A stretch of 64,000 bases of DNA from contig NZ_KB889719.1 of the NCBI RefSeq assembly GCF_000372745.1, positions 1-64,000 on the forward strand. The letters are read 5' to 3'. How positions within the stretch are numbered: the stretch's first letter is position 1; the number at the start of each line of letters is the position of its first letter. Under the pieces are notes generated by a model. It made no database searches and was not told the DNA's origin. It was given only the letters and a program-made list of their open reading frames with translations. Shown here piece after piece: positions 1 through 64,000 of this stretch. Source of the DNA: Embleya scabrispora DSM 41855. GTDB taxonomy: Bacteria > Actinomycetota > Actinomycetes > Streptomycetales > Streptomycetaceae. Made by a program: the position numbers and the translations under genes.

Positions 1-97
1 GCCTCGCGAGCCGGCGCCGAAGGCGCCCAACAAGCAGCAACGCCCCCGTCACGACTCCGGCCGCGCACGACCCGCCGCCCCCACGACCCCGCCCACG

Positions 98-184
98 CTC
101 GCCGCGTTCACGCCCGGCCCCGGGACGGCTCGCCGCGTTCACGCCCGGCCCCCGGACGGCTCACCGCGCTCGCGCCTCCGGCCA
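98..184. repeat. 31-bp tandem repeat at the left edge
   Basis: Two 31-bp copies (98-128 and 129-159) differ at one base. A degraded third copy runs to about 184, followed by a C-rich tract to about 235. The repeat lies downstream of the acyl-CoA ligase stop codon. One plus-strand frame over 2-125 reads as a Pro/Ala/Arg-rich stretch that could be the tail of a gene starting outside the window, but I cannot show that it is coding. Confidence 0.75.
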
Positions 185-235
185 GCCAGGCCCAACCCCC
201 CCAACCCCAACAACCCCCCAACCCCACCCCACCCC

Positions 236-1918
236 TCACCCTCCCAGCGCCCCCACCGCCGTCTCCTTCGCCCACCGATAGTCCGGCTTCCCCGCCGGCG
301 TGCGTGGTACCTCGACGACCGTGACCAGGTCGCGCGGGATCTTGTACCCGGCGAGCTGCTCCCGGGCGTGCTCGGCCAGATCCTTCGTGGTCAGCGTGTG
401 GTTCGGGCGCAGCGACACGACCGCGGCCACCCGCTCGCCGAAGCGGGGGTCCGGGACGCCGACCACGACCGCGTCGTACACCGCCGGGTGCGCCTTGAGT
501 ACACCCTCGACCTCTTCCGGGAAGACCTTCTCGCCGCCGGTGTTGATGCACACCGAGCCGCGGCCGAGCAAAGTCACGTCGCCGTCGTCCTCGACCCTGG
601 CGAAGTCGCCGGGGATGACCCAGCGCACACCGTCCGGGTCGATGTGGAAGGTGTCCGCGGTCTTGACCGGGTCCTTGTAGTAGCCGATCGGGATGTACCC
701 GGTCCGGGCGATCCGGCCGCTCTCGCCCACACCCACCGGACGCAGGTCCTCGCCGAGCACCGCGGTCTTCGGCTTGAGCGGGAAGCGGCCGCCGGGGGTC
801 TGCGAGCTGCCCGCCCCGAACTCCGAGGCGCCGAAGCTGTCGGCGATGTACAGCCCGGGGATCAGCCGGGTGAGCTGCGCCTTGACCGCCGGGGAGAGCA
901 GCGCGCCGCCGGAGCCGATCACCTTGAGCGTCTCCACGCGGTGCTCGCCGCTCTCCAACGCGTCCGCGATCGGGCGGGCCATCGCGTCGCCGACCAGCAT
1001 CATCGTCACGCAGCCCTCACGTTCGACCATGCGCAGGATCTCGGCCGGGTCGTAGCGCAGGCCGGTCCACATCACCGCGGTGCCCGCGCTGAACAGGGTG
1101 ATCCAGGTGACCCACTGGCCGTTGCCGTGCATCAGCGGCGTGGTCAGCATCTGGACCAGCGGAGCGCCCTCGGCCTTGGCGGCGAGCAGCTCGGGATCCG
1201 CGATCGGCTCGCCGCCGAAGTTTCCGCCGCCCATCGCCGAACAGAAGATGTCGTGCGAGCGCCACTCGACGCCCTTGGGAAAGCCGGTGGTTCCGCCGGT
1301 GTAGACCATGTACCGGTCCTCGGGAGAGCGCTGCCCGAAGTCGCGAGCACCGCTCTCGGCCGCCAGCGCCGCTTCGTAGTCGAAAACGCCGCCGGCCCCG
1401 AACGCGTCCTCAATCGCCTCCGCAGCGCCCTCCGCGAACTCTCCCGCAGCGCCGTCCGCAGCCCCGTCCGCAGCCCCCTCCGCAGACTCGCTCCCCAACG
1501 CCTCCGCAGTCTCGTCCGCCAGCACGAACACGTGCGCGAGCTTCGGCACGTCGTCGCGCACCGCCGCGACCTTGGGCAGGTAACCGCGCTCGACGACCAG
1601 CCCGGCCAGGTCCGCGTTGTCGACGATGTAGCGCAGCTCGTCCTCGACGTAGCGGTAGTTGATGTTGATCGGCACCATGCGCGCCTTGAACGCGCCGATC
1701 ATCGCCTCCAGCCACTCGGCCCGGTTGCGCGAATAGATGCCGATGTGCGCGCCGGTCGCCAACCCCGCCGAGATGAACGCGTGCGCGACCCGGTTGGCCC
1801 GCTCGTCCAGTTCGCGGTAGGTCAGCCGGACCTCGCCCGCGACCAGCGCGAGCCGATCCGGACAGGCGTCCACCACGACCTCGAACAGGTCGGCCAGGTT
1901 GAATACCCGCTGGGTCAT
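236..1918 (-). CDS. FadD19-like acyl-CoA synthetase (AMP-binding)
   Basis: A 560-residue adenylate-forming enzyme that would activate a fatty acid or a steroid/isoprenoid side-chain acid to its CoA thioester through an acyl-AMP. The P-loop-like YTGGTTGFPKGVEWR motif and the downstream GDFARVEDDGDVTLLGR and GGEKVFPEEVE motifs of the class are present. The N-terminus (NLADLFEVVVDACPDR) and motif context resemble actinobacterial FadD19/FadD17 ligases; this is from memory of the family. The ATG at 1918 follows the SDR stop by 2 bp, and the open frame continues upstream only as a shadow of the SDR gene. Oddity: residues about 135-175 are an Ala/Glu/Gly-rich insertion encoded partly by three 12-bp tandem repeats (1446-1481). 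It is the last gene of a four-gene minus-strand run. Confidence 0.9.
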   Translation of the reverse strand: MTQRVFNLADLFEVVVDACPDRLALVAGEVRLTYRELDERANRVAHAFISAGLATGAHIGIYSRNRAEWLEAMIGAFKARMVPININYRYVEDELRYIVDNADLAGLVVERGYLPKVAAVRDDVPKLAHVFVLADETAEALGSESAEGAADGAADGAAGEFAEGAAEAIEDAFGAGGVFDYEAALAAESGARDFGQRSPEDRYMVYTGGTTGFPKGVEWRSHDIFCSAMGGGNFGGEPIADPELLAAKAEGAPLVQMLTTPLMHGNGQWVTWITLFSAGTAVMWTGLRYDPAEILRMVEREGCVTMMLVGDAMARPIADALESGEHRVETLKVIGSGGALLSPAVKAQLTRLIPGLYIADSFGASEFGAGSSQTPGGRFPLKPKTAVLGEDLRPVGVGESGRIARTGYIPIGYYKDPVKTADTFHIDPDGVRWVIPGDFARVEDDGDVTLLGRGSVCINTGGEKVFPEEVEGVLKAHPAVYDAVVVGVPDPRFGERVAAVVSLRPNHTLTTKDLAEHAREQLAGYKIPRDLVTVVEVPRTPAGKPDYRWAKETAVGALGG

Positions 1919-1920
1919 TG

Positions 1921-2772
1921 TCAGTTCCCTTCCGCGACGATGCCGCGCAGGCCGTCCGCGCCGAAGACCGGCTCCAGGAAGGCCCGGAAGTCGGGACCCC
2001 GGCGCAGGTGGTGGCCGCCGTCCACGTTGATGTTCTGGCCGGTGATCCAGGTCGATTCGGGGCCGACCAGGAAGGCCGCGAGCGAGGCGATGTCGTCGGC
2101 CTGTCCGACCCGTCCCAGCGGTGTGCAGGCCAGGTAGTCGTCCAGGACCGGGCCGCCCTGGGTGACCGCGTCGACCATCTCGGTGGCCACCAGGCCGGGC
2201 AGGATGCTGTTCACCCGGACGCCGCTCGCGCCGAGTTCGTCGGCGGCGAGCCGGACCAGGTGGTCGATGCCGGCTTTGCTCACGCCATACGCGCCGAACC
2301 AACGATGCGTCCTGGCCGAGGCGATCGAGGAGATGGCGACGAACGAGCCGCCGCCGGCCGCCGCCATCAGCCGGGCCGTGTGCTTGAGCACGAGCATCGT
2401 GCCGGTCAGGTTCAATTCGACAGTCTCGCGCCATTTGGCGGTGTCGATCGAAGTCAGCGGCCCCATCGTGGAGTTGCCGCCCGCAGAGGCGACCACCGAG
2501 CGCAGTGGGCCGAGTTCGGCCGCGCTCGCCACCGCCGCCCGGACCTGGTCCTCGTCGGTCACGTCGGTCACCGCGTACGCGATGCGCACGTCGGGCGCCG
2601 CGACCTTCTCCAACTCGGCCACCGCGCCGCGCAGTCGGTCCGCGCTGCGGCCGGCGATCAGCACGTGCGCGCCGTCGGCGGCGAACCGCTGTGCGCAGCC
2701 CAGCCCGATCCCGCTGCCTCCTCCGGTCACCAGCGCCACCGTGTCGTGCAGTGGCAGGTCGGCACGTGTCAC
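1921..2772 (-). CDS. SDR family NAD(P)-dependent oxidoreductase
   Basis: A 283-residue classical short-chain dehydrogenase. It has a TGGGSGIGLG cofactor loop near residue 17, an ASAGG motif (variant of NNAG), a catalytic Ser followed by YGVSKAG (Tyr-x-x-x-Lys), and a C-terminal GQNINVDGG. It probably oxidises a hydroxyacyl or alcohol intermediate; the substrate cannot be read from the sequence. The GTG start at 2772 overlaps the nitroreductase stop as GTGA, so translation is likely coupled. The ligase gene starts 2 bp after its stop. This arrangement supports one transcript with the racemase-like gene upstream. Confidence 0.92.
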   Translation of the reverse strand: MTRADLPLHDTVALVTGGGSGIGLGCAQRFAADGAHVLIAGRSADRLRGAVAELEKVAAPDVRIAYAVTDVTDEDQVRAAVASAAELGPLRSVVASAGGNSTMGPLTSIDTAKWRETVELNLTGTMLVLKHTARLMAAAGGGSFVAISSIASARTHRWFGAYGVSKAGIDHLVRLAADELGASGVRVNSILPGLVATEMVDAVTQGGPVLDDYLACTPLGRVGQADDIASLAAFLVGPESTWITGQNINVDGGHHLRRGPDFRAFLEPVFGADGLRGIVAEGN

Positions 2773-3473
2773 CGGGCATCTCCCTCGAACGTGGTGGGCA
2801 CGTACGCCGCACCGTCGGCAGGCCACAACGGCGCCGGCACCTCGAACCCGATCGGGGCACCCCAGGCGTTGCGATACGCCACCTCGTGCACCGGTGTCCT
2901 GGGCGCCACGCCCCACGTCCCGGTCGGGTAGCCGAACGACACGCAGCACGCCATGTGCCAGCCCTGGTCGGGCGGCACCCCGAGCACCTCCAGGACCGCG
3001 TCCCGATGCGAGATGCCCAGCACCGCGGTCAGCGCGGTGCCCACCCCCTCGGCGCGCGCGGCCAGCATCGCGCTCCACACCGCCGGGAAGATCGAGCCGC
3101 CGGAGGGATCGTGCCGGGTGAAGCCGAACATGAACAGCGGGATCTGCTCGAAGTTGTCCGCGAGCCACTGCGACGAGCGCCGCACCCGGTCGAAGGACCG
3201 GCTCTCGGCGCTGTCCGGATCCGCCTCGGCGGCGGCCACGCGCGGCGCGTACACGGTCTTCCACAGGCTGTCCATCGCGTCCCGGTACAGCGGGCCGAGC
3301 CGGCTCTTGACGCCCGGGTCGTCCACCAGCAGGAAGCGCCAGCCCTGGGTGTTGCCGCCGCTGGGCGCGCGTACCGCCGCGTCCAGGATGCGGGCCTGCA
3401 CGTCGTGCGTGATCGGATCCGGCCCGACCCGGCGCATCGCGCGCGTGGTGTACAGCGCTTCGTGAAGCTCCAT
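2769..3473 (-). CDS. Nitroreductase family protein
   Basis: A 234-residue flavin-dependent nitroreductase-fold protein. The N-terminus TTRAMRRVGPDPI is the usual FMN-phosphate contact, and APSGGNTQGWRFLLVDD is the family's conserved flavin-binding segment. Members reduce nitro groups, quinones or enoyl-type bonds with NAD(P)H. In this catabolic setting, reduction of an acyl-CoA or ring intermediate is a possible role, but that is inference. The ATG at 3473 is preceded by an AGGGGAT Shine-Dalgarno sequence. Its stop overlaps the SDR start. A 118-bp gap filled with tandem repeats separates it from the racemase gene upstream. Confidence 0.9.
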   Translation of the reverse strand: MELHEALYTTRAMRRVGPDPITHDVQARILDAAVRAPSGGNTQGWRFLLVDDPGVKSRLGPLYRDAMDSLWKTVYAPRVAAAEADPDSAESRSFDRVRRSSQWLADNFEQIPLFMFGFTRHDPSGGSIFPAVWSAMLAARAEGVGTALTAVLGISHRDAVLEVLGVPPDQGWHMACCVSFGYPTGTWGVAPRTPVHEVAYRNAWGAPIGFEVPAPLWPADGAAYVPTTFEGDAR

Positions 3474-3503
3474 GCGATCCCCTGCCTACCTGTTGCCCGT
3501 ACT

Positions 3504-3616
3504 GGTGTGATGCGAAGTCGGACGCGTACGCCCGCTTCCGCCGGTGGCGCGAAGTCGGACGATCGCTCCCGCTTCCGCCGGTGACGCGATGTCAGACGAT
3601 CGCGCCCGCTTCCCGC
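3504..3616. repeat. 37-39 bp tandem repeat (3 copies) at the racemase 3' end
   Basis: Three degenerate copies (3504-3542, 3543-3579, 3580-3616) share the core gaagtcggacgatcgc followed by cccgcttccgcc. The third copy covers the stop codon and last codons of the AMACR-like gene (stop at 3592). The other two fill most of the gap before the nitroreductase start. The pattern looks like duplication of the gene's 3' end. I see no strong inverted symmetry that would make it a terminator. Confidence 0.8.
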
Positions 3617-4767
3617 AGCCGTTCGATCTCGGCCGCCGCCAGGCCCCACCCGGCCAGCGCGGCGTCCGTGTCGCCACCCTGTGCGGCCGGTCCCGGATGC
3701 ACCGGCCGGGCCGGCACGGCGGCGGGCGTACGGGAGAAGCGCGGCGCGGGGGCCGGTTCGGGCAGGCCGTCGGCATGCAGGAAGGTGCCGCGCTCGACGT
3801 GGTGCGGGTGCGCGGGCGCCTCGCCGGGGGAGAGCACCGGCGCGAAGCAGGTCTCGGTGCCCTCCAGGAGCGCACACCACGCGTCCCGGGTGCGGCCCGC
3901 GAACACCTCGGCGAGCCGGGCCTTCATCGCGGGCCAGTGCGCCGGGTCGTGCTGCTTGGCGAAGTCGGCGAACACCGGGTCCCGAGCCAATCCGAGCCGG
4001 TGGATCAGCTCGGCCCAGAACCTCGGCTCGATCGAGCCGACCGCGACGTACTTGGCGTCCTCGGTCTCGTATACGTCGTAGAACGGCGCGCCGCCGTCGA
4101 GCATGTTGGTCCCGCGCGGGCCGAGCATCCCGGCGGCGCCCATGGTGAACCAGGTCGCGCCCAGCGTCGCGGCGCCGTCGATCATCGCCGCGTCCACCAC
4201 CTGGCCCCGTCCCGAGCGACCCGCCTCCAGCAGCGCCGCGACCAGGCCGAAGGCGAGCAGCAGGCCGCCGCCGCCGAAGTCGCCGATCAGGTTGAGCGGA
4301 ATGCTGGGCGGTTGGCCGGCCCGGCCGATCGGCTCCAGCATCCCGGCCAGCGCGATGTAGTCGATGTCGTGCCCGGCCGCCGACGCGAGCGGCCCGGTCT
4401 GGCCCCAGCCGGTGAGCCGGCCGTACACCAGCCGCGGGTTGCGCTCGGCGACCACGTCGGGGCCCAGGCCCAGGCGCTCCATCACGCCGGGCCGGAACGG
4501 CTCGATCAGCGCGTCGGCGTCGGCGAGCAGGCGCAGCGCGAGTTCGACTCCGTCCGGGTGCTTGAGGTCGACCGCGATCGAGTGTTTGCCCCGGTTCATC
4601 GGATTGCGCGGCGGCTTCGCGAAGCCCTTGCGGGCCTCGTCCGCGCGGTCCACGCGCAGCACCTCGGCGCCCAGGTCGGCGAGCAGCATCCCGCAGAACG
4701 GGCCCGGCCCGAGGCCGACGAACTCCACCACGCGAATGCCCGCGAGGGGTCCTTTTCTGGTGGTCAC
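3592..4767 (-). CDS. CaiB/BaiF CoA-transferase family, alpha-methylacyl-CoA racemase-like
   Basis: A 391-residue family III CoA-transferase fold protein. Three residues expected in the AMACR/Mcr active site are visible: His133 in GHDIDY, Asp163 in LIGDFGGGG and Glu247 in VGSIEPRF. It is therefore more likely a 2-methylacyl-CoA racemase than a CoA transferase. Racemisation of branched acyl-CoA is needed before beta-oxidation of steroid or isoprenoid side chains. I chose the GTG at 4767 because the conserved fold begins right after it (GIRVVEF). An upstream ATG at 4818 would add 17 unrelated residues and sits almost on a palindrome. It is divergent from the TetR gene. Confidence 0.9.
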
Positions 4768-4822
4768 GGCGTCTCCGGCGATCGATCGGGCCCCGAAATT
4801 ACTGGAACACGTTCTCACTAAA

Positions 4823-4839
4823 TCTGACGAGACGTCAGA
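4823..4839. promoter_or_regulatory. Palindromic operator candidate, racemase/TetR intergenic
   Basis: A perfect 7+3+7 inverted repeat, TCTGACG-AGA-CGTCAGA, lies in the 226-bp gap between the divergent racemase and TetR genes. Size, symmetry and position fit the operator of a TetR dimer. The natural candidate is the adjacent regulator starting at 4994. The sequence does not match the KstR or KstR2 consensus as I remember them. Confidence 0.65.
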
Positions 4840-4993
4840 CTAGACTTCCGTCTCATCCGTAGGCAAGATCACCGCGGAACGAGTCGGCACACCGCCCGGG
4901 ACCCCGACGTCCCGAGCATCCGACTCCGCCCCGGCCCCGCATCAAGCCCGCGGCACCCAGCCCGAAGCGCGACCCCCAAGGACAGGCTCTCCC

Positions 4994-5632
4994 GTGGCCG
5001 AACCCCGCACCAGCTCGACGATCACCCTCACCAGATCACTCACCCGAGACCAACAGGCCCGGCGCGAGCGGTTGGTGCGCGCCGCGTGCGACCTCGCCCT
5101 GGAGGGCGGCTACGCGGCGGTGACGATGCACGACGTCGCGGACCGCGCGGGGGTGGCCAGGGCCACCGTGTACCGCTACTTCACCTCGAAGAACCACCTG
5201 CTGAGCGAGGTGTCCGCGTTGTGGATCGGCGAACTCGCCGACGAACTCGCGGCCCGGCCGCTGCCCGTGGATCCGGCCGGTCGGCTGGCCGCGCTGCTGT
5301 GCCGGATCGTCGAGGTCAGCGCGGAGAACCGGCTGCTGACCGAGGCCGTGGTACAGGCCGCGACCGCGCCGGACCCGTCCGCCGGCCAGTCGCAGGAGAC
5401 CTTCCACCAGAGCATTCACCGGATCACCGGCCTTGCCTTCGGCGAAACCGCCGATCGCGAGGACGGCGCCGATGCGGAGCGGCGGCGCGACATCGAGACG
5501 GTGCTCGGCCACGTCCTGCTCTCCGGCCTGGTCAGCCTCACCGCACGGGGCCGCGCGCTCGACGAGGTGCAGAACCTGATGCGTACCGCCGTCCGACTCT
5601 TCGTCCCGCTCGATGTCCCGCTCGATACGTGA
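4994..5632 (+). CDS. TetR/AcrR family regulator, KstR-like
   Basis: A 212-residue TetR repressor. The helix-turn-helix spans about residues 20-70 (LALEGGYAAVTMHDVADRAG, then VARATVYRYFTSK). The leading STITLTRSLT segment and the HTH resemble KstR-type regulators of steroid catabolism in actinobacteria, which is a weak family-level resemblance. The C-terminal half is the variable ligand-binding domain. The GTG start at 4994 has an AAGGA sequence upstream. It is transcribed with the P450 gene 18 bp downstream and divergently from the racemase run. It probably controls both sides through the palindrome at 4823-4839. Confidence 0.9.
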   Translation: MAEPRTSSTITLTRSLTRDQQARRERLVRAACDLALEGGYAAVTMHDVADRAGVARATVYRYFTSKNHLLSEVSALWIGELADELAARPLPVDPAGRLAALLCRIVEVSAENRLLTEAVVQAATAPDPSAGQSQETFHQSIHRITGLAFGETADREDGADAERRRDIETVLGHVLLSGLVSLTARGRALDEVQNLMRTAVRLFVPLDVPLDT

Positions 5633-5650
5633 TCATCCCGGAGGCTTGCC

Positions 5651-6823
5651 ATGACGGCTCCCACGACCCGCGACATCCACCTGCTCGACCGGGACTGGTA
5701 CGCCGGTGACCCCTTCGCCGACTACGCCTGGCTGCGCGAACACGCGCCCGTCTATCACAGCGAGCGCGCCGGCGTCTGGGGCCTGAGCCGGCACGCCGAC
5801 CTGGCCTGGGCCGAGCGCAATCCCGAACTGTTCTCCTCGGCCAAGGGCTCGCGCCCGATCGGCTACCCGCAACCCTCGATGATCGACTCCGACGACCCGA
5901 CCCACTACCGCCGCCGCAAGCTGGTCTCCAAGGGCTTCACACCCCGGCAGATCGCCGCGATGGAGGAGCACGTCCGGGACATCGTGACCTCGCTGATCGA
6001 CGCGATGCTCGCGGGCGGTCGCGGTGCCGACCTGGTCCGGCAGTTCTCCGCGCCGCTGCCGATGACGCTGATCGGCGAGTTGCTCGGGGTCGGCGCCGAG
6101 CACCGCGACCAGCTCCAGCACTGGGCCGACGTGATGGTGATGCTCTCCGACGGCGGCGAGCTCAGCCACAAGGCGGGCGAGGCGTTCACCGAGTACGTCG
6201 CCTACACCACGCAGGTGATCGAGGACCGTCGCAAGACCCCCTCCGACGACCTGATCGGAATCCTGGTCGGGGCCGAGATCGACGGCGAGAAGTTGTCCTT
6301 CGACGAGCTGATCGGCGAATCCCTGCTGCTGCTCGTGGGCGGCAACGAGACCACGCGCAACGTGATCTCCGGCGGGATCGCCGCGCTCCTGGCCAATCCC
6401 GAGCAACTGGCCCGGCTGCGCGAGGACCCGGCGCTGATCCCGTCGGCCGTCGAGGAATCGCTGCGCTGGGTGTCGCCGGTGGTCAACATGGCCCGGCACA
6501 CGACACGTGACGTGGAACTGCACGGCACGGTGATCCCGGCCGACTCGACCGTGATGATGCTGTACGGGGCCGCCAATCGCGACGCCGAGGTGTTCGCCGA
6601 ACCGGAGCGCTTCGACGCCTTCCGAACCCCCAACCCGCACATCGCGTTCGGCACCGGGCCGCACTTCTGCCTCGGCTCCTCGCTGGCCCGACTGGAGATT
6701 CGGGTCGCCTTCGAGGAACTCCTGCGCCGGTTGCCCGACCTGCGCCTGGCCCCCGGCGCCGAACTCGCGCACGGCCCGTCGTCCTTCATCCGCGGCCTGA
6801 TCGCACTGCCGGTCGAGTTCTGA
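5651..6823 (+). CDS. Cytochrome P450 (CYP125/142-like)
   Basis: A 390-residue soluble bacterial P450. The I-helix segment GGNETTRN (about 230-237), the ExxR pair Glu269/Arg272 in EESLRW, and the heme-binding loop FGTGPHFCLG with Cys340 as thiolate ligand are all present. The heme loop and the preceding FDAFRTPNPH style resemble CYP125/CYP142/CYP124 enzymes that hydroxylate terminal methyl groups of sterol or branched side chains; substrate is inferred. A GGAGG sequence precedes the ATG. It needs ferredoxin and reductase partners, and neither is encoded nearby. Co-transcription with the upstream TetR gene is likely. Confidence 0.93.
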   Translation: MTAPTTRDIHLLDRDWYAGDPFADYAWLREHAPVYHSERAGVWGLSRHADLAWAERNPELFSSAKGSRPIGYPQPSMIDSDDPTHYRRRKLVSKGFTPRQIAAMEEHVRDIVTSLIDAMLAGGRGADLVRQFSAPLPMTLIGELLGVGAEHRDQLQHWADVMVMLSDGGELSHKAGEAFTEYVAYTTQVIEDRRKTPSDDLIGILVGAEIDGEKLSFDELIGESLLLLVGGNETTRNVISGGIAALLANPEQLARLREDPALIPSAVEESLRWVSPVVNMARHTTRDVELHGTVIPADSTVMMLYGAANRDAEVFAEPERFDAFRTPNPHIAFGTGPHFCLGSSLARLEIRVAFEELLRRLPDLRLAPGAELAHGPSSFIRGLIALPVEF

Positions 6824-6957
6824 ACCGACCCCCGGCCGGCCCGGCCCCGGCCCGAGGGAAGCACCTCGGATCCGGTCCGGACCGGCCGTCCGGGACCCCC
6901 CAAATGCGGACAGCCGCGTATTCTCTGGCCAACTGCCGGACGACGAGGGGATGTCCT

Positions 6958-8670
6958 GTGAAACCGCTGGAGCCCGAGGATCCGCGGCAGATCGGCGGCT
7001 ACCGGGTGCTCCGGGTGCTGGGGGCGGGCGGCATGGGTCGGGTCTACCTCGGGCGCAACCGGGGTGGTCGGATCGTCGCGATCAAGGTGGTGCGCGCGGA
7101 GTGGGCCGACGACCCCGGCTTCCGCGAGCGGTTCCGCCGCGAGGTGGACGCCGCGCGGCGGGTCGGTGGTGCCTGGACCGCGCCGGTGCTGGACGCGGAC
7201 ACCGAGGCGCGCACGCCGTGGGTGGTCACCGGCTACGTCGCCGGACACAACGTGTACGAGGCGGTGGCCGGGCGCGGGCCGCTGCCCGAGGCGACCGTGC
7301 GCACGCTCGGCGCGGGCCTGGCCGAGGCGCTGATCGCGGTGCACGAGGCCGGTCTGGTGCACCGGGACATCAAGCCGTCGAACGTGCTGCTGTCCCTCAA
7401 CGGGCCGCGCGTGATCGACTTCGGCATCTCGCGCGCGATGGATGCCTCGGTGCTCACCCGGACCGGGCACACCGTCGGGTCGGCCGGCTTCATGTCGCCC
7501 GAGCAGGTCGACGGGCGCGATGTCGGGCCGCCCAGCGACGTGTTCTCGCTCGGTTCGGTGCTGGTGTTCGCCGCGAGCGGGACGGGACCGTTCGGCGAGG
7601 GCAGCGGACAGGCGCTGATGTACCGGATCGTCGCGCAGGAGCCGCGCCTGGACGAGCTGCCGGCCGCCCTGCGCGAGATCGTCGGCGCGTGCCTGGTCAA
7701 GCACGCGGCTTCCCGGCCCACCCCCGCCGAGTTGCTCGCCGCGCTGGCGCCGGACGGTACGACCGACCTGGTGGTGGGCAACTGGCTGCCGCCGGACCTG
7801 ACCACCGCGCTGTCGCGACGCGCGATCGAACTGCTCGAACTCGACGAGGACGGTGAGCCGGACGCGGGCTCGTTCGAACTCGGCGACGGCACCGGCGCGC
7901 CCACGTGGGACGACCGCTCGCGCGCGACTGCCGCGCCGTCCCACCCGTTACAGGCCCCGGCGGGCCCCGCCGCCCCGCCACCCGCGGACGCGCCACCCGC
8001 GGACGCGGCGCCCGAGACGTATGTGCCGCCGCTGACGACGACGCCTGTGCCGCCGCCCGCGCCGACGCCGGCGCACCGCCCATGGTGGCGCCGCCGGTGG
8101 GTGTACCCGCTCGCCGCCGCGCTGATCGCGGGCGCCGTCGTGCTCGCGCTGCTGCGGCCGTGGTTGGGCGACAAGTACGACCCGGACCACGTCGCTTCCG
8201 GCGAGGGACGCGAGATGCCGTCGACCGATGCGGGCCCGCAAGCCTCCAAAGGGTCGAGCGGCGGGCCGAGCACCGGTTCGGCCGCCGCCCCGCCGCCGAC
8301 CGGCCCGGGCACCCTGCCGCAGGCCTACCTGGGAAGCTGGTCCGGGACCACGCGCTCGGATCTGGGCAGCGTTTCCCAGGTCACCGTGACGCTGACCGGC
8401 GGGAAGGTGGGCGACGAGAAGGTCGGCACCAGCCTGCTCACCGCCACCGGGCAACTCGGCGAGAAGGCCGACTGCGAGGCCGATCTGGAACTGCTCTCGG
8501 TCTCGGCGGACGCCGGCGTCCGGCTGACCAGCCATCTGACCCGCAATTCGGGCTGCACGGACAGTGACGTCGAGCTCAAGTCGTTGACCTCGACCACCAT
8601 GTCCTACGTATCGCCGGGCAGCGTGTTCACCTCGACATCGCGCGGCACGCTCACCCGCAGGACGGGATGA
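6958..8670 (+). CDS. Transmembrane serine/threonine protein kinase (PknB family)
   Basis: A 570-residue receptor-type kinase. The kinase domain covers about residues 14-270: glycine loop LGAGGMGRVYLG, Lys43 in AIKVV, catalytic HRDIKPSN with Asp137, DFG at 154-156, and SPEQ in place of APE. A Pro/Ala-rich juxtamembrane region follows (about 300-375), then one membrane helix (about 382-399). An extracellular domain of about 170 residues contains two Cys and has no PASTA repeats. The GTG at 6958 follows a GAGGGG sequence. Codon 331 (7948-7950) is TTA, a rare leucine codon in this genome type, which implies dependence on the bldA tRNA. Confidence 0.93.
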   Translation: MKPLEPEDPRQIGGYRVLRVLGAGGMGRVYLGRNRGGRIVAIKVVRAEWADDPGFRERFRREVDAARRVGGAWTAPVLDADTEARTPWVVTGYVAGHNVYEAVAGRGPLPEATVRTLGAGLAEALIAVHEAGLVHRDIKPSNVLLSLNGPRVIDFGISRAMDASVLTRTGHTVGSAGFMSPEQVDGRDVGPPSDVFSLGSVLVFAASGTGPFGEGSGQALMYRIVAQEPRLDELPAALREIVGACLVKHAASRPTPAELLAALAPDGTTDLVVGNWLPPDLTTALSRRAIELLELDEDGEPDAGSFELGDGTGAPTWDDRSRATAAPSHPLQAPAGPAAPPPADAPPADAAPETYVPPLTTTPVPPPAPTPAHRPWWRRRWVYPLAAALIAGAVVLALLRPWLGDKYDPDHVASGEGREMPSTDAGPQASKGSSGGPSTGSAAAPPPTGPGTLPQAYLGSWSGTTRSDLGSVSQVTVTLTGGKVGDEKVGTSLLTATGQLGEKADCEADLELLSVSADAGVRLTSHLTRNSGCTDSDVELKSLTSTTMSYVSPGSVFTSTSRGTLTRRTG

Positions 8671-8775
8671 GCGCCCGACCGGCCGGGAACCATCGCGCGC
8701 GGCCCATACGTCAAACTGAACACCTGTCGAATGCGGAACGGCCTGCCGGGTGGTACATGCCCGGTCGAGTGGGGA

Positions 8776-9633
8776 ATGGCGAGTTCGGACATGCGGCACA
8801 GCCCTGAGCACGCGGACGACGACCACGACGTGGAGCGACTCGACGAGCGTTTTCGCGACCTCGTGGTGCACCTCGCCCCACGGGTTCCGCTGCCGCCCGT
8901 CGCGGGCATCCACCGGGTGGTCCGTCGACGGCGCCTGCGCAACCGGGTCCTGATCGGCGCCGCCTCGCTCGTGGTGCTCGCCGGCGGGGCGACCCTGGTG
9001 GGCGTCGGGTCCGAGGGCGACGGGCCGCCGCCGCGTCGGGAGGCCGCCGCGGCGCAGCCGCCGGTGAGCCCGGTGACCACCACCGCCGCGGCGCTCAGCG
9101 ATGCGTTCTACCCGAGTGCGCAGGAGTTTCCGGTGGTGGCCGGGGTGTACGAGAACTGGCACGTGACGGAGACCCGGCAGGCGCTGACCGAGAGCCTGGG
9201 CCCGTGCGCGACGCAGACCATTTCCGGGCTCGGCGCGGTGGAGGCGCAGGAGCGCGTGTTCAACCACGACCGACAAGGCGGCGGACTGGTGGTCCTGGTC
9301 CGCTACCCGGACGAGCGCACCGCCGAGGCGGCGGCCGCCGACTTCACCGGCGGCATGGCCGGCAGGTGTCCCACCAATCAGCCCAACCCGGCGGCGGATG
9401 GCCTGCCCCGGATCGAGGCGCTGGACCGGTCCGGCGACGCGTGGCGCACCCAGGGTGTGATCAACGGCAACCTGGACCAGTACGTGGACTTCGGCATCGT
9501 GCGCAGCGGCCCGGTGGTGGCGGTGGTTCGGGAGACGATCATCGACCCGGCCAAGGTCCCGCCCGCGGACGGGTTCCTCCGATTGGTCGACAGCCTCCGG
9601 GATCGACTGGGAAAGAACGGATCCGGACCCTGA
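8776..9633 (+). CDS. Single-pass membrane protein of unknown function
   Basis: About 285 residues. A short acidic N-terminus (DDDHDVERLDERF) is followed by a basic patch (VVRRRRLRNR) and one membrane helix near residues 57-75, so the C-terminal domain of about 200 residues is probably outside. This layout is common in actinobacterial proteins encoded beside SigE-type sigma factors, but the upstream neighbour here is the Ser/Thr kinase, about 105 bp away. The start is uncertain: ATG 8776 follows a GAGTGGGGA run, while ATG 8731 and 8791 are alternatives. The extracellular part has two Cys and no motif I recognise. Possible roles are kinase substrate or cell-envelope sensor. Confidence 0.75.
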   Translation: MASSDMRHSPEHADDDHDVERLDERFRDLVVHLAPRVPLPPVAGIHRVVRRRRLRNRVLIGAASLVVLAGGATLVGVGSEGDGPPPRREAAAAQPPVSPVTTTAAALSDAFYPSAQEFPVVAGVYENWHVTETRQALTESLGPCATQTISGLGAVEAQERVFNHDRQGGGLVVLVRYPDERTAEAAAADFTGGMAGRCPTNQPNPAADGLPRIEALDRSGDAWRTQGVINGNLDQYVDFGIVRSGPVVAVVRETIIDPAKVPPADGFLRLVDSLRDRLGKNGSGP

Positions 9634-9924
9634 TGATCCGAATTCACGGCTTTCGCCTTCTCTCGTTCACCGGTCATATCCGGGCGGGTCGGGAATGCTG
9701 CGAACGGGTGAGCGACAGCGCAATCCGCCACCTGGCAATTCGCCAGGCGACGCATCCCGATTTCATACGGATGGGTGCGGCGGGGTTTCACTCCCGACCG
9801 AGCCCGGGCGCTAAGCTGTGCGCGCGCCCTCGAAGTCGGTCAACCCGCAGAGGTGTCGAACCCTGCACGGAATCATCCGGTCGCCGGCTTCCCTATTTCC
9901 ATCGGCCCTTTTCGGAGGCAAGTC

Positions 9925-10113
9925 ATGGCGGAGTTCGATCCGCTGGGACGTGCGTGGCGCAAGAGCAGCGCGAGCGCAACGAGCAACTGCGTCGAGGCCA
10001 GGCTGGCCGACGAGGTCCAGGTCAGGGACTCGAAGGCACCTGCGCCGCGGCTGGCCTTCGGGGCCCGATCGTGGGGGTCGTTCCTGGCCGAGACCGGCCG
10101 ACCGCGAGCCTGA
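9925..10113 (+). CDS. DUF397 domain protein
   Basis: A 62-residue protein matching the actinobacterial DUF397 pattern: AWRKSSASATSNCVEARL, then VRDSK, then the W-x-x-F tail (SWGSFLAE). DUF397 proteins are nearly always encoded next to an XRE/DUF5753 regulator and are thought to act with it in development and antibiotic control. Here the partner lies about 600 bp away on the opposite strand (10746-11660). The ATG at 9925 follows GGAGGCAAGTC. The 291 bp upstream hold a short perfect hairpin (CCTGGC at 9731-9736, GCCAGG at 9742-9747) and no gene I can support. Confidence 0.88.
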   Translation: MAEFDPLGRAWRKSSASATSNCVEARLADEVQVRDSKAPAPRLAFGARSWGSFLAETGRPRA

Positions 10114-10163
10114 CCGGCTCCGCCGCCTCTTCGCGTTCGCCGCGTCGGGCCCGGACATGCGAG

Positions 10164-10187
10164 GCGGCCTGCCTGACGGCAGGCCGC
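10164..10187. terminator. Hairpin between convergent DUF397 and 40-aa peptide genes
   Basis: A perfect 10-bp stem, GCGGCCTGCC (10164-10173) and GGCAGGCCGC (10178-10187), with a 4-nt loop. It sits between the ends of convergent genes and could stop transcription from both sides. It has no T-run. Confidence 0.7.
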
Positions 10188-10226
10188 GAATGACATGGGC
10201 GCGAGGCCCGGGTGGGTTGGTATCCG

Positions 10227-10349
10227 TTACCCGATGAGAGTGAGCAGTCCGGCGGCCCGGAGCGTGTAATAAAGCGCTCCTGCTGTCACCGCGGCCACGG
10301 CTACCAGCAGAAAGATCACGCGGAGCATCCTCTCGAAGTCGTCCTGCAC
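10227..10349 (-). CDS. 40-residue single-helix membrane peptide
   Basis: A short gene with a GTG start at 10349, preceded by an AAAGGGGGTG Shine-Dalgarno sequence at good spacing. It encodes an acidic start (MQDDFERMLR) and then one hydrophobic helix (VIFLLVAVAAVTAGALYY) with a short hydrophobic tail. It is too small for a family call; a membrane peptide, signalling peptide or toxin-like peptide is possible. It lies downstream of the XRE gene on the same strand but beyond a T-run terminator, so it may have its own promoter. It is convergent with the DUF397 gene. Confidence 0.6.
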   Translation of the reverse strand: MQDDFERMLRVIFLLVAVAAVTAGALYYTLRAAGLLTLIG

Positions 10350-10506
10350 GAGTTCACCCCCTTTCCGTAATCCAGCGTCCTTTCTTGCCGACGGTGTGTG
10401 GCGTGCAGGGGTGGGATGGAAGGCGATAATGCCTTCATCAGTGATTGTGCCTGGGGATGTCCGCTTCCGCCAGAGTGAGCCGAGTCGGCTATGCGAGGGA
10501 CCATGC

Positions 10507-10563
10507 AAAAAAGAACGAGTTGCCCCGAAAAGTCATGAGATCCGACTTCGGAACAACTCGTTC
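10507..10563 (-). terminator. Rho-independent terminator on the minus strand
   Basis: An outer 10-bp stem (GAACGAGTTG at 10513-10522 with CAACTCGTTC at 10554-10563) encloses an inner stem made of CCGA..GTC and GACTTCGG. On the minus strand it is followed by a run of six T (10507-10512). It fits termination of the XRE/DUF5753 transcript about 180 nt after its stop codon. Confidence 0.82.
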
Positions 10564-10745
10564 GACGCCTCGCGGTGGCCGCCGCGAAACCGTGCTGCTC
10601 ATCGACATCGAGCAACGGATACCACTTGCCATTATGCGCAGGAACGCGCAAACAGCCAAGTGGCTCTTAGGATGTATTCAACTCGCATCCTGGCTCCGCG
10701 CGTGCACGCAGCCGGCCTGCTGCCACTACGCCGTTCGCACATCGT
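10564..10745 (-). other. Structured low-GC 3' region of the XRE gene
   Basis: Together with the terminator, this makes a stretch of nearly 400 bp without a well-supported gene. Its base composition is lower in GC than its neighbours. It holds a nested inverted repeat: CCACTTG (10622-10628) with CAAGTGG (10657-10663), enclosing TGCGC and GCGCA. Minus-strand open frames here use AT-ending codons unlike the rest of the window, so I do not call a gene. Confidence 0.5.
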
Positions 10746-11660
10746 CTACTCGCCGGTGTCGGCGCCCGGGAGCGGATGTCCCGAGCCGGGGCCGAAGCGT
10801 TCGAGGGCGCTGTCCAGCAGGGCCGGCGCCAGGTCGCGCGAGGCCAACTGCTCGATGCCCCAGAACGTTTCCAGATAGGACAGCGGCGAGACGGCCGGCG
10901 GGTCCTCCTGGTTGCCCTCACGGATGATCATGTCGCCCGAGGGGTTCTCGATGAACAGCACGGCCTCGTCCTCGATCTCCGGGAACTCCAGGAGCTGGTA
11001 GGCGATCCGGGCCCGGGAGTAGAGGCCCGCGGTGAACGGGATCACTCGTAACGTGATGTTCGGCCATTCACCGAAGTCGCGCATGCGCCGGATCTGGTTG
11101 CGCATGATCGCGGCGTTGCCCACCGTGCGGTGCATCACGCTCTCGTCCACGATGAAGTGCAGGGCGGGGCCGTCCGGCCGGATCAACCGCTCCTGCCGCT
11201 CCATGCGCAGTGCGACCAGATCCTCCTGGCCGGGGGTCTCCGGCGGGGCCATGATCCGAAGCACCTCGCGCGCGTACTCCTCGGTCTGCAACAGGCCCGG
11301 GACCAGGAGCGGTTCGAAGTTGCGGATGACGGTGGCCGAGGATTCGTAGCCGAGCAGCACCTTGAACTCGTTGGAGATGTGGTTCCGGTACTGGTACCAC
11401 CAACTGCGCTGCTTCGAGGCTCGGGCCATGTCGATGTACTCGGCGACCCGGGCGGGCTCGACCACGCCGTAGTGCTGGAGCAGTGCCTTGAGGTCGGTGG
11501 TCGAGATGTTCACCTGGCCGGTCTCGATCCGGATCAGCTTCGAGAGCGACCAGTCCATCTCCACCGCGACGTCCCGTTGGATGAACCCGCACGCCTCGCG
11601 CGTCTGGCGCAGAAAGGCTCGGAGCCTGCGCCCCTGGAACATCGGGTCCCGTGTCGGCAT
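10746..11660 (-). CDS. XRE family regulator with DUF5753 domain
   Basis: A 304-residue DNA-binding protein. The helix-turn-helix lies at about residues 8-65 (LRAFLRQTREACGFIQRDVA, then DWSLSKLIRIETGQ). The DUF5753 domain follows (YESSATVIRNFEPLLVPGLL, then LQTEEYAREVL). Such regulators pair with DUF397 proteins in Streptomyces. The ATG at 11660 has a GGGGGG sequence upstream; an ATG at 11750 would add about 30 unconserved residues. Codon 204 (minus strand, 11051-11049) is TTA in the segment NITLRVIPF, so full translation should need bldA tRNA. The transcript probably ends at the T-run hairpin at 10507-10563. Confidence 0.92.
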   Translation of the reverse strand: MPTRDPMFQGRRLRAFLRQTREACGFIQRDVAVEMDWSLSKLIRIETGQVNISTTDLKALLQHYGVVEPARVAEYIDMARASKQRSWWYQYRNHISNEFKVLLGYESSATVIRNFEPLLVPGLLQTEEYAREVLRIMAPPETPGQEDLVALRMERQERLIRPDGPALHFIVDESVMHRTVGNAAIMRNQIRRMRDFGEWPNITLRVIPFTAGLYSRARIAYQLLEFPEIEDEAVLFIENPSGDMIIREGNQEDPPAVSPLSYLETFWGIEQLASRDLAPALLDSALERFGPGSGHPLPGADTGE

Positions 11661-11873
11661 CGGCCGCCCCCCAAAGGCTGTCGGCAGCGATCTCGCATCT
11701 AGCGAGGGCGCAGAACGGGTGGTGCACAAACGCCACCCGGAGAACAGCATCCCGTCGAATCGGGCGACCCGACAAGCCCCCTCGCTGATGTCCGACCGGC
11801 AGATCCGACGCCCCGTCAGGTGCGCGGGCGTCGGATCCGGGCGGACGAAGCCGATCGGTGATCCCCGGGTCGG

Positions 11874-12812
11874 TCAGCCCTCCAGGACGTAGGACTCGGC
11901 GCCGTCCGGGCCGACCGAATTGGCGCCCCGCAGGGTCACCCGCTGCATCGAACGGCGCATGCCCGGCGGGACGTCCGTGGGTACCAGGTGCACCGTCGCG
12001 CGGTTGTCCCAGAACGCGATGCTGCCCGGCTGCCAGCGAAAGCGCACGCTGAACTCCGCGTCGGCGATGTGCGCGTAGAGCATCTCCAATATGTGAGCGC
12101 CCTCCTGCCGGGTCAGTTCGAGGATGTGGCTGGTGAAGTTCGGGTTGACGAACAGCACCTTCTCGCCGGTCTCCGGGTGCACACGCACCACCGGGTGCAC
12201 CGCGCGCAGACCCTCGCCGAGGAACTGCTTCGCCAGCTTGCCCGGCAGTTCGCCGCGCTTGACCGGCAGCGAGTTGTGGTGCACCGCGTGCAGCCCGTCG
12301 AGCAGGTCCTTGAGCGGGTCGGACAACCGCTCGTAGGCGAGCGTCAGGTTGGCCCATTGGGTGTCGCCGCCGTAGGGCGGCACGATCACCCCGCGCAGGA
12401 TGGATGCGGTCGGCGGATTCGCAATGAAGGTCACGTCGGTGTGCCAGCGGCTCTCCACGAAGCTGCCGCCGCCGCCCATGCCCAACTGCTCGTTGTCGAG
12501 CAGCAGGATCTCCGGGTGTTCGGGGAACGCGGCCGGCAACGTCGGGTGTCCCGGCGCCAGTTCGCCGAACCGCAGGCCGAACGCCTTGTGCTGCTCCTGG
12601 GTCAGGTGCTGGTCGCGGAAGAACACGACCTTCCACTTCAGCCAGATCGCGCGGATCTCGGCTACCACGTCGTCGGTCAGCGCTCGGGTCAGGTCGACGC
12701 CGAAGATCTCCGCGCCGATGTGCCCGGCCATCGGCCGGACCTCCAGGCCCAGCGCGGCGGCCGAGGCCGGAGTGGGGTCCTCGTAGGTGGGCTGGTCGAT
12801 GGTGCTCGTCAT
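11874..12812 (-). CDS. TauD/TfdA family Fe(II)/2-oxoglutarate dioxygenase
   Basis: A 312-residue dioxygenase. The iron ligands are visible as His124-x-Asp126 (WHTDVTF) and a distal His near 275 (FWDNRATVHLVP). The 2-oxoglutarate-binding Arg lies in the following MRRSMQR. TauD relatives cleave taurine, alkyl sulfates, 2,4-D or other small acids, and the substrate here is not determinable. The ATG at 12812 follows GGAGG with 10-nt spacing; longer frames upstream are shadows of the TetR gene. It lies 44 bp downstream of that TetR gene on the same strand and is probably its regulatory target. Confidence 0.9.
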   Translation of the reverse strand: MTSTIDQPTYEDPTPASAAALGLEVRPMAGHIGAEIFGVDLTRALTDDVVAEIRAIWLKWKVVFFRDQHLTQEQHKAFGLRFGELAPGHPTLPAAFPEHPEILLLDNEQLGMGGGGSFVESRWHTDVTFIANPPTASILRGVIVPPYGGDTQWANLTLAYERLSDPLKDLLDGLHAVHHNSLPVKRGELPGKLAKQFLGEGLRAVHPVVRVHPETGEKVLFVNPNFTSHILELTRQEGAHILEMLYAHIADAEFSVRFRWQPGSIAFWDNRATVHLVPTDVPPGMRRSMQRVTLRGANSVGPDGAESYVLEG

Positions 12813-12856
12813 TGCCGAACCTCCAGAGCCGAGCGAGGTCCCGCACCGGGCGGGAC

Positions 12857-13546
12857 TCAGGGGGATTGTGCGATCGCGGCCTCGGTCCGGGCGGAGACCG
12901 GGGCCAGGAAGAGGGCGACGGCGGTGTCGGTCAGGCCCGCCAGGAAGACCTCCCGATCGGTGGGGGTGCCCCGACCGGGGTGGTGCAGCGCCATCTCGCG
13001 GTCGGCGAGCGCGTGCGTGAGGTAGGACGACAGCAGCACCCAGCGCTCGTCCCGGACGCGCGCGGGCAACTCGGCCAGCAGGCCGAGCATGCGCTCGCGC
13101 ACGGTGTACATCCCGCGTGTCCACTCCTCGCGGGCCAGGTCGCGCACCGCGGTGCCCTTCAGGAAGGCGGCGTGCAGGCAAAAGCGCAGGTACCAACTGG
13201 GCTTGCCGGGTTCGCCCAGGGTGGCGGCGAGCGGATACAGGAACGCCTCGATCAGACCCCGGGCGTCGTGTCCGTGCCCGGCCCGGTCGAGTTCGTCCAG
13301 CATCGCCAGGCGCCGCGCGTTCACCGGCTCCATCCGATGCCGGAAGACCGCGTCCACCAGGGTCTCCTTCGACCCGAAGTGGTAGCGCGCCGCGGCGGTG
13401 TTGCGCTGTCCGGCCTGGGCGCCGATCTCGCGTAGCGACACCCCGTTGATGCCGCGTTCGGCGAACAGCCGTTCCGCGGCCTCGATCATCAAAAGGCGTG
13501 CGCCGGCACCGCGGTCCGACGCCGGAGCGTCGTGCGTCCCTGTCAT
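12857..13546 (-). CDS. TetR family regulator
   Basis: A 229-residue TetR protein. The N-terminal helix-turn-helix reads AAERLFAERGINGVSLREIG, then QRNTAAARYHFGSKETL, which is a TetR pattern with NTAAARYHF in place of the usual recognition helix. The C-terminal domain has the tetracyclin-repressor-like fold expected by length. It is first in a two-gene run with the TauD dioxygenase. The TTAA-containing repeats just upstream (13556-13591) are likely its binding site, which suggests autoregulation of the pair. Confidence 0.9.
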   Translation of the reverse strand: MTGTHDAPASDRGAGARLLMIEAAERLFAERGINGVSLREIGAQAGQRNTAAARYHFGSKETLVDAVFRHRMEPVNARRLAMLDELDRAGHGHDARGLIEAFLYPLAATLGEPGKPSWYLRFCLHAAFLKGTAVRDLAREEWTRGMYTVRERMLGLLAELPARVRDERWVLLSSYLTHALADREMALHHPGRGTPTDREVFLAGLTDTAVALFLAPVSARTEAAIAQSP

Positions 13547-13555
13547 GGCCGCACG

Positions 13556-13591
13556 TTAAACCGTGTGGGTTAATAACTCAAGTGGGTTAAT
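13556..13591. promoter_or_regulatory. Repeated GTGGGTTAAT operator candidate upstream of tetR
   Basis: Two copies of GTGGGTTAAT (13565-13574 and 13582-13591) start 17 bp apart. The first is part of an imperfect palindrome, TTAAACC-N4-GGGTTAA (13556-13573, one mismatch). The site begins 10 bp upstream of the ATG of the TetR gene and is AT-rich against its surroundings, as expected of an overlapping promoter and operator. Confidence 0.6.
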
Positions 13592-13647
13592 CGGAGCGGG
13601 GCCGGCATCGCCACTCCGAGCCGGGCCGCGCTACGAGGGCATCAGCG

Positions 13648-14079
13648 TCACGAATGCATCAGGCAGTACAACTGGTGCCCGGCGTGGTGCAGTTCGCGGG
13701 CGAACTTGGTCCAGTCGTGCAACATCCGGTACAGCAGATACGCGTCGCGCGGCACTCGTCGGTCCGGGAACGTCGACCAGATGAAGGCCGCCGCGCCCAG
13801 TTCCTCCTCGGTCGCGTTGCGCAGCACGTCCATCAACATCGGCGGCAACTGCATCACCGCGTGCGCGGGATGCAGCACGACCAGCTCCAGCGGCGGCGTC
13901 GCGTCCTGCGGGGTGTCCCCGAGCAGCGACAGCACCATGGCGCTGACCGTCTCCGGTTTCACGAACGACACATAGGAATTACTGGGGCGTTCCACCGTGT
14001 CGGTCGGATCGATCAGCGGAGGCACCCGCGCCGCGGTCGCGCGATCGGGTGCGCCGAAGTACTCATATGTCACGCCCAC
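13648..14079 (-). CDS. Hypothetical protein, 143 aa
   Basis: I do not recognise a family. The protein starts VGVTYEYFGAPDRATAARV and ends with a His-rich tail (HDWTKFARELHHAGHQLYC). No signal peptide or membrane helix is visible, so it should be cytoplasmic. The GTG at 14079 has a clear GGGAGG seven bases upstream, and codon use matches the surrounding genes, so it is very likely real. It lies about 200 bp downstream of the lipoprotein gene on the same strand. The gap between them (14080-14282) holds no gene I can see. Confidence 0.75.
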   Translation of the reverse strand: MGVTYEYFGAPDRATAARVPPLIDPTDTVERPSNSYVSFVKPETVSAMVLSLLGDTPQDATPPLELVVLHPAHAVMQLPPMLMDVLRNATEEELGAAAFIWSTFPDRRVPRDAYLLYRMLHDWTKFARELHHAGHQLYCLMHS

Positions 14080-14282
14080 GTGTGCACCTCCCGACCAAGG
14101 TCGGCTCCGTGACACGTGCGCACACCCGTGGCGCCCGACGCCATCGCTCCCTGCTCGCTTGTCTCGGTCTGGTCGGTGATCGAGGGGACTCGTTGAAGAT
14201 CGTCGCAGGTCATCCGGGCATTCCGTACCGCGGTTGGGTAACAGGTGTGCACCACTCGGAACCGGTCCCGCCCCGGCATGCG

Positions 14283-15383
14283 TCAGGACTCCCGGCCAGG
14301 CGGCCCGCCCGAGAAGGTTTGGCCGAGCGACATGTCGTTCAACGCCTTGACGAATACGCCCGTTCGCACCGAACCGGCGGAACGCGCGGTGATCTTCACC
14401 ACGTTCGCGCCGACCACCGCGGAGCGTACGTCGGTCAGCACCGCGCTCCACGGCACGCCCGCCGCGGTGGTGCCGCCGCCGGTGAACAGGGTGCGCAGTC
14501 GATCGGCCTCGGCCCGGGCGCCCTGTTCCGACCCGGTCGCCACACACAGCACGTCGGTCCCCGGCGCGCCTGCCTTGCCGGTCACCCCGACCGCGATCCT
14601 GGGCCCGTTCGCGCTCTCGCCACCGGCGGCCCGATCGGTGATCACCGCGGCCAGCGGCTTGTCCAGGCAGTCCGCCAGCGCGCGCACGGTCGGGTCGGCG
14701 CCGAGCCTGTTGCCGCCGCGAGTCAGGTCGGCGCCCTGCAGCGTCGGGCCGTAGCCGATCTGCCGGTCGGCGACCCGGATCACGTTGAAGTGGTTGTTGC
14801 CCAGCGGCAGTTTCTGCGCCAGTGCGTCGTCCAGGGCCAACTCGTTGTCTCCACGCAGCCGTTGTGCACTCGGCTCGGTCGGATCCGGCTTGGCGCCCAG
14901 GGCCCTGAGCCGGTCGAGCACGGTCTTCTTGTCGAAACCGCCGACGAACACCCCGCCCTGATACGGCGGTCGACCGGCCGACCAGGACTCGCGCGCCTTG
15001 GCCGGGTCGAAACCCAGTGCCGGTGCCACCTGTTCGCGCAGCCCGCCCAGATCGGGCGAGCCGATTCCGATCAACGTGCCGTAGGGCCCGGTGAGGGTGG
15101 TGCCGCCGTTGGCCTTGGTGATCGCGGCCGTGTCGCCGTACTCGAACCAGCCCCGGGTGGAGGCTTCGTCGCGCACCGCGTCCAAGGCGCCGCGCAGCCC
15201 CGTCGTACCGCCGTCGTCCGAATCCCCGTCGCTGCAGGCGGCGGCCCCGGCCAGCAACAGCAGCGTCGCCAGCACCGGTCCGAGACCGCCGGCTATCCGG
15301 TGGTGTCGCCCGGACCGCCCACTCCGACGTGTTCTCGCCGCCACGCGCGCACCCCGATCGTCGTGCTGCACCCCGCCGGACAT
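14283..15383 (-). CDS. Putative lipoprotein, 366 aa
   Basis: An exported protein with a long Arg/His-rich n-region, a hydrophobic segment (GPVLATLLLLAGAAAC) and a lipobox-like Cys at residue 50. The mature N-terminus is Asp/Gly/Ser-rich, typical of lipoproteins. The -1 to -3 residues are Ala-Ala-Ala, a weak lipobox. The rest has no domain I can name. The true start may be later than 15383, since the n-region is unusually long. It is divergent from hemL; the 220 bp between them probably hold both promoters, but I cannot point to clear -35/-10 boxes. Confidence 0.72.
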   Translation of the reverse strand: MSGGVQHDDRGARVAARTRRSGRSGRHHRIAGGLGPVLATLLLLAGAAACSDGDSDDGGTTGLRGALDAVRDEASTRGWFEYGDTAAITKANGGTTLTGPYGTLIGIGSPDLGGLREQVAPALGFDPAKARESWSAGRPPYQGGVFVGGFDKKTVLDRLRALGAKPDPTEPSAQRLRGDNELALDDALAQKLPLGNNHFNVIRVADRQIGYGPTLQGADLTRGGNRLGADPTVRALADCLDKPLAAVITDRAAGGESANGPRIAVGVTGKAGAPGTDVLCVATGSEQGARAEADRLRTLFTGGGTTAAGVPWSAVLTDVRSAVVGANVVKITARSAGSVRTGVFVKALNDMSLGQTFSGGPPGRES

Positions 15384-15603
15384 GCCTCACCCGTGGGCAC
15401 GGGTCCGGGTGGCCCGATCATACTGCTCCCGGCCCTCGGTTTCGGTTGCCGGATCCCCGGGAACCAACGCGAATCCGTGCACACCCTCCCCGGCGCCCAT
15501 GTGGTTGGTCCGTCCGGGTGCCCCGGCGCTCGCCGTCCGGCGCCCGCGGCGCCGCGCCGCCGGGGGCGACGAGGGCGCCCGGTTTGTTTGAGAGCATGAC
15601 CGG

Positions 15604-16920
15604 GTGAGCTCTGTCAACGAGAACCCCGCACCCGCCTCCGCCGCCCTGTTCGCGCGTGCGCGGGCCGTCACCCCCGGCGGGGTCAACTCGCCGGTGCGCG
15701 CCTTTCGCGCGGTCGGCGGCACGCCCCGCTTCATGGTCTCGGGCCGAGGTCCGTACCTGACCGACGCGGACGGCCGCGAATACGTGGACCTGGTGTGTTC
15801 GTGGGGCCCGATGATCCTCGGCCACGCACACCCCGCCGTGCAGGAGGCCGTCCGCGAGGCGGTCGCGCGCGGCACCTCCTTCGGTACACCCGGCGCCGGC
15901 GAGGTCGAACTCGCCGAGGAGATCGTCTCCCGGGTCGCCCCGGTCGAGCAGGTCCGCCTGGTCAGCTCCGGCACCGAGGCCACCATGTCCGCCATCCGCC
16001 TCGCGCGCGGCTTCACCGGCCGGGCCAAGGTGATCAAGTTCGCCGGCTGTTACCACGGTCACGTGGACGCGCTGCTGGCCGCCGCCGGCTCCGGCCTGGC
16101 CACCTTCGCGCTGCCCGACACGCCCGGAGTGACCGGCGCCTCGGCCGCCGACACCATCGTGCTCCCGTACAACGACCTGTCCGCCGTCGAGTCGGCGTTC
16201 GCCGCGCACGGCCCCGACATCGCCTGCGTGATCACCGAGGCGGCCCCCGGCAACATGGGCGTGGTCACCCCGCGTCCGGGCTTCAACGCGGGACTCAAGG
16301 CGCTGTGCGAGCGGCACGGCGCGCTGTTCGTCTCCGACGAGGTGATGACCGGCTTCCGGGTGTCCAAGTCGGGCTGGTTCGGTATCGAGGGTGTCGTGCC
16401 CGACCTGCTGACCTTCGGCAAGGTGATGGGCGGCGGCTTCCCGGCCGCGGCCTTCGGCGGGCGCTCCGACGTGATGTCCCGGCTGGCCCCGCTCGGCCCG
16501 GTCTACCAGGCCGGCACGCTGTCCGGGAACCCGGTCGCCACCGCGGCCGGCGTCACCACGCTGAGGCACTGCACCGACGTGGTGTACAAGGACCTGGACC
16601 GGGTCTCGCTCGCGCTGCGCACCGAGGTCTCGGCCGCCCTGGCCAAGGAGGGCGTGGCGCACACCGTGTCCACCGCCGGGAACATGTTCTCGATCTTCTT
16701 CACCGATCACCCGGTGCACGACTACGACCAGGCACGCACCCAGGAGTCGTTCCGCTTCTCCGCGTTCTTCCACGCGATGCTGGACGCCGGCGTGTACCTG
16801 CCGCCGAGCGCGTTCGAGGCGTGGTTCCTGTCCGCCGCCCACGACGACGCGGCCGTGAACCGTATCCTCGACGCGCTGCCGGCCGCAGCCCGCGCCGCAG
16901 CGAGTGCCCAGGAGAACTGA
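15604..16920 (+). CDS. hemL: Glutamate-1-semialdehyde 2,1-aminomutase
   Basis: A 438-residue PLP enzyme of the C5 heme pathway. It moves the amino group of glutamate-1-semialdehyde to give 5-aminolevulinate. Landmarks are [13 protein letters not shown] near the N-terminus, TSFGTPG (90-97), [15 protein letters not shown] (121-135), [10 protein letters not shown], the aspartate segment [10 protein letters not shown], and the Schiff-base Lys273 in [10 protein letters not shown]. Length is normal for the family. It opens a tightly spaced operon that continues into cytochrome c maturation, which fits shared demand for heme. Confidence 0.97.
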
Positions 16921-16922
16921 CG

Positions 16923-17603
16923 ATGGCTCAGAAGCCGCAGACCAATCGCGATGTGACGATCGTCCACCTCATGCGCCACGGCGAGGTGCACAATCCGCAC
17001 GGCATCCTGTACGGCCGCCTGCCCGACTATCACCTGTCGGAGCTGGGCCTGAAGATGGCCGAGCGGGTCGCCGACCACCTCGCCGGGCGGGACATCACCC
17101 ACGTGGTGTCCTCACCGCTGGAGCGTGCCCAGGAGACCGCCACGCCGATCGCGGACCGGCACGGGCTGGAGATCGCCACCGACGATCGGCTGATCGAGGC
17201 GGAGAACATCTTCCAGGGCAAGACCTTCGGGGTCGGCGACGGTTCGCTGAAGAACCCGACGCACTGGAAGCACCTCACCAACCCGTTCAAGCCCTCGTGG
17301 GGCGAGCCGTACATCGAGCAGGTGGTGCGGATGATGGGCGCGCTGGGCGCCGCCCGGGACGCCGCGCGCGGGCACGAGGCGGTGTGCGTGAGCCACCAGT
17401 TGCCGATCTGGGTGACCCGCTCCTTCGTCGAGCGGCGGCGGCTGTGGCACGACCCGCGAAACCGGCAGTGCTCGCTCGCGTCGCTCACCACGTTCACCTA
17501 CGAGGGGGACAAGATCGTCTCCGTCGGCTACAGCGAACCGGCTCGGGACCTGCTTCCGGCGAAGCTCGCGGGCAAGACGCAAAACAAGAGCTTCGGGGCA
17601 TGA
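16923..17603 (+). CDS. Histidine phosphatase (phosphoglycerate mutase-like) family protein
   Basis: A 226-residue protein with the RHG signature MRHGEVHNP near residue 19, where the His becomes phosphorylated. SSPLERAQETATPIA and CVSHQLPIW supply the second His. The exact phosphomonoester substrate is unknown. It starts 2 bp after the hemL stop and precedes resA. The same hemL-phosphatase-resA-ccdA-resB-ccsB order is, as I recall it, conserved in Streptomyces, so a role linked to cytochrome or heme formation is plausible but unproven. Confidence 0.92.
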   Translation: MAQKPQTNRDVTIVHLMRHGEVHNPHGILYGRLPDYHLSELGLKMAERVADHLAGRDITHVVSSPLERAQETATPIADRHGLEIATDDRLIEAENIFQGKTFGVGDGSLKNPTHWKHLTNPFKPSWGEPYIEQVVRMMGALGAARDAARGHEAVCVSHQLPIWVTRSFVERRRLWHDPRNRQCSLASLTTFTYEGDKIVSVGYSEPARDLLPAKLAGKTQNKSFGA

Positions 17604-17704
17604 CGCAAAGCCACGCATTCGGGGCATGGCACCCATTTATTTGGGACGAATCAGGATGAACTGAAGCAGTGTCGGCGGCACGACGGACCCCGCGTGGAGC
17701 GGTC

Positions 17705-18343
17705 GTGAAGGCATGCGAAACTTTTCACATGCTCACACGCCGCCTGCCTCGTCGTGCCGCGCTGCTCACCGCCGCGGCCCTGCTCGCACTCTCCGGCTGC
17801 GGTGGGATGAGCGCCGGCAACAAGAGCAACGGCGACGGCAAGGGCTATGTCGACAGCGACAAGAGCGGCATCGTGCGTGCCAAGACGGGCGACCGTACCG
17901 CCGCTCCGAAGGTCTCCGGCAAGACGCTGGAGGGCAAGGACATCAGCCTCGCCGACTTCAAGGGCAAGGTCGTGGTCCTCAACGTCTGGGGCTCGTGGTG
18001 CCCGCCGTGCCGGGCCGAGGCCGCCGACTTCCAGCAGGCGCACACCGAGACCGCGGACAAGGGTGTGCAGTTCCTGGGCATCAACACCCGCGACGCCACC
18101 CAGGAAAACGCGCTCGCGTTCACCAACAGCAAGGGCATCACCTACCCGAGCCTGTGGGATCCGGACGCGCACGAGATCCTCAAGTTCACCGGCAACCTGA
18201 ACCCGAAGGCCATCCCCAGCACGCTGATCATCGACCGTGAGGGCCGGATCGCGGCCCGGGTGCTGCGTGCGGTCACCATCGAGGAACTGCGCTCGATGAT
18301 CGACCCCGTGTTGAACGAGCCCGTGCCGAACGAGAAGGCCTGA
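17705..18343 (+). CDS. resA: TlpA/ResA-like thioredoxin lipoprotein
   Basis: A membrane-anchored extracytoplasmic thiol-disulfide oxidoreductase that keeps apocytochrome c heme-binding Cys reduced. The signal peptide ends in ALSGC, with lipidated Cys at about residue 32. The thioredoxin fold carries WGSWCPPC, with Cys99 and Cys102, and a cis-Pro region (AIPSTLIID). I chose GTG 17705 because GGAG lies 5 bp upstream; the ATG at 17729, which gives a shorter signal peptide, is a good alternative. It acts with CcdA (electron supply) and ResB/CcsB (heme delivery and ligation) encoded directly downstream. Confidence 0.92.
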   Translation: MKACETFHMLTRRLPRRAALLTAAALLALSGCGGMSAGNKSNGDGKGYVDSDKSGIVRAKTGDRTAAPKVSGKTLEGKDISLADFKGKVVVLNVWGSWCPPCRAEAADFQQAHTETADKGVQFLGINTRDATQENALAFTNSKGITYPSLWDPDAHEILKFTGNLNPKAIPSTLIIDREGRIAARVLRAVTIEELRSMIDPVLNEPVPNEKA

Positions 18344-18348
18344 TCCAG

Positions 18349-19104
18349 GTGCTGGTCGCAGCCGCGGGCGTCAACAACACGGTCTACAGCGGGTCGCTCG
18401 TGGCGGCCCTGCCGATCGCCCTGCTCGCCGGGCTGATCTCGTTCTTCTCGCCGTGCGTGTTGCCGCTGGTGCCCGGCTATCTCAGCTACGTCACCGGCAT
18501 CTCCGGCGCGGATCTCAAGGACGCCCGACGCGGTCGGCTCTTCCTCGGCGCGCTGCTGTTCGTGCTCGGTTTCACCGTGGTCTTCGTCTCCACCGGCGCC
18601 GCGTTCGGCTACTTCGGCCAGACCCTGGCGAAACACCAGTCGACGATCACCAAGGTCTTCGGCGCGATCACCATCGTGCTCGGGTTGTCCTTCATGGGCG
18701 TCCTACCCGGCCTGCAGCGCGAGTTCCGGATGCACAAGCGGCCCGCCATAGGGCTGGTCGGGGCGCCGCTCCTGGGCATGGTGTTCGGCCTGGGCTGGAC
18801 GCCGTGCATCGGCCCGACCCTGTCGGCCGTACTGACCCTGTCCACCAGCGAGGCCAGCGCCAACCGGGGAGCGCTGCTCACGGTCGCGTATTGCGTGGGG
18901 CTGGGCGTTCCGTTCCTGCTCACCGCGGTTGCTTTTCGCAAGGCGCTGGGCGCGTTCGGGTGGGTCAAGAAGCACTACGTCTGGGTGATGCGCCTGGGCG
19001 GCGGCATGCTCGTGCTGCTCGGGGTGCTCATGCTCAGCGGGGCGTGGGACCAGTTGATGCGCGAGATGCAGTCCTGGAGCCAGCAATACACGATCGGATT
19101 CTGA
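18349..19104 (+). CDS. ccdA: Cytochrome c biogenesis protein CcdA
   Basis: A 251-residue polytopic membrane protein of the DsbD-transmembrane/CcdA family. It has about six helices, with conserved segments FFSPCVLPLVPGYLSYV (Cys in helix 1) and FGLGWTPCIGPTLSAVL (Cys in helix 4). These two Cys relay reducing power from cytoplasmic thioredoxin to ResA. The GTG start lies 5 bp after the resA stop and uses a CAGGT-type sequence. Its TGA overlaps the resB ATG. Confidence 0.95.
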   Translation: MLVAAAGVNNTVYSGSLVAALPIALLAGLISFFSPCVLPLVPGYLSYVTGISGADLKDARRGRLFLGALLFVLGFTVVFVSTGAAFGYFGQTLAKHQSTITKVFGAITIVLGLSFMGVLPGLQREFRMHKRPAIGLVGAPLLGMVFGLGWTPCIGPTLSAVLTLSTSEASANRGALLTVAYCVGLGVPFLLTAVAFRKALGAFGWVKKHYVWVMRLGGGMLVLLGVLMLSGAWDQLMREMQSWSQQYTIGF

Positions 19105-20816
19105 TGAGTCTCGAGACCCGAACCGACGAAGACCTCGCACGGGACGACGATCTCGACCGGATCGCGGTGCCCGAGGCCAGAGCCGACGCCGGGATGTCCA
19201 CGGCGCCCGCGCAGGATGAGGGCGACGAGGAGATCCGCCAACCGCAACTGGGCGTGGTCGGCTGGCTGCGCTGGCTCTGGCGGCAGCTGACCTCGATGCG
19301 CGTCGCGCTGATCCTGCTGTTCCTGCTGTCGGTCGCGGCCACGCCGCCGACGCTGATCCCGCAGCGTCCGGTCAGCCCGATCAAGGTCAGCCAGTACTTC
19401 CGCGACCATCCCGACCGCGCGAAGATCATGGACAAGTTCCAGCTCTTCGACGTGTTCTCGTCGTGGTGGTTCGCCTCGATCTACATCCTGCTGTTCGTCT
19501 CGCTCGCGGGCTGCATCGTGCCGCGCTGCTGGGCACACGCCAAGACGCTGCGGGCCAAGCCCCCGGAGGCGCCGCGCAACTTCGCCCGGTTGCCCGCGTA
19601 CGCGCGCTGGGAGACCTCGGCGGACCCGGACGCGGTGCTGGCGGCCGCGCGCGGCGCGCTGAAGAAGCGCCGTTTCCGGCTGAACCCGACCGCCGACTCG
19701 ATCGCGGCGGAGAAGGGCTACGCCCGGGAGAGCGGCAACCTGCTGTTCCACATAGCGCTGTTCGGCATCCTGGTCGCGTTCGCGCTGGGCAGCCTGTACA
19801 GCGTCAAGGGCGGCAAGATCGTCGTCGAGGGCGGCAGCTTCGCGAACGTGCTCACCCAGTACGACGACCGCCAGTTCGGCGCGCTCGTGGACGCGGACAA
19901 CCTGGAGCCGTTCGGGTTCCGGCTGAAATCGGTCGAGCAGACCTTCCAGGCGACCGGCGCCAAGCGCGGCGAGCCGAGGTCCTTCACCGCGCACATCGAG
20001 TCCTGGTACGGGCACGAGGGCAAGGACAAGTCGGGGACGATCAGGGTCAACCACCCGCTGGAGGTGGGTGACACCAAGGTGTTCATGATCGCCACCGGCT
20101 ACGCGCCGGAGGTGACCGTGCGCGACGCCAAGGGCAAGATCGCCTACAAGGGCCCGACCATCTTCCTGCCCCAGGACGGCAACCGGACCTCGACCGGCGT
20201 GATCAAGGTTCCCGACGTCAGTGCCGGGCTCAAGCAGTTGGGCTTCGACGCGCAATTCCTGCCGAGCGCGCCGATGGACCAGAACGGCAACCTGCTGGTG
20301 GATCCCAAGCGCGGTCCGATCTCGGTGTTCCCGTCGCTGCTCAACCCCCGGCTGATGATCAGCGGCTACGAGGGCGACCTGGGCATGGACTCGGGCATCC
20401 CGCAGAACATCTACGCGCTCAAGGCCGACAAGATGTCCAAGTTCATGGACGGTGCCGACGTGTGGCGCAGGGCCCTCAAGGTCGGCGACACCGCGGACCT
20501 GCCCAACGGCGCCGGCAGCATCACCTTCGACGGCGTCAAGACCTGGGCCAACTTCCAGGTGGCCAGCGAGCCCGGCAAGGGGCTCGCGCTCTTCAGCGTG
20601 GTGGCCGCGATCGTCGGCCTCGTGCTGTCATTGTTCGTTCGCCGCCGCCGAATGTGGGTGCGCGCGGTGGAGGGCCCCGACGGCCACACGGTCGTCGAGG
20701 TCGGCGGGCTCGCCCGCACCGAGGGTGGGGGCCTCGGCGATGAGGTACAGGAGTTCGTGGACGCGTTGCGCGAGGCCGCGCCGGCGAACTCACCCGGCAC
20801 CAAGGTCAAGGAGTGA
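19104..20816 (+). CDS. resB: Cytochrome c biogenesis protein ResB
   Basis: A 570-residue ResB family protein of system II cytochrome c maturation. It has an acidic cytoplasmic N-terminus (about 1-55), helices near 65-85, 130-150 and 215-235, a large extracytoplasmic domain, and a last helix near 495-515 (GLALFSVVAAIVGLVLSLFV). The sequence TPPTLIPQRPVSP after the first helix is typical of the actinobacterial family. With CcsB it carries heme across the membrane and attaches it to apocytochrome. The ATG overlaps the ccdA stop (TGATG), and its own stop overlaps the ccsB start. Confidence 0.95.
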   Translation: MSLETRTDEDLARDDDLDRIAVPEARADAGMSTAPAQDEGDEEIRQPQLGVVGWLRWLWRQLTSMRVALILLFLLSVAATPPTLIPQRPVSPIKVSQYFRDHPDRAKIMDKFQLFDVFSSWWFASIYILLFVSLAGCIVPRCWAHAKTLRAKPPEAPRNFARLPAYARWETSADPDAVLAAARGALKKRRFRLNPTADSIAAEKGYARESGNLLFHIALFGILVAFALGSLYSVKGGKIVVEGGSFANVLTQYDDRQFGALVDADNLEPFGFRLKSVEQTFQATGAKRGEPRSFTAHIESWYGHEGKDKSGTIRVNHPLEVGDTKVFMIATGYAPEVTVRDAKGKIAYKGPTIFLPQDGNRTSTGVIKVPDVSAGLKQLGFDAQFLPSAPMDQNGNLLVDPKRGPISVFPSLLNPRLMISGYEGDLGMDSGIPQNIYALKADKMSKFMDGADVWRRALKVGDTADLPNGAGSITFDGVKTWANFQVASEPGKGLALFSVVAAIVGLVLSLFVRRRRMWVRAVEGPDGHTVVEVGGLARTEGGGLGDEVQEFVDALREAAPANSPGTKVKE

Positions 20817-21877
20817 GCGTGGGCGTCAACGAGAATCTCGCCCAATTCAGCAATGTGCTGATGTATTCGGCGATCGCCGTCTACCTGATGGCGTTCTTCG
20901 CCTATTGCATGGAATGGACCTTCGGCAGCAGCGGTGCGGTGGCCAAACGGTCGGCCGACCTGTCGATCGAGGTTCTGGAGCCGGCGGCCGCGGGTGCGGG
21001 CGGCGGGGTCGCCCTGGCCGAGCGGCCGGTGGTGGTGCTGCGCGAGGGCGGGCACGACGGCGACGACGCCGACGACCGGGGCGACGTGGCGGGCGGCAAC
21101 GACCGTGCCGACCGGATCGGCCGGGTCGCGGTCTCGCTGACCGCGCTCGGCTTCCTGCTCCACGCCGGCTCCGTGCTCACGCGCGGCATCTCGGTCGAGC
21201 GGGCGCCGTGGGGCAACATGTACGAGTTCTCCACATCCGTGGCGCTGATGGTCGTCCTGGCCTTCCTGGCGCTGCTGTGGAAGTACCCGGTGCGCTGGCT
21301 GGGCCTGTTCGTGACGCTGCCGGTGCTCACCACGCTCGGCGTCGCGGTCACGGTGCTGTACACCGACTCCGAGCAACTGGTCCCGGCGCTCGACTCGTAC
21401 TGGTTGTGGATCCACGTCGCGTCCGCGATCGTCTCGTTCGGCGCCTTCCACATCGGCGCGCTCGCCTCGATCCTGTTCCTGTTCCGCCAGGGCTACGAGC
21501 GCCGGCAGGCCGACCCGACCCGGACCAAGCCGGGCCGCTTCGACGACAAGCTGGCCCGGCTGCCCAGCTCGGCGTCGCTGGACAAGACCGCCTACCGGGT
21601 CAACGCGATCATCTTCCCGCTGTGGACCTTCGCCATCGTGTGCGGCGCGATCTGGGCGGAGAACGCGTGGGGCCGCTACTGGGGCTGGGACCCCAAGGAG
21701 GTCTGGTCCTTCATCACGTGGGTGGCCTACGCGGCCTACCTGCACGCCCGTGCCACGGCCGGCTGGAAGGGCACCAAGGCCGCGGCGGTCTCCCTGGTCG
21801 CCTTCTCCTGCTTCCTGTTCAACTACTACGGCGTCAACATCTTCGTGAACGGGCTCCACTCGTACGCGGGCGTCTGA
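20813..21877 (+). CDS. ccsB: Cytochrome c biogenesis protein CcsB (CcsA/ResC type)
   Basis: A 354-residue membrane protein of the CcsA/ResC family, the heme-handling and ligation partner of ResB. The tryptophan-rich WWD-type segment WGRYWGWDPKEVWSFITWV is present, together with conserved His residues at helix ends (SAIVSFGAFHIGALAS and YLHARATAGW). An extra stretch of about 60 residues rich in Gly, Asp and Arg follows the first helix, a common actinobacterial feature. The GTG overlaps the resB stop (GTGA), and a strong hairpin terminator follows. It is the last gene of the operon. Confidence 0.95.
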   Translation: MSVGVNENLAQFSNVLMYSAIAVYLMAFFAYCMEWTFGSSGAVAKRSADLSIEVLEPAAAGAGGGVALAERPVVVLREGGHDGDDADDRGDVAGGNDRADRIGRVAVSLTALGFLLHAGSVLTRGISVERAPWGNMYEFSTSVALMVVLAFLALLWKYPVRWLGLFVTLPVLTTLGVAVTVLYTDSEQLVPALDSYWLWIHVASAIVSFGAFHIGALASILFLFRQGYERRQADPTRTKPGRFDDKLARLPSSASLDKTAYRVNAIIFPLWTFAIVCGAIWAENAWGRYWGWDPKEVWSFITWVAYAAYLHARATAGWKGTKAAAVSLVAFSCFLFNYYGVNIFVNGLHSYAGV

Positions 21878-21894
21878 GCCGCGGTCCTTCCGAA

Positions 21895-21940
21895 CGGGTC
21901 TGCCCCGTCACCCTCGTGAGGGGGCGACGGGGCAGACCCG
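21895..21940. terminator. Terminator after the cytochrome c maturation operon
   Basis: A perfect 15-bp stem, CGGGTCTGCCCCGTC (21895-21909) and GACGGGGCAGACCCG (21926-21940), is followed by tttcgtcgtt. It separates ccsB from the convergent TerD-like gene and can serve both directions. Confidence 0.9.
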
Positions 21941-22008
21941 TTTCGTCGTTCGCAACGGTGTGCCGCACCACGAGCCCACGGTGCGGCCCCCACCCGGCGG
22001 CCGGCCGG

Positions 22009-23655
22009 TCAGGGGTGGAGGTTGTGCCCCTCGTGGATGTCTCGGTGGTGGGCCGGAGCCAGGATCGTTTCCCATTCGAACTCGTGGATGGGGTCGTCGT
22101 CGCCCTTGAACTCGATGGGTCCCATGCCCATCGCGAAGCGCCCGTCGGCGTAGAGCATCGGGCGTTCCTCGCCGGCCTCGGAGTATCGCTCGACGTGCCG
22201 GATCGTCGGGCCCTCCGGCCGGGTGAAGTCGATCAGCGAGATCGCGACCCAGTAGCCGTTGTCGTTGTCGTCGAGGAGCGGAACCGTCACGACCGAGCCC
22301 CGGCCGTCGTCGACGACGGCCTTGGCGCCGTAGGACTTGAAGCTGCCACTGCCGTTGAGGAGCGCGCTGTACGCGCAGATCAGCACGTGGCCCTGGAGGT
22401 CGGGGCGGGTGATCCGGACGACCTCGCGGCCCGGGCTGCGGGCGTCGCCGTCCAGGTGGATGTACGGCTCGGCGGTCGTCGAGCCGAAGTTGCGGTAGTA
22501 GACCGCGCCCCTGGTCGGTATTCGCCTGTCGCTCGGCGGAACCGCCTCGATGCGCGGCACGAACAGCGCGTACAGGTCGAGGTCCGCCTCGTCGAAGTCG
22601 TCGTACGCGGTGCCGCCGTCCCATTCGAGCGCCGCCGTGATCACCATGCCGGGGTCGCCGTCCCACGGCAGTGCCACGCTCTGATCCTTGGTCAGCTTCA
22701 TCGCGCCGAGCGGCGGCTTGGTCATGTTCGACGGCGCGCCAGCGTACGGGGTCGCCGCCGGGTACGGCGTGGGTACGTACGCGGTGGTCGGCTCGGGGGC
22801 CGGCTGGGTAGGGGCGCCCGGGCGGCGGCGCAGCCGAGACAGCGCCCGCGACACCGGGGAGGCGGGTGTCGGGGCGGGTACCGGGGCGGTGGGCGGTGCG
22901 ATGGCCGGCGGCGGGGTGAAGCCGACGAAGGCCGGTGCGGGTGCGGGCGCCACGAAGCCGGTGGCGTACTCCGGAGCGGCGGCCGGGGGCGCGGCGAACT
23001 CGGGCCCCGGGACCTGCTGTTGTGGCTGTGCGACAGGTGGAGCGAAGGCGACGGGCGCCGGCTGCGCGGCAGGGGCGGCGAAGTCCGAGGGTGCTTCCAC
23101 CCCGTCGGGGATCGCGAAGCCCACCGCGAACTCCGGGGCCGTCGGCGCTTCCTCGGGTTCCTCGGCAACCTCGATCCCGAAGTCCGTGGCGATGCCCGCG
23201 AGACCGCTCGCGTAGCCCTGACCGACCGCGCGTACCTTCCACGCGTCCGCGCGCCGGTACACCTCGACCAGCACGGCCGCGGTCTGGCCGCGCGTCAAGT
23301 CGTCGGGCCGGTAGAGAATTTCGCCCACGACGGCCTGTAGGCCGCGGACGTCCGCGAGGGTTTCCGCGCCCGTCCGGCCGTCGGCCGCGACCACCACGAC
23401 CAGGCTCGCCACGTCGGCGGCGACCGCGCTCGTGACCACGCTCATCCGCCCGCCGTCGGCGAGTCGAACCGCACCGTCGGGGCTCGTGGGGTTGTTCCAG
23501 AAAACGAAGTCCGCGTCACCGCGCACCAGATGATCGGCGGTGAGGAGCAGCGCCGAGACATCGACGCCCGCGCGCCCCTCCCACGACACGACGATCTCGA
23601 CGACCTCGTCGCCGAGCGGCGCGTTCGCGCCCGTCGTCAACACGACATGCGCCAT
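22009..23655 (-). CDS. TerD-family protein with two TerD-like domains
   Basis: A 548-residue protein. Residues about 1-165 form a TerD domain: ADFVFWNNPTSPDGAVRL, then GQTAAVLVEVYRRADAWKVR and GQGYASGLAGIATDFGI. A linker of about 200 residues rich in Pro and Ala follows. Residues about 370-545 form a second domain with ALPWDGD, DEADLDLYALFV and LLDDNDNGYWVAISLIDF, resembling the calcium-binding TerD/TerZ fold. TerD proteins act in tellurite/stress-response complexes, but no terA/B/C genes are nearby. The ATG at 23655 has a GGGGGG sequence upstream. The 215 bp upstream (23656-23870) contain no gene I can support. Confidence 0.87.
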   Translation of the reverse strand: MAHVVLTTGANAPLGDEVVEIVVSWEGRAGVDVSALLLTADHLVRGDADFVFWNNPTSPDGAVRLADGGRMSVVTSAVAADVASLVVVVAADGRTGAETLADVRGLQAVVGEILYRPDDLTRGQTAAVLVEVYRRADAWKVRAVGQGYASGLAGIATDFGIEVAEEPEEAPTAPEFAVGFAIPDGVEAPSDFAAPAAQPAPVAFAPPVAQPQQQVPGPEFAAPPAAAPEYATGFVAPAPAPAFVGFTPPPAIAPPTAPVPAPTPASPVSRALSRLRRRPGAPTQPAPEPTTAYVPTPYPAATPYAGAPSNMTKPPLGAMKLTKDQSVALPWDGDPGMVITAALEWDGGTAYDDFDEADLDLYALFVPRIEAVPPSDRRIPTRGAVYYRNFGSTTAEPYIHLDGDARSPGREVVRITRPDLQGHVLICAYSALLNGSGSFKSYGAKAVVDDGRGSVVTVPLLDDNDNGYWVAISLIDFTRPEGPTIRHVERYSEAGEERPMLYADGRFAMGMGPIEFKGDDDPIHEFEWETILAPAHHRDIHEGHNLHP

Positions 23656-23870
23656 CGATGACCAACCCCCCCGAGTCGACACGATCCCCTGCCGGGATCT
23701 TATGCGGCGATCCGCGCCGCGGCCTTGGCCGGCGCCGGATCGGTACTCGACGCGGCACTTCCTCCCGCTCCGTGGACAGGGCCGACGAGCGTGCGGCGCT
23801 GGTGTACGGGCGTGGTCCACGCGTATGAGCAGAGTGGTGCGGAGGACCCGGGCGAACTCGCCCGACCGGC

Positions 23871-24785
23871 CTACGGCCGCAGCCCCCGCACGCCCAGGTC
23901 CAGCAGCGCGCACCCGAACAGCGCTATGCCGATGAAGCCGTTCGTGGTGAAGAACGCCCGGTTGAGCTTGGACAGATCGTCCGGTGCCAGCAGCGAGTGT
24001 TCGTAGACGAACGCCGCGGCGACGATCAGCAGGCCCAGCCACCAGAAGAAGCCCGCGCCGGTGAGCGCGCCGAACCAGACGAACAGCAGCGTGGTCACCA
24101 CGTGGGTGAACTTCGAGGCGTTCAGCGCGGCGGCGATGCCCCACCTGGCCGGTACGCTCTTGACGCCGTGCGCGCGGTCGGCCGCGACGTCCTGGCAGCC
24201 GAAGATCAGGTCGAAGCCGCCGATCCAGGTGCCCACCGCCAGGCCCAGTACGACCGCCTGCCACGACCACTCGCCGGTGACGGCCAGCCACGCGCCGATC
24301 GGGCCGATCGCCTGCGCGATGCCCAGGATCGCGTGCGGGATGTCGGTGAACCGCTTGCCGTACGGATAGATCACCATCGGAATCACCGCGACCGGCGCGA
24401 GCACCAGGCACAGCGGGTTGAGCAGCGCGGCGGAGACCAGGTAGAAGAACAGCGCGACCAGCGCGCCGATCCACGCGGTCCGCACCGACACCGCGCCGGT
24501 GACCAGCTCGCGCGTCGCGGTGCGCGGATTGCGCGCGTCGATCTCGCGGTCGATGATCCGGTTGCAGGCCATCGCGAAGGTGCGCAGGCCCACCATCGCC
24601 ACGGTGACCAGGAACAGCTCCCGGTAGTGCAGGCGTTCGTCGGTCTCGTACATCGCGGTGAAGGCCGCGATGTAGGCGAACGGCAACGCGAACACCGAGT
24701 GCTCGATCAGCACCAGGCGCAGGAACGCCTTGACCCGGCCCACCTCCGACGGTGCACCGGGAGCGGGTAGCGCGGCGGACGTCAC
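23871..24785 (-). CDS. mqnP: Menaquinone biosynthesis prenyltransferase MqnP (UbiA family)
   Basis: A 304-residue UbiA-superfamily membrane prenyltransferase. Both aspartate motifs are visible: NRIIDREIDARNPRTA (Asn75, Asp79, Asp83) and DVAADRAHGVKSVPARWG. It attaches the polyprenyl tail to the naphthoate product of the futalosine pathway. I chose the GTG at 24785 because it overlaps the UbiD stop (GTGA) and sits 8-9 bases after GGAAGGA. The ATG at 24803 is itself part of that Shine-Dalgarno sequence. Coupling to the UbiD-like gene upstream and the window's mqnE and ubiX support the pathway call. Confidence 0.93.
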   Translation of the reverse strand: MTSAALPAPGAPSEVGRVKAFLRLVLIEHSVFALPFAYIAAFTAMYETDERLHYRELFLVTVAMVGLRTFAMACNRIIDREIDARNPRTATRELVTGAVSVRTAWIGALVALFFYLVSAALLNPLCLVLAPVAVIPMVIYPYGKRFTDIPHAILGIAQAIGPIGAWLAVTGEWSWQAVVLGLAVGTWIGGFDLIFGCQDVAADRAHGVKSVPARWGIAAALNASKFTHVVTTLLFVWFGALTGAGFFWWLGLLIVAAAFVYEHSLLAPDDLSKLNRAFFTTNGFIGIALFGCALLDLGVRGLRP

Positions 24786-26233
24786 AGTCCGTATTCCTTC
24801 CATCGGCGGGTCACCTTGGCGGCGGTCTCGGGGTCCGACACGACCATCTCCGGCCAACCGCCGTCGCGCGTGTAGCCCTCCTCGGGCAGCTTGCGGGTCG
24901 CGTCGATGCCCGCCTTGCCGCCCCAGAACTGCTGGTACGACGCGTGGTCGAGGTGGTCCACGGGCCCCTCGGTCAGCAGCAGGTCGCGCGCGTAGTCGGT
25001 GTTGCCGAACGCCCGCCACGCCACCTCGTGGTAGTCGTGCACGTCGCAGTCGGCGTCCACCACCACGATCAGCTTGGTCAGCGACATCATGTGCGCACCC
25101 CAGATCGCGCTCATCACCTTCTGCGCGTGCTTGGGGTACTTCTTGTCGATCGAGACGATCGCGCAGTTGTGGAAGCCGCCCGCCTCGGGCAGGTCGTAGT
25201 CCACGATGTCCGGCACGATGATCTTGAGCAGCGGCAGGAAGAACCGCTCGGTCGCCTTGCCCAGCGGACCGTCCTCGGTGGGCGGCCGGCCGACCACGAT
25301 CGACTGCAGCAGCGGCTTCTCGCGCATGGTCACGCAGTCGATGGTCAGCGCCGGGAACGGCTCCTGCGGCGTGTAGAAGCCGGTGTGGTCGCCGAACGGG
25401 CCCTCGGGCAACATCTCCCCCGGGGTCAACCAGCCTTCGAGCACCACCTCGGCCTCGGCCGGCACCTGGAGCGGCACACTCACGCAGTCGACCATCTCGA
25501 TCCGCCGGCCCCCGATGAATCCGGCGAAGAGGTATTCGTCGATGTCCCCGGGCAGCGGCGCGGTGGACGCGTACGTCACCGCCGGCGGCGCGCCGAACGC
25601 GATCGCCACCGGCAGCCGCTCACCGCGCTTGGCGGCCACCTGGTAGTGGTTGCGGCTGTCCTTGTGGATCTGCCAGTGTATCCCGATGGTGCGCTTGTCG
25701 TGCCGCTGGAGCCGGTACAGGCCCAGGTTGCGCACGCCCGTGTCGGGGTCCTTGGTGTGGGTCAGGCCCAGGTTGTAGAACGAGCCACCGTCCTCGGGCC
25801 AGGTGAACAGCGCCGGGATGGTGTCCAGGTCGACGTCGTCGCCCTTGAGCACGACCTGCTGACAGGGTGCGTCCTTGATCTTCTTCGGCGGGATGTGCGC
25901 GACCGAACCGAGCTTGCCGAACGCCTCGCGGATCCCGGTGAAGCCCTGCGGCAGTTCCGGCTTGAGCAGGCCGCCGATCTTCTCCGACAACTCGTCGTAA
26001 CTGCTCAGCCCGAGTGCCATCAGCATGCGCTCGTCGGTGCCGTAGACGTTCATCGCGAGCGGCATCGAGCTGCCCTTGACGTTCTCGAACAACAACGCCG
26101 GGCCCTTGGCCTTGTTCACCCGATCGGTGATCTCGCCGATCTCCAGATGCGGATCGACCTCGGCGCGGACGCGCCGCAGTTCACCGCGCTTCTCCAGTGC
26201 CTTCAGGAAAGCGCGCAAGGTCCCGTATGCCAT
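24782..26233 (-). CDS. Menaquinone biosynthesis decarboxylase (UbiD family)
   Basis: A 483-residue UbiD-type decarboxylase that uses prenylated FMN. It should remove the carboxyl group from the prenylated naphthoate intermediate in the futalosine menaquinone route. The N-terminus FLKALEKRGELRRVRAEVDP and the segments GIHWQIHKDSRNHY and EGPFGDHTGFYTPQEPFPAL belong to the family. The cofactor would be supplied by UbiX (35309-35971), about 9 kb away. It is coupled to mqnP through a GTGA overlap. It is divergent from the DUF4139 gene, with only 93 bp between starts. Confidence 0.94.
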   Translation of the reverse strand: MAYGTLRAFLKALEKRGELRRVRAEVDPHLEIGEITDRVNKAKGPALLFENVKGSSMPLAMNVYGTDERMLMALGLSSYDELSEKIGGLLKPELPQGFTGIREAFGKLGSVAHIPPKKIKDAPCQQVVLKGDDVDLDTIPALFTWPEDGGSFYNLGLTHTKDPDTGVRNLGLYRLQRHDKRTIGIHWQIHKDSRNHYQVAAKRGERLPVAIAFGAPPAVTYASTAPLPGDIDEYLFAGFIGGRRIEMVDCVSVPLQVPAEAEVVLEGWLTPGEMLPEGPFGDHTGFYTPQEPFPALTIDCVTMREKPLLQSIVVGRPPTEDGPLGKATERFFLPLLKIIVPDIVDYDLPEAGGFHNCAIVSIDKKYPKHAQKVMSAIWGAHMMSLTKLIVVVDADCDVHDYHEVAWRAFGNTDYARDLLLTEGPVDHLDHASYQQFWGGKAGIDATRKLPEEGYTRDGGWPEMVVSDPETAAKVTRRWKEYGL

Positions 26234-26326
26234 GCGTGCCAGTATCCGACACGGACCGGCCGCGCCCGCACGCGCACCCGGCCGACCGGGCTACCTTGGA
26301 CCCTCGTGCCGAGCAGGGAGGGGTAC

Positions 26327-28459
26327 ATGCTCACGGTCGCTTCGGAATTGCGTTCGGTGGTCGTTCATGCCGTGGGGGCGGTGTGTGTGCGAAATTGCGA
26401 GGTGGAACTGCCGGCGGGTCCCCCGGGGCCGGTCCGGGTACGGGTGAGCGGGTTCCCGTTGACGGCGTACGGCGACTGGTTGCGGGCGCGGGTCGTGGCC
26501 GGCGGCACGGGTGTGCGGGTCACCGACGTACGGCCCGTGGTCGACGTCGAGGTGGTCCGGGACGCGGACCTGCCGAGCGTGCTGCTGGACCTGGAGGCGG
26601 CCGAGTCCCGGGTACGCACCCTGCACGAGCGCGGCGCGCGACTGGCCGCCGAGCTGGAGGAGATCGCCGGGCTGACCGCGATCATGCCCACCGTGCGCCG
26701 CGGCGATCCGCCGCGCACCGCGCCGGTGTCCGCGCTCTTGGATCTGGCCGCGTTCGCCGACGAGCGGGCCGAGGCACTGTACGAGCGGATCGGCGCGTGT
26801 GACGACGAGCTGCGCGAGGCGATCCGCGACACCGAGCTGTACCGGGCCCGGCTCAACGCCGCCTCCGGCGCGCAGCGCACCGAGCGGGCCCAGGTGTCCG
26901 GCACCGTGGTGATCACGCTGGAGCACACCGGCGACGCGGGCCCGATCGGGCTGGACGTGGAGTACCACGTGCCCGGCGCGCGCTGGGCGCCGATGTACCA
27001 GCTGCGCCTGGACGAGGCGATGACCGGCGGCACGCTGGTCATGCGGGCCTGCGTCGCGCAGCGCACCGGCGAGGACTGGACCGGTGTGCGGCTCGGTCTG
27101 TCCACCGCGGACCTGGCCCGCGGCACCGACCTGCCCGAGCTCAAGTCGTTGCGCCTGGGCCGCAGGCAGAGCGTGCCCGCGCACCCCGGCTGGCGGGAGC
27201 CACCGGCCGGGCTGGCCGAGTTGTTCGCGGGCTACGACGTGGGGGTGGCCAAGCGCCCGCCGTCCCGGCCGGCGTACGCGGGGGCCGGGCCCGGCGCGAG
27301 CGGCTTCGCCGAGCAGCGGGCGGGCGCCTCGTCGGTGCCGCCCCCCTCCTACGGCGCGATCGAGATCGAGCCCGACGTGCCGGCCTTCCTCCAGGCGTCA
27401 CCCGCACCGGTGACCGCCTCCGCGCCGCCGATGCAGGCCGCCGGCGGCTTCGGCGCACCACCGCCCGCGCCGCGGCCGGCGGCCCCGATGATGCGCCGGT
27501 CCCGGAGCGCCGCGGCTGCTCCTGCCGCGCCCGGCGGCGCCATGGAACTCGCCGGCTACGGCGCGCCGGCCGACGAGGACGCCATCGCGCCGAGCGCGAA
27601 ACCCGCGCCGCCCGAGCAGCCCGAGCCGGGCGCCGACCTGCTGGACTACGCGGCGCTGGAGCTGCGCGGCGCGCACGACACCGAGGCCCGGGGCCGGTTG
27701 CGCCCGGCGCCGCACGGCCCGGGTGGCACGGCGACGGAGTACCGCCGGCGTGCCGACGAGGTGAGCCGGCTGGTGCTGCCTGAGCACGCGCTCGCGCCGC
27801 GTGACGCGGCCGGGTCCTACGACTACCGCTTCGACACCGCGGCGCCGGCCGAGGTGTCCGCGGACGGCGTATGGCACACCATCCCGGTGTGCGAGATCGA
27901 GGTCGGCCTCGACCCGGAGTTCGTCTGCGTACCGGCGTTGGACGAAGCGGTGTTCGGCACGGTCGTGCTCGCCAACGCGTCGCCGCACGCGCTGCTCGCC
28001 GGGCCGGCGGACGTCTCGGTGGCCGGCGAGTTCCTGATGACCGTGCCGCTGCCGACGCTGGCGCCGGGCGCGCGCGAACGGGTGGGCGTGGGCGTCGTGG
28101 AGAGCGTGCAGGTCTCGCGGAACGCGCACATGCGCGAGTCGACGGCGGGGCTGCGCGGCGGGACGGCGGTGCTCGACCACCGGATCGAGATCGAGGCGGT
28201 GAACCACCTCGCCCGGCCGATCCGGCTGGACATCCTGGAGCGGATCCCGGTCACCGACGACAAGGACGTGAAGATCGAGGAGCACGCCGGCGCGCCGCGC
28301 TGGGTGGAGGACACCGAACTGCGCGACGGACGGCACGTCGCGGGTGCACGCGTGTGGCATGTCGAACTCGCCCCCGGCGAGCGCAGGAACCTGACCGGTG
28401 GCTACGAGATCCGGATCCCGGCAGCGAAGGCCGTGGTCGGCGGCAACAGGAGGGTCTGA
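26327..28459 (+). CDS. DUF4139 domain protein (MuiA-like), copy 1
   Basis: A 710-residue protein with an N-terminal DUF4140-like segment, a likely coiled coil at about 85-185, and a DUF4139 domain. The domain is recognised by YHVPGARWAPMYQLRLDEA and CVAQRTGEDWTGVRLGLSTA, with the rest near residues 460-710. A Pro/Ala/Gly-rich insertion at about 305-450 splits the domain. The family includes the misnamed mucoidy inhibitor A, and no biochemical function is established that I know of. No signal peptide or membrane helix is seen. A GGGAGGGG sequence precedes the ATG. The next gene encodes a diverged paralogue 2 bp downstream. Confidence 0.88.
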   Translation: MLTVASELRSVVVHAVGAVCVRNCEVELPAGPPGPVRVRVSGFPLTAYGDWLRARVVAGGTGVRVTDVRPVVDVEVVRDADLPSVLLDLEAAESRVRTLHERGARLAAELEEIAGLTAIMPTVRRGDPPRTAPVSALLDLAAFADERAEALYERIGACDDELREAIRDTELYRARLNAASGAQRTERAQVSGTVVITLEHTGDAGPIGLDVEYHVPGARWAPMYQLRLDEAMTGGTLVMRACVAQRTGEDWTGVRLGLSTADLARGTDLPELKSLRLGRRQSVPAHPGWREPPAGLAELFAGYDVGVAKRPPSRPAYAGAGPGASGFAEQRAGASSVPPPSYGAIEIEPDVPAFLQASPAPVTASAPPMQAAGGFGAPPPAPRPAAPMMRRSRSAAAAPAAPGGAMELAGYGAPADEDAIAPSAKPAPPEQPEPGADLLDYAALELRGAHDTEARGRLRPAPHGPGGTATEYRRRADEVSRLVLPEHALAPRDAAGSYDYRFDTAAPAEVSADGVWHTIPVCEIEVGLDPEFVCVPALDEAVFGTVVLANASPHALLAGPADVSVAGEFLMTVPLPTLAPGARERVGVGVVESVQVSRNAHMRESTAGLRGGTAVLDHRIEIEAVNHLARPIRLDILERIPVTDDKDVKIEEHAGAPRWVEDTELRDGRHVAGARVWHVELAPGERRNLTGGYEIRIPAAKAVVGGNRRV

Positions 28460-28461
28460 CG

Positions 28462-30066
28462 GTGACTCAGCCGACGCTGGAACAGAGCACTCCGGCCGAA
28501 CCCAAGCCGGAACCGCTGCCGATCACGGCGGTGACGTGTCTGGAGGACCGGGCCCAGGTGACCCGGTCCGGCCGGATCGAATTGAGCAGGGGCGTACAGC
28601 GGGTGCTGGTCGGCCCGGTGACCCCGCTGGCGGTTGATCGGTCGTTGCGCGCCGAGGTGATCGCCGACGACGGCACCGCGACCGCGATCGACGCGCGTGT
28701 GGTGCGGGTGTACACGCCCAAGCCCGCGACCGGGCCCGGGCCCGACGCGTCCGAGCTGCGCCGGCTCGTGCACGAGTCGGGCGAGCGTGCCACCGTGCTG
28801 TCCCGGCGCGAGCGGCGCCTGCGCACCGGATTGGCACTGGTCGATCAGGCCCGGGCCGATCTGCGCCGCGACATCGCGGAGCAGACCGGCTTCGGCACGA
28901 CCGAGCCCGAGCGCTGGGCCGCCGAGTCGGACCGGCTGTCGGCCGAGGCCGAGCAGCGCTACACGGACCTGCATACGCTCGCCGACGAACAGGCCACGCT
29001 CCGTACCCGGTTGCGTGACGCCCAGGCGGCGCTGAGCGTGGCCGAGCAGGAGCCGGTCGAGCTGACCGCCACCGTCGAGGTGGTGATCGAGGCCGAGCGG
29101 ACCGGTTCGGCCGAGCTGCGCGTGGTGCACCTGGTGCCGTGCGCGCTGTGGCGGCCCGCCTACCGCGCCGCCCTGGCGCCGGATCGCCGGTCGATCGAGG
29201 TCGAATGCGACGCGGTGGTGTGGCAGTGCACCGGCGAGGACTGGTCCGGCGTGACGCTCTCCCTGTCCACCGCGCGGCCGACCCTGGCCGCGCGGCCGCC
29301 GAGCCTGGTCGAGGACCGGCTCACCCTGCGCGAGCGCACCCAGGTGGAGAAGAAGCAGGTCGAGGTGGACCTGCGCGAGGAGGACATCGCCACGGTCGGC
29401 CGGGTCGCGGGCGGCTCTGCCGAGTTGCCCGGCGTGGACGACGGCGGCGAGGTCCGGGTGCTGGCCGCGCCGACCCCGGTCCAGGTGCCCTCCGACGGCC
29501 GGCCGCATCGGGTCCGGTTGACCACGTTCACCACGAAGTGCGAGCCGGAGGCCGCCTGTTCGCCCGAGCTGTCGCAGTACGTGAGCCAGGTCGTGCGGTT
29601 CGCCAACGACGCCGGACACGCGCTGCTCGCGGGCCCGGTGGAGCTGGTCCGCGGCAGCGGATACGCCGGGCGTGGACAGCTCGACTTCGCCGCGCCGGGC
29701 GAGGAGGTGCGGCTGCCGTTCGGCAGCGAGGACGACTTCCGCGTGGTGCGCGAGGTGACCGAGTCGCGCACCACGGCCTCGCTCACCGGCCGCACGGTGG
29801 TCACCCGTACGGTGACCGTCTTCCTCTCGCACGTCGCCGCGCCGGGGGCCGAGTCGCCCGGCACGGTCGTGCTGCGCGAGCGGGTGCCGGTGTCCGAGGT
29901 GTCGGCGGTCGAGGTCAAGGTCCGCCGCGACCTGTCGGAACCGGCGCCGGACGCGGTCGACGACCAGGGAATCGTGCGTTACGACGTGCGATTGACCGCG
30001 GGCGAGCGGCGGCGGATCACGCTGGTGTACGAGCTGCACGCATCGGGCAAGGTCACCGGACTGTGA
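28462..30066 (+). CDS. DUF4139 domain protein (MuiA-like), copy 2
   Basis: A 534-residue paralogue of the preceding protein. It has the same order: N-terminal domain, coiled coil at about 100-200, and a DUF4139 core (VHLVPCALWRPAYRAALAP, then CTGEDWSGVTLSLSTARP). It lacks the long Pro-rich insertion of copy 1. The start is GTG at 28462, 2 bp after the upstream stop, with AGGAGGG as Shine-Dalgarno sequence. Two adjacent and probably co-translated copies suggest that the proteins form a hetero-oligomer; this is inference. Confidence 0.88.
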   Translation: MTQPTLEQSTPAEPKPEPLPITAVTCLEDRAQVTRSGRIELSRGVQRVLVGPVTPLAVDRSLRAEVIADDGTATAIDARVVRVYTPKPATGPGPDASELRRLVHESGERATVLSRRERRLRTGLALVDQARADLRRDIAEQTGFGTTEPERWAAESDRLSAEAEQRYTDLHTLADEQATLRTRLRDAQAALSVAEQEPVELTATVEVVIEAERTGSAELRVVHLVPCALWRPAYRAALAPDRRSIEVECDAVVWQCTGEDWSGVTLSLSTARPTLAARPPSLVEDRLTLRERTQVEKKQVEVDLREEDIATVGRVAGGSAELPGVDDGGEVRVLAAPTPVQVPSDGRPHRVRLTTFTTKCEPEAACSPELSQYVSQVVRFANDAGHALLAGPVELVRGSGYAGRGQLDFAAPGEEVRLPFGSEDDFRVVREVTESRTTASLTGRTVVTRTVTVFLSHVAAPGAESPGTVVLRERVPVSEVSAVEVKVRRDLSEPAPDAVDDQGIVRYDVRLTAGERRRITLVYELHASGKVTGL

Positions 30067-30157
30067 GCGATCCGGTGTTCAAGGAGCCGACCGTTTACGC
30101 TGGATGGGAGACGCATCCGAGTACCGAGCGCCGAGTAACCGTCTGGGAGACCGCCAC

Positions 30158-30610
30158 ATGATCAGGGCCCTGCTGTTCCTGCTGCCCTTGGCCGTCGGGA
30201 TCTACGCGTTCATCGACTGCCTGACCACCGATGAGCAGAAGGTCCGCAGCCTGCCCAAGATCGCCTGGGTCTTCATCATCCTGCTCTTCTTCCCCGTCTT
30301 CCTGGGCCCGATCGGCTGGTTCGTCGCCGGGCGTCCCAAGCGCGAGTACGCGCCCGGCGGGGCCGGCGGGTTCGGGTTCGGCGGCCGTTCCCAGGGGCGG
30401 CAGATGGCCCCGGACGACGACCCCGAGTTCCTCGCCTCGCTGAACAAGGACAACCGCAGGCCGAGCGAACCGAGCGCCGCCGAGGACCAGGCGGAGATGC
30501 TCAAGCGCTGGGAAGAGGACCTCAAGCACCGCGAGGACGACCTGCGCAGCCCCGACCGGGACAACCCGGACGAGCGCGCGAAGGACAAGGACGCGAAGGA
30601 CAAGGACTGA
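30158..30610 (+). CDS. PLDc_N domain membrane protein
   Basis: A 150-residue protein with two N-terminal membrane helices (IRALLFLLPLAVGIYAFIDC and IAWVFIILLFFPVFLGPIGW) enclosing the short TDEQKVRSLPK loop of the phospholipase D N-terminal-like family. A highly charged cytoplasmic tail rich in Asp, Lys and Glu follows and ends in a DKD repeat. The family is common in actinobacteria and of unknown function; the name does not imply phospholipase activity. The ATG at 30158 follows a GGGAG sequence. It lies about 90 bp after the DUF4139 pair and before two strong hairpins. Confidence 0.86.
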   Translation: MIRALLFLLPLAVGIYAFIDCLTTDEQKVRSLPKIAWVFIILLFFPVFLGPIGWFVAGRPKREYAPGGAGGFGFGGRSQGRQMAPDDDPEFLASLNKDNRRPSEPSAAEDQAEMLKRWEEDLKHREDDLRSPDRDNPDERAKDKDAKDKD

Positions 30611-30675
30611 GCCCGACTCTCGGGTCGGGCATCGGTCGCACAGCCGGCCGGGTCGCATCGTCGACCCGGCCGGCT
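30611..30675. terminator. Double hairpin terminator between PLDc_N and iclR
   Basis: The first stem is GCCCGAC (30611-30617) with GTCGGGC (30624-30630). The second is a perfect 14-bp stem, AGCCGGCCGGGTCG (30642-30655) and CGACCCGGCCGGCT (30662-30675), with a 6-nt loop. It lies between convergent genes. Confidence 0.85.
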
Positions 30676-30733
30676 CTCGTATGCGCGGACCGGCTTCCGG
30701 AGCCCGATGTCCGGTTGTCCGGTGTCCCGTCGC

Positions 30734-31636
30734 TCAGGTCGCGGCGGCCACCTCCGCCGCCGCCTCGGCGAGCAGCCGGCCGGTCTTCTCCAGCGTCTGC
30801 CCGTCGGTCCGCGGCGCGAAGCCGCGCAGGCTCAGGATCAGCACCAGGTCGCCGTCGCGATCGTGCACCGGTGCGCTGATCGCGCCCACCCGGTAGTCCC
30901 GGTCCGGTTCCAACTCGTCGATCTGTCCACCGTCGGAACCGCCGATCTCGGCGGCGATCTCCTCCAGGAGCGTGCGCAGCCGGGCCGCCGACGCGCCCGC
31001 GCCCAGCGTGTCCAGCCCCTCCAAGTGCTCGTCCAACTCGCCGAGCGTCTCGCCCAGTCGGGTCTCCACGTCGGTGACCAGCTCGATCGCGAAGCCCCGG
31101 CGCCGCGCGTTGTCGATCGCGCGCGCCATCCGGCCGCGCGCGGCCGGATCGTGCGCCTCGTCGAGCCAGCGGCGCACCGTCTGCTCGTCCGCCCAGGGCA
31201 CGTAGCCGATGCCCAGCGGCGGGGTGATCGGCGCCTGCGCGCCGACGCGTAGCCGGTGCAGTTCGGGCCCCGGCGCGTGGACCACCTCGGCGATCGCGAC
31301 GTGGTGTTCGCCGGGGGTCATCGCGAAGCAGGTCAGCCCGGTTTCGTCGCGCAGCCGGGCCATGATCGGGCGTGCGACGTCGAGCACGCCGAGCCCGCGC
31401 GCCGCTGCTCGGCCGACCGCCACCAGCGCCGGGCCGAGCCGGTAGGTGCGCCGGGTGGGATGGCGGATCAACCAGCCCAGCGAGGTCAGGCTCGCCAGCA
31501 TCGGATGGCACGTGGCGGGGGTCACCCCGAGGTGTCGGGCGATCTCGGACAGGGTCAGCCCCTCCGCCGGCCGTTCGGCGATCGCGTCGATCAGGGAGAC
31601 GAGTCGCTCGGTCTGCGGTGACGGTCTGGGGGCCAT
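30734..31636 (-). CDS. IclR family transcriptional regulator
   Basis: A 300-residue regulator. The winged helix-turn-helix is at about residues 10-65 (LTLSEIARHLGVTPATCHPM, then LTSLGWLIRHPTRRTYRLG). The IclR effector-binding domain follows, of somewhat diverged sequence. I chose the ATG at 31636, preceded by AAGGTGGGG; a GTG at 31645 is possible. It is divergent from the N-acyl-D-amino-acid deacylase gene with 95 bp between them. The twin palindromes there are its likely operator, so it should control that gene and itself. Confidence 0.9.
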   Translation of the reverse strand: MAPRPSPQTERLVSLIDAIAERPAEGLTLSEIARHLGVTPATCHPMLASLTSLGWLIRHPTRRTYRLGPALVAVGRAAARGLGVLDVARPIMARLRDETGLTCFAMTPGEHHVAIAEVVHAPGPELHRLRVGAQAPITPPLGIGYVPWADEQTVRRWLDEAHDPAARGRMARAIDNARRRGFAIELVTDVETRLGETLGELDEHLEGLDTLGAGASAARLRTLLEEIAAEIGGSDGGQIDELEPDRDYRVGAISAPVHDRDGDLVLILSLRGFAPRTDGQTLEKTGRLLAEAAAEVAAAT

Positions 31637-31660
31637 GGTCCCCACCTTACTGGATCTTTT

Positions 31661-31704
31661 CGCATAGTGCGCATATTGACTCGCACAATGCGCAGCCGTA
31701 CGGT
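31661..31704 (+). promoter_or_regulatory. Promoter with twin CGCA-N3-TGCG operators
   Basis: Two perfect palindromes, CGCA-TAG-TGCG (31661-31671) and CGCA-CAA-TGCG (31682-31692), start exactly 21 bp apart, two helical turns. Between them lies TTGACT (31676-31681). A TACGGT box (31699-31704) follows with 17-bp spacing, giving a good promoter for the deacylase gene. The second palindrome lies within the -35/-10 spacer, so binding there should block RNA polymerase. Confidence 0.78.
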
Positions 31705-31731
31705 CTGCCCCACGTTACCGGGGAGGCTCAC

Positions 31732-33507
31732 ATGTACGACCTCAAGATCATCAACGCCACGATCGTGGACGGCACCGGCGCGGACCGGTTCGTCGGGGAC
31801 ATCGGGGTCCGGGACGGCCTGATCGTCGCGGTCCGCCGGCACGACGGCCCGGACCCGGCGCTGGAGGGCGACGCGGCCGAGACGATCGACGCGGCCGGTC
31901 GCCTGGTCACGCCGGGCTTCGTGGACATCCACACCCACTACGACGGCCAGGCCACCTGGGACGAGGTGCTCGACCCGTCCACGTCGCACGGCGTGACCAC
32001 GGTGGTCTCCGGGAACTGCGGGGTCGGCTTCGCGCCGGTCCGACCGGGCCGCGAGGACTGGCTGATCCGGTTGATGGAGGGCGTCGAGGACATCCCCGGG
32101 ACGGCCCTGGCCGAGGGCATGACGTGGGGCTGGGAGACGTTCCCGGAATACCTGGACGTGCTGGAGCGGCGCACCTTCGCCGTCGACATCGGCATCCAGG
32201 TCGCCCACGGCGCGGTTCGGGCCTACGCGATGGGCGACCGCGGCGCGCGCAACGAACCGGCCGGCGCCGAGGACATCGAGGCGATGGCGGTGATCGTCAA
32301 GGAGGCGATCGAGGCGGGCGCGCTGGGCTTCTCCACGTCGCGTACCGTCGCGCACAAGGCGATGGGCGGCGAGCCGGTGCCCGGCACGTTCGCCACCGAG
32401 GACGAACTCTTCGGCCTGGGCCGGGCGATGGCCGCGGGCGGGCGGGCCGTGTTCGAACTGGCCCCGACCGGCTCGTCCGGCGAGGACATCGTCAAGCCCG
32501 CCTCCGAGGTGGCCTGGATGCGCCGACTGGCCGCCGAGATCGGCATGCCGGTGTCGTTCGCGCTGCTCCAGGTCAACGCCGCCCCCGAACTGTGGCGCGA
32601 ACTGATGGCCGAGTCACAGGCCGCGAACGAGGCGGGCGCGCAACTGCATCCGCAGATCGCCGGGCGTCCGTTCGGCATGCTGACCGGCTTCGGCACCCGC
32701 AACGCGTTCAGCAAACGACCGACGTTCCGGGCGATCGACGACCGGCGCCTGGCGGGCGAGCTGGACGACGCGGCGTTCGCCGCCGAGTTGGCCCGGCCCG
32801 AGATCAAGGCGGCGATCCTGGCCGAGTCGGACCTGCCCAGCGACCCGAACATCCCCGGCGACTCGGTCAACCTGGCCATGCAGTTCATGCTGGACCGGAT
32901 GTACCCGATGGACGCGGTCCCGGACTACGAGCCGCTGCCGGACCGGACGGTGACCGCCATCGCGCGGGCCCGCGGCGAGGAGCCGCTGTCGACGCTGTAC
33001 GACCTGCAACTGGCGGACGACGCGCGGACCACGCTGATGGTCCCGATGTTCAACTACTCGGACGGCGACCACGAGGCGATCCGGGAGATGCTCACCCACC
33101 CGGCGAGTGTGTTCGGCCTGGCCGACGGCGGCGCGCACTGCTCGATGATCTGCGACGCCTCGCAGCCGACCTTCCTGCTCACCCACTGGGCCCGGGACCG
33201 CACCCGCGGCGAGCGTCTGCCGCTGGAGTTCCTGATCCGCAAGCAGACGATGGACACCGCCGCGCTCTACGGCCTGTCCGACCGCGGTGTGGTGGCCGAG
33301 GGCAAGCGCGCCGACCTCAACGTGATCGACCTGGACGCCCTCACGCTGCACCGCCCCAGGATGGTCCACGACCTCCCGGCCGGCGGCGGCCGCATGCTCC
33401 AGGACGCAACGGGCTACGTGGCCACGATCGTGGCGGGCCGGGTGACCAGGCGGGACGGCGTGGACACGGGCGCGCGACCGGGGCGGCTGGTGCGGGGGGC
33501 GCGCTGA
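31732..33507 (+). CDS. N-acyl-D-amino-acid deacylase family amidohydrolase
   Basis: A 591-residue amidohydrolase. The metal-binding VDIHTHYDG motif supplies His67 and His69. GNCGVGFAPVRPG is typical of the D-aminoacylase group, and the C-terminal KRADLNVIDLDAL motif closes the small domain. Related enzymes hydrolyse N-acyl-D-amino acids or other amides, so the true substrate is open. At 591 residues it is longer than classic D-aminoacylases (about 480-530) and fits the larger subfamily common in actinobacteria. GGGGAGG lies 5 bp upstream of the ATG. Regulation by the divergent IclR protein is likely. Confidence 0.9.
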   Translation: MYDLKIINATIVDGTGADRFVGDIGVRDGLIVAVRRHDGPDPALEGDAAETIDAAGRLVTPGFVDIHTHYDGQATWDEVLDPSTSHGVTTVVSGNCGVGFAPVRPGREDWLIRLMEGVEDIPGTALAEGMTWGWETFPEYLDVLERRTFAVDIGIQVAHGAVRAYAMGDRGARNEPAGAEDIEAMAVIVKEAIEAGALGFSTSRTVAHKAMGGEPVPGTFATEDELFGLGRAMAAGGRAVFELAPTGSSGEDIVKPASEVAWMRRLAAEIGMPVSFALLQVNAAPELWRELMAESQAANEAGAQLHPQIAGRPFGMLTGFGTRNAFSKRPTFRAIDDRRLAGELDDAAFAAELARPEIKAAILAESDLPSDPNIPGDSVNLAMQFMLDRMYPMDAVPDYEPLPDRTVTAIARARGEEPLSTLYDLQLADDARTTLMVPMFNYSDGDHEAIREMLTHPASVFGLADGGAHCSMICDASQPTFLLTHWARDRTRGERLPLEFLIRKQTMDTAALYGLSDRGVVAEGKRADLNVIDLDALTLHRPRMVHDLPAGGGRMLQDATGYVATIVAGRVTRRDGVDTGARPGRLVRGAR

Positions 33508-33512
33508 GGGTG

Positions 33513-33551
33513 GGGCGCTGCGCTCGAAGTCGAAGACTCGGCGCAGCGCCC
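33513..33551. terminator. Terminator after the deacylase gene
   Basis: A perfect 11-bp stem, GGGCGCTGCGC (33513-33523) and GCGCAGCGCCC (33541-33551), with a 17-nt loop. It lies between the convergent deacylase and lipoprotein genes, a few bases after the deacylase stop. Confidence 0.85.
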
Positions 33552-33632
33552 GGCCGACATCGCTGCCGTGCGGTACCCGGCCGTCCGTGTCTCGGGTGCC
33601 CCGGGCGTTCGCGTCGACCGCGAAACCCTCGC

Positions 33633-34565
33633 TCAGGCCGTCTTGTCCTCGCCGAACAAGCCGCCGCCGAAGGACTTCAGGAGGCCGTTGAGGTCGACCG
33701 TGTCGCCGGGCGCCGGGGCCTTGGGGGAGATGCCGCCGGTGAGCTTGGAGTACTTGAGGTCGAGGGTGACCTCGTTGGTGCCGTCGCTCTTGTCGTCGGC
33801 GGTGAGCCGGATCGGGAAGGGCTTGCCGTTGGCCGCGACATACATCGTGACGGTCGTGCCGTCCTCGTCCTTGGAGATCAGCGGGATCACCTTGGTCCCG
33901 TTGATCTCGGTGGTCGGGCCCTTGGTCATCGGCCGGTCATTCGCCGGGTCCTCGGAGTCGCCCGAGTCCGAGCCGAACAGCCCGTCCAGCGACGGCTTGC
34001 CGCCCTTGAGCAGGTCCTGGCCGAGCTTGCCGGTCTCCGCGCCGCCGAACTTGATGTACTTGCCCTCGACGAGCTTGGCGCCCTCGGCGAACATCTTGGT
34101 GAACTGCTCACCCAGTTCCTTGTCTTCGGCCGACTCGGGCGTGCCGGCCGAGGACGCGGCCTCGGCCCGCTTGCTCAGGTCCAGGACGGTCTGGACGGTG
34201 CCGGGCGCGATCTTGACGTACGTGGTCTTGTCGACCGCGATCAGGTCCAGGGCCTTGTCCTGGAGGGTGATCCTGCCCTCGGCCTGCTCGGCGGTGCCGA
34301 CCTTGATGTCCACGCCGAGCGGGAGGTCGTAGACCTTTCCGGTGCCCTCGATGTGCAGGTTCGTGAGTTCCTTGAAGCCGGTCTCGGCCTGCTTGGACAG
34401 CGCCTCCACGGTCAGCGCCTCGTTCGAGGGTCCCTTGGGGTCGAGCGCGTCACCACCGGCGGCGGCGGGCTTGAACGGATCTCCCGAAGAGGACTCGCCA
34501 CAACCGGCGGCGAGCAGGACCAGCGGTACGGTCAGGGCCGCGGCGGATATCCGGAGCAAGCGCAC
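33633..34565 (-). CDS. LppX/LprG-like lipoprotein
   Basis: A 310-residue lipoprotein. The signal peptide ends in the lipobox LAAGC, with Cys22. The mature protein has the pattern of the actinobacterial LppX/LprAFG group: a repeated KVYDLPLGVDIKVG-like strand, VDKTTYVKIAPGT, and a final beta-strand region (EVTLDLKYSKLTGG) with Asp and Gly-rich segments. That group forms hydrophobic-pocket proteins thought to carry lipids in the envelope, but the assignment is by pattern only. It lies 84 bp downstream of the rhomboid gene on the same strand. Confidence 0.82.
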   Translation of the reverse strand: MRLLRISAAALTVPLVLLAAGCGESSSGDPFKPAAAGGDALDPKGPSNEALTVEALSKQAETGFKELTNLHIEGTGKVYDLPLGVDIKVGTAEQAEGRITLQDKALDLIAVDKTTYVKIAPGTVQTVLDLSKRAEAASSAGTPESAEDKELGEQFTKMFAEGAKLVEGKYIKFGGAETGKLGQDLLKGGKPSLDGLFGSDSGDSEDPANDRPMTKGPTTEINGTKVIPLISKDEDGTTVTMYVAANGKPFPIRLTADDKSDGTNEVTLDLKYSKLTGGISPKAPAPGDTVDLNGLLKSFGGGLFGEDKTA

Positions 34566-34649
34566 AGGGAAACTCCCGGTCGAGAAGCAAGAACGAACGA
34601 AATAGCAGGGGTATGCCTACCCGAATCGTATGCAGCGATGTCGACCGCA

Positions 34650-35255
34650 TTACCCGATGGGCAGGTCCGTGGGCGAGAGGTGCGACACATCGCGTCGACG
34701 GCGGAAGGCCAGCGCCGCCGACACGCCGCCGATCAACCCGAACAGGTGACCCTGCCAGGACACTCCCTCCGCGAGCGGGGTGATCCCCATCGCGAACGAG
34801 CTGCCGTACAGGCCCAATACGGCGAAGCCGATCAGCACGTCCAGCACCCGGCGGTCGGCGAAGCCGCGCACGATCAGGTAGCCGAACAGCCCGAAGACCA
34901 GGATGCTCGCGCCCGCCGTGTTCGTTCCGGTCGGCGCGGTCAGCCACACGCCCAGACCGCCGATCACGGTGATCGTGAGCAATACGGCGAGGAAACGGGT
35001 GATTCCGCGCAGCGCGGCCAGGAAACCGAGCAGCATCAACGGGAAGGTGTTGGCGACGATGTGTCCGGTGCCGAAGTGCAGGAAGGGCGCGCTGAGGATG
35101 TCCGGCAGTTCGTCCGCCCGCCGGGGTGTCACGCCGTGGGTGAGCAGCGAGTCGTCGGTCGTGTAGTTGATCAGCTGGACGGCCCAGACCGCGCCGATCA
35201 GCACCGCGGTGACCAGGGCCGCGTCGCGGACTCCCGACACGGATATGCGGGACAT
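34650..35255 (-). CDS. Rhomboid family intramembrane serine protease
   Basis: A 201-residue membrane protein with six predicted helices. The catalytic Ser117 is in GASILVFG and the catalytic His170 in SWQGHLFGLIGG. The HxxxN motif (His65, Asn69) that supports the oxyanion hole is present. It should cleave membrane protein substrates within or near the bilayer; these are unknown. The ATG at 35255 follows a GGGGAGGGG sequence, and the frame upstream of it is not conserved in style. It is divergent from ubiX, with starts 53 bp apart, so the two promoters overlap. Confidence 0.92.
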   Translation of the reverse strand: MSRISVSGVRDAALVTAVLIGAVWAVQLINYTTDDSLLTHGVTPRRADELPDILSAPFLHFGTGHIVANTFPLMLLGFLAALRGITRFLAVLLTITVIGGLGVWLTAPTGTNTAGASILVFGLFGYLIVRGFADRRVLDVLIGFAVLGLYGSSFAMGITPLAEGVSWQGHLFGLIGGVSAALAFRRRRDVSHLSPTDLPIG

Positions 35256-35308
35256 GCACACCCCTCCCCTGCGGTAGGCGGTACCGCTACGAAGCCACAA
35301 TAGGAGGC

Positions 35309-35971
35309 ATGGACCAGGAGCGGGACAGTACGGGACGGCGCCCGTGGATAGTCGGCGTATCGGGGGCATCCGGCACGCCCTACGCCGCGGCGGTGCTGCG
35401 CGGGCTGCTCGACGCGGGCGAGCAGGTGGATCTGGTGGTCAGTCGGGCCGCCCGGTTGACCCTGCTCGACGAGACCGGCATCGCCTTCCGCGACGGGCAC
35501 TGGCGCGACGACCTCGCGGCGTGGACGAAGCTCGACGACGGCGCGCTGGACCGGGTCCGCTACTGGGCGGCCGGCGATCTGGGCGCGGGACCCGCGAGTG
35601 GGTCGTATCCGGCCAAGGGCATGGTCGTGGTGCCGGCCAGCACGGCGTCGGTCGCGGGCATCGCGATCGGTTTGTCCAAGGACCTGCTCCAGCGCACCGC
35701 CGACGTCACCCTCAAGGAGCGCCGCCCACTCGTGCTGGTGCCGCGCGAGACCCCGCTCACCGGCACCACGCTGCGCCACCTGGTCCGGCTCGACGACGCC
35801 GGCGCGGTGATCCTGCCGGCGTCCCCGGCCTTCTACGCGGGCGCCCAGGACGTGCAGCGCCTGGTCGACTTCGTCGCGGGCAAGGCGCTGGACGCGCTCG
35901 GCGTCGCACACACCCTGTATCGCCGCTGGGACGGCGAACTGGGCGGCGCCCGACGCGAGGCGGGCGGGTGA
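35309..35971 (+). CDS. ubiX: UbiX family flavin prenyltransferase
   Basis: A 220-residue enzyme that makes prenylated FMN for UbiD decarboxylases. The N-terminal flavin-binding VGVSGASGTPYAAAVLRGL is characteristic, and so are VVPASTASVAGIAIGLSKDL and LVPRETPLTGTTLRHL. It should serve the UbiD-type enzyme at 24782-26233. The ATG at 35309 has AGGAGG only one base upstream, closer than usual. No better start exists without losing the flavin loop. It is divergent from the rhomboid gene. Confidence 0.94.
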   Translation: MDQERDSTGRRPWIVGVSGASGTPYAAAVLRGLLDAGEQVDLVVSRAARLTLLDETGIAFRDGHWRDDLAAWTKLDDGALDRVRYWAAGDLGAGPASGSYPAKGMVVVPASTASVAGIAIGLSKDLLQRTADVTLKERRPLVLVPRETPLTGTTLRHLVRLDDAGAVILPASPAFYAGAQDVQRLVDFVAGKALDALGVAHTLYRRWDGELGGARREAGG

Positions 35972-36094
35972 GTCGCGACCGAGAAGACCGCCGGTCACCG
36001 CGCCCCGACCCGGACGATCGTGCCCATCCGGACCACGGTCACGCTCGCCCGGACGCTCGCATCCGGCCGGGCGCCCGCGCCCGCCCGGACAGAC

Positions 36095-36124
36095 CAAAAA
36101 GGCCCCCGTGGTGACGGGAGCCTT
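36095..36124 (-). terminator. Rho-independent terminator for the 44-codon gene
   Basis: An 11-bp stem with one mismatch, AAGGCCCCCGT (36099-36109) and ACGGGAGCCTT (36114-36124), has a 4-nt loop. On the minus strand it is followed by a run of five T (36096-36100 read as A on the plus strand). It fits the end of the small gene at 36152-36286. Confidence 0.85.
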
Positions 36125-36151
36125 GGCGGTCTTGCCGGATCTGCCGGGCGA

Positions 36152-36286
36152 TCAGCGCCCGGACTTGCGGCGGCCGACCAGACGCTTCACACGCTTGAGC
36201 GTGTTCGACGGCTGGGTGGCGCGTGAGCGTTCCGCAATGGCATGCAGTTCCTGCATGTGTGCGCGGGCCATCTCCAGGGTGTACAC
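36152..36286 (-). CDS. Small basic protein, 44 aa
   Basis: A short gene that is easy to miss. The GTG at 36286 is preceded by GGGGAG with 8-nt spacing, and the TGA at 36154-36152 is followed about 30 bp later by a T-run terminator. The product begins VYTLEMARAHMQELHAIAE and ends in a strongly basic tail (KRVKRLVGRRKSGR), so a nucleic-acid-binding or ribosome-associated role is possible. I do not recognise a named family. It is divergent from the Lrp gene, with a perfect palindrome between them. Confidence 0.75.
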   Translation of the reverse strand: MYTLEMARAHMQELHAIAERSRATQPSNTLKRVKRLVGRRKSGR

Positions 36287-36339
36287 GGTGTTGTCTCCCC
36301 ACGAGTCGTCATCGGAGGCTTGTAGCTCCCGATGCCTTT

Positions 36340-36358
36340 GATTCTAAGGGTTAGAATC
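36340..36358. promoter_or_regulatory. Palindromic operator candidate upstream of lrp
   Basis: A perfect inverted repeat, GATTCTAA-GGG-TTAGAATC (8+3+8), is followed by one more AGAATC half-site (36359-36364). It is AT-rich inside a GC-rich region and lies between the divergent 44-aa gene and lrp. It is a good candidate for binding by the adjacent Lrp/AsnC regulator. Confidence 0.75.
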
Positions 36359-36466
36359 AGAATCGTCCAATGAATTACAGGCCCCGTGTGGGTTTGCGCC
36401 TTCGTCATGTCGCAGACCCCTGGTGGCCCCCCGATGGACACCATCGATTACCTGGAGGAAACGGAC

Positions 36467-36925
36467 ATGGATGCCGTCGACCGCAAGCTGATCCAGGCGC
36501 TGCGCGGCAACGGGCGGGCCTCGTACGCCGAACTGGGCCGACTCGTCGGCTTGTCCGGTCCGAGCGTCACCGATCGCATCAACCGGCTCGAACAGGCCGG
36601 CGTGATCACCGGTTACCGGGCCTCCGTAGACCCGGTCTCGCTCGGCCTGGGCGTGACCGCGCTGATCGGGATCCAGCTCTCCGACGCGGCCGACCACGAC
36701 GACGTCAGCCGCCGGCTGCGCGACCTCGACGAGATCGAGGACTGTTGGTTCATCGCCGGCGACGACTCGTTCATGCTCAAGGTCCGGGTCTCGGACATGG
36801 AGGGCTTGGAGAACGTGGTCCGGCGCCTGTCCGGCACCCGCGGTGTGGCCCGCACCCGCACCACCGTGGTGCTCTCGACCAAGTGGGAGTACCGCGCGGC
36901 CGAACTGCCCGAACCCACCGAGTAG
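36467..36925 (+). CDS. Lrp/AsnC family regulator
   Basis: A 152-residue regulator. The N-terminal helix-turn-helix reads DRKLIQALRGNGRASYAELG, then RLVGLSGPSVTDRINRLEQA. The C-terminal alpha-beta RAM domain is expected to bind an amino acid and mediate octamer formation. I chose the ATG at 36467 because GGAGGAA lies 6 bp upstream; ATG 36434 lacks such a sequence. The PLP dehydratase gene starts 63 bp downstream, so an amino-acid-responsive control of that gene is likely. The palindrome at 36340-36358 is its probable site. Confidence 0.92.
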   Translation: MDAVDRKLIQALRGNGRASYAELGRLVGLSGPSVTDRINRLEQAGVITGYRASVDPVSLGLGVTALIGIQLSDAADHDDVSRRLRDLDEIEDCWFIAGDDSFMLKVRVSDMEGLENVVRRLSGTRGVARTRTTVVLSTKWEYRAAELPEPTE

Positions 36926-36988
36926 CCGCACCGGCCGGATCCGAAGGGGTTCGCCGGTCCGCCGGCACCCCCTCGTAGGGTGACAGGC

Positions 36989-37948
36989 ATGACGAACCTG
37001 GTGACTCTCGAAGACCTCGAGGCCGCACGGAAGCGGATCGCGGGCACGGCGGTCCGCACCCCGTTGCTGCCGTCCCTGCACGGTGACGCCGACCGGCCGC
37101 TGTGGCTCAAGCCGGAGAACCTCCAGCCGATCGGCGCGTTCAAGATCCGCGGCGCGTACAACGCGATCGCGGCCCTGACCGACGCCGAGCGCTCGCGCGG
37201 GGTCGTCGCCCACTCCAGCGGCAACCACGCGCAGGCGGTGGCCTACGCGGCCCGCCTGTTCGGCGCCCGGGCGGTGATCGTGATGCCGGACACCACGCCG
37301 CGGGTCAAGATAGAGGCGACCCGCGCGCTCGGCGCCGAAGTGGTCATCGTCACGCCGGACCGGCGCGACACCGCGGCCGGCGAACTGGCCGCCGAGCACG
37401 GCTACGCGTTCGTGCCGCCCTACGACGACGCACGGGTCATCGCCGGCCAGGGCACCGCCGGCCTGGAGATCGTCGAGGACCTGCCCACCGCGGACACCGT
37501 GCTGGTCCCGGTCAGCGGCGGCGGCCTGATCTCCGGTATCGCCGCCGCGGTCAAGCTGAGCAACCCGGGCACCAAGGTGATCGGCGTCGAGCCGGAACTG
37601 GCCGCCGACGCGGCCGAGTCCTTCCGTACCGGCGTACGCACCACGTGGTCCACCGCCGACACCTACCGCACCATCGCCGACGGGCTGCGCACCACCTCGG
37701 TGGGTGTGCTGCCGTTCGCGCACATCCAGGCGTACGTGGACGACATCGTCACCGTGACCGAGGAGCAGATTCGCGAGGCGATGCGCTTCCTGGCCCGGCG
37801 CGCCCGCCTGGTCGCCGAGCCCGCCGGTGCGGTGGCCACCGCGGCCTACCTCTTCCGCAAGGACGCGTTGCCCGCCGGCCGCGAGCACGTCGCCGTGGTC
37901 AGCGGCGGCAACGCCGACCCGGCTTTGTACGCCGAGGTGATGGCCTGA
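36989..37948 (+). CDS. Threonine/serine dehydratase-like PLP enzyme
   Basis: A 319-residue fold-type II PLP enzyme without an ACT domain. The Schiff-base Lys52 is in IGAFKIRGAYN, the substrate loop is HSSGNHAQAVA, and the phosphate-binding glycine loop is VSGGGLISG. Such short enzymes are catabolic threonine/serine dehydratases or amino acid racemases, and the two cannot be separated here. ATG 36989 is chosen over GTG 36980. The window also carries an ACT-containing ilvA (55885-57108), so this copy is probably not the biosynthetic one. It is likely co-transcribed with lrp. Confidence 0.9.
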   Translation: MTNLVTLEDLEAARKRIAGTAVRTPLLPSLHGDADRPLWLKPENLQPIGAFKIRGAYNAIAALTDAERSRGVVAHSSGNHAQAVAYAARLFGARAVIVMPDTTPRVKIEATRALGAEVVIVTPDRRDTAAGELAAEHGYAFVPPYDDARVIAGQGTAGLEIVEDLPTADTVLVPVSGGGLISGIAAAVKLSNPGTKVIGVEPELAADAAESFRTGVRTTWSTADTYRTIADGLRTTSVGVLPFAHIQAYVDDIVTVTEEQIREAMRFLARRARLVAEPAGAVATAAYLFRKDALPAGREHVAVVSGGNADPALYAEVMA

Positions 37949-38028
37949 GCGAGTGTCCCGCATACCGGGCGTAACCTCGTAGCAGCCGTGCAGCGGCAAT
38001 CATGAAGACCTAGAGGGAGTGCCGACAC

Positions 38029-39192
38029 ATGGACGCGGGCCTGCGCAGGGAGATCGAGGACAAGGTTTTCGCCGGGGAGCGACTCAGCCGTGAGGACGGC
38101 ATCGCGCTCTACGCGAGCGACGACCTGGCGTGGCTCGGCGGGCTCGCGCATCACGTGCGGACGGTGAAGAACGGCGACAAGGTCCACTTCAACGTCAACC
38201 GTCACCTCAACATGACCAACGTGTGCAACGCGTCGTGTGCCTATTGCTCGTTCCAGCGCAAGCCGGGCGAGAAGGACGCGTACACGATGCGGATCGAGGA
38301 GGCCGTGCGGCTCGCGAAGGAGATGCAGCCGGACGGGATCACCGAACTGCACATCGTCAACGGCCTGCACCCGACCCTCCCGTGGCGCTATTACCCGCGG
38401 TCGCTCAGCGCGCTCAAGGAGGTGCTGCCGAACGTCGCGCTCAAGGCGTTCACCGCGACCGAGATCCACTGGTTCGAGAAGATCTCCGGCCTGTCCGCCT
38501 CGGACATCCTCGACGAGCTGATGGACGCGGGCCTGGAGTCGCTCACCGGCGGCGGCGCGGAGATCTTCGACTGGGAGGTCCGGCAGCACATCGTCGACCA
38601 CGACACCCACTGGGAGGACTGGTCGCGGATCCACCGCCTCGCGCACTCCAAGGGCCTCAAGACCCCGTGCACGATGCTCTACGGCCACATCGAGGAGCCC
38701 CGGCACCGGGTCGACCACGTCATCCGGCTGCGTGAACTCCAGGACGAGACCGGCGGTTTCCAGGTCTTCATCCCGCTGCGCTACCAGCACGACTTCCACG
38801 ACAGCAAGGACGGCATCGTCCGCAACCGGCTCCAGGCCCGAACCAACATGGCCACCGGCGCCGAGGCGCTCAAGGTGTTCGCGGTCTCCCGGCTGATGTT
38901 CGACAACGTTCCGCACGTGAAGTGCTTCTGGGTCATGCACGGCCTGGCCACCGCGCAACTCGCGCTCAACCACGGCGCGGACGACCTGGACGGCTCGGTC
39001 GTGGAGTACAAGATCACCCACGACGCGGACGACTTCGGCACGCCGAACAAGATGACCCGCGACGACCTGCTCGAACTCATCCGGGACGCGGGCTTTCGCC
39101 CGGTCGAGCGCAACACCCGCTACGAGACGCTGCGCGAGTACGAGGGCCCGGACCCGGCCCGGCGCGACACGCCGCAGCCGATGAAGCTCTGA
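38029..39192 (+). CDS. mqnE: Aminofutalosine synthase MqnE
   Basis: A 387-residue radical SAM enzyme that joins the chorismate-derived enolpyruvyl benzoate to adenosyl from SAM, giving aminofutalosine, an early step of futalosine menaquinone synthesis. The cluster motif CNASCAYC provides Cys66, Cys70 and Cys73. FNVNRHLNMTNVC before it and ELHIVNGLHPTLPWRYYPR after it match MqnE. The C-terminal half has the family's EAL/FNV-type sequence up to the basic end. It lies about 80 bp after the dehydratase gene and precedes the SUKH-4 genes. Confidence 0.95.
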   Translation: MDAGLRREIEDKVFAGERLSREDGIALYASDDLAWLGGLAHHVRTVKNGDKVHFNVNRHLNMTNVCNASCAYCSFQRKPGEKDAYTMRIEEAVRLAKEMQPDGITELHIVNGLHPTLPWRYYPRSLSALKEVLPNVALKAFTATEIHWFEKISGLSASDILDELMDAGLESLTGGGAEIFDWEVRQHIVDHDTHWEDWSRIHRLAHSKGLKTPCTMLYGHIEEPRHRVDHVIRLRELQDETGGFQVFIPLRYQHDFHDSKDGIVRNRLQARTNMATGAEALKVFAVSRLMFDNVPHVKCFWVMHGLATAQLALNHGADDLDGSVVEYKITHDADDFGTPNKMTRDDLLELIRDAGFRPVERNTRYETLREYEGPDPARRDTPQPMKL

Positions 39193-39234
39193 CCACCGGC
39201 GTGGTCGACGTCGATCGGTGACGGGGGGTGCCGG

Positions 39235-40248
39235 ATGGGGGCCGTCACGCGCGATGAGGTCGTCGCGTTCCTGCGGGAGGCGCAATCGTCGGCCGAGGCG
39301 GCCCTGCTGCGCCTGTACCCCGAGCCGCGCGAGCGACCCGACGGGATGCTCACGCTCGGCGAGTTCGCGTGGTTCGCACCCCGGGCGATCGTGCTCGAAC
39401 CGGCCACCGGACGGGTGTACTCGGATCACGTCGACCAGGAACTGCTCGCCGGCGGCCTGGACACGTTCGGCCGACTGCTGCGCGAGGTCGAGTCGTTGCG
39501 GACCGGGACCCGGGCCGGCGGCCGGTGCGATCCCGTCCGGGCGTCGCGCGCGGCCTTCGCCCGGGTGCGCGGATACGAGCCGAGGGTTTTGCACTCGGAC
39601 CCGGATGTGTGCGCCTTCTGGCGGGCCGCACTGCTGGTGTGGCCGCTGCTGCACGCGGTCGAACCGGGCCGGGCCGGGCTGCGCCTGGAGTTCACCCACG
39701 AGGCATTGGCGGCGGATTATGGCGCGGAGCGGGTGGTGCGGATTCCCGAGGGGAACATCCCCGAGGTGCTCCGCTCACATGCCCCTTCGCTGCGCTTCCT
39801 GCGTGATGTCGGGCTGATCGACGCCCTCCCGCTGGTGTTGGACGAGGACCGTCCGCTGTGGGTGGCGACGCTGGACGAGTTCGAGGACGAGCCGTACCCG
39901 CACGCGCCGCACACGTGGCGCCTGGTGCGACTCGGCGCCCTGCCGCAGCTCCCGAACACCGACCTGGTCGTGGACGGACTCACCGGCCGGGTGTACGCCC
40001 ACTACCCGGACGAGCCGGCGGAGCGGTGCCCGGTGAACAACGACCTGTCCACGCTCGCCCTCGCGCAGTGGATGACCGCGCGGGTGCGGGCCTACGACCG
40101 CGAGTTCGCGATCACCGACGACTACGACGGCCTGGCCACGATCATGACCGCGGTGCTCGGCATCGTGGATCCGCTCGCGGTCCGCGGTCCGGCCGCGTAC
40201 TGGCCGAACGTGTTCGACGACGAGGCGGGAGGTCTGCTGTATGGCTGA
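39235..40248 (+). CDS. SUKH-4 family protein, double domain (copy 1)
   Basis: A 337-residue soluble protein made of two related halves (about 1-165 and 166-337). Each half carries elements typical of SUKH-4: an LGEFAWFAPRAIVLEPATGRVY-like strand pair (shortened here to its core LEPATGRVY and VDGLTGRVY), NNDLSTLALAQWM, and a final helix. SUKH proteins are usually immunity proteins of polymorphic toxin systems. No toxin or secretion gene is visible nearby, so the role is open. The ATG at 39235 follows GGGGGG. The next gene overlaps its end by 8 bp. Confidence 0.82.
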   Translation: MGAVTRDEVVAFLREAQSSAEAALLRLYPEPRERPDGMLTLGEFAWFAPRAIVLEPATGRVYSDHVDQELLAGGLDTFGRLLREVESLRTGTRAGGRCDPVRASRAAFARVRGYEPRVLHSDPDVCAFWRAALLVWPLLHAVEPGRAGLRLEFTHEALAADYGAERVVRIPEGNIPEVLRSHAPSLRFLRDVGLIDALPLVLDEDRPLWVATLDEFEDEPYPHAPHTWRLVRLGALPQLPNTDLVVDGLTGRVYAHYPDEPAERCPVNNDLSTLALAQWMTARVRAYDREFAITDDYDGLATIMTAVLGIVDPLAVRGPAAYWPNVFDDEAGGLLYG

Positions 40249-41308
40249 CGCGTTGCGGATCGCGATCACCGCGCAGGACGCCGAGGAGTGGTTCGGCGAG
40301 GTGGTCCGGTACGACCTTCCCGGGATCGGGCACGAGCCCACCCGCCGCTTCCTGGCCGAGGTGGGCCTGCCGCGCGAGGCCGCGCTGATCCGGTTCCATC
40401 CGGGCGGCGAGCGGGACGGGGTGATCGTGCTCGGCACGTACGGCTCGCTGCGCACCTCGGCCCGGGAGGTGCTGCTCGACGGCGCGACCGGTCGGGTCTT
40501 CGGCGAGGAGCGGTTCGGCGACCCCGCGCCGCTCTCGATGGACGTGTCCACCCTGGTGCGCAACGCCGGCCTGGTGGAGGCGATCCGTACCGGCCGCGGC
40601 CCGGTGCGCACCGGCGAGGACCTGCTCGATCTGCTCGGCGAGACCGAACCCGAACTGGATCCGGGGCACTCGTTCTGGCACACCTCCTTCGCGCTGTGGC
40701 AACTGCGGCGGGCGGCGGTGCCGGGGGAGGGCCTGGCGGTGCGGATCACCTCGGCGATGCTCGACCTGGTGTACGAGAACGAGTTCTCCGGCTACGAGCA
40801 ACGGCAGTTGCCCGCCGCGATCACGCACGAGCCGACCCGGCGCTTTCTGCTCGACATCGGGCTGATCGACGCGTGGGCGTACCTGGACATGCGCAGCGAC
40901 GGCAAGCCACTGCCGACCCTGGCCGAGTTGATCGCCGAGCGCCGGGCGGACTGGGACGACGAGCCGGAGCCGCCGGCGGACGCGGAGCACCTGGTCGTGC
41001 TCGGCTATGTCAGCGAGGACGGCGACCTGCTCGTGGACGGCCGCACCGGTGTGGTCCGGCGCTGGTACACCGGTGACGACGAGCCGCGGATGGACACGCT
41101 CAACACCGACCTGTCCACGCTCGCCTTCACCATGTGGGTGATCGGGCGGATGCACCGACAGGGCGAGCGGTTCGGAATCGGCATCCACGACGTGTGGGAG
41201 TCGATCGTGGTCGAGCTGCTGTCCTCGGTCGATCCGCTCGCGTGGGCCGAGCCGAGCAGCTACTGGGAGAACATGATCCTGGACGGGATAAACGGGCTCG
41301 GCCCGTGA
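40241..41308 (+). CDS. SUKH-4 family protein, double domain (copy 2)
   Basis: A 355-residue protein with two tandem SUKH-4-like units. The diagnostic HEPTRRFLAEVGLP (first unit, near residue 26) and THEPTRRFLLDIGLIDAW (second unit, near 200) are nearly the same, as are DVSTLVRNAGL and NTDLSTLAFTMWV. VLLDGATGRVF and LLVDGRTGVVR close the strand pairs. It is a paralogue of the gene before it, with which it overlaps by 8 bp, so the pair is co-translated. Use as an immunity protein is suggested only by family. Confidence 0.84.
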   Translation: MADALRIAITAQDAEEWFGEVVRYDLPGIGHEPTRRFLAEVGLPREAALIRFHPGGERDGVIVLGTYGSLRTSAREVLLDGATGRVFGEERFGDPAPLSMDVSTLVRNAGLVEAIRTGRGPVRTGEDLLDLLGETEPELDPGHSFWHTSFALWQLRRAAVPGEGLAVRITSAMLDLVYENEFSGYEQRQLPAAITHEPTRRFLLDIGLIDAWAYLDMRSDGKPLPTLAELIAERRADWDDEPEPPADAEHLVVLGYVSEDGDLLVDGRTGVVRRWYTGDDEPRMDTLNTDLSTLAFTMWVIGRMHRQGERFGIGIHDVWESIVVELLSSVDPLAWAEPSSYWENMILDGINGLGP

Positions 41309-41450
41309 CCGGGCCGGTGACCGGGCCGACCGGGCGTCGAGGCGGGACCCGGCTCCGCGATCCGAATGCGGGATGCTTGACTGGAGGGGACGGCTCGACT
41401 CGCGTCCGCCGCCACTCGTACCGCTCTGGCTAGGGGAACCGAAGGTGACC

Positions 41451-41753
41451 ATGTCGAATCCCACGCTGCGTTACTCGCTCTATCGGCTCGGCATCTTCGC
41501 CGCGCTGTTCGCCGTGGTCATGGCCGTGTTCTGGCTCTTCGACCTGAACGGCCGCGGGTACGCGTTCATCGCGACCGCCATCGCGGCGGCGGGGTCGGCG
41601 TTGATCAGCTACCGGTTCCTGAACGCGGAGCGGGACGCGATGTCCGAGGCGCTGTACGAGCGGGTGCAGCGGGCGAAGCAGCGGATCGCCGAGGACAACC
41701 ACGCCGAGGACGAGACGGTGGCCCCGGTCCGGATCGCCAAGGAAGCCTCCTGA
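41451..41753 (+). CDS. DUF4229 membrane protein
   Basis: A 100-residue protein with two membrane helices (LGIFAALFAVVMAVFWLFDL and AFIATAIAAAGSALISYRFL) and a charged cytoplasmic tail of about 35 residues. It matches DUF4229, a small actinobacterial family of unknown function that in Streptomyces is found near menaquinone genes. The ATG at 41451 follows GAAGG; a GTG 6 bp earlier is possible. After its stop, 41754-41939 holds GC-rich repeats (two copies of CTTCGCGGGTC, 18 bp apart) and no gene I accept. Confidence 0.85.
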   Translation: MSNPTLRYSLYRLGIFAALFAVVMAVFWLFDLNGRGYAFIATAIAAAGSALISYRFLNAERDAMSEALYERVQRAKQRIAEDNHAEDETVAPVRIAKEAS

Positions 41754-41939
41754 GTCACTCGGGCTTCGGGGGACTCGCCGGCTTCGGGAATCCCAGGCGC
41801 GTCACGGGTCCCATGTGCTTCGCGGGTCTCACGGTCTTCGCGGGTCCGGCGGGTTTCCGCGGCCGCGTGGGCTTCGGGGAAGAAGCGTCTTAAGCGAGAT
41901 GTGGCCGGCGGTGTCCGCCGGTGTCCGTTCCGTAATTCT

Positions 41940-41969
41940 TTGCGTTTATCGGTTTAGTGTGGCTATCCT
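41940..41969 (+). promoter_or_regulatory. Promoter of the leader peptide and symporter
   Basis: TTGCGT (41940-41945) and TATCCT (41964-41969) are spaced by 18 bp in a locally AT-rich stretch. The expected start of transcription is at or near 41976, the A of an ATG, which would make the leader peptide mRNA leaderless. Confidence 0.6.
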
Positions 41970-41975
41970 CGCTCC

Positions 41976-42086
41976 ATGATTGGTGCAGGCGACACGCAGA
42001 TGACGAACACGGCGGTGGGTTTCCCGCTCGTGTCCCGTCGTCATGTCGACCTGGGCCGTTGCGCCACCGCGCTGTGTTGCGGCTGA
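41976..42086 (+). CDS. Cys-containing leader peptide upstream of symporter
   Basis: A 36-codon reading frame (ATG 41976, or ATG 42000 for 28 residues) ending in LVSRRHVDLGRC, then ALCCG and TGA. The L-x-SRRH-x-DL-x-R pattern is the hallmark of the actinobacterial putative leader peptide group found upstream of sulfur and transport genes. Three Cys codons, two of them adjacent just before the stop, suggest that ribosome stalling on scarce charged tRNA-Cys senses cysteine. A run of about 200 nt with possible alternative structures separates it from the symporter start. I could not identify a clean attenuator hairpin. Confidence 0.72.
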   Translation: MIGAGDTQMTNTAVGFPLVSRRHVDLGRCATALCCG

Positions 42087-42290
42087 CCGCCGCCGTGCCC
42101 CTGCCGGGCTGACGCCTTCACGCTCGTCGCCCCGACCGCCCGCACGTCGGCCATCTGCGGCCGTTCTGCGCGAAGTATCGCTTCTTCGTAGTTCCTCCTG
42201 CGGGCACTCGTGTGCCTATTGATGCGCAGGTCGGCGGCCGCTCCGTACCGCCACCCCCGTCCCCCACGGTGCCCGTTCAGGAGCCCTGCC

Positions 42291-43622
42291 TTGTCTGCTG
42301 TGGATTCACTCAAGTCCCTGAAGAGAACTCCCTTCTGGGCCCAGATAGCCGCCGGCCTCGTGCTCGGTGTGGTCTTCGGCTTCATCGCCAAGGAGTACAG
42401 CGTCTCGTGGCTGACCGAGACGCTCGACCAGATCGGCACGATCTTCGTCCAGCTGCTCAAGCTGGCCGTGCCGCCGCTGGTGTTCACCGCGATCCTGGTC
42501 AGCGTCGTCAACCTGCGCAACGTCAACAACGCGGCGCGGCTGGCCGCGCGTACGCTGCTGTGGTTCCTGATCACGTCGCTGATCGCGGTCGCGATCGGCC
42601 TCACCATCGGCCTGGTCACCAACCCGGGCGACGGCTTCAAGCTGCCGGCCGACCCGGGCAAGGCGCCCAAGACCAACGGTGACTGGCTCGACTTCCTCAC
42701 CGGCATCATCCCGACGAACATCGTCACCGCGTTCTCCGAGGTCAAGGTCCTGCAGATCGTCTTCCTGGCGGTCGTGCTCGGCTCCGCGATCCTGTCGGTC
42801 GGCGCCAAGGCCGAACCGCTGGTCAAGGGCGCCGAACTGGTCCTGGAGATCATCCAGAAGGCGCTGTGGTGGGTGATCAAGCTGTCCCCGCTGGGCACGC
42901 TGGGTCTGATCGGCACCTCGGTCGCCACCTACGGCTGGGACCTGATCAAGCCGCTGGGCACGTTCACCGCCGACATCTACATCGGTTGCGCACTGGTGAT
43001 GTTCGTGGTCTACCCGCTGCTCCTCGCGCTGGTCGGCAAGGTCAACCCGCTGAACTACTTCAAGGGCGCGTGGCCGGCCATCCAGCTCGCGTTCGTCTCG
43101 CGCTCCTCGGTCGGCACCATGCCGGTCACCCAGAAGGTCACCGAGCGCCTCGGCGTCCCCAAGGACTACGCCTCGTTCGCGGTGCCGTTCGGCGCCACCA
43201 CGAAGATGGACGGTTGCGCCGCGATCTACCCGGCGATCGCCGCGATCTTCGTGGCCGAGGTCTACGGCGTGAACCTGGGCATCAAGGAATACCTGTTGAT
43301 CGCGTTCGTCTCGGTGATCGGCTCGGCGGCCACCGCCGGTCTCACCGGCGCGATCATCATGCTGACCCTCACGCTCAGCACGGTGAACCTGCCGCTCGCC
43401 GGCGTCGCGCTGCTCCTGGCGATCGACCCGATCCTGGACATGATGAGGACCGCCACGAACGTGGCCGGGCAGGTCGTGGTGCCGATCCTGGTTTCCGCTC
43501 GGGAGAAGACGCTGGACCTGGAGAAGTACAACAACCCGCGTGACCTGGAAGCGCCCGACGAGCCGGCCACGCCGCACGTTCCGCTCCAGAAGACGGCGGA
43601 GCGCGAACCGGTCTCGGTCTGA
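42291..43622 (+). CDS. Dicarboxylate/amino acid:cation symporter (DAACS/SDF family)
   Basis: A 443-residue secondary transporter of the glutamate/dicarboxylate/cystine family, with about eight helices and two re-entrant loops. The serine-rich loop SRSSVGTMPV and the cation-binding TKMDGCAAIYP segment (variant of NMDGTA) are visible. Substrate may be dicarboxylate, glutamate or cystine; the Cys leader peptide upstream favours a sulfur amino acid. I chose TTG 42291 as start because AGGAG lies 7 bp upstream. A GTG at 42300 would be too far from it, and earlier frames are not conserved in style. Confidence 0.9.
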   Translation: MSAVDSLKSLKRTPFWAQIAAGLVLGVVFGFIAKEYSVSWLTETLDQIGTIFVQLLKLAVPPLVFTAILVSVVNLRNVNNAARLAARTLLWFLITSLIAVAIGLTIGLVTNPGDGFKLPADPGKAPKTNGDWLDFLTGIIPTNIVTAFSEVKVLQIVFLAVVLGSAILSVGAKAEPLVKGAELVLEIIQKALWWVIKLSPLGTLGLIGTSVATYGWDLIKPLGTFTADIYIGCALVMFVVYPLLLALVGKVNPLNYFKGAWPAIQLAFVSRSSVGTMPVTQKVTERLGVPKDYASFAVPFGATTKMDGCAAIYPAIAAIFVAEVYGVNLGIKEYLLIAFVSVIGSAATAGLTGAIIMLTLTLSTVNLPLAGVALLLAIDPILDMMRTATNVAGQVVVPILVSAREKTLDLEKYNNPRDLEAPDEPATPHVPLQKTAEREPVSV

Positions 43623-43637
43623 CGTTCCCACTCGACC

Positions 43638-43678
43638 GGCGCCCCCGATCCCCTCGTGCCGAAGGGGTCGGGGGCGCC
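43638..43678. terminator. Terminator between symporter and WYL regulator
   Basis: A 16-bp stem with a single bulged A, GGCGCCCCCGATCCCCT (43638-43654) and AGGGGTCGGGGGCGCC (43663-43678), with an 8-nt loop. It lies between the convergent symporter and WYL-regulator genes. Confidence 0.9.
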
Positions 43679-43686
43679 GTCGTGTC

Positions 43687-44742
43687 TCAGCGCGCGGGGC
43701 GGACGGTCGCGGCGTCGTCGCCCGTGCGCTCGGCGGCTCCGCCGGCCCCGGCAGCCTCGGGACGGTCCGCGTCGGCCGCGTCGGCGCTCGGTGTCGCGCC
43801 CGTGTACCGGCGGGCCAACCGGCGGATGTGGTCGACCAGTTCGGGCGGGTCCTCGACCTCGAAGTCGGCGTCCAGCAGGCTGATGTAGACGGCCAGGTTC
43901 TCGATGCTGGACGCACCGGTCTCGAACACGCAGGTGTCGTCGTCGACCACCGCGAACGAGCCGAAGGCCGGTGGTACCCGATCCGCCACCGAGGCGATCG
44001 GCGCGCGCACCAGCACCCGGGCCCGGACCTGTCCGCGCACGCTCTCCACGCCCTGGTTCACGAACGCCGCCACGTCGCCGTCGGCGGGCAGTTCGCGCGG
44101 CGTGAAGCGGGGGCCGTGCGGCGGGCGCGGGGTGATCCGGTCCATTCGGAAGGTGCGCCAGTCCTCGCGCTTGACGTCCCACGCGACCAGGTACCAGCGG
44201 CCCATCCGGTGCACGAGCCGATAGGGCTCGACCACCCGCGAGGTCTCCTTGCCATCGTGCGAGCTGTACCCGAAGCGCAGTTGCTCGTGGTCGCGGCAGG
44301 CACCGGCCAGTACGGTCATCACGTCCATGTCCACGGCCGGACCGGTCTGGCGGACCGGGACGGTGTACTTCTGTAGCGCCTTGACCCGGCGGTGCAGCCG
44401 GGACGGCAGCACCTGGTCGAGCTTGGTGAGCGCGCGCAGCATCGCCTCGTCCATGCCGTCCACGACGCTGCCGGCGGCGATCCGCAGGCCGACCACGACG
44501 CTGACCGCCTCCTCGTCGTCCAGCAGCAGCGGCGGAAGCGCCTTGCCGGCGCCGAGCCGATAGCCGCCGACCACGCCGCGTCGCGCGTGCACCGGGTAGC
44601 CCAGGCTGCGCAGCCGCTCGATGTCGTAGCGGATCGTGCGCCCGCTCACGCCGAGTCGGTCGGCGAGTTCGGGGCCGGTCCAGTCGGGCCGCGTCTGCAT
44701 GAGGGAGAGCATGCGCAAAAGTCGCGCGGAGGTTTCCAACAT
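43687..44742 (-). CDS. WYL domain transcriptional regulator (YafY/DeoR-type HTH)
   Basis: A 351-residue regulator. The N-terminal winged helix-turn-helix (HTH_11) is at about residues 5-60 (DWTGPELADRLGVSGRTIRYD). The WYL domain is near 140-215 (VEPYRLVHRMGRWYLVAWD, where WYL reads RWYLVAW). A C-terminal WCX-like domain and a disordered Ala/Asp-rich tail follow. WYL proteins sense nucleic acid or small ligands. It is divergent from the MFS exporter, with 74 bp between them, and is probably its repressor. No strong Shine-Dalgarno sequence precedes the ATG at 44742, so a leaderless mRNA is possible. Confidence 0.9.
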   Translation of the reverse strand: MLETSARLLRMLSLMQTRPDWTGPELADRLGVSGRTIRYDIERLRSLGYPVHARRGVVGGYRLGAGKALPPLLLDDEEAVSVVVGLRIAAGSVVDGMDEAMLRALTKLDQVLPSRLHRRVKALQKYTVPVRQTGPAVDMDVMTVLAGACRDHEQLRFGYSSHDGKETSRVVEPYRLVHRMGRWYLVAWDVKREDWRTFRMDRITPRPPHGPRFTPRELPADGDVAAFVNQGVESVRGQVRARVLVRAPIASVADRVPPAFGSFAVVDDDTCVFETGASSIENLAVYISLLDADFEVEDPPELVDHIRRLARRYTGATPSADAADADRPEAAGAGGAAERTGDDAATVRPAR

Positions 44743-44816
44743 GAGCCGAAGTCTGCCGGCTCCGGGTCGCGCAAACAGGAACGATCCTTGCCTGATCTAC
44801 CTTTAGATTCGGAGAC

Positions 44817-46556
44817 GTGGAAAACAGCGGCGAGAAAACCCTCGCAACCCCGATCTCCCAGTCCTCCGTAGGCCCCAAGCAGCGCTGGCTCGGACTTCTG
44901 GCGGTGCTGGCCGCCACCTTGATGAACCTGCTCGACTCCAGCGTGGTGGGCGTCGCGGCGCCCGCGATCCGCCAGGACCTGGGCGGCAGTTACGCCAGTC
45001 TCCAGTGGATCGCGGCCGGCTACACGCTCGCGCTCGCGGTGGGCCTGCTCACCGGTGCACGGCTCGGTGACATGTACGGCCGCAAGTTCATGCTGATGGT
45101 CGGCGTGGTCGGCTTCGTGGTGCTCTCGGTGGCCTGTGCGGTCGCCTGGTCCCCGGAGACGCTGATCGTCGCGCGGGTGCTCCAGGGGTTGCTGGGCGCG
45201 CTGATGATTCCGCAGACGTTCGGCCTGATCCGGGACCTGTTCCCGCCGGCCGAGATCGGCAAGGCGTTCGCGGTGTTCGGCCCGGCGATCGGGTTGTCCA
45301 CGGTGCTGGGGCCGATCGTCGCCGGTGTGCTCGTTGACGTCGACCTGTTCGGCACCGGGTGGCGGATGATCTTCCTGATCAACGTTCCGCTGGGCGCGTT
45401 CGCGCTGCTGATGGGACGGCGGATGTTGCCGAAGGCGCCGCCGAGCGAGGCGGGCGGCCGGCTCGACGTGCTGGGCATGGTGCTCGCGGGGGTCGGTACC
45501 TTCATGCTCGTGCACCCGCTCGTCCAGGGACGCGAACTCGGCTGGCCGGTCTGGTCGTTGGTCGAGTGTGCGGCGTCGCTGCCGGTGCTGGCCGGGTTCG
45601 CGGTCCACCAGTTGCGGCGCGAGGCGGCGGGACGGGTGCCGCTGATCAGGCTCGGCGTGTTCCGACGCCGGTCGTACGCCTCGGGCGTCGGCTTCGTGAT
45701 GGTGTTCTTCGGCGCGATCGTCGGGATCTCGATGGCGGTCGGCCTGTTCCTCCAGCTCGGCCTGGGCTACAGCCCGACCCGAGCGAGCCTGACGATGGGC
45801 GCGTGGGCGCTCGGCGCGTTCGTCGGGTCCGGCTTCAGCGGCGTGGTGATGGGCAAGCTGGGCCGGCGCATCCTGCACATCGGGCTGGGCGTGATGGCGG
45901 TGGGCATCGCCTGGATGTACCTGGTCTTCGCGGACGCCGGGGTGGGCGTCGGCACCGGCGACCTGCTCGCTCCGCTGGGGCTGTTCGGGCTCGGCATGGG
46001 GATGATCTTCGTACCGGTCTTCGACATCATCATGGGCGAGGTCGAGGACCACGAGGTCGGCTCGGCGTCCGGGGCGCTCGAATCCCTCCAGCAGCTCGGC
46101 GCCTCGCTGGGCATCGCGATCCTGGGCACGGTGTTCTTCGGGGTGATCGGCGCTCAGGCCACCCACAACTTCGACGAGAACGCGGCACCGAAGCTGCGCA
46201 CGGAGCTGACCGCGGCGGGTGTTCCGGTGAGTACGCAGGACGCGATCGTGGCCGGGCTGCGGGCGTGTGTGGACGCCCGGGAGAACGCCACCGACCCGGA
46301 CCGGCTCCCGGCGAGCTGCACGAGCATCCCGGTCACCCCGGCCTCCGCCGCGGCGGTCGCCAAGGCGGGCGCCGAAACGCACACCCGCTCCTCGGTCGAC
46401 GCGGTCAAGCGCACGACGCTGCTCGCCCTCGGGCTGACGGCGGTGGCCTTCGCCCTGGGCTTCCTGCTGCCGAAGCGGGCCCGGGAGAACCAGTTCACCG
46501 AGCCGGACACCTCGCCCGCCTCCGCACCGGAGCCGCGCGAACCGTCCCTGGCCTGA
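44817..46556 (+). CDS. MFS transporter, DHA2 (EmrB/QacA) family
   Basis: A 579-residue drug:H+ antiporter of the 14-helix type. Conserved segments are LLDSSVVGVAAPAIRQDL in helix 1, motif A GARLGDMYGRKFML after helix 2, and motif C near GPAIGLSTVLGPIVAGVLVD. The C-terminal extension has a long loop before the last helix (residues about 440-520, with two Cys) and an acidic, Pro-rich tail. The GTG at 44817 has GGAG only 2 nt upstream. Export of a toxic compound or a metabolite is likely, controlled by the divergent WYL regulator. Confidence 0.92.
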   Translation: MENSGEKTLATPISQSSVGPKQRWLGLLAVLAATLMNLLDSSVVGVAAPAIRQDLGGSYASLQWIAAGYTLALAVGLLTGARLGDMYGRKFMLMVGVVGFVVLSVACAVAWSPETLIVARVLQGLLGALMIPQTFGLIRDLFPPAEIGKAFAVFGPAIGLSTVLGPIVAGVLVDVDLFGTGWRMIFLINVPLGAFALLMGRRMLPKAPPSEAGGRLDVLGMVLAGVGTFMLVHPLVQGRELGWPVWSLVECAASLPVLAGFAVHQLRREAAGRVPLIRLGVFRRRSYASGVGFVMVFFGAIVGISMAVGLFLQLGLGYSPTRASLTMGAWALGAFVGSGFSGVVMGKLGRRILHIGLGVMAVGIAWMYLVFADAGVGVGTGDLLAPLGLFGLGMGMIFVPVFDIIMGEVEDHEVGSASGALESLQQLGASLGIAILGTVFFGVIGAQATHNFDENAAPKLRTELTAAGVPVSTQDAIVAGLRACVDARENATDPDRLPASCTSIPVTPASAAAVAKAGAETHTRSSVDAVKRTTLLALGLTAVAFALGFLLPKRARENQFTEPDTSPASAPEPREPSLA

Positions 46557-46569
46557 CCGCCGAGCCCAC

Positions 46570-46619
46570 CGCCGATCGGCGCGGAACCCCTCCCCGGGGC
46601 CCGCGCCGATCGGCGTTTT
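46570..46619 (+). terminator. Rho-independent terminator after MFS gene
   Basis: A perfect 15-bp stem (46570-46584 with 46601-46615, core GCCGATCGGCGCGG) has a GC-rich loop that can itself fold. It is followed by TTTT (46616-46619). Confidence 0.92.
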
Positions 46620-46661
46620 CGACGACCCGAACCCAAGCCTCGACGACCCGAACCCAAGCCT
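46620..46661. repeat. Perfect 21-bp tandem duplication
   Basis: Two identical copies of a 21-bp unit (cgacgacccgaacccaagcct, 46620-46640 and 46641-46661). They directly follow the MFS terminator and are themselves followed by a decayed third copy. No coding or hairpin role is apparent. Confidence 0.85.
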
Positions 46662-47112
46662 CGGCGGGCCGGGAACAAAACTCGGCCCGGAGGTCGACCA
46701 CTTCCCGGAGTCGGATTCACCTGTCGGGCAGTGTGGTGGCACTGGGTTCACCCTCGTTCGGGATGCCGGCTCCCTGGTTCGGCAGCCGCCGCGATCCCTA
46801 CCGTCGTGGACATGACCCTTCAGTCCGCCGTGCCGTGTCGGGCCGAGCGTGTTCGGCGGCGAGTCGTCTTCCTGGTCACCGGTGTGCCGTCGCGGTGTTG
46901 CGATTTCTGGAGCGGGGCTGAGTGCGGGCGTCCCGCCCGTGCGCACCGCGTATCCGAGCCCCGACTCCGTGTCCCGTGTCCGACGCCCATCGCGCCGTCC
47001 AGGGCCGGTCCGGGGCGCACGTCGCCGAGGCCCTCATCGACCGCGAAACCTACGACCGCGCCCCCTGACCGCCCCGGTCCGGGCAGCGAGGGATGCGCGC
47101 GAGAATGGTTGT
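46662..47112. other. Intergenic region, 451 bp, no supported gene
   Basis: Between the repeat and the GNAT gene I see no convincing gene. A 30-codon frame (GTG 46976 to TGA 47068, ending in ALIDRETYDRAP) reads like a protein tail. It has no Shine-Dalgarno sequence and may be a gene remnant. Confidence 0.5.
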
Positions 47113-47631
47113 ATGACAACGCCCGTCCGGCTTTCCGCGATCGATCTCGTCACGTACACCCCCGGTCTGGCCGCGCTGCTCGTGGACGCGGTCGAGGACG
47201 GGGCCGGGGTCGGCTTCCTCACGCCGTTGCCGATCGACGCGGCCGCCGAGTGGTGGGCGACCCAGGGGACCGAGATACGCAGCAATCGCACCGTGGTGTG
47301 GGTGACCTCGGACCACGAAGGCGTCACCGGGACCATCCAGCTCCGATTCGCCGGCATGCCGGACAGCCGGCATCGCGCCTCGGTGTCCAAGCTGCTGGTC
47401 CACCGGCGCGCTCGGGGCAACGGACTGGGGCGTGAACTCCTGTCCACGGCAGAGCAGTTCGCGGCGGCGGCGGGCCGCAGCCTGCTCACCCTGGACACCC
47501 CGACCGGCAGCGGTGCGGAGCATCTGTACAAGAGCGCCGGCTGGATCGAGTCGGGCGCCATCCCGGCCTATGCCGCGGACCCGTCGGGCGTGTTGCGGTC
47601 CAGCACGCTCTTCCACAAGTACCTGGGCTGA
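47113..47631 (+). CDS. GNAT family N-acetyltransferase
   Basis: A 172-residue acetyltransferase. Motif A for acetyl-CoA binding is ARGNGLGRELLSTAEQFAAA (about 98-117), preceded by a strand with KLLVHRR. TPTGSGAEHLYKSAGWIESG completes motif B. It resembles the Rimi/AAC(6')-like group acting on small amines or protein N-termini; the substrate is unknown. The ATG at 47113 is chosen as the first in-frame methionine before the fold, with only a weak Shine-Dalgarno sequence. It lies 27 bp before the DUF4186 gene. Confidence 0.88.
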   Translation: MTTPVRLSAIDLVTYTPGLAALLVDAVEDGAGVGFLTPLPIDAAAEWWATQGTEIRSNRTVVWVTSDHEGVTGTIQLRFAGMPDSRHRASVSKLLVHRRARGNGLGRELLSTAEQFAAAAGRSLLTLDTPTGSGAEHLYKSAGWIESGAIPAYAADPSGVLRSSTLFHKYLG

Positions 47632-47658
47632 GCCGGACGGGTTACCGTTGGAGGCGAT

Positions 47659-48162
47659 ATGACAACCAAGACCTCCAAGGGCGCCAGGCCCGAGCCGCTC
47701 GACGCCCGCCTGGACGCGATCGGCAAGCTGCCCTCCCGCGCCAAGTTCCACCTGCCCGGCCGGGAGCGTACGGTCGCCCTGACGCTGGGCGAATCCGGCG
47801 TGCGCTGGTACGCGTACGACCTGGTCGCGCGTCGCCTGGGCCCCGCGAAGCCCAGCAAGGAAGGCCGGCAGACCCCGTATCGGGGCCACCCGGTGTTCGT
47901 CGCCCAGCACGCCACCGGCACGTGCTGCCGAGGCTGCCTCGAAGAACTGCACGCCATCCCCAAGGGCCGGCCGCTGGACAAGGCCGAGCTCAACTACGTC
48001 GTCAACGTCATCTGCCTGTGGCTGACCCGGGAGATCGGCCCGGTCGCCAAGCCGAGCGGTCGCGCGGCCCGCGCCCCGCGCTCGGCGATGCCCACCGTCC
48101 CGGAGAACCCGACCGGCTCCACCAGGTCCGCCCGCGCGACCCGCGCCGCACGCTCGCGCTGA
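47659..48162 (+). CDS. DUF4186 domain protein
   Basis: A 167-residue protein. The conserved DUF4186 core is visible as AKFHLPGRER, then GRQTPYRGHPVFVAQHATGT and CCRGCLEELHAIPKGRPL. The CCRGC cluster and conserved His suggest a metal site, but no function is established. After about residue 125 the sequence becomes basic and low in complexity (RSARATRAARSR). GGAGG lies 4 bp upstream of the ATG. It follows the GNAT gene closely and is convergent with the FN3 lipoprotein gene. Confidence 0.87.
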   Translation: MTTKTSKGARPEPLDARLDAIGKLPSRAKFHLPGRERTVALTLGESGVRWYAYDLVARRLGPAKPSKEGRQTPYRGHPVFVAQHATGTCCRGCLEELHAIPKGRPLDKAELNYVVNVICLWLTREIGPVAKPSGRAARAPRSAMPTVPENPTGSTRSARATRAARSR

Positions 48163-48204
48163 CGCTCTGCCGGTCGCCCGGGGCCGGCTCCCGAGAGTCG
48201 ATCC

Positions 48205-49218
48205 TCAGGAGCCGCCCGGCCCGGCCGGCGCCGTCGTGGTCGTCGCCGGGTCCCAAGCCGAGGGCGCGTCCGACAGGGTCAGGTCGGCGGAGAAGGCGCC
48301 CCATTTACCGTCCGGCAACTGGCCGCGGATCTTCAGCACGTGCCCGGCCACCGGCCGATCACCCAGCGGAAGGCTGTACCGCGCCGTCCCGGGCGGCGGT
48401 GCCACGCCCCACATCACCGTGGTCAGGAACTTCCCGTCCAGGTACACCTCGTAGCTCGCGACCGTCCCGTCGACATCCGGCGGCATCCAGCTCAGGTCCA
48501 CGTAGGTGCCGTCCACCGCGACCCGAGGTACCGCCCGCAGCTCGGTCGGGGCGGTGTCGCGTCCGTCCCCGGCGCCCTGCTCGGTGACCACGGTCACCGC
48601 GTTGCTCTCCGGTGACTTGTTGTCCGCGGCGTCGCGGGCGGTGACGGTGAAGCTGTATTCGGTGCCCGGTCGCAGGCCGGTGACCACCGCCGTGGTCAGC
48701 CCCCCGGCCACGCTGTGCACCCGCACGCCGGCCTGCCAGATGTCGTATGCGCTCACCCCGACGTCGTCCGTGGCGGCCTCCCAGGCCAGTGTCGCGCCGA
48801 CGGCCCCCCGGGCCTGCCCGCGCACGTTGCGCGGCGCGGTCGGCGGCACCCGTTCGCCCCGGGCCACGGACAACGTCGTGGCCGGGACCGATGCGCTCGC
48901 CGGCGACACGTTGCCGGCCCGGTCCCGGGCCCGCACGGAGAACGAGTACGCGGTCCCCGGGGTCAGTCCGCCGACGTCGACCATGTGCCGCCCGCCGGTC
49001 ACATCCAGCACCTTCGCGTCCCCGCGATACACCTCGAACACCGCGACGTCCGGATCGGCGCGCCACATCACGTGCACCGACACCGAACTCGACGCGAGCG
49101 CACTGACCTCACCGGGCACCGCCGGCGCCGTCGTATCCCGCCCGTCCTCGGAACATCCCGCCACCACGAGCGCAACGGCCAACCCCGACAAGCCGATCCA
49201 AGCCATCCGTCGCGCCAC
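48205..49218 (-). CDS. Lipoprotein with three fibronectin type III domains
   Basis: A 337-residue exported protein. The signal peptide ends in LVVAGC, with lipidated Cys22. Three FN3 repeats follow at about 25-115, 120-215 and 225-320, marked by GLTPGTAYSFSVRARDRAGN and GLRPGTEYSFTVTARDAADN. The third is more diverged. It ends in a Thr/Pro/Gly-rich tail. Such proteins are surface scaffold or binding modules and often accompany carbohydrate-active enzymes, but none is nearby. I chose GTG 49218 because GAGAGG lies just upstream; a frame to 49359 is open but lacks a signal peptide at its start. Confidence 0.87.
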   Translation of the reverse strand: MARRMAWIGLSGLAVALVVAGCSEDGRDTTAPAVPGEVSALASSSVSVHVMWRADPDVAVFEVYRGDAKVLDVTGGRHMVDVGGLTPGTAYSFSVRARDRAGNVSPASASVPATTLSVARGERVPPTAPRNVRGQARGAVGATLAWEAATDDVGVSAYDIWQAGVRVHSVAGGLTTAVVTGLRPGTEYSFTVTARDAADNKSPESNAVTVVTEQGAGDGRDTAPTELRAVPRVAVDGTYVDLSWMPPDVDGTVASYEVYLDGKFLTTVMWGVAPPPGTARYSLPLGDRPVAGHVLKIRGQLPDGKWGAFSADLTLSDAPSAWDPATTTTAPAGPGGS

Positions 49219-49392
49219 AATGCCTCTCTCCACCGAGAGCAATTGGTCTAGACATATATGGCACAGCACCCGGCCCACGACAAGCGAAAGACGGTCGGGA
49301 AAATGATCCTCCGCCCCGAATCGGGGTTTGACGCGCCGGTCGAAAGCCGAGCGGTTCACTCGACCGTGTCCGGCCCGCGCGGCCTGCGGGGG

Positions 49393-49929
49393 CTACTTGC
49401 TCAGTGTGTTGGCTCCCACGATGAACAGGCCGAGCAGCATGTCCACCCCGCCGACCCGGCAGGCCGCGGCCCAGCCCCGGCCGGCCACTCGGGCCGCCGA
49501 CAGGCCCCAGCCGAACAGGGTCGCCGTATTCAGGAACAGGACCACCTCGATCGCGGACTCCTCGCCCCACCATCTCGCCTGCGCGCCGAGCAGCGCCGCC
49601 ACCGCCGGCAGTACCGCGACCACCAGCGGCCACTCGGTCAGCACCGACCGCGCGGTGCTCACGGCGACCGTCGTCGGGTCGGCGGTGCGGTGTGCGATGG
49701 CATGCGCGTAGCCGTGCGCCGCTGCCGATGCCAGTGCCGCGAGCAGCACCCACAACGCGTCGTAGCCGGGATTGGGCACCCCGCTGTCCTTCGCCAGGGC
49801 AGCGGCCATCGTGCTGCCCAACACCGTTCCGTACACGCCGCCGAACAACAGCCGCTGCACGGGCTCGGCCCGCCGAGCGGGCGCACTCGATTCACCGGAG
49901 CCGCTGAAGCGGCTGGAGCCGCCGAACAA
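49393..49929 (-). CDS. Multi-pass membrane protein, unknown
   Basis: About 178 residues with four predicted helices: near 25-45 (LLFGGVYGTVLGSTMAAALA), near 60-78 (LWVLLAALASAAAHGYAHAI), near 100-120 (WPLVVAVLPAVAALLGAQA) and two close helices at the C-terminus. The AHGYAHAIAH segment is His-rich. I do not recognise a family. The strongest Shine-Dalgarno sequence (GGGAGGTGGGATC) points to a TTG start at 49929. An ATG at 49959 would add 10 residues but lacks such a sequence. It is divergent from the toxin-antitoxin genes. Confidence 0.78.
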   Translation of the reverse strand: MFGGSSRFSGSGESSAPARRAEPVQRLLFGGVYGTVLGSTMAAALAKDSGVPNPGYDALWVLLAALASAAAHGYAHAIAHRTADPTTVAVSTARSVLTEWPLVVAVLPAVAALLGAQARWWGEESAIEVVLFLNTATLFGWGLSAARVAGRGWAAACRVGGVDMLLGLFIVGANTLSK

Positions 49930-49997
49930 GATCCCACCTCCCGAATATGACCAAAGCATGTCATTTCGGAAGTCGGATCAGGGCTTGGGGGCCTCGC

Positions 49998-50038
49998 TTG
50001 CCGGTCTCACCGTTCGTACGTACATTATTCTGTACGTA
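49998..50038 (+). promoter_or_regulatory. yefM-yoeB promoter and palindromic operator
   Basis: A perfect inverted repeat, TACGTACA-N6-TGTACGTA (50017-50038), overlaps the -10 box TACATT (50021-50026). A TTGCCG box (49998-50003) lies 17 bp upstream of it. The repeat contains the TGTAC core known from E. coli yefM-yoeB operators. It fits autorepression by the antitoxin or the toxin-antitoxin complex. Confidence 0.82.
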
Positions 50039-50051
50039 TAGGAGGTCTCCC

Positions 50052-50303
50052 ATGAAGACCATGAGCTACTCCGAGTCTCGGGCGAAGTACGCCGAGACGC
50101 TCGACTCCGTGGTGAACGACCGCGAAGAAGTCGTGATCACCCGGGCCGGGCACGAGCCCGTCGTGATCGTCTCCCTCGACGACTATCAGTCGCTGAAGGA
50201 GACTGCCTACCTGCTCCGCAGCCCGGAGAACGCCCGGCGGCTGATCACCGCGATGGAGCGACTGGAATCCGGCGGTGGAGAGCGGCACGAGCTCGCCGAG
50301 TGA
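50052..50303 (+). CDS. yefM: Antitoxin YefM (Phd/YefM family)
   Basis: An 83-residue antitoxin. The N-terminal DNA-binding half reads TMSYSESRAKYAETLDSVVN, then VVITRAGHEPVVIVSLDDYQ, typical of YefM. The charged C-terminal part binds and masks the YoeB toxin. AGGAGG lies 6 bp upstream of the ATG. The toxin gene begins at the end of this gene with a GTGA overlap, so translation is coupled. The palindrome at 50017-50038 is the predicted operator. Confidence 0.95.
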   Translation: MKTMSYSESRAKYAETLDSVVNDREEVVITRAGHEPVVIVSLDDYQSLKETAYLLRSPENARRLITAMERLESGGGERHELAE

Positions 50304-50560
50304 AGCTCACGTGGGACGAGTATGCGTGGGACGACTACCTCTGGTGGCAGACCGAGGACCGCAAGGTGCTCAAGCGCATCAACGAGCTGATCAACGACAT
50401 CAGGCGGAACGGCAACGAGGGCATCGGCAAGCCCGAATCGCTCAAGCACGGCTTCCAGGGCTACTGGTCGCGCCGGATCACCGAAGAACACCGCCTCGTC
50501 TACAAGATCGCGGACGACCACATCCGGATCGCCGCCTGCCGATACCACTACGGCAAATAG
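50300..50560 (+). CDS. yoeB: Toxin YoeB (Txe/YoeB family endoribonuclease)
   Basis: An 86-residue ribosome-dependent mRNA endonuclease of the RelE superfamily. Residues correspond one to one with E. coli YoeB: Glu46 (GKPESL), Arg65 (EEHRLVYKI) and His83 and Tyr84 at the end (CRYHYGK). The protein is full length, so it should be active. The GTG at 50300 overlaps the yefM stop. After it, 50561-50794 carries no gene, only a short hairpin-like GGGCG-ttcg-CGCCC near 50720. Confidence 0.95.
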   Translation: MKLTWDEYAWDDYLWWQTEDRKVLKRINELINDIRRNGNEGIGKPESLKHGFQGYWSRRITEEHRLVYKIADDHIRIAACRYHYGK

Positions 50561-50794
50561 CGCCAATCACGCAAAGACGGTCTGCGGTCCTCCCCTGATG
50601 TCGCCCGCCGGACCGACTCCCATACAACTCACATGGAACCCGCGTAGACCCTGACCGGAGCCGGAACGGCGACCCTGCCGAGTCCGCGGAAGGAGCCGAA
50701 AGGGGCCCCGCAGTACGGGCGTTCGCGCCCGGGGGGCCGCGCCACCGGCTTCAATGGTTGTCGAGGCGACGTGTGCGGAAATCGGGGGCATTCC

Positions 50795-51643
50795 ATGATG
50801 CGGGTGGTGGCGGCGGGGTCGGCTCTGATCGTGAGCGGCGCGCTGTTGGTCGGGTGTCAGGGCGGCTCGTCCAAGGGTGGCCCGTTCGGCCTGGGGGCGA
50901 CCGACTCGCCCACCGCGAGCGCGAGCCGGGACGGGATAACCGAGCCGCCTCCGCCGCCGTCGCCGGACCCGGCCACCCCCGAGCCGCCGGTGACCAGCGC
51001 TCCGCCGCGGCCCACCGCGACCGAGCGGGCCGACGTCCCGCTCACCACCGCGCAGGCCAAGACGCTGGTCGCGACGGTCGCGCTGGTACCCAAGGACTGG
51101 GGTCCGACCTACGTCCCCCAGGAGCGCAACTACGAGTACGGCGCCCTCGATCGGGTGATCACCGGCACCGACTGCAAGCAGGTCGTCCAGGGCACCGTGC
51201 CGGGCGCGCTCGCAACCATGGCGCGCTACGTGTACATCCCGGACGGCCAACCGAGCGTGGACAACCTCAGCAAGACGCTCGCGACGTCCTCCGCGACCGT
51301 GTACGCCGACACCGCCGCGGCGCAGACCGACATGCGGATCGGCATCGCCGACGGGCGGCGCTGCCCGAACCAGGTGCTCGCCGGGGACGAGAAGCTGAAC
51401 GGCATCCAGGTCTTCGACCTGACCGTGCCGGGCATCGACGAGGTGCACGTGGCGCGGGCCCAGTGGTTCGGCCGGGGTGGCGGGCCGCCGTTCCAGTACG
51501 TGTGGGTGACCGCGCGTCAGGGCCAGATGGTGCTCACCGCCGCGGTCGTGGACCGGGGCGACAAGACCTTCGAGTCGGCCAAGAACCAGGCCATCGACGC
51601 GCTGGCCAAGATGGTCGCCCGAACCCGGGTACAACTGCGCTGA
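50795..51643 (+). CDS. Putative lipoprotein, paralogue 1
   Basis: A 282-residue exported protein. The signal peptide ends in LLVGC, with Cys21, and is followed by a Ser/Thr/Pro-rich linker (about 25-80). The globular domain starts at AQAKTLVATVALVPKDWG and contains one pair of Cys (near 130 and 190). No family is recognised. It shares the plan and the QA-LxA-xxLxPxDWG motif with the next gene, and they are clearly paralogues. The ATG at 50795 follows GGGGG with 7-nt spacing. A role as an envelope sensor or binding protein is possible. Confidence 0.78.
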   Translation: MMRVVAAGSALIVSGALLVGCQGGSSKGGPFGLGATDSPTASASRDGITEPPPPPSPDPATPEPPVTSAPPRPTATERADVPLTTAQAKTLVATVALVPKDWGPTYVPQERNYEYGALDRVITGTDCKQVVQGTVPGALATMARYVYIPDGQPSVDNLSKTLATSSATVYADTAAAQTDMRIGIADGRRCPNQVLAGDEKLNGIQVFDLTVPGIDEVHVARAQWFGRGGGPPFQYVWVTARQGQMVLTAAVVDRGDKTFESAKNQAIDALAKMVARTRVQLR

Positions 51644-51701
51644 TCCCGCCGCAACCCCGCTGATTACCATGGAGCTTCACGCTCACGGGGGGAACATCGG
51701 C

Positions 51702-52490
51702 ATGTACGGCACAGGCAGAGCGGTGGTTCGCGCGATCGGTCCGGTTCTCGGCATCCTGCTGCTCGCGGGCTGCGCCGACGACGGTGACGACCCGTTCGCG
51801 GTCGGCCCGAACGCGTCGCCCACCGGCGCGGCCCCGGTGGCCAAGGGCCCCGGCCCGACCCCCACCACCACCCGCCCGGCCGGCACGTCCGCACCGCCGA
51901 GCCGGACCCCGGAGCAGGCACAGGCACTGGCCGCGTCGCTCGCCCTCACCCCGGAGGACTGGGGGACCGGCTTCGTCAGGCAGAGCACGTACGAGTTCGC
52001 CGGCGAGACCTGGACGGACTACGCCGCCGACTGCACACAGCAGAGCGTGCCGCTGCCGGCGAGCATCCTCGGCCAGTGGGTGCGCCAGGTGCAAATGCCG
52101 GAGACCGCACAGGCGTCGGTGCTCTCCAGCGGCAGCACCACCGTGATCGTGCACAAGGACGTGCGCGGCGCGCGCGAGCAGGTGCAGAACGCGCACCAGG
52201 TCAAGGACCGCTGCCCGACTCGCACCTACTCGGACGGCACCCGGGCCAAGGACACCCCCGGTGCCGCGCAGCCCACGTTCGCCGAGGCGGACGAGGTGTT
52301 CGCCGAGGAGGGCCTGATGCACCCCAAGGGCGGCGGCGAACCGTACCCGTACGTCGTGCTGACGGTGCGCAAGGACACCGTCGTGATGTCGTCCTACTTC
52401 AGTGCCCCCACCGCCGACCGCGTGCCCGACGTGCGCACCCGCGGCAACCAGGCGGCCCGCCTGATGCTGGACCGGCTGGTGCGCCGGTAG
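51702..52490 (+). CDS. Putative lipoprotein, paralogue 2
   Basis: A 262-residue exported protein with lipobox LLLAGC (Cys24), a Pro/Thr-rich linker, and a domain beginning TPEQAQALAASLALTPEDWG, the same motif as in the preceding gene. Two Cys (in AADCTQQS and DRCPTRTY) match the pair in paralogue 1 and probably form a disulfide. The start ATG at 51702 follows GGGGGGAAC. It lies about 60 bp downstream, so the two are likely co-transcribed and arose by tandem duplication with strong divergence. Confidence 0.78.
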   Translation: MYGTGRAVVRAIGPVLGILLLAGCADDGDDPFAVGPNASPTGAAPVAKGPGPTPTTTRPAGTSAPPSRTPEQAQALAASLALTPEDWGTGFVRQSTYEFAGETWTDYAADCTQQSVPLPASILGQWVRQVQMPETAQASVLSSGSTTVIVHKDVRGAREQVQNAHQVKDRCPTRTYSDGTRAKDTPGAAQPTFAEADEVFAEEGLMHPKGGGEPYPYVVLTVRKDTVVMSSYFSAPTADRVPDVRTRGNQAARLMLDRLVRR

Positions 52491-52579
52491 CCGCGTTCGA
52501 GGCGGTGTCCGGCCGGTGCGGCGTTCGCGCCCGCATGACGCGTGAGCGCCCGCCCGCCCGGGCGACTAACGTTTCGGCC

Positions 52580-53728
52580 ATGACCCAATCGCACGGCTTT
52601 GAGACCCTGGCGATCCATGCCGGGCAGGAACCCGACCCGCTGACCGGGGCCGTGGTTCCGCCGATCTACCAGGTGTCCACATACAAGCAGGACGGCGTCG
52701 GCGGGCTGCGCGGCGGCTACGAGTACAGCCGTTCCGGCAACCCGACCCGTACCGCGCTCGAGGAATGCATCGCGGCCCTGGAGGACGGCACCAGGGCACT
52801 GACCTTCGCGTCCGGCCTGGCCGCCGAGGACTGCCTGCTGCGCTCCCTGTGCGCACCCGGCGACCACGCGGTGATCCCGGACGACGCCTACGGCGGCACC
52901 TTCCGACTGTTCGCGAAGGTCGCCTCCCGGTGGGGCATCGAGTACACCCCCGCGCACGCCGGCGACCTCGACGCGGTGCGCGCCGCGATCCGGCCGGGCG
53001 TGACCCGCCTCGTGTGGTGCGAGACGCCGAGCAACCCGCTGCTCGGCGTCGCCGACATCGCCGCGCTGGCGGCCGTCGCGCACGACGCGGGCGCGCTCCT
53101 CGTGGTGGACAACACGTTCGCCTCGCCCTACCTCCAGCAGCCGCTGAACCTGGGCGCCGACGTCGTGGTGCACTCGACGACGAAGTACATGGGTGGGCAC
53201 TCCGACGTCATCGGCGGCGCGCTCGTGGTGAACAACGCGGAGTTGGCCGCCGAGTTGGTCTTCCACCAGAACGCGATGGGCGCGGTGCCCGCGCCGTTCG
53301 ACGCGTGGCTGACACTGCGCGGTCTGAAGACCCTCGGGGTTCGGATGGACCGGCACTGCGCGAACGCCGAGCGCGTCGTGGACCTGCTGTCGCGTCACCC
53401 CCGGGTGAGCGAGGTGCTGTATCCCGGGCTGCCCGGGCACTCGGGACACGACGTCGCGGTCAAGCAGATGAAGGCGTTCGGCGGCATGGTGTCGTTCCGG
53501 GTGAACGGTGGCGAGGAGGCCGCCGTACAGGTGTGCAACCGGACCGAGTTGTTCATCCTGGGCGAGTCGCTCGGCGGCGTCGAGTCGCTGATCGAGCACC
53601 CGGGCCGGATGACCCACGCATCGGCAGCCGGTTCGCCGCTGGAGGTGCCCGGCGACCTGGTCCGCCTGTCCGTGGGCATCGAGTCCGCCGACGACCTGCT
53701 GGCGGACCTGGAACGGGCGCTGGGCTGA
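52580..53728 (+). CDS. metB: Cystathionine gamma-synthase
   Basis: A 382-residue PLP enzyme of the Cys/Met metabolism family. The N-terminus FETLAIHAGQEPDPLTGAVV and the Schiff-base Lys202 in HSTTKYMGGHSD are typical, together with GYEYSRSGNPTRTALEECIA. It makes cystathionine from O-succinylhomoserine (or acetylhomoserine) and cysteine, the entry into methionine synthesis. In actinobacteria close homologues may also act as cystathionine gamma-lyase, and the sequence cannot decide this. The ATG at 52580 is the first in-frame Met before the conserved start. It is convergent with the sigma-associated membrane gene. Confidence 0.93.
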   Translation: MTQSHGFETLAIHAGQEPDPLTGAVVPPIYQVSTYKQDGVGGLRGGYEYSRSGNPTRTALEECIAALEDGTRALTFASGLAAEDCLLRSLCAPGDHAVIPDDAYGGTFRLFAKVASRWGIEYTPAHAGDLDAVRAAIRPGVTRLVWCETPSNPLLGVADIAALAAVAHDAGALLVVDNTFASPYLQQPLNLGADVVVHSTTKYMGGHSDVIGGALVVNNAELAAELVFHQNAMGAVPAPFDAWLTLRGLKTLGVRMDRHCANAERVVDLLSRHPRVSEVLYPGLPGHSGHDVAVKQMKAFGGMVSFRVNGGEEAAVQVCNRTELFILGESLGGVESLIEHPGRMTHASAAGSPLEVPGDLVRLSVGIESADDLLADLERALG

Positions 53729-53845
53729 CGCACTCGCGGCTCGCGCCGGACGAACGGGGCCGGCCCGAGGCCCCGGCGTCCCGGAGCGCCGGACGGGCCG
53801 GGACCGGCTCGCCCGGCGCTGGGGCGCGCGTTTCGGAGCCCGGGC

Positions 53846-54541
53846 CTAACGCGTCGTCTCCGTGCACGCCGAGCACGCGGTCACCAGGTTGCCCGCCTCG
53901 TCGTAGACGGTGATCGAGATCGGTGTCTCGGTGGTGAAGGCCCACAGGTAGGCGACGCCGGGCAGTCCGGGCGGGCGGTCCAGGCGCATCTGTCGGGCAG
54001 CGGTCGGCTCGCGCAGTTCGCCGCGTACCGCCGGGGCGGGCATGCTCTGGCCGACCAGGATCGCGACCACCAGGCGCTGCCCGGTCGGCGCGTACACGCC
54101 CGGATCCAGGGCCGTCGTGTCCAGGCGGCCGGGTGTCGGCAGGAAGCGGCAGGTCGGCGCGCTCGGCTCGGCCACGCTGCCCAGACACCACGACGAACCG
54201 CGTTCGGGCCCCGCGTCGCCGATCCACACCGAACCGCCGAGCCCGACATCGGTGCGCAGCGGAGGCGGCTCCTCGTTCTCGATCGGCCACAGCGGAGTCG
54301 GGTTCGGCGGCGCCGGCGGCAATCCGCCTCCGTCGCCGGTCCCGGGAACGGCCAGCCACAACCCGCCGACCGCCGCGCCGGCCAGCAGCGCCGACCCGAG
54401 CAGGTGGCGCAGTCGGCGCAGGGACGCCCGCCGACGCACCCGCCGGGCCAGGTTCGCGGGCAGCGGCCGATACGGGAACTCCGGCGGCTCGGGTATCTCC
54501 TCCGGGTCCGCCGCACCCGGCGTCGGTGCCGTCACGCTCAT
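53846..54541 (-). CDS. Membrane protein encoded with SigE-like sigma (possible anti-sigma partner)
   Basis: A 231-residue single-pass protein. A Pro-rich cytoplasmic N-terminus is followed by a basic RRVRRRASLRRLRHLLG patch and one helix (GSALLAGAAVGGLWLAV) near residue 50-66, then an exported domain of about 160 residues. Four Cys are present (near 118, 130 and the last CSACTE). The short N-terminus lacks an anti-sigma zinc motif, so its action on the sigma factor is only inferred from the ATGA overlap with that gene. The ATG at 54541 follows GGAAG. It is the second gene of the pair. Confidence 0.75.
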   Translation of the reverse strand: MSVTAPTPGAADPEEIPEPPEFPYRPLPANLARRVRRRASLRRLRHLLGSALLAGAAVGGLWLAVPGTGDGGGLPPAPPNPTPLWPIENEEPPPLRTDVGLGGSVWIGDAGPERGSSWCLGSVAEPSAPTCRFLPTPGRLDTTALDPGVYAPTGQRLVVAILVGQSMPAPAVRGELREPTAARQMRLDRPPGLPGVAYLWAFTTETPISITVYDEAGNLVTACSACTETTR

Positions 54542-55023
54542 CGGATCGCTTCCGCGCTCGCGACCGGCTGCGGCTCCCCGTGCGACGGCGTGCCGGCCAC
54601 CGGCATCTGGGCCATCCCGCGCCGCCACGCGCCGGCCACCGTCTCGATCGGCAGCCCCAGCGCCTCGGCCGCGTCGTACTCGTCCAGGCGGGCGTACAGA
54701 CGCAGCACCACGGTGGCCCGCTCGATGCGGCCGAGTCGGTCCAGGGTGGCGAACGGCTCGCCTCCGTAGGGGAGGTCGCCTCGATGACCACGTGGTCCCG
54801 GTCGCCACGGGTCCAGGTATCCGGCCATCAGCGCGCGCCACGCGATGCGCACCGGATCCCGGTCGGGCAACCTGCTCCAGTACACGCACGTATGCGCCAA
54901 GGCCCGCTCGACCCGACGCTCGGCGCGTTGTCGGTCGCCGGTGAGCAGGTCGGCGGCCTGCAACAGTTGGACGCCTACGGTGTTGACGAAGAGATCGAAC
55001 TCGCGAGCGTCGCGCCTGTGCAC
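54538..55023 (-). CDS. Divergent SigE-family (ECF-like) RNA polymerase sigma factor
   Basis: A 161-residue protein. The N-terminal half matches region 2 of SigE-type sigma factors only in outline (EFDLFVNTVGVQLLQAADLL, then TGDRQRAERRVERALAHTCV). The C-terminal helix-turn-helix of region 4 is clear: LDRLGRIERATVVLRLYARL, then EYDAAEALGLPIETVAGAWR. The usual region 2 core with paired aromatic and basic residues for promoter melting is degraded, so activity is uncertain. The GTG at 55023 has GGGAGGG 3-4 bp upstream. Its stop overlaps the membrane-protein gene. The 294 bp to the MarR gene hold no gene I can see. Confidence 0.75.
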   Translation of the reverse strand: MHRRDAREFDLFVNTVGVQLLQAADLLTGDRQRAERRVERALAHTCVYWSRLPDRDPVRIAWRALMAGYLDPWRPGPRGHRGDLPYGGEPFATLDRLGRIERATVVLRLYARLDEYDAAEALGLPIETVAGAWRRGMAQMPVAGTPSHGEPQPVASAEAIR

Positions 55024-55317
55024 GGTCCCTCCCGCAGATCCGCCGAGCGGGTGCCCTCGGGCCGGCCCGTTGCCGTCGCCGCTCTCTGTGTTGCTGCCCC
55101 ACACCCGTTCGGGTAGTCGCGTATCGCGACATGTCGCCCTCGCCACTCGGTGCCGTCGACGATCCCCCACCGGCCAGCGACGACGCCACAACCCTCCGCT
55201 GTCGCCACGGTAGAGCGCGCGACACCAAAGCGGGGTGGAATCGACCGGTCGGGCCCGCTGATCCCGGTCCGCGCAATATCCTTCGGAGCACCACATCCGA
55301 TCGACGAACGAGCGGCG

Positions 55318-55815
55318 ATGACACCGGACCAGGCCCATGACGACCCCACCGGCTCTGCCGACCCGCTCTACGACCGCCTGCAACACGAGGTGGCGTTGTT
55401 CGCGCGCCGTGCCGAGCAGACCCGGCTCGGTGCCGTCGGCGAACTGCGCAACTCGATGGACCGTGCGGCCTACCTGCTGCTCGGCCGGCTCGAGACGGGC
55501 GGGCCGATGGGTGTCAAGGCACTCGCACAGGCCATGACCATCGACTCGTCCACGGTGACCCGGCAGGTCACCCCGTTGGTGGAACAGGGTCTGGTGGATC
55601 GAGTGCCCAATCCCGACGACGGCCGTGCCGTGCTGCTCGAACTCTCCGCCGAGGGTCGGGACCGGCTGCACCAGGTCCGGCACGCCCGGCAGCGCCTGAT
55701 GGCGGAGATCTGCGCCGGTTGGAGCCTGGACGATCGCGAGCGATTCACCGAGCTGCTCACCCGCTTCAACGCCTCGATGGAGCGCCGACAGAGCCGAAAC
55801 CCGGCCGGCTCCTGA
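55318..55815 (+). CDS. MarR family transcriptional regulator
   Basis: A 165-residue MarR protein. The winged helix-turn-helix is at about 60-110 (GVKALAQAMTIDSSTVTRQV, then PLVEQGLVDRVPNPDDGR). Helices at both ends form the dimer interface. MarR proteins usually respond to small phenolic ligands or oxidants. The ATG at 55318 is chosen as the first Met before the fold; the Shine-Dalgarno sequence is weak. It is 69 bp upstream of ilvA, with which it may be transcribed, and divergent from the sigma gene. No palindrome I consider strong was seen in the gap. Confidence 0.88.
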   Translation: MTPDQAHDDPTGSADPLYDRLQHEVALFARRAEQTRLGAVGELRNSMDRAAYLLLGRLETGGPMGVKALAQAMTIDSSTVTRQVTPLVEQGLVDRVPNPDDGRAVLLELSAEGRDRLHQVRHARQRLMAEICAGWSLDDRERFTELLTRFNASMERRQSRNPAGS

Positions 55816-55884
55816 ACTCTCGGCACCACCGGGGCCGAGGAGTCCCGGCGCATCCGCAGGGGCGGTTGGTGCGACACTCGGCGT

Positions 55885-57108
55885 ATGAGCAGCCCAGCCC
55901 CGGCCACGGTGACCCTGCACGACATCCGGATCGCGCGAAAGATGCTGGAGAGCGTCGTTCGCGAGACGCCGATCAGGTCGTGTCGGGCGCTGACCGACCG
56001 TGTCGGTACGCCGGTTCACCTCAAGTGCGAGAACCTCCAGCGCACCGGGTCCTTCAAGATCCGCGGCGCGTACGTGCGGATCGCGGGTCTGTCCGAGGAC
56101 GAGCGCGCCCGGGGCGTGGTCGCGGCGAGCGCCGGCAACCACGCCCAGGGCGTCGCGCTCGCGGCCCGCACCCTGGGCGTCGCGTCCACGGTGTTCATGC
56201 CCGCCGGCGCGCCGCTGCCCAAGGTGGCCGCGACCCGCTCGTACGGTGCGGAGGTGATCCTGGGCGGCGACAACGTCGAGCACGCGCTCACCGCCGCGCG
56301 CGCGTACGCGGACGAGACCGGGGCGGTGTTCATCCACCCGTTCGACCATCACGACGTGGTGGCGGGCCAGGGCACCGTCGGGCTGGAGATCCTGGAGCAG
56401 TGCCCCGAGGTCAAGACCATCCTGGTGGGCACCGGCGGTGGCGGCCTGTTGGCCGGAATCGCGGTCGCGGTCAAGGCACTTCGCCCCGACGTCAAGGTGA
56501 TCGGCGTGCAGGCGGCGTCCGCCGCCGCGTACCCGCCCTCGCTGGCCGCCGGCGCGCCGGTGTCGCTGCCCTCGTTCGGCACGATGGCCGACGGAATCGC
56601 GGTCGGCCGCCCCGGCGAGGTCCCGTTCGCGCTGATCCGCGAACACACGGACGGCATCCGCACGGTCGGCGAAGAGTCGCTGTCGCAGGCCCTGCTGCTG
56701 TGCATGGAGCGGGCCAAGCTGGTGGTCGAGCCCGCCGGCGCCGCGTCGGTGGCGGCGCTTCTGGAGACCGGCGAACCGATCGAGGGCCCGGTGGTGGCGG
56801 TGCTGTCCGGCGGCAACGTGGACCCGCTGCTGATGCTGCGGGTGCTGCGGCACGGTCTGGCCTCCGCCGGGCGCTACCTGTCGCTGCGGGTGCGCATCCC
56901 CGACAGCCCCGGCGCGCTGGCCACCCTGTTGGGTCGGTTGGCGGAGACCGACGCCAACATCGCGGCGGTGTCGCACGTGCGTACCGACGCGACGCTGCGG
57001 GTCGGCGAGGCGGATGTGGACCTGCAGTTGGAGACCAAGGGCCGCAGCCACTGCGCGGCCGTGGTCGAGGCGCTGTACGGCGCGGGGTACACGGTCACCA
57101 AGAGCTGA
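55885..57108 (+). CDS. ilvA: Threonine ammonia-lyase with ACT domain
   Basis: A 407-residue PLP enzyme that deaminates threonine to 2-oxobutanoate, the first step to isoleucine. Schiff-base Lys58 is in TGSFKIRGAYVR, the substrate loop is SAGNHAQGVALAA, and the glycine loop is TGGGGLLAG. A C-terminal ACT domain (about 325-405, beginning RYLSLRVRIPDSPGALATLL) may sense isoleucine or valine. It differs from the 319-residue dehydratase at 36989, which lacks ACT. The 272 bp after its stop (57109-57380) contain no gene I can support. Confidence 0.93.
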   Translation: MSSPAPATVTLHDIRIARKMLESVVRETPIRSCRALTDRVGTPVHLKCENLQRTGSFKIRGAYVRIAGLSEDERARGVVAASAGNHAQGVALAARTLGVASTVFMPAGAPLPKVAATRSYGAEVILGGDNVEHALTAARAYADETGAVFIHPFDHHDVVAGQGTVGLEILEQCPEVKTILVGTGGGGLLAGIAVAVKALRPDVKVIGVQAASAAAYPPSLAAGAPVSLPSFGTMADGIAVGRPGEVPFALIREHTDGIRTVGEESLSQALLLCMERAKLVVEPAGAASVAALLETGEPIEGPVVAVLSGGNVDPLLMLRVLRHGLASAGRYLSLRVRIPDSPGALATLLGRLAETDANIAAVSHVRTDATLRVGEADVDLQLETKGRSHCAAVVEALYGAGYTVTKS

Positions 57109-57380
57109 GCCGCGCCGGGGCCGCCTGCCGGACCGATTGTCGGGGCCGTGTGCTTGGGTGGGCAGTCAAGCCATGTCCGCCCACGGAGGACGCGGCCGAG
57201 AGGCAGACGAGGTTCGTCGACGCACGAACGGGCGACCTCGGAAGCGCCGTCGACCGGACACGAAGAGTTACGCTTCCGGAGAAAAGCGGTCGCATGCTCG
57301 GTGCGTCGGGGCGCATGGTGGAGATCTCAAGCGATCGGCCCGCCCCCATGCCCCATCCGGACGAGGAGTGATCCACCGAT

Positions 57381-58427
57381 ATGCAGGAAGCGATCGTCGC
57401 CGAAGGTCTGGTCAAGACCTTCGGCTCGGTCCGAGCACTCGACGGCGTGGACGTGAGCGTGCCCACCGGCACCGTCCTGGGCCTGCTCGGACCGAACGGC
57501 GCAGGCAAGACGACATGCGTACGCGTGCTGACCACATTGCTCAAACCCGATTCCGGGCGAGCCGTCGTGGCCGGTCACGACGTGCTCAGGAATCCCGACG
57601 CCGTCCGCCGCTCGATCGGCCTGTCCGGCCAGTTCGCCGCCGTGGACGAGTACCTGACCGGCCGGGAGAACCTGCGGATGGTCGGTGAGCTGTACCAGCT
57701 CAGCGGCCGCGACGCCAAGCGCCGGGCCGACGAACTGCTCGCCCAGTTCGACCTGTCCGAAGCGAGCGATCGGCCCGCCAAGACCTATTCGGGTGGCATG
57801 CGCCGCCGGCTCGACCTGGCCGCGGCGCTCGTGGTGAGCCCGCCGGTGATGTTCATGGACGAGCCGACCACCGGGCTCGACCCGCGCAACCGGATGGCGC
57901 TGTGGCGGGTGATCGAGGAACTCGTCGCGGGCGGCACCACGTTGCTGCTCACCACGCAATACCTGGAGGAGGCCGACCACCTCGCGCACGACATCGCGGT
58001 GGTCGACCACGGCAAGGTGATCGCGCGCGGCACCGCCGACCAGCTCAAGGCCAAGGTCGGCGGCGAGCGGGTCGAGGTGGTCGTGCACGACGCGGCACGG
58101 CTGGCCGACGCGAGCGAGATGCTCGCCTCGTTCGGCAAGGGCGAGTTGGGCGTGGTCAAGCTCCAGCGGCGGATCACCGTGCCGGTCACCGGCGGCGCCA
58201 AGCTGCTCGCCGAGATCATCCGCGAACTCGACGCGCGTGGCATCGAGATCGACGACATCGGGCTGCGCCGGCCCACCCTGGACGACGTGTTCATCTCGCT
58301 CACCGGCCATGCCGCGGAGTCGGAGAACGGCAACAACGGCGACGGCGGCGACGACGACGGCGGCGGCGACGAGAACCTCAGCGAGGACGGCCCGCAGCGT
58401 GGCCGTGTCAAGGCGGTGAAGGCGTGA
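57381..58427 (+). CDS. Daunorubicin-resistance-type ABC transporter ATP-binding protein (DrrA-like)
   Basis: A 348-residue ATPase of the DrrA/NodI group. Walker A is GPNGAGKTT, the Q-loop lies in SGQFAAVDEYLTGREN, the signature is YSGGMRRRLDLA, Walker B is VMFMDEPTTGLD, and the H-loop is in LTTQYLEEADHL. The C-terminal domain (GERVEVVVHDA, then LDDVFISLTGHAA) belongs to this group. An unusual tail of about 40 residues rich in Asp, Gly and Asn follows. The permease gene starts at the overlapping TGATG. Together they probably export a hydrophobic drug-like compound or lipid. Confidence 0.93.
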   Translation: MQEAIVAEGLVKTFGSVRALDGVDVSVPTGTVLGLLGPNGAGKTTCVRVLTTLLKPDSGRAVVAGHDVLRNPDAVRRSIGLSGQFAAVDEYLTGRENLRMVGELYQLSGRDAKRRADELLAQFDLSEASDRPAKTYSGGMRRRLDLAAALVVSPPVMFMDEPTTGLDPRNRMALWRVIEELVAGGTTLLLTTQYLEEADHLAHDIAVVDHGKVIARGTADQLKAKVGGERVEVVVHDAARLADASEMLASFGKGELGVVKLQRRITVPVTGGAKLLAEIIRELDARGIEIDDIGLRRPTLDDVFISLTGHAAESENGNNGDGGDDDGGGDENLSEDGPQRGRVKAVKA

Positions 58428-59278
58428 TGGCCGTACTGACCGAAACTCCCGTGAGCGAACCTGTGGTGCGTGGCGGCCTGGCCCAGTCGGTGCGCGACTC
58501 GATCGTGATGACTCGGCGCAACCTGATCCGGATGATGCGGATCCCGGAGATGATCATCTTCGGGATGATCCAGCCGGTCATGTTCGTGCTGATGTTCGCC
58601 TACGTCTTCGGCGGCGCGATCGGCATCCCCGGCGTCGAGGACAAGACCGCCTACCGCGACTACGTGATGGCGGGCATCTTCGCGCAGACCGTCACCTTCG
58701 CCACCGCCGGTGCGGGTGCGGGCATCGCCGAGGACATGCACAAGGGCCTGATGGACCGGTTCCGCTCGCTGCCGATGTCGCGCGGCGCGGTGCTCACGGG
58801 CCGTACCATCGCCGACGCCGTGCAGACAGCGCTCACCATGGTGGTCATGGTGATGTGTGCGCTGATCGTCGGCTGGCGGATGCACGACGGGTTGCTCAAG
58901 GGCCTCGGCGGGCTCGCGCTGTTGCTGCTGTTGGGCTACGCCTTCTCCTGGATCGGTGCGCTGATCGGGCTGTCCGTGCGCACTCCGGAGGCGGCCACGT
59001 CCGGCGGCCTGATCTGGCTGTTCCCGCTGTCGTTCCTGTCCATCGCGTTCGCGCCGCCGACCACGCTGCCCACGTTCCTCCAGCACATCGCCTACTGGAA
59101 CCCGTTCAGCGCGACGGTGCAGGCCGCCCGGGTGCTGTTCGGCACGCCGGGGGCGGACGCGGTGTCGGACGCCTGGCCCATGCAGCACCCGGTGTGGGCG
59201 TCGCTGCTGTGGTCCCTGGTGATCATCGCGGTCTTCCGCACCTGGTCGGTGCGCAAGTATCGCTCCGCGGTCTCCTGA
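58427..59278 (+). CDS. ABC-2 type permease (DrrB-like)
   Basis: A 283-residue membrane protein of the ABC-2 family. Six helices are predicted, the first after RRNLIRMMRIPEMIIFGMIQ. The cytoplasmic EDMHKGLMDRFRSLPMSRGA loop is the DrrB consensus that contacts the ATPase. It would form a dimer with the DrrA-like subunit encoded just upstream. The ATG at 58427 overlaps the ATPase stop by one base. A strong hairpin follows the stop. Confidence 0.93.
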   Translation: MAVLTETPVSEPVVRGGLAQSVRDSIVMTRRNLIRMMRIPEMIIFGMIQPVMFVLMFAYVFGGAIGIPGVEDKTAYRDYVMAGIFAQTVTFATAGAGAGIAEDMHKGLMDRFRSLPMSRGAVLTGRTIADAVQTALTMVVMVMCALIVGWRMHDGLLKGLGGLALLLLLGYAFSWIGALIGLSVRTPEAATSGGLIWLFPLSFLSIAFAPPTTLPTFLQHIAYWNPFSATVQAARVLFGTPGADAVSDAWPMQHPVWASLLWSLVIIAVFRTWSVRKYRSAVS

Positions 59279-59320
59279 CCGATCGCCCGACCGTACGACT
59301 GCCCGGCTCGAAAAGAGCGC

Positions 59321-59360
59321 AAGCGGCCCGGCTCCCGGATGCGGGGAGCGCGGGCCGCTT
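59321..59360. terminator. Terminator between ABC permease and greA
   Basis: A 16-bp stem with one bulged G, AAGCGGCCCG-GCTCCC (59321-59336) and GGGAGC-(G)-CGGGCCGCTT (59344-59360), with a 7-nt loop. On the minus strand a tctttt stretch follows, so it suits greA best. It lies between convergent genes. Confidence 0.9.
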
Positions 59361-59371
59361 CGGGTCGTTGC

Positions 59372-59869
59372 TCAGCCCTTGTAGGGCTTGGCCGCCAGGA
59401 CCTCGACACTGGTGCTCTTGCCGTTGGGCAGCGCGAAGGTGGCCTTGTGGCCGACCGACTTGCCGTTGATCGCCTTGCCCAGCGGCGACTGCGGCGAGTA
59501 GACGTCCACGTCGCTCACGGCGTCCTCGCGCGAGCCGAGCAGGAAGGTCGTGGGGTCGTCGTGGTCGCCGTTGAAGACGACGGTGACGACCATGCCGGGC
59601 TCGACCACGCCGTCGTCCGCGGGGGCCTCGCCCACCTTGGCGTTCTGAAGCAGGCCGATGAGCTGGCGGATCCGCAGCTCCTGCTTGCCCTGCTCCTCCT
59701 TGGCCGCGTGGTAGCCCGCGTTCTCCTTGAGGTCGCCTTCCTGGCGGGCCTCTTCGATCTTCACGGCGATTTCGGCACGGGCGGGACCCGACAGGTGTTC
59801 CAGCTCGGCCTTGAGCCGGTCGTACGCCTCCTGGGTGAGCCAGGTGACGCTTTCGCTGGTCTGGGTCAC
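59372..59869 (-). CDS. greA: Transcription elongation factor GreA
   Basis: A 165-residue factor that enters the RNA polymerase secondary channel and rescues backtracked complexes by stimulating RNA cleavage. The N-terminal coiled coil carries the acidic tip EGDLKENAGYHAAKEEQ, and the C-terminal FKBP-like domain ends in VEVLAAKPYKG. The GTG at 59869 follows AGGAG with 6-7 nt spacing. The 262 bp upstream, up to the DUF4307 stop, contain no gene I can see and presumably hold the promoter. Confidence 0.96.
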   Translation of the reverse strand: MTQTSESVTWLTQEAYDRLKAELEHLSGPARAEIAVKIEEARQEGDLKENAGYHAAKEEQGKQELRIRQLIGLLQNAKVGEAPADDGVVEPGMVVTVVFNGDHDDPTTFLLGSREDAVSDVDVYSPQSPLGKAINGKSVGHKATFALPNGKSTSVEVLAAKPYKG

Positions 59870-60131
59870 GGGGTGCTCCTCGTAGGTCTGCGACAGGGTT
59901 GCGTACACGGTGCGTACGAAAGAGGTACACGCGACCCGACCGGCCGTCGGGGCGGGCCCGGGCGGCCGGAGAGGTGTCACATATACCAGCGCCCCCTCAC
60001 CGTCCGCGGTGTGAACACCTCGGGTCGTGAGGGGACGAAGCTTCGAGAGTAACAATCTCCCGACGTCTCGGGCAGTCACGCGCACCCGGGCGACTCGGGA
60101 GGCCGATCCGCGATCGGCACCGACCCGCCGG

Positions 60132-60518
60132 TCAGCCGACGGTGTGACAATCCTCCAGTTCGGCGGTGTTGGGTCGGCCCGCCGTCTGGAGCGTCTCGGT
60201 GCGCTCGATGTGCTTGGCGCCCTTGGCGAAGCGCAGTTCGCGGCGCCCCACCTCGGCGCCGTCCCGATCGCGTGAGCGCAGTACGCAGACGGCTTCCTTG
60301 TCGGCGTCCTTGCGGATCTCCACCCGGACCTCGACCGAGGAATCCGAGGTGACCTCGAAGCTCGGAATAGACCCGCGCACGCCGGGGTTCGCCACATCGA
60401 GGCCGATCCACACCGTCCCGGCCACGAGCACGACCATGAAGACCGCGAAGGCGATCCGCAGCTTGCGATCGTTTCGGGTGGCGCCCTTGCCGTAACGGGT
60501 GACGGGCGTTGCGCTCAC
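60132..60518 (-). CDS. DUF4307 membrane protein
   Basis: A 128-residue protein: short basic cytoplasmic N-terminus (TRYGKGATRNDRKLR), one helix (IAFAVFMVVLVAGTVWIGL) at about 21-39, and an extracytoplasmic domain with two Cys (AVCVLRSRDRDG and LEDCHTVG) that may form a disulfide. It matches DUF4307, an actinobacterial family of unknown function that is commonly encoded beside mca and greA. The GTG at 60518 has GCAGGAG upstream. It is divergent from mca. Confidence 0.9.
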   Translation of the reverse strand: MSATPVTRYGKGATRNDRKLRIAFAVFMVVLVAGTVWIGLDVANPGVRGSIPSFEVTSDSSVEVRVEIRKDADKEAVCVLRSRDRDGAEVGRRELRFAKGAKHIERTETLQTAGRPNTAELEDCHTVG

Positions 60519-60664
60519 CGGGTCTCCTGCGGGACGGGCCCGGGTTTGTGCCCGAGCGAGATCTATCGGCCACTATATGTCCGGTGCAAGAGCGGCCCTC
60601 GACAGGTCCCGGCGGTACGACCCGGCGGCTGGGACACGGGGCACGGATGAGGAGCGACGTTCCG

Positions 60665-61543
60665 GTGAGTGACGATCGGCTGAGGCTGATGGCGGTGCAC
60701 GCGCACCCCGACGACGAGTCGAGCAAGGGCGCGGCCACCATGGCGCGCTATGTCGCCGAGGGGGCCGAGGTCCTCGTCGCGACCTGTACCGGCGGCGAAC
60801 GCGGCTCGGTGCTCAACCCCGCTCTCCAGGGCAATCCGGAGATCGAGGCCAACATCCACGAGGTGCGCCGCAAGGAGATGGACGCGGCGCGCGAGATCCT
60901 GGGCGTGCAGCAGGCGTGGCTGGGCTGGGAGGACTCGGGACTGCCCGAGGGCGACCCGCTGCCGCCGCTCCCGGACGGCTGCTTCGCGGTGCTCGACGTG
61001 GACAAGGCGGCCGAGCCGCTGGTCCGGCTGATCCGTGAGTTCCGCCCGCACGTGATCACCACGTACGACGAGAACGGCGGCTACCCGCACCCCGACCACA
61101 TCCAGACGCACAAGATCACCATGGTGGCCTTCGACGCCGCGGGGGACCCGGACGCGTACCCGGACTCCGGCGAGCCGTGGCAGCCGCTCAAGCTGTACTA
61201 CAACCAGGGCATCTCCCGGGCCCGGATCGAGGCGCTGCACGAGGGCATGATCAGCCGCGGCCTGGAATCGCCCTACGGCGAGTGGCTGGAGCGCTGGGGC
61301 GACCGCGACGAGCGGGACATCACCACCCGCATCCCGTGCGCCGACTGGTTCGAGACCCGCGACCGGGCGCTGATCGCGCACGCCACCCAGGTGGACCCGG
61401 ACGGCTTCTGGTTCCGGGTGCCGATCTCGGTGCAGCGCGAGGTGTGGCCGACCGAGGACTACGAACTGGTTCGCTCGCTGGTGGACACCGACCTGCCGGA
61501 GGACGACCTGTTCGCGGGTGTCCGGGTCGGCGTACGGCACTAG
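60665..61543 (+). CDS. mca: Mycothiol S-conjugate amidase
   Basis: A 292-residue zinc amidase that cleaves mycothiol-S-conjugates of toxins, giving mercapturic acids for export. The LmbE-fold zinc motif HAHPDDE has His14 and Asp17 near the N-terminus, and HPDH near residue 143 supplies the third ligand. CTGGERGSVLNP is conserved in Mca. I chose the GTG at 60665 since the known proteins start a few residues before RLMAVHAHPDD; AGGAG lies about 10 nt upstream. Mycothiol use is restricted to actinobacteria. Confidence 0.95.
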   Translation: MSDDRLRLMAVHAHPDDESSKGAATMARYVAEGAEVLVATCTGGERGSVLNPALQGNPEIEANIHEVRRKEMDAAREILGVQQAWLGWEDSGLPEGDPLPPLPDGCFAVLDVDKAAEPLVRLIREFRPHVITTYDENGGYPHPDHIQTHKITMVAFDAAGDPDAYPDSGEPWQPLKLYYNQGISRARIEALHEGMISRGLESPYGEWLERWGDRDERDITTRIPCADWFETRDRALIAHATQVDPDGFWFRVPISVQREVWPTEDYELVRSLVDTDLPEDDLFAGVRVGVRH

Positions 61544-61572
61544 CCGTTCGACGATCCTGGTATGACCCGAAC

Positions 61573-61603
61573 GAGGGCCCGGAGAGCATCTCTCCGGGCC
61601 CTC
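61573..61603. terminator. Hairpin terminator after mca
   Basis: A perfect 13-bp stem, GAGGGCCCGGAGA (61573-61585) and TCTCCGGGCCCTC (61591-61603), with a 5-nt loop. It lies about 30 bp after the mca stop and has no T-run. Confidence 0.85.
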
Positions 61604-61673
61604 GGTGCACACGTCCCGCCGATCGGATGTCACTCTTGTTCACAAGGGGTTCCGATCCAGGAGGTAGTTCGTC

Positions 61674-61943
61674 ATGACACCGCTCGCGCTCCAGCTCGCG
61701 GTCGAGGAGAGCAAGGTCACGCCCGGCCTGCTCGGGTTCGTGGTGGTCGCCGCGATCGCGGTCGCCACCTGGCTCCTGCTCAAGTCGATGAACAAGCAGC
61801 TCAAGCGGGTGGACTTCGACGAGAGCGGCAAGCCGGCCGACCCGGCGGCCAAGGCCGATGCCGCCGCCGAGGCCGAAATCGACGCCGACGCCGACGCCGA
61901 CGCCGCCAAGCGCAAGGAAGGCAACGGGGCACCGGTGGCCTGA
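61674..61943 (+). CDS. Small single-helix membrane protein, 89 aa
   Basis: One membrane helix (GLLGFVVVAAIAVATWLLLK) at about residues 18-37 is followed by a short basic segment (SMNKQLKRVDF) and a low-complexity tail rich in Ala, Asp and Lys. It is a small protein I have seen beside mca in Streptomyces, with no function known. AGGAGG lies 9 bp upstream of the ATG. It is convergent with the TetR gene at 62148-62789; the 204 bp between contain nothing I can assign. Confidence 0.82.
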   Translation: MTPLALQLAVEESKVTPGLLGFVVVAAIAVATWLLLKSMNKQLKRVDFDESGKPADPAAKADAAAEAEIDADADADAAKRKEGNGAPVA

Positions 61944-62147
61944 GCGGGTCGCGCCACGACGGCGGGCCGTCCGGTGGGCGCTGCCGGCCACGCTTCGTCC
62001 GGTCCGACCCGACGCTGGAACGACCCCCGCCACCCAACCCCCCGAGCGCAGAGTGGCGGGCGTCGGCGACGACGATCCGCACGCGTCGAAGAAGGGCGCA
62101 GGCCGCGGGGCGCGGCATCCGGCGTGCCGGTTACCGGGCTACGGCCG

Positions 62148-62789
62148 TCAACTCTGCGCTCCCTGCGCGCGATCGTGAGCACGATCCGGCTCCCGGCGCC
62201 GGTCGGAGATGCCCAAGTGGGCGATGCCCAGGTCGAGGGCGGCCTCCAGGTGGGTGGTGTGGCCCGTGGTCAGCAGGATCAGTACGCCGCCCTGGATACC
62301 GGCCAACAGGGCCGCGGCCTCGCGGTCGGCATCCAGTCCGGAGGCGATCTCGCCGCTGTCCTGCATATGGCGGATGCCCGCGGCGAGCTGCTGCTGCCAC
62401 TGCTGGAGCAGTTCGCCGGCCACGGTTCGCGCGGCGTCGGTGGCCGCCCCCATCCCGGAGAGAGCCACGTGCAGTGGGCAGTCCACGCCCTGTTCGCGGT
62501 AGCGGGCGACGACCTTGTCGCGCCACCGGTGCCAGGCCGCCCGGGAGGTGAGGGAGCCCAGCTCCGGCTGCTGGTCGTCGATCACCCGGGCCGCCTCCAG
62601 CCGGGCGACGGCGAGGAGCAGTTCGTCCTTCCCACCGGGGAAGTAGTGGAAAAGCTGGCTCTTGCTGGTCGCGGTGCGGCCCATGACGTCCTCGAGCCGC
62701 AACGAGAACACACCCTGTTCGCGAATCTGTTCGGCGGCACCCTCGACGATGCGCTGTCTGGTCGCGGCGCCCTTGCGGGTCAACGGCAC
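62148..62789 (-). CDS. TetR family regulator
   Basis: A 213-residue TetR protein. The helix-turn-helix is at about 10-55 (QRIVEGAAEQIREQGVFSLR, then TSKSQLFHYFPGGKDELL). The C-terminal half matches the TetR_C_6/16-type domain by pattern. It is encoded 77 bp downstream of the quinone oxidoreductase gene on the same strand and is probably its regulator. The likely operator is TTGGAC-N6-GTCCAA upstream of that gene. Confidence 0.9.
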   Translation of the reverse strand: MPLTRKGAATRQRIVEGAAEQIREQGVFSLRLEDVMGRTATSKSQLFHYFPGGKDELLLAVARLEAARVIDDQQPELGSLTSRAAWHRWRDKVVARYREQGVDCPLHVALSGMGAATDAARTVAGELLQQWQQQLAAGIRHMQDSGEIASGLDADREAAALLAGIQGGVLILLTTGHTTHLEAALDLGIAHLGISDRRREPDRAHDRAQGAQS

Positions 62790-62866
62790 ATGTCCTCCCG
62801 GTGCGAGCTGTCGTGTCCCATTGAAGCGCGTGGAGCCGGGGCGGGCCCTGACCCGGTCCGGCCGGG

Positions 62867-63829
62867 TCAGGGCAGGAGCAGCAGCTTGCCGGTGGTCCGG
62901 CGCGACTCGAGGTCCGCGTGGGCCCGGGCCGCGTCCGCGAGGGCGTAGCGGCCCGTGACGCGCGGGGTGAGCCGCCCGTCCAGGAGCAGGTCGAACACCT
63001 CGCCGGTCCGCCGCACCAGGGCCTCACGGGTGGCGACGTGGTGGTGCACCACGGGGTAGGTCAGCAGGATGCTGTTGGGCAGGTCGGTGGGGCGCAGCGT
63101 CGGGACGCCCATGAACGGACCGTAGTAGGCGTGCACCCCGTGCGGGCGCAGGGCGAGTTGGGAGGAGTGGAAGGTGTCGGTGCCGCCGCCGTCGTAGACG
63201 ACGTCGGCTCCGCGTCCGTCGGTCAGTTCCCTGATCCGCTCGTCGAAGCCGCCGCCGGAGTGGACCAGGACGTGGTCGGCGCCGGCCTCCTTCGCGACGA
63301 GGGCCTTCTCCTCGCGGGAGACCAGGCCGATCACCCGGCCGCCGCGGGCTTTGATCATCCGGGTGAGCAGCAGGCCCACTCCGCCCGCCGCCGCGTGGAT
63401 CACGGCCGTGTCGCCCGGGCCGATCGGGTAGGTCTCGGTGCTCAGGTGGCTCGCGGTCAAGCCTTGGAGCATCACGGCGGCGGCCGTCTCGTCGCCGATG
63501 CCGTCGGGCACCTTGACGAGCGAGTCCGCCGGTACGGCGAGCAACTCGGCGTAGCTGCCCGGGTGGTAGAACCAGGCCACCCGGTCGCCGACGGCGAGAC
63601 CCCGAACCCCTTCGCCCAGGGCGGTGACGTAGCCCATCCCCTCGGCGCCGAGGATCAAGGGAGCCGCCCAGCCCGGGCCGCCCTCTCTGCGGGCACCGAT
63701 GTCCATGTAGTTCACTCCGGCGGCGCCCAGCCGTACCAGTGCCTCGCCGGGACCGGGTGACGGGTCCGGCAACTCGGTCCAGCGCATGACCTCGGGGCCG
63801 CCGTGCTCCTGGATGCGGATCGCGTGCAT
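62867..63829 (-). CDS. Quinone oxidoreductase (zinc-independent MDR family)
   Basis: A 320-residue medium-chain dehydrogenase/reductase of the NADPH:quinone oxidoreductase group. It has the N-terminal GroES-like fold (IRIQEHGGPEVMRW), VNYMDIGARREG, and the Rossmann motif HAAAGGVGLLLTRMIKARGG. Zinc-binding Cys residues of alcohol dehydrogenases are absent. It would reduce quinones in one-electron steps or act on enones as an oxidative-stress function. I chose the ATG at 63829, which follows AGAGG; the open frame further upstream lacks conservation in style. Confidence 0.92.
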   Translation of the reverse strand: MHAIRIQEHGGPEVMRWTELPDPSPGPGEALVRLGAAGVNYMDIGARREGGPGWAAPLILGAEGMGYVTALGEGVRGLAVGDRVAWFYHPGSYAELLAVPADSLVKVPDGIGDETAAAVMLQGLTASHLSTETYPIGPGDTAVIHAAAGGVGLLLTRMIKARGGRVIGLVSREEKALVAKEAGADHVLVHSGGGFDERIRELTDGRGADVVYDGGGTDTFHSSQLALRPHGVHAYYGPFMGVPTLRPTDLPNSILLTYPVVHHHVATREALVRRTGEVFDLLLDGRLTPRVTGRYALADAARAHADLESRRTTGKLLLLP

Positions 63830-63894
63830 GGGTGACACCTCTCTGGGTGAGCGGGCGCATCGGTTGGGAATGCCGGAACGGTAGGTCGCCAAAA

Positions 63895-63912
63895 TTGGAC
63901 CGGCAAGTCCAA
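63895..63912. promoter_or_regulatory. Inverted repeat upstream of quinone oxidoreductase
   Basis: A perfect TTGGAC-CGGCAA-GTCCAA repeat (63895-63900, 63907-63912) in a locally AT-richer stretch, 66 bp upstream of the oxidoreductase start. It is an operator candidate for the TetR protein encoded at 62148-62789. The last 88 bp of the window show no gene. Confidence 0.6.
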
Positions 63913-64000
63913 ATCCGTCCTGCGCAGGCCGGTTGGCTGCCCGAGTGCTTTTGCGCGGCGCCGGCGGCCACCCCTGCCGGCCACCCCGGCCGGCTTCGAC

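Follow-up and report, generated by a model that had tools for sequence, protein, structure and literature searches.

Within the 64,000-nucleotide stretch of Embleya scabrispora DSM 41855 DNA that we analyzed (the window), a short open reading frame with three Cys codons lies upstream of a gene for a DAACS symporter. Does this frame govern the symporter, and what would it sense? Comparison with related loci makes it probable that a cysteine-responsive, leaderless upstream open reading frame (uORF) controls translation of this TcyP-like symporter in cis.

The leader frame, its promoter-like boxes, and the symporter start

The frame encodes MIGAGDTQMTNTAVGFPLVSRRHVDLGRCATALCCG and stops at TGA (42084-42086). 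As the first-pass annotation of this DNA had described, three Cys codons (TGC, TGT, and TGC) are present, two of them adjacent near the end (codons 34 and 35), with a single Gly codon between this pair and the stop. Assignment of the frame to the SRRHxDL leader group held in part: the motif is the same, and the peptide matches model NF042934 with an E value of 2.1e-5, but its score of 24 bits (23.3 bits in a genome search) does not reach the cut-off of 27. The E value, the occurrence of the leader in all four congeners searched, and its presence in 77 of 101 orthologous loci set it above chance, and RxxVDLxR, with a Cys 13 residues on from its first Arg, occurs in the window's leader and in 39 family members. 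To judge from these comparisons, the E. scabrispora frame is a real Cys leader.

The boxes upstream had been taken to yield a leaderless leader mRNA. This is plausible from the sequence because the -10-like TATCCT ends 6 nt before the leader ATG, and the placement recurs: in 72 of 77 orthologous leaders, a TANNNT hexamer begins 11 to 14 bases ahead of an in-frame ATG or GTG (the exceptions are L028, L030, L031, L080, and L097), versus 0 of 131 other in-frame ATG/GTG starts of the same leaders. A generic sigma-70 scan of 41800-42400, however, found no promoter there.

The symporter starts, close to the 205 bp given earlier, with a TTG 204 nt past the leader stop, preceded by AGGAG (42279-42283) at a spacing of 7 nt, and its product matches PF00375 with 355.2 bits (Pfam gathering score, 27.9). 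Relatives back this start: those in the window's group have CAGGAG and then TTG, and many Streptomyces have GGAG-TGTGTCC-GTG. The features of the region are collected in Table 1.

Table 1. Features of the leader-symporter region, in window positions
Feature	Position	Strand	Basis or remark
Promoter-like boxes, -35-like TTGCGT (41940-41945) / -10-like TATCCT (41964-41969)	41940..41969	+	sequence; 18-nt spacer
Leader ORF, 36 codons, ATG start	41976..42086	+	RRHVDL-type Cys leader; NF042934, 24 bits
LVSRRHVDL codons	42027..42053	+	peptide-level conservation, parsimony over 77 leaders
Cys codon 29 (TGC)	42060..42062	+	motif+8 is Cys in 57/77 leaders
Cys codon 34 (TGT)	42075..42077	+	invariant UGU at motif+13; proposed control codon
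Cys codon 35 (TGC)	42078..42080	+	motif+14 is Cys in 48/77 leaders
GTGCCCC just past leader	42095..42101	+	could pair with 42201-42207, competing with sequestering helix; by eye, weak
Anti-Shine-Dalgarno stretch GTTCCTCCTGCGGGCAC	42191..42207	+	predicted fold
GTGCCCG-TT-CAGGAGC, symporter Shine-Dalgarno region	42269..42284	+	predicted partner of 42191-42207
DAACS (SDF) symporter, TTG start, KMDGCAAIYPA / DPILDMMRTATNVAG signature	42291..43622	+	PF00375

Conservation of the leader and its UGU codon

We gathered 105 orthologous loci (25 from 61 window-related genomes, plus the top 80 of 585 named, confirmed contigs), 101 of them distinct, in a sample biased toward Streptomyces and its kin, and searched upstream of each symporter with the pattern R[RLQKH]H[VIL][DH][LFM], which requires R and H and limits D to D or H. 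The R[RL]HVDL type of leader was recovered at 77 of the 101 distinct loci. Seventeen of the 24 others carry a diverged leaderless-type uORF with at least two Cys codons, giving 94 of 101 by either pattern in this set of related-genome and best 80 of 585 named loci; by both patterns, seven loci lack a leader (L017, L025, L027, L029, L032, L033, and L098). The first-pass annotation had named loss of the leader or its Cys codons in relatives as counting against it; instead, the leader is kept at those 77 loci, and all 77 have Cys 13 codons past the motif Arg (motif+13).

Nine of the 17 diverged leaders come from records named Kitasatospora (L019 via its twin L085). The motif is lost or broken in 15 of the 17, while L024 and L077 keep an RLxVD variant. 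The diverged leaders of L019, L040, L041, and L054 start about 255 to 285 nt upstream of the symporter. L022 and L026 have leaderless-type uORFs of another sequence about 360 nt upstream, ending in ...AFACGCMRASRPSRPLLAG, with UGU as the last Cys codon.

A further sample of 60 genomes of the class yielded 27 parsed DAACS places of 31 (the other four were two fragments, a place lacking a locus, and the window's own gene). Here leaders precede five of eight DAACS genes with KMDGCAA[IV]YPA (one, L184, is the same gene as L023) and none of the 19 without the KMDGCAA signature; the three KMDGCAA genes lacking a leader are L189, L199, and L204. Four of the five leader-bearing genes (L183, L186, L187, and L191) lie outside the window's family. 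Across the sequences compared, the leader, its UGU codon, the promoter placement, and the link to one DAACS clade are conserved.

Which parts of the peptide are kept was followed by counting synonymous and nonsynonymous changes by parsimony on a tree built from the symporters at the 77 loci. At the motif Arg (position 0), His (+2), and Asp (+4), the counts are 10/0, 19/0, and 14/0, zeros that are partly forced because the pattern required R and H and limited D to D or H. Sites free of this constraint gave 4/0 (L at -3), 3/1 (V at -2), and 7/1 (R at +7), and position -10 gave 4/44; the three residues are kept in 77, 76, and 74 of the 77 leaders, respectively.

The motif+13 Cys is invariant although it lies outside the search pattern, and its codon is TGT in 77 of 77 DAACS leaders, with no change on the tree, not even a synonymous one. 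The conserved Cys codon is likewise TGT in 39 of 39 leaders of the NF042934 group from this genome and the class (window included; near-identical sisters such as L158-L160 were kept, and 2 of 41, L165 and L166, were dropped because a frame other than the leader had been translated) and, family-wide, in another 38 of 38 distinct leaders (taken in list order with own-genome rows skipped, two exact duplicates being dropped from 40). The last Cys codon of the diverged leaders is TGT in 17 of 17, including the two that keep a motif variant. All these counts come from related leaders and are hence not independent events.

Other Cys codons behave differently. In the 77 DAACS leaders, TGC and TGT number 66 and 4 at motif+6, 28 and 29 at motif+8, and 44 and 4 at motif+14; the remaining Cys codons of the 38 further leaders are 32 TGC and 2 TGT. 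The background is 844 UGC and 94 UGU in 314 gene-like ORFs (from the best 80 of 585 named loci), and the symporters themselves have 150 UGC versus 1 UGU. A protein HMM or a peptide pattern cannot select codons. The bases flanking UGU vary, which favors a constraint on the codon itself over one on base pairing. All leaders read thus have UGU at one particular Cys, although neighboring genes favor UGC, a sharp rule for the group as a whole that can be put to the test.

The group extends well beyond this locus. With E values up to 1e-4 allowed, NF042934 finds members in 79 of 118 genomes of the class; among 14 control genomes, none has one. In the E. scabrispora genome, it exceeds its cut-off at ten other places (on contigs C116, C114, C180, C174, C110, C103 [two], C108, C136, and C106 of G000), versus 0 of 14 control genomes. 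All ten leaders have UGU at the conserved Cys, and sulfur-type families are matched by 7 of the 10 downstream genes. Matches above the curated cut-offs are cysteine synthase (preceded, by eye, by a CysO-like ORF), O-acetylhomoserine sulfhydrylase, and SsuE; those below are SsuD-like, SsuA-like, NirA/sulfite-reductase-like, and sulfurtransferase-like proteins. Behind another leader stands a nickel/peptide ABC binding protein, likewise below cut-off. As downstream gene we took the ORF whose GC content by codon position looked most gene-like, which is not always the first ORF. The family scan covered 8 of 12 picked genes; outside it lie the genes behind the weaker leaders L124 and L127 and two of the ten, classed by eye as GNAT-like (L118) and LLM-like (L121). 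On contig C103, two leaders are divergent (68795-68845 on the minus strand and 69354-69407 on the plus strand), standing before genes that by eye are GNAT-like and LLM-oxidoreductase-like.

RNA folding between leader and symporter

In the window, the predicted fold pairs 42191-42196 with 42279-42284 and 42200-42207 with 42269-42276, which would sequester the symporter Shine-Dalgarno sequence; by eye, CTCCTG (42195-42200) can alternatively pair with CAGGAG (42278-42283). The Shine-Dalgarno sequence is paired in the minimum free energy fold of 4 of 4 congeners (z scores of -1.0 to -1.8), three of the four being close relatives.

A more elaborate arrangement is predicted in the main Streptomyces group (group A, with CRCxSAxC leaders), where the codons TGC CGC TGT ATG (element 1) can pair with CATGCAGCGGC after the stop (element 2). 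A contiguous 1:2 helix of 9 to 13 bp occurs in 36 of 46 group A loci; for 32 of the 46, no more than 2 of 40 shuffles match it. RNAalifold, run on 33 group A sequences, predicts the 1:2 helix together with a 3:4 helix that holds the symporter Shine-Dalgarno sequence. Element 2 can alternatively form 2:3 hairpins, whose stems differ between species (in the survey of these, about nine hairpins were clipped by the search pattern). Covariation support is thin because the core 1:2, 2:3, and 3:4 pairs hardly vary.

Elsewhere the leader is less clearly involved. Conserved pairing structure, which had been proposed as a check on the original reading, is seen as a predicted switch in group A, but within the first 70 nt no leader:downstream helix exceeds shuffles in the window's group (0 of 6) or in group E (0 of 3), and in the window's genus only Shine-Dalgarno sequestration is predicted. 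In group B, 11 of 16 loci have a 10-base helix involving codons 12 to 15, and the contiguous-helix test goes beyond shuffles in just 2 of 16. That test was used in place of duplex energies between the leader and the downstream RNA, which were uninformative (mean z score, -0.16). Folding of the 5' region does not surpass that of shuffled sequences (z scores of -0.88 and -0.45). Rfam searches gave two hits in 41000-43800, both far below the gathering score, and no match at the gathering score in four relatives.

We also simulated ribosome stalling on 76 of the 77 leaders (L015 was skipped), with three shuffles each. Relative to free RNA, the gain in Shine-Dalgarno access was a small 0.40 kcal/mol versus -0.11 for shuffled sequences, with 48 of 76 leaders above their own shuffles; relative to a ribosome at the stop, the values were 0.20 and -0.19, with 51 of 76 above shuffles. 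The associated p of 6e-4 is not a true probability, the sequences being related. The window itself gained 0.3 kcal/mol over free RNA and 2.8 over the ribosome at the stop, and three congeners gave -0.2 to -0.6 and -0.2 to -1.1, respectively. In this model, stalling would favor Shine-Dalgarno unmasking only slightly overall and not clearly in the window or its congeners. Coupling by reinitiation was set aside because the leader stop and the first aligned symporter codon lie anywhere between 61 and 407 nt apart.

Mechanism, substrate, and relation to known systems

The original proposal of cysteine-sensing translational attenuation gains support from the leaders at 77 of 101 loci, the leaderless -10 placement in 72 of 77, and the sulfur-type genes behind 7 of 10 other leaders. 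Under such control, ribosomes would start at the 5' AUG of the leader. With Cys-tRNA plentiful, they would run to the leader stop, and the downstream RNA would hide the symporter Shine-Dalgarno sequence. With Cys-tRNA scarce, they would pause at the Cys codons, UGU above all; the paused ribosome would cover leader RNA that otherwise pairs downstream, freeing the Shine-Dalgarno sequence and raising importer synthesis. Bacterial tRNA-Cys has the anticodon GCA; UGU is presumably used because this tRNA reads it by wobble, which presumably makes it the Cys codon most sensitive to charging. In the main Streptomyces group, element 1 would pair with 2, or 2 with 3 (e.g., GGCGCCGC); otherwise 3 would hold 4 (GGAGTGTG). 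Just the equivalent of 3:4 is visible in the window's genus.

Two other accounts concern how the leader acts. The nascent LxxRxHVDLxR might itself hold the ribosome at UGU from within the exit tunnel, with codon hunger insufficient and with cysteine, Cys-tRNA, or another sulfur metabolite as the signal. We consider it unlikely that the leader works mainly as an arrest peptide of this kind, but the evidence gives the idea some weight: L-16, R-13, D-9, L-8, and R-6 (numbered from the Cys) are near-invariant while using several synonymous codons; R-13 is found in 38 of 38 leaders through five codons, and likewise in the set of 39; changes at the unforced L -3, V -2, and R +7 of the 77 DAACS leaders are mostly synonymous; the Cys stands 13 codons past the motif Arg in all 77; and a single Cys, few for a classical hungry-codon run, is all that 10 of 20 leaders have (a count restricted to 20 leaders, by a pattern that missed many). 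Part of this invariance, however, reflects selection by the search, because the protein HMM used to choose the family leaders scores those residues favorably, and the pattern behind the 77 required R and H and restricted D. Moreover, 15 of 17 diverged leaders keep Cys and UGU without the motif, so the peptide is not indispensable there. Less likely still is a transcriptional output, in which stalling would change how polymerase pauses, or how Rho gains access, in the stretch from leader to symporter; variable leader-gene gaps and the weak or absent simulated Shine-Dalgarno gain in the window's genus fit it, but the predicted structures hold the Shine-Dalgarno sequence both in group A and in the window's genus, and no terminator-like site was found in a scan of 41800-42400, a scan uninformative on Rho.

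What the symporter carries is a separate matter. Its identity to Escherichia coli TcyP is 33%, versus 29% to GltP and DctA. In TM7, KMDGCAAIYPA aligns with QNGCAGLYPA of TcyP, including an extra residue absent from GltP and DctA, and TM8 DPILDMMRTATNVAG resembles EPLIDMGRTALNVSG of TcyP, with DP/EP as in that protein; the protein thus carries a signature of our own choosing, drawn from one TcyP reference (the GCAxxYPA insertion in TM7 plus [DE]P[IL][IL]DM in TM8). On the tree, a KMDGCAA clade of 21 sequences, 18 with a leader, is monophyletic (support, 100), the GltP/DctA-like group stands apart (94), and the split placing TcyP beside the KMDGCAA clade has a support of 60. By the signature, TcyP is the nearest characterized relative, and cystine or some other sulfur amino acid is the most likely substrate. 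The leader could nevertheless sense cysteine while the symporter carries, instead of cystine, an acidic or C4 substrate (aspartate, glutamate, or a sulfur analogue such as cysteate or cysteine sulfinate), a combination that we regard as rather unlikely. TM8 keeps D..RT..N, the best PDB matches are named aspartate transporters, BLAST bit scores are alike for TcyP (166), GltP (167), and DctA (160), and no NCBIfam equivalog is reached, the best matches being DctA (215.1 of 513 and 188 of 570 bits in two models) and GltP (171.2 of 638), both far below cut-off, with SstT at 111.1 of 308. Yet TcyP likewise keeps D..RT..N, the extra TM7 residue and the TM8 DP/EP are those of TcyP, and no leader precedes any of the 19 other DAACS genes in the class sample. 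That the frame is a chance ORF, or ordinary conserved upstream sequence with no regulatory role, is scarcely credible: it is short and falls below the NF042934 cut-off, but the invariant UGU, the way the promoter is placed, and leaders recovered with two patterns at 94 of 101 loci all speak against this.

Translational control by a cysteine-responsive leader, the reading we prefer, would mean that Streptomyces-type bacteria regulate a TcyP-like importer and sulfur assimilation by the same kind of cysteine control, based on uORFs. More speculatively, and with greater doubt than confidence, the RxxVDLxR...C leaders may form a class-wide element, a nascent-chain-assisted stall at a wobble-read UGU 13 residues after the Arg, that coordinates cysteine synthesis, sulfur assimilation, and cystine-type import without a regulatory protein. 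The kind of control is known; as far as our searches show, its DAACS symporter target is unreported, and the feature added here is a fixed UGU codon within a peptide-conserved motif. Among titles and abstract openings (Canestrari et al. 2020 excepted), we found no report of UGU invariance or of a DAACS Cys leader, and the only match listed there for RRHVDL is an unrelated virus antibody paper.

Several known systems invite comparison. Polycysteine leaderless sORFs of mycobacteria were reportedly described by Canestrari et al. in 2020, who are said to have proposed Shine-Dalgarno unmasking by stalled ribosomes. The Cys-rich leader models NF042933 (Ms5788A) and NF042936 (Ms4527A) of NCBIfam, which we take to stem from that work, score 19.7 and 15.7 bits on the window's leader, far below their 45-bit cut-offs. 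NF042934, a cis_reg_atten model named "putative leader peptide," has the same motif as the window's leader, which is under its 27-bit cut-off. As summarized in PMC9094748, PMC13236596, and PMC9031893, the mycobacterial sORFs precede cysteine and sulfur genes, and stalled ribosomes are proposed to unmask the Shine-Dalgarno sequence. The window resembles them in having a leaderless-type Cys uORF upstream; unlike them, its leader has three Cys codons and no long run, and its target is a DAACS symporter. In Streptomyces lividans, the metL leader before metNIQ is reported as methionine-dependent (table 4 of PMC8079986). That leader contains CMCRRMC, with three Cys, and cysteine instead of methionine may be what it senses.

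The uORFC-8-2 element before Rhodobacterales cysS is described as acting by ribosome-mediated attenuation through adjacent Cys codons (PMC8632094). There the output is an intrinsic terminator and the attenuator mostly uses UGC (PMC8632094), whereas the motif+13 Cys here is UGU in all leaders read. The symporter shares with E. coli TcyP (YdjN), a cystine/sulfocysteine symporter, the DAACS family and the GCAxxYPA insertion in TM7; unlike TcyP, it has KMDG in place of GQNG, the branches are long, and its substrate is assigned by resemblance. The group A switch would follow the classical four-part attenuator logic, but with ribosome access as the output.
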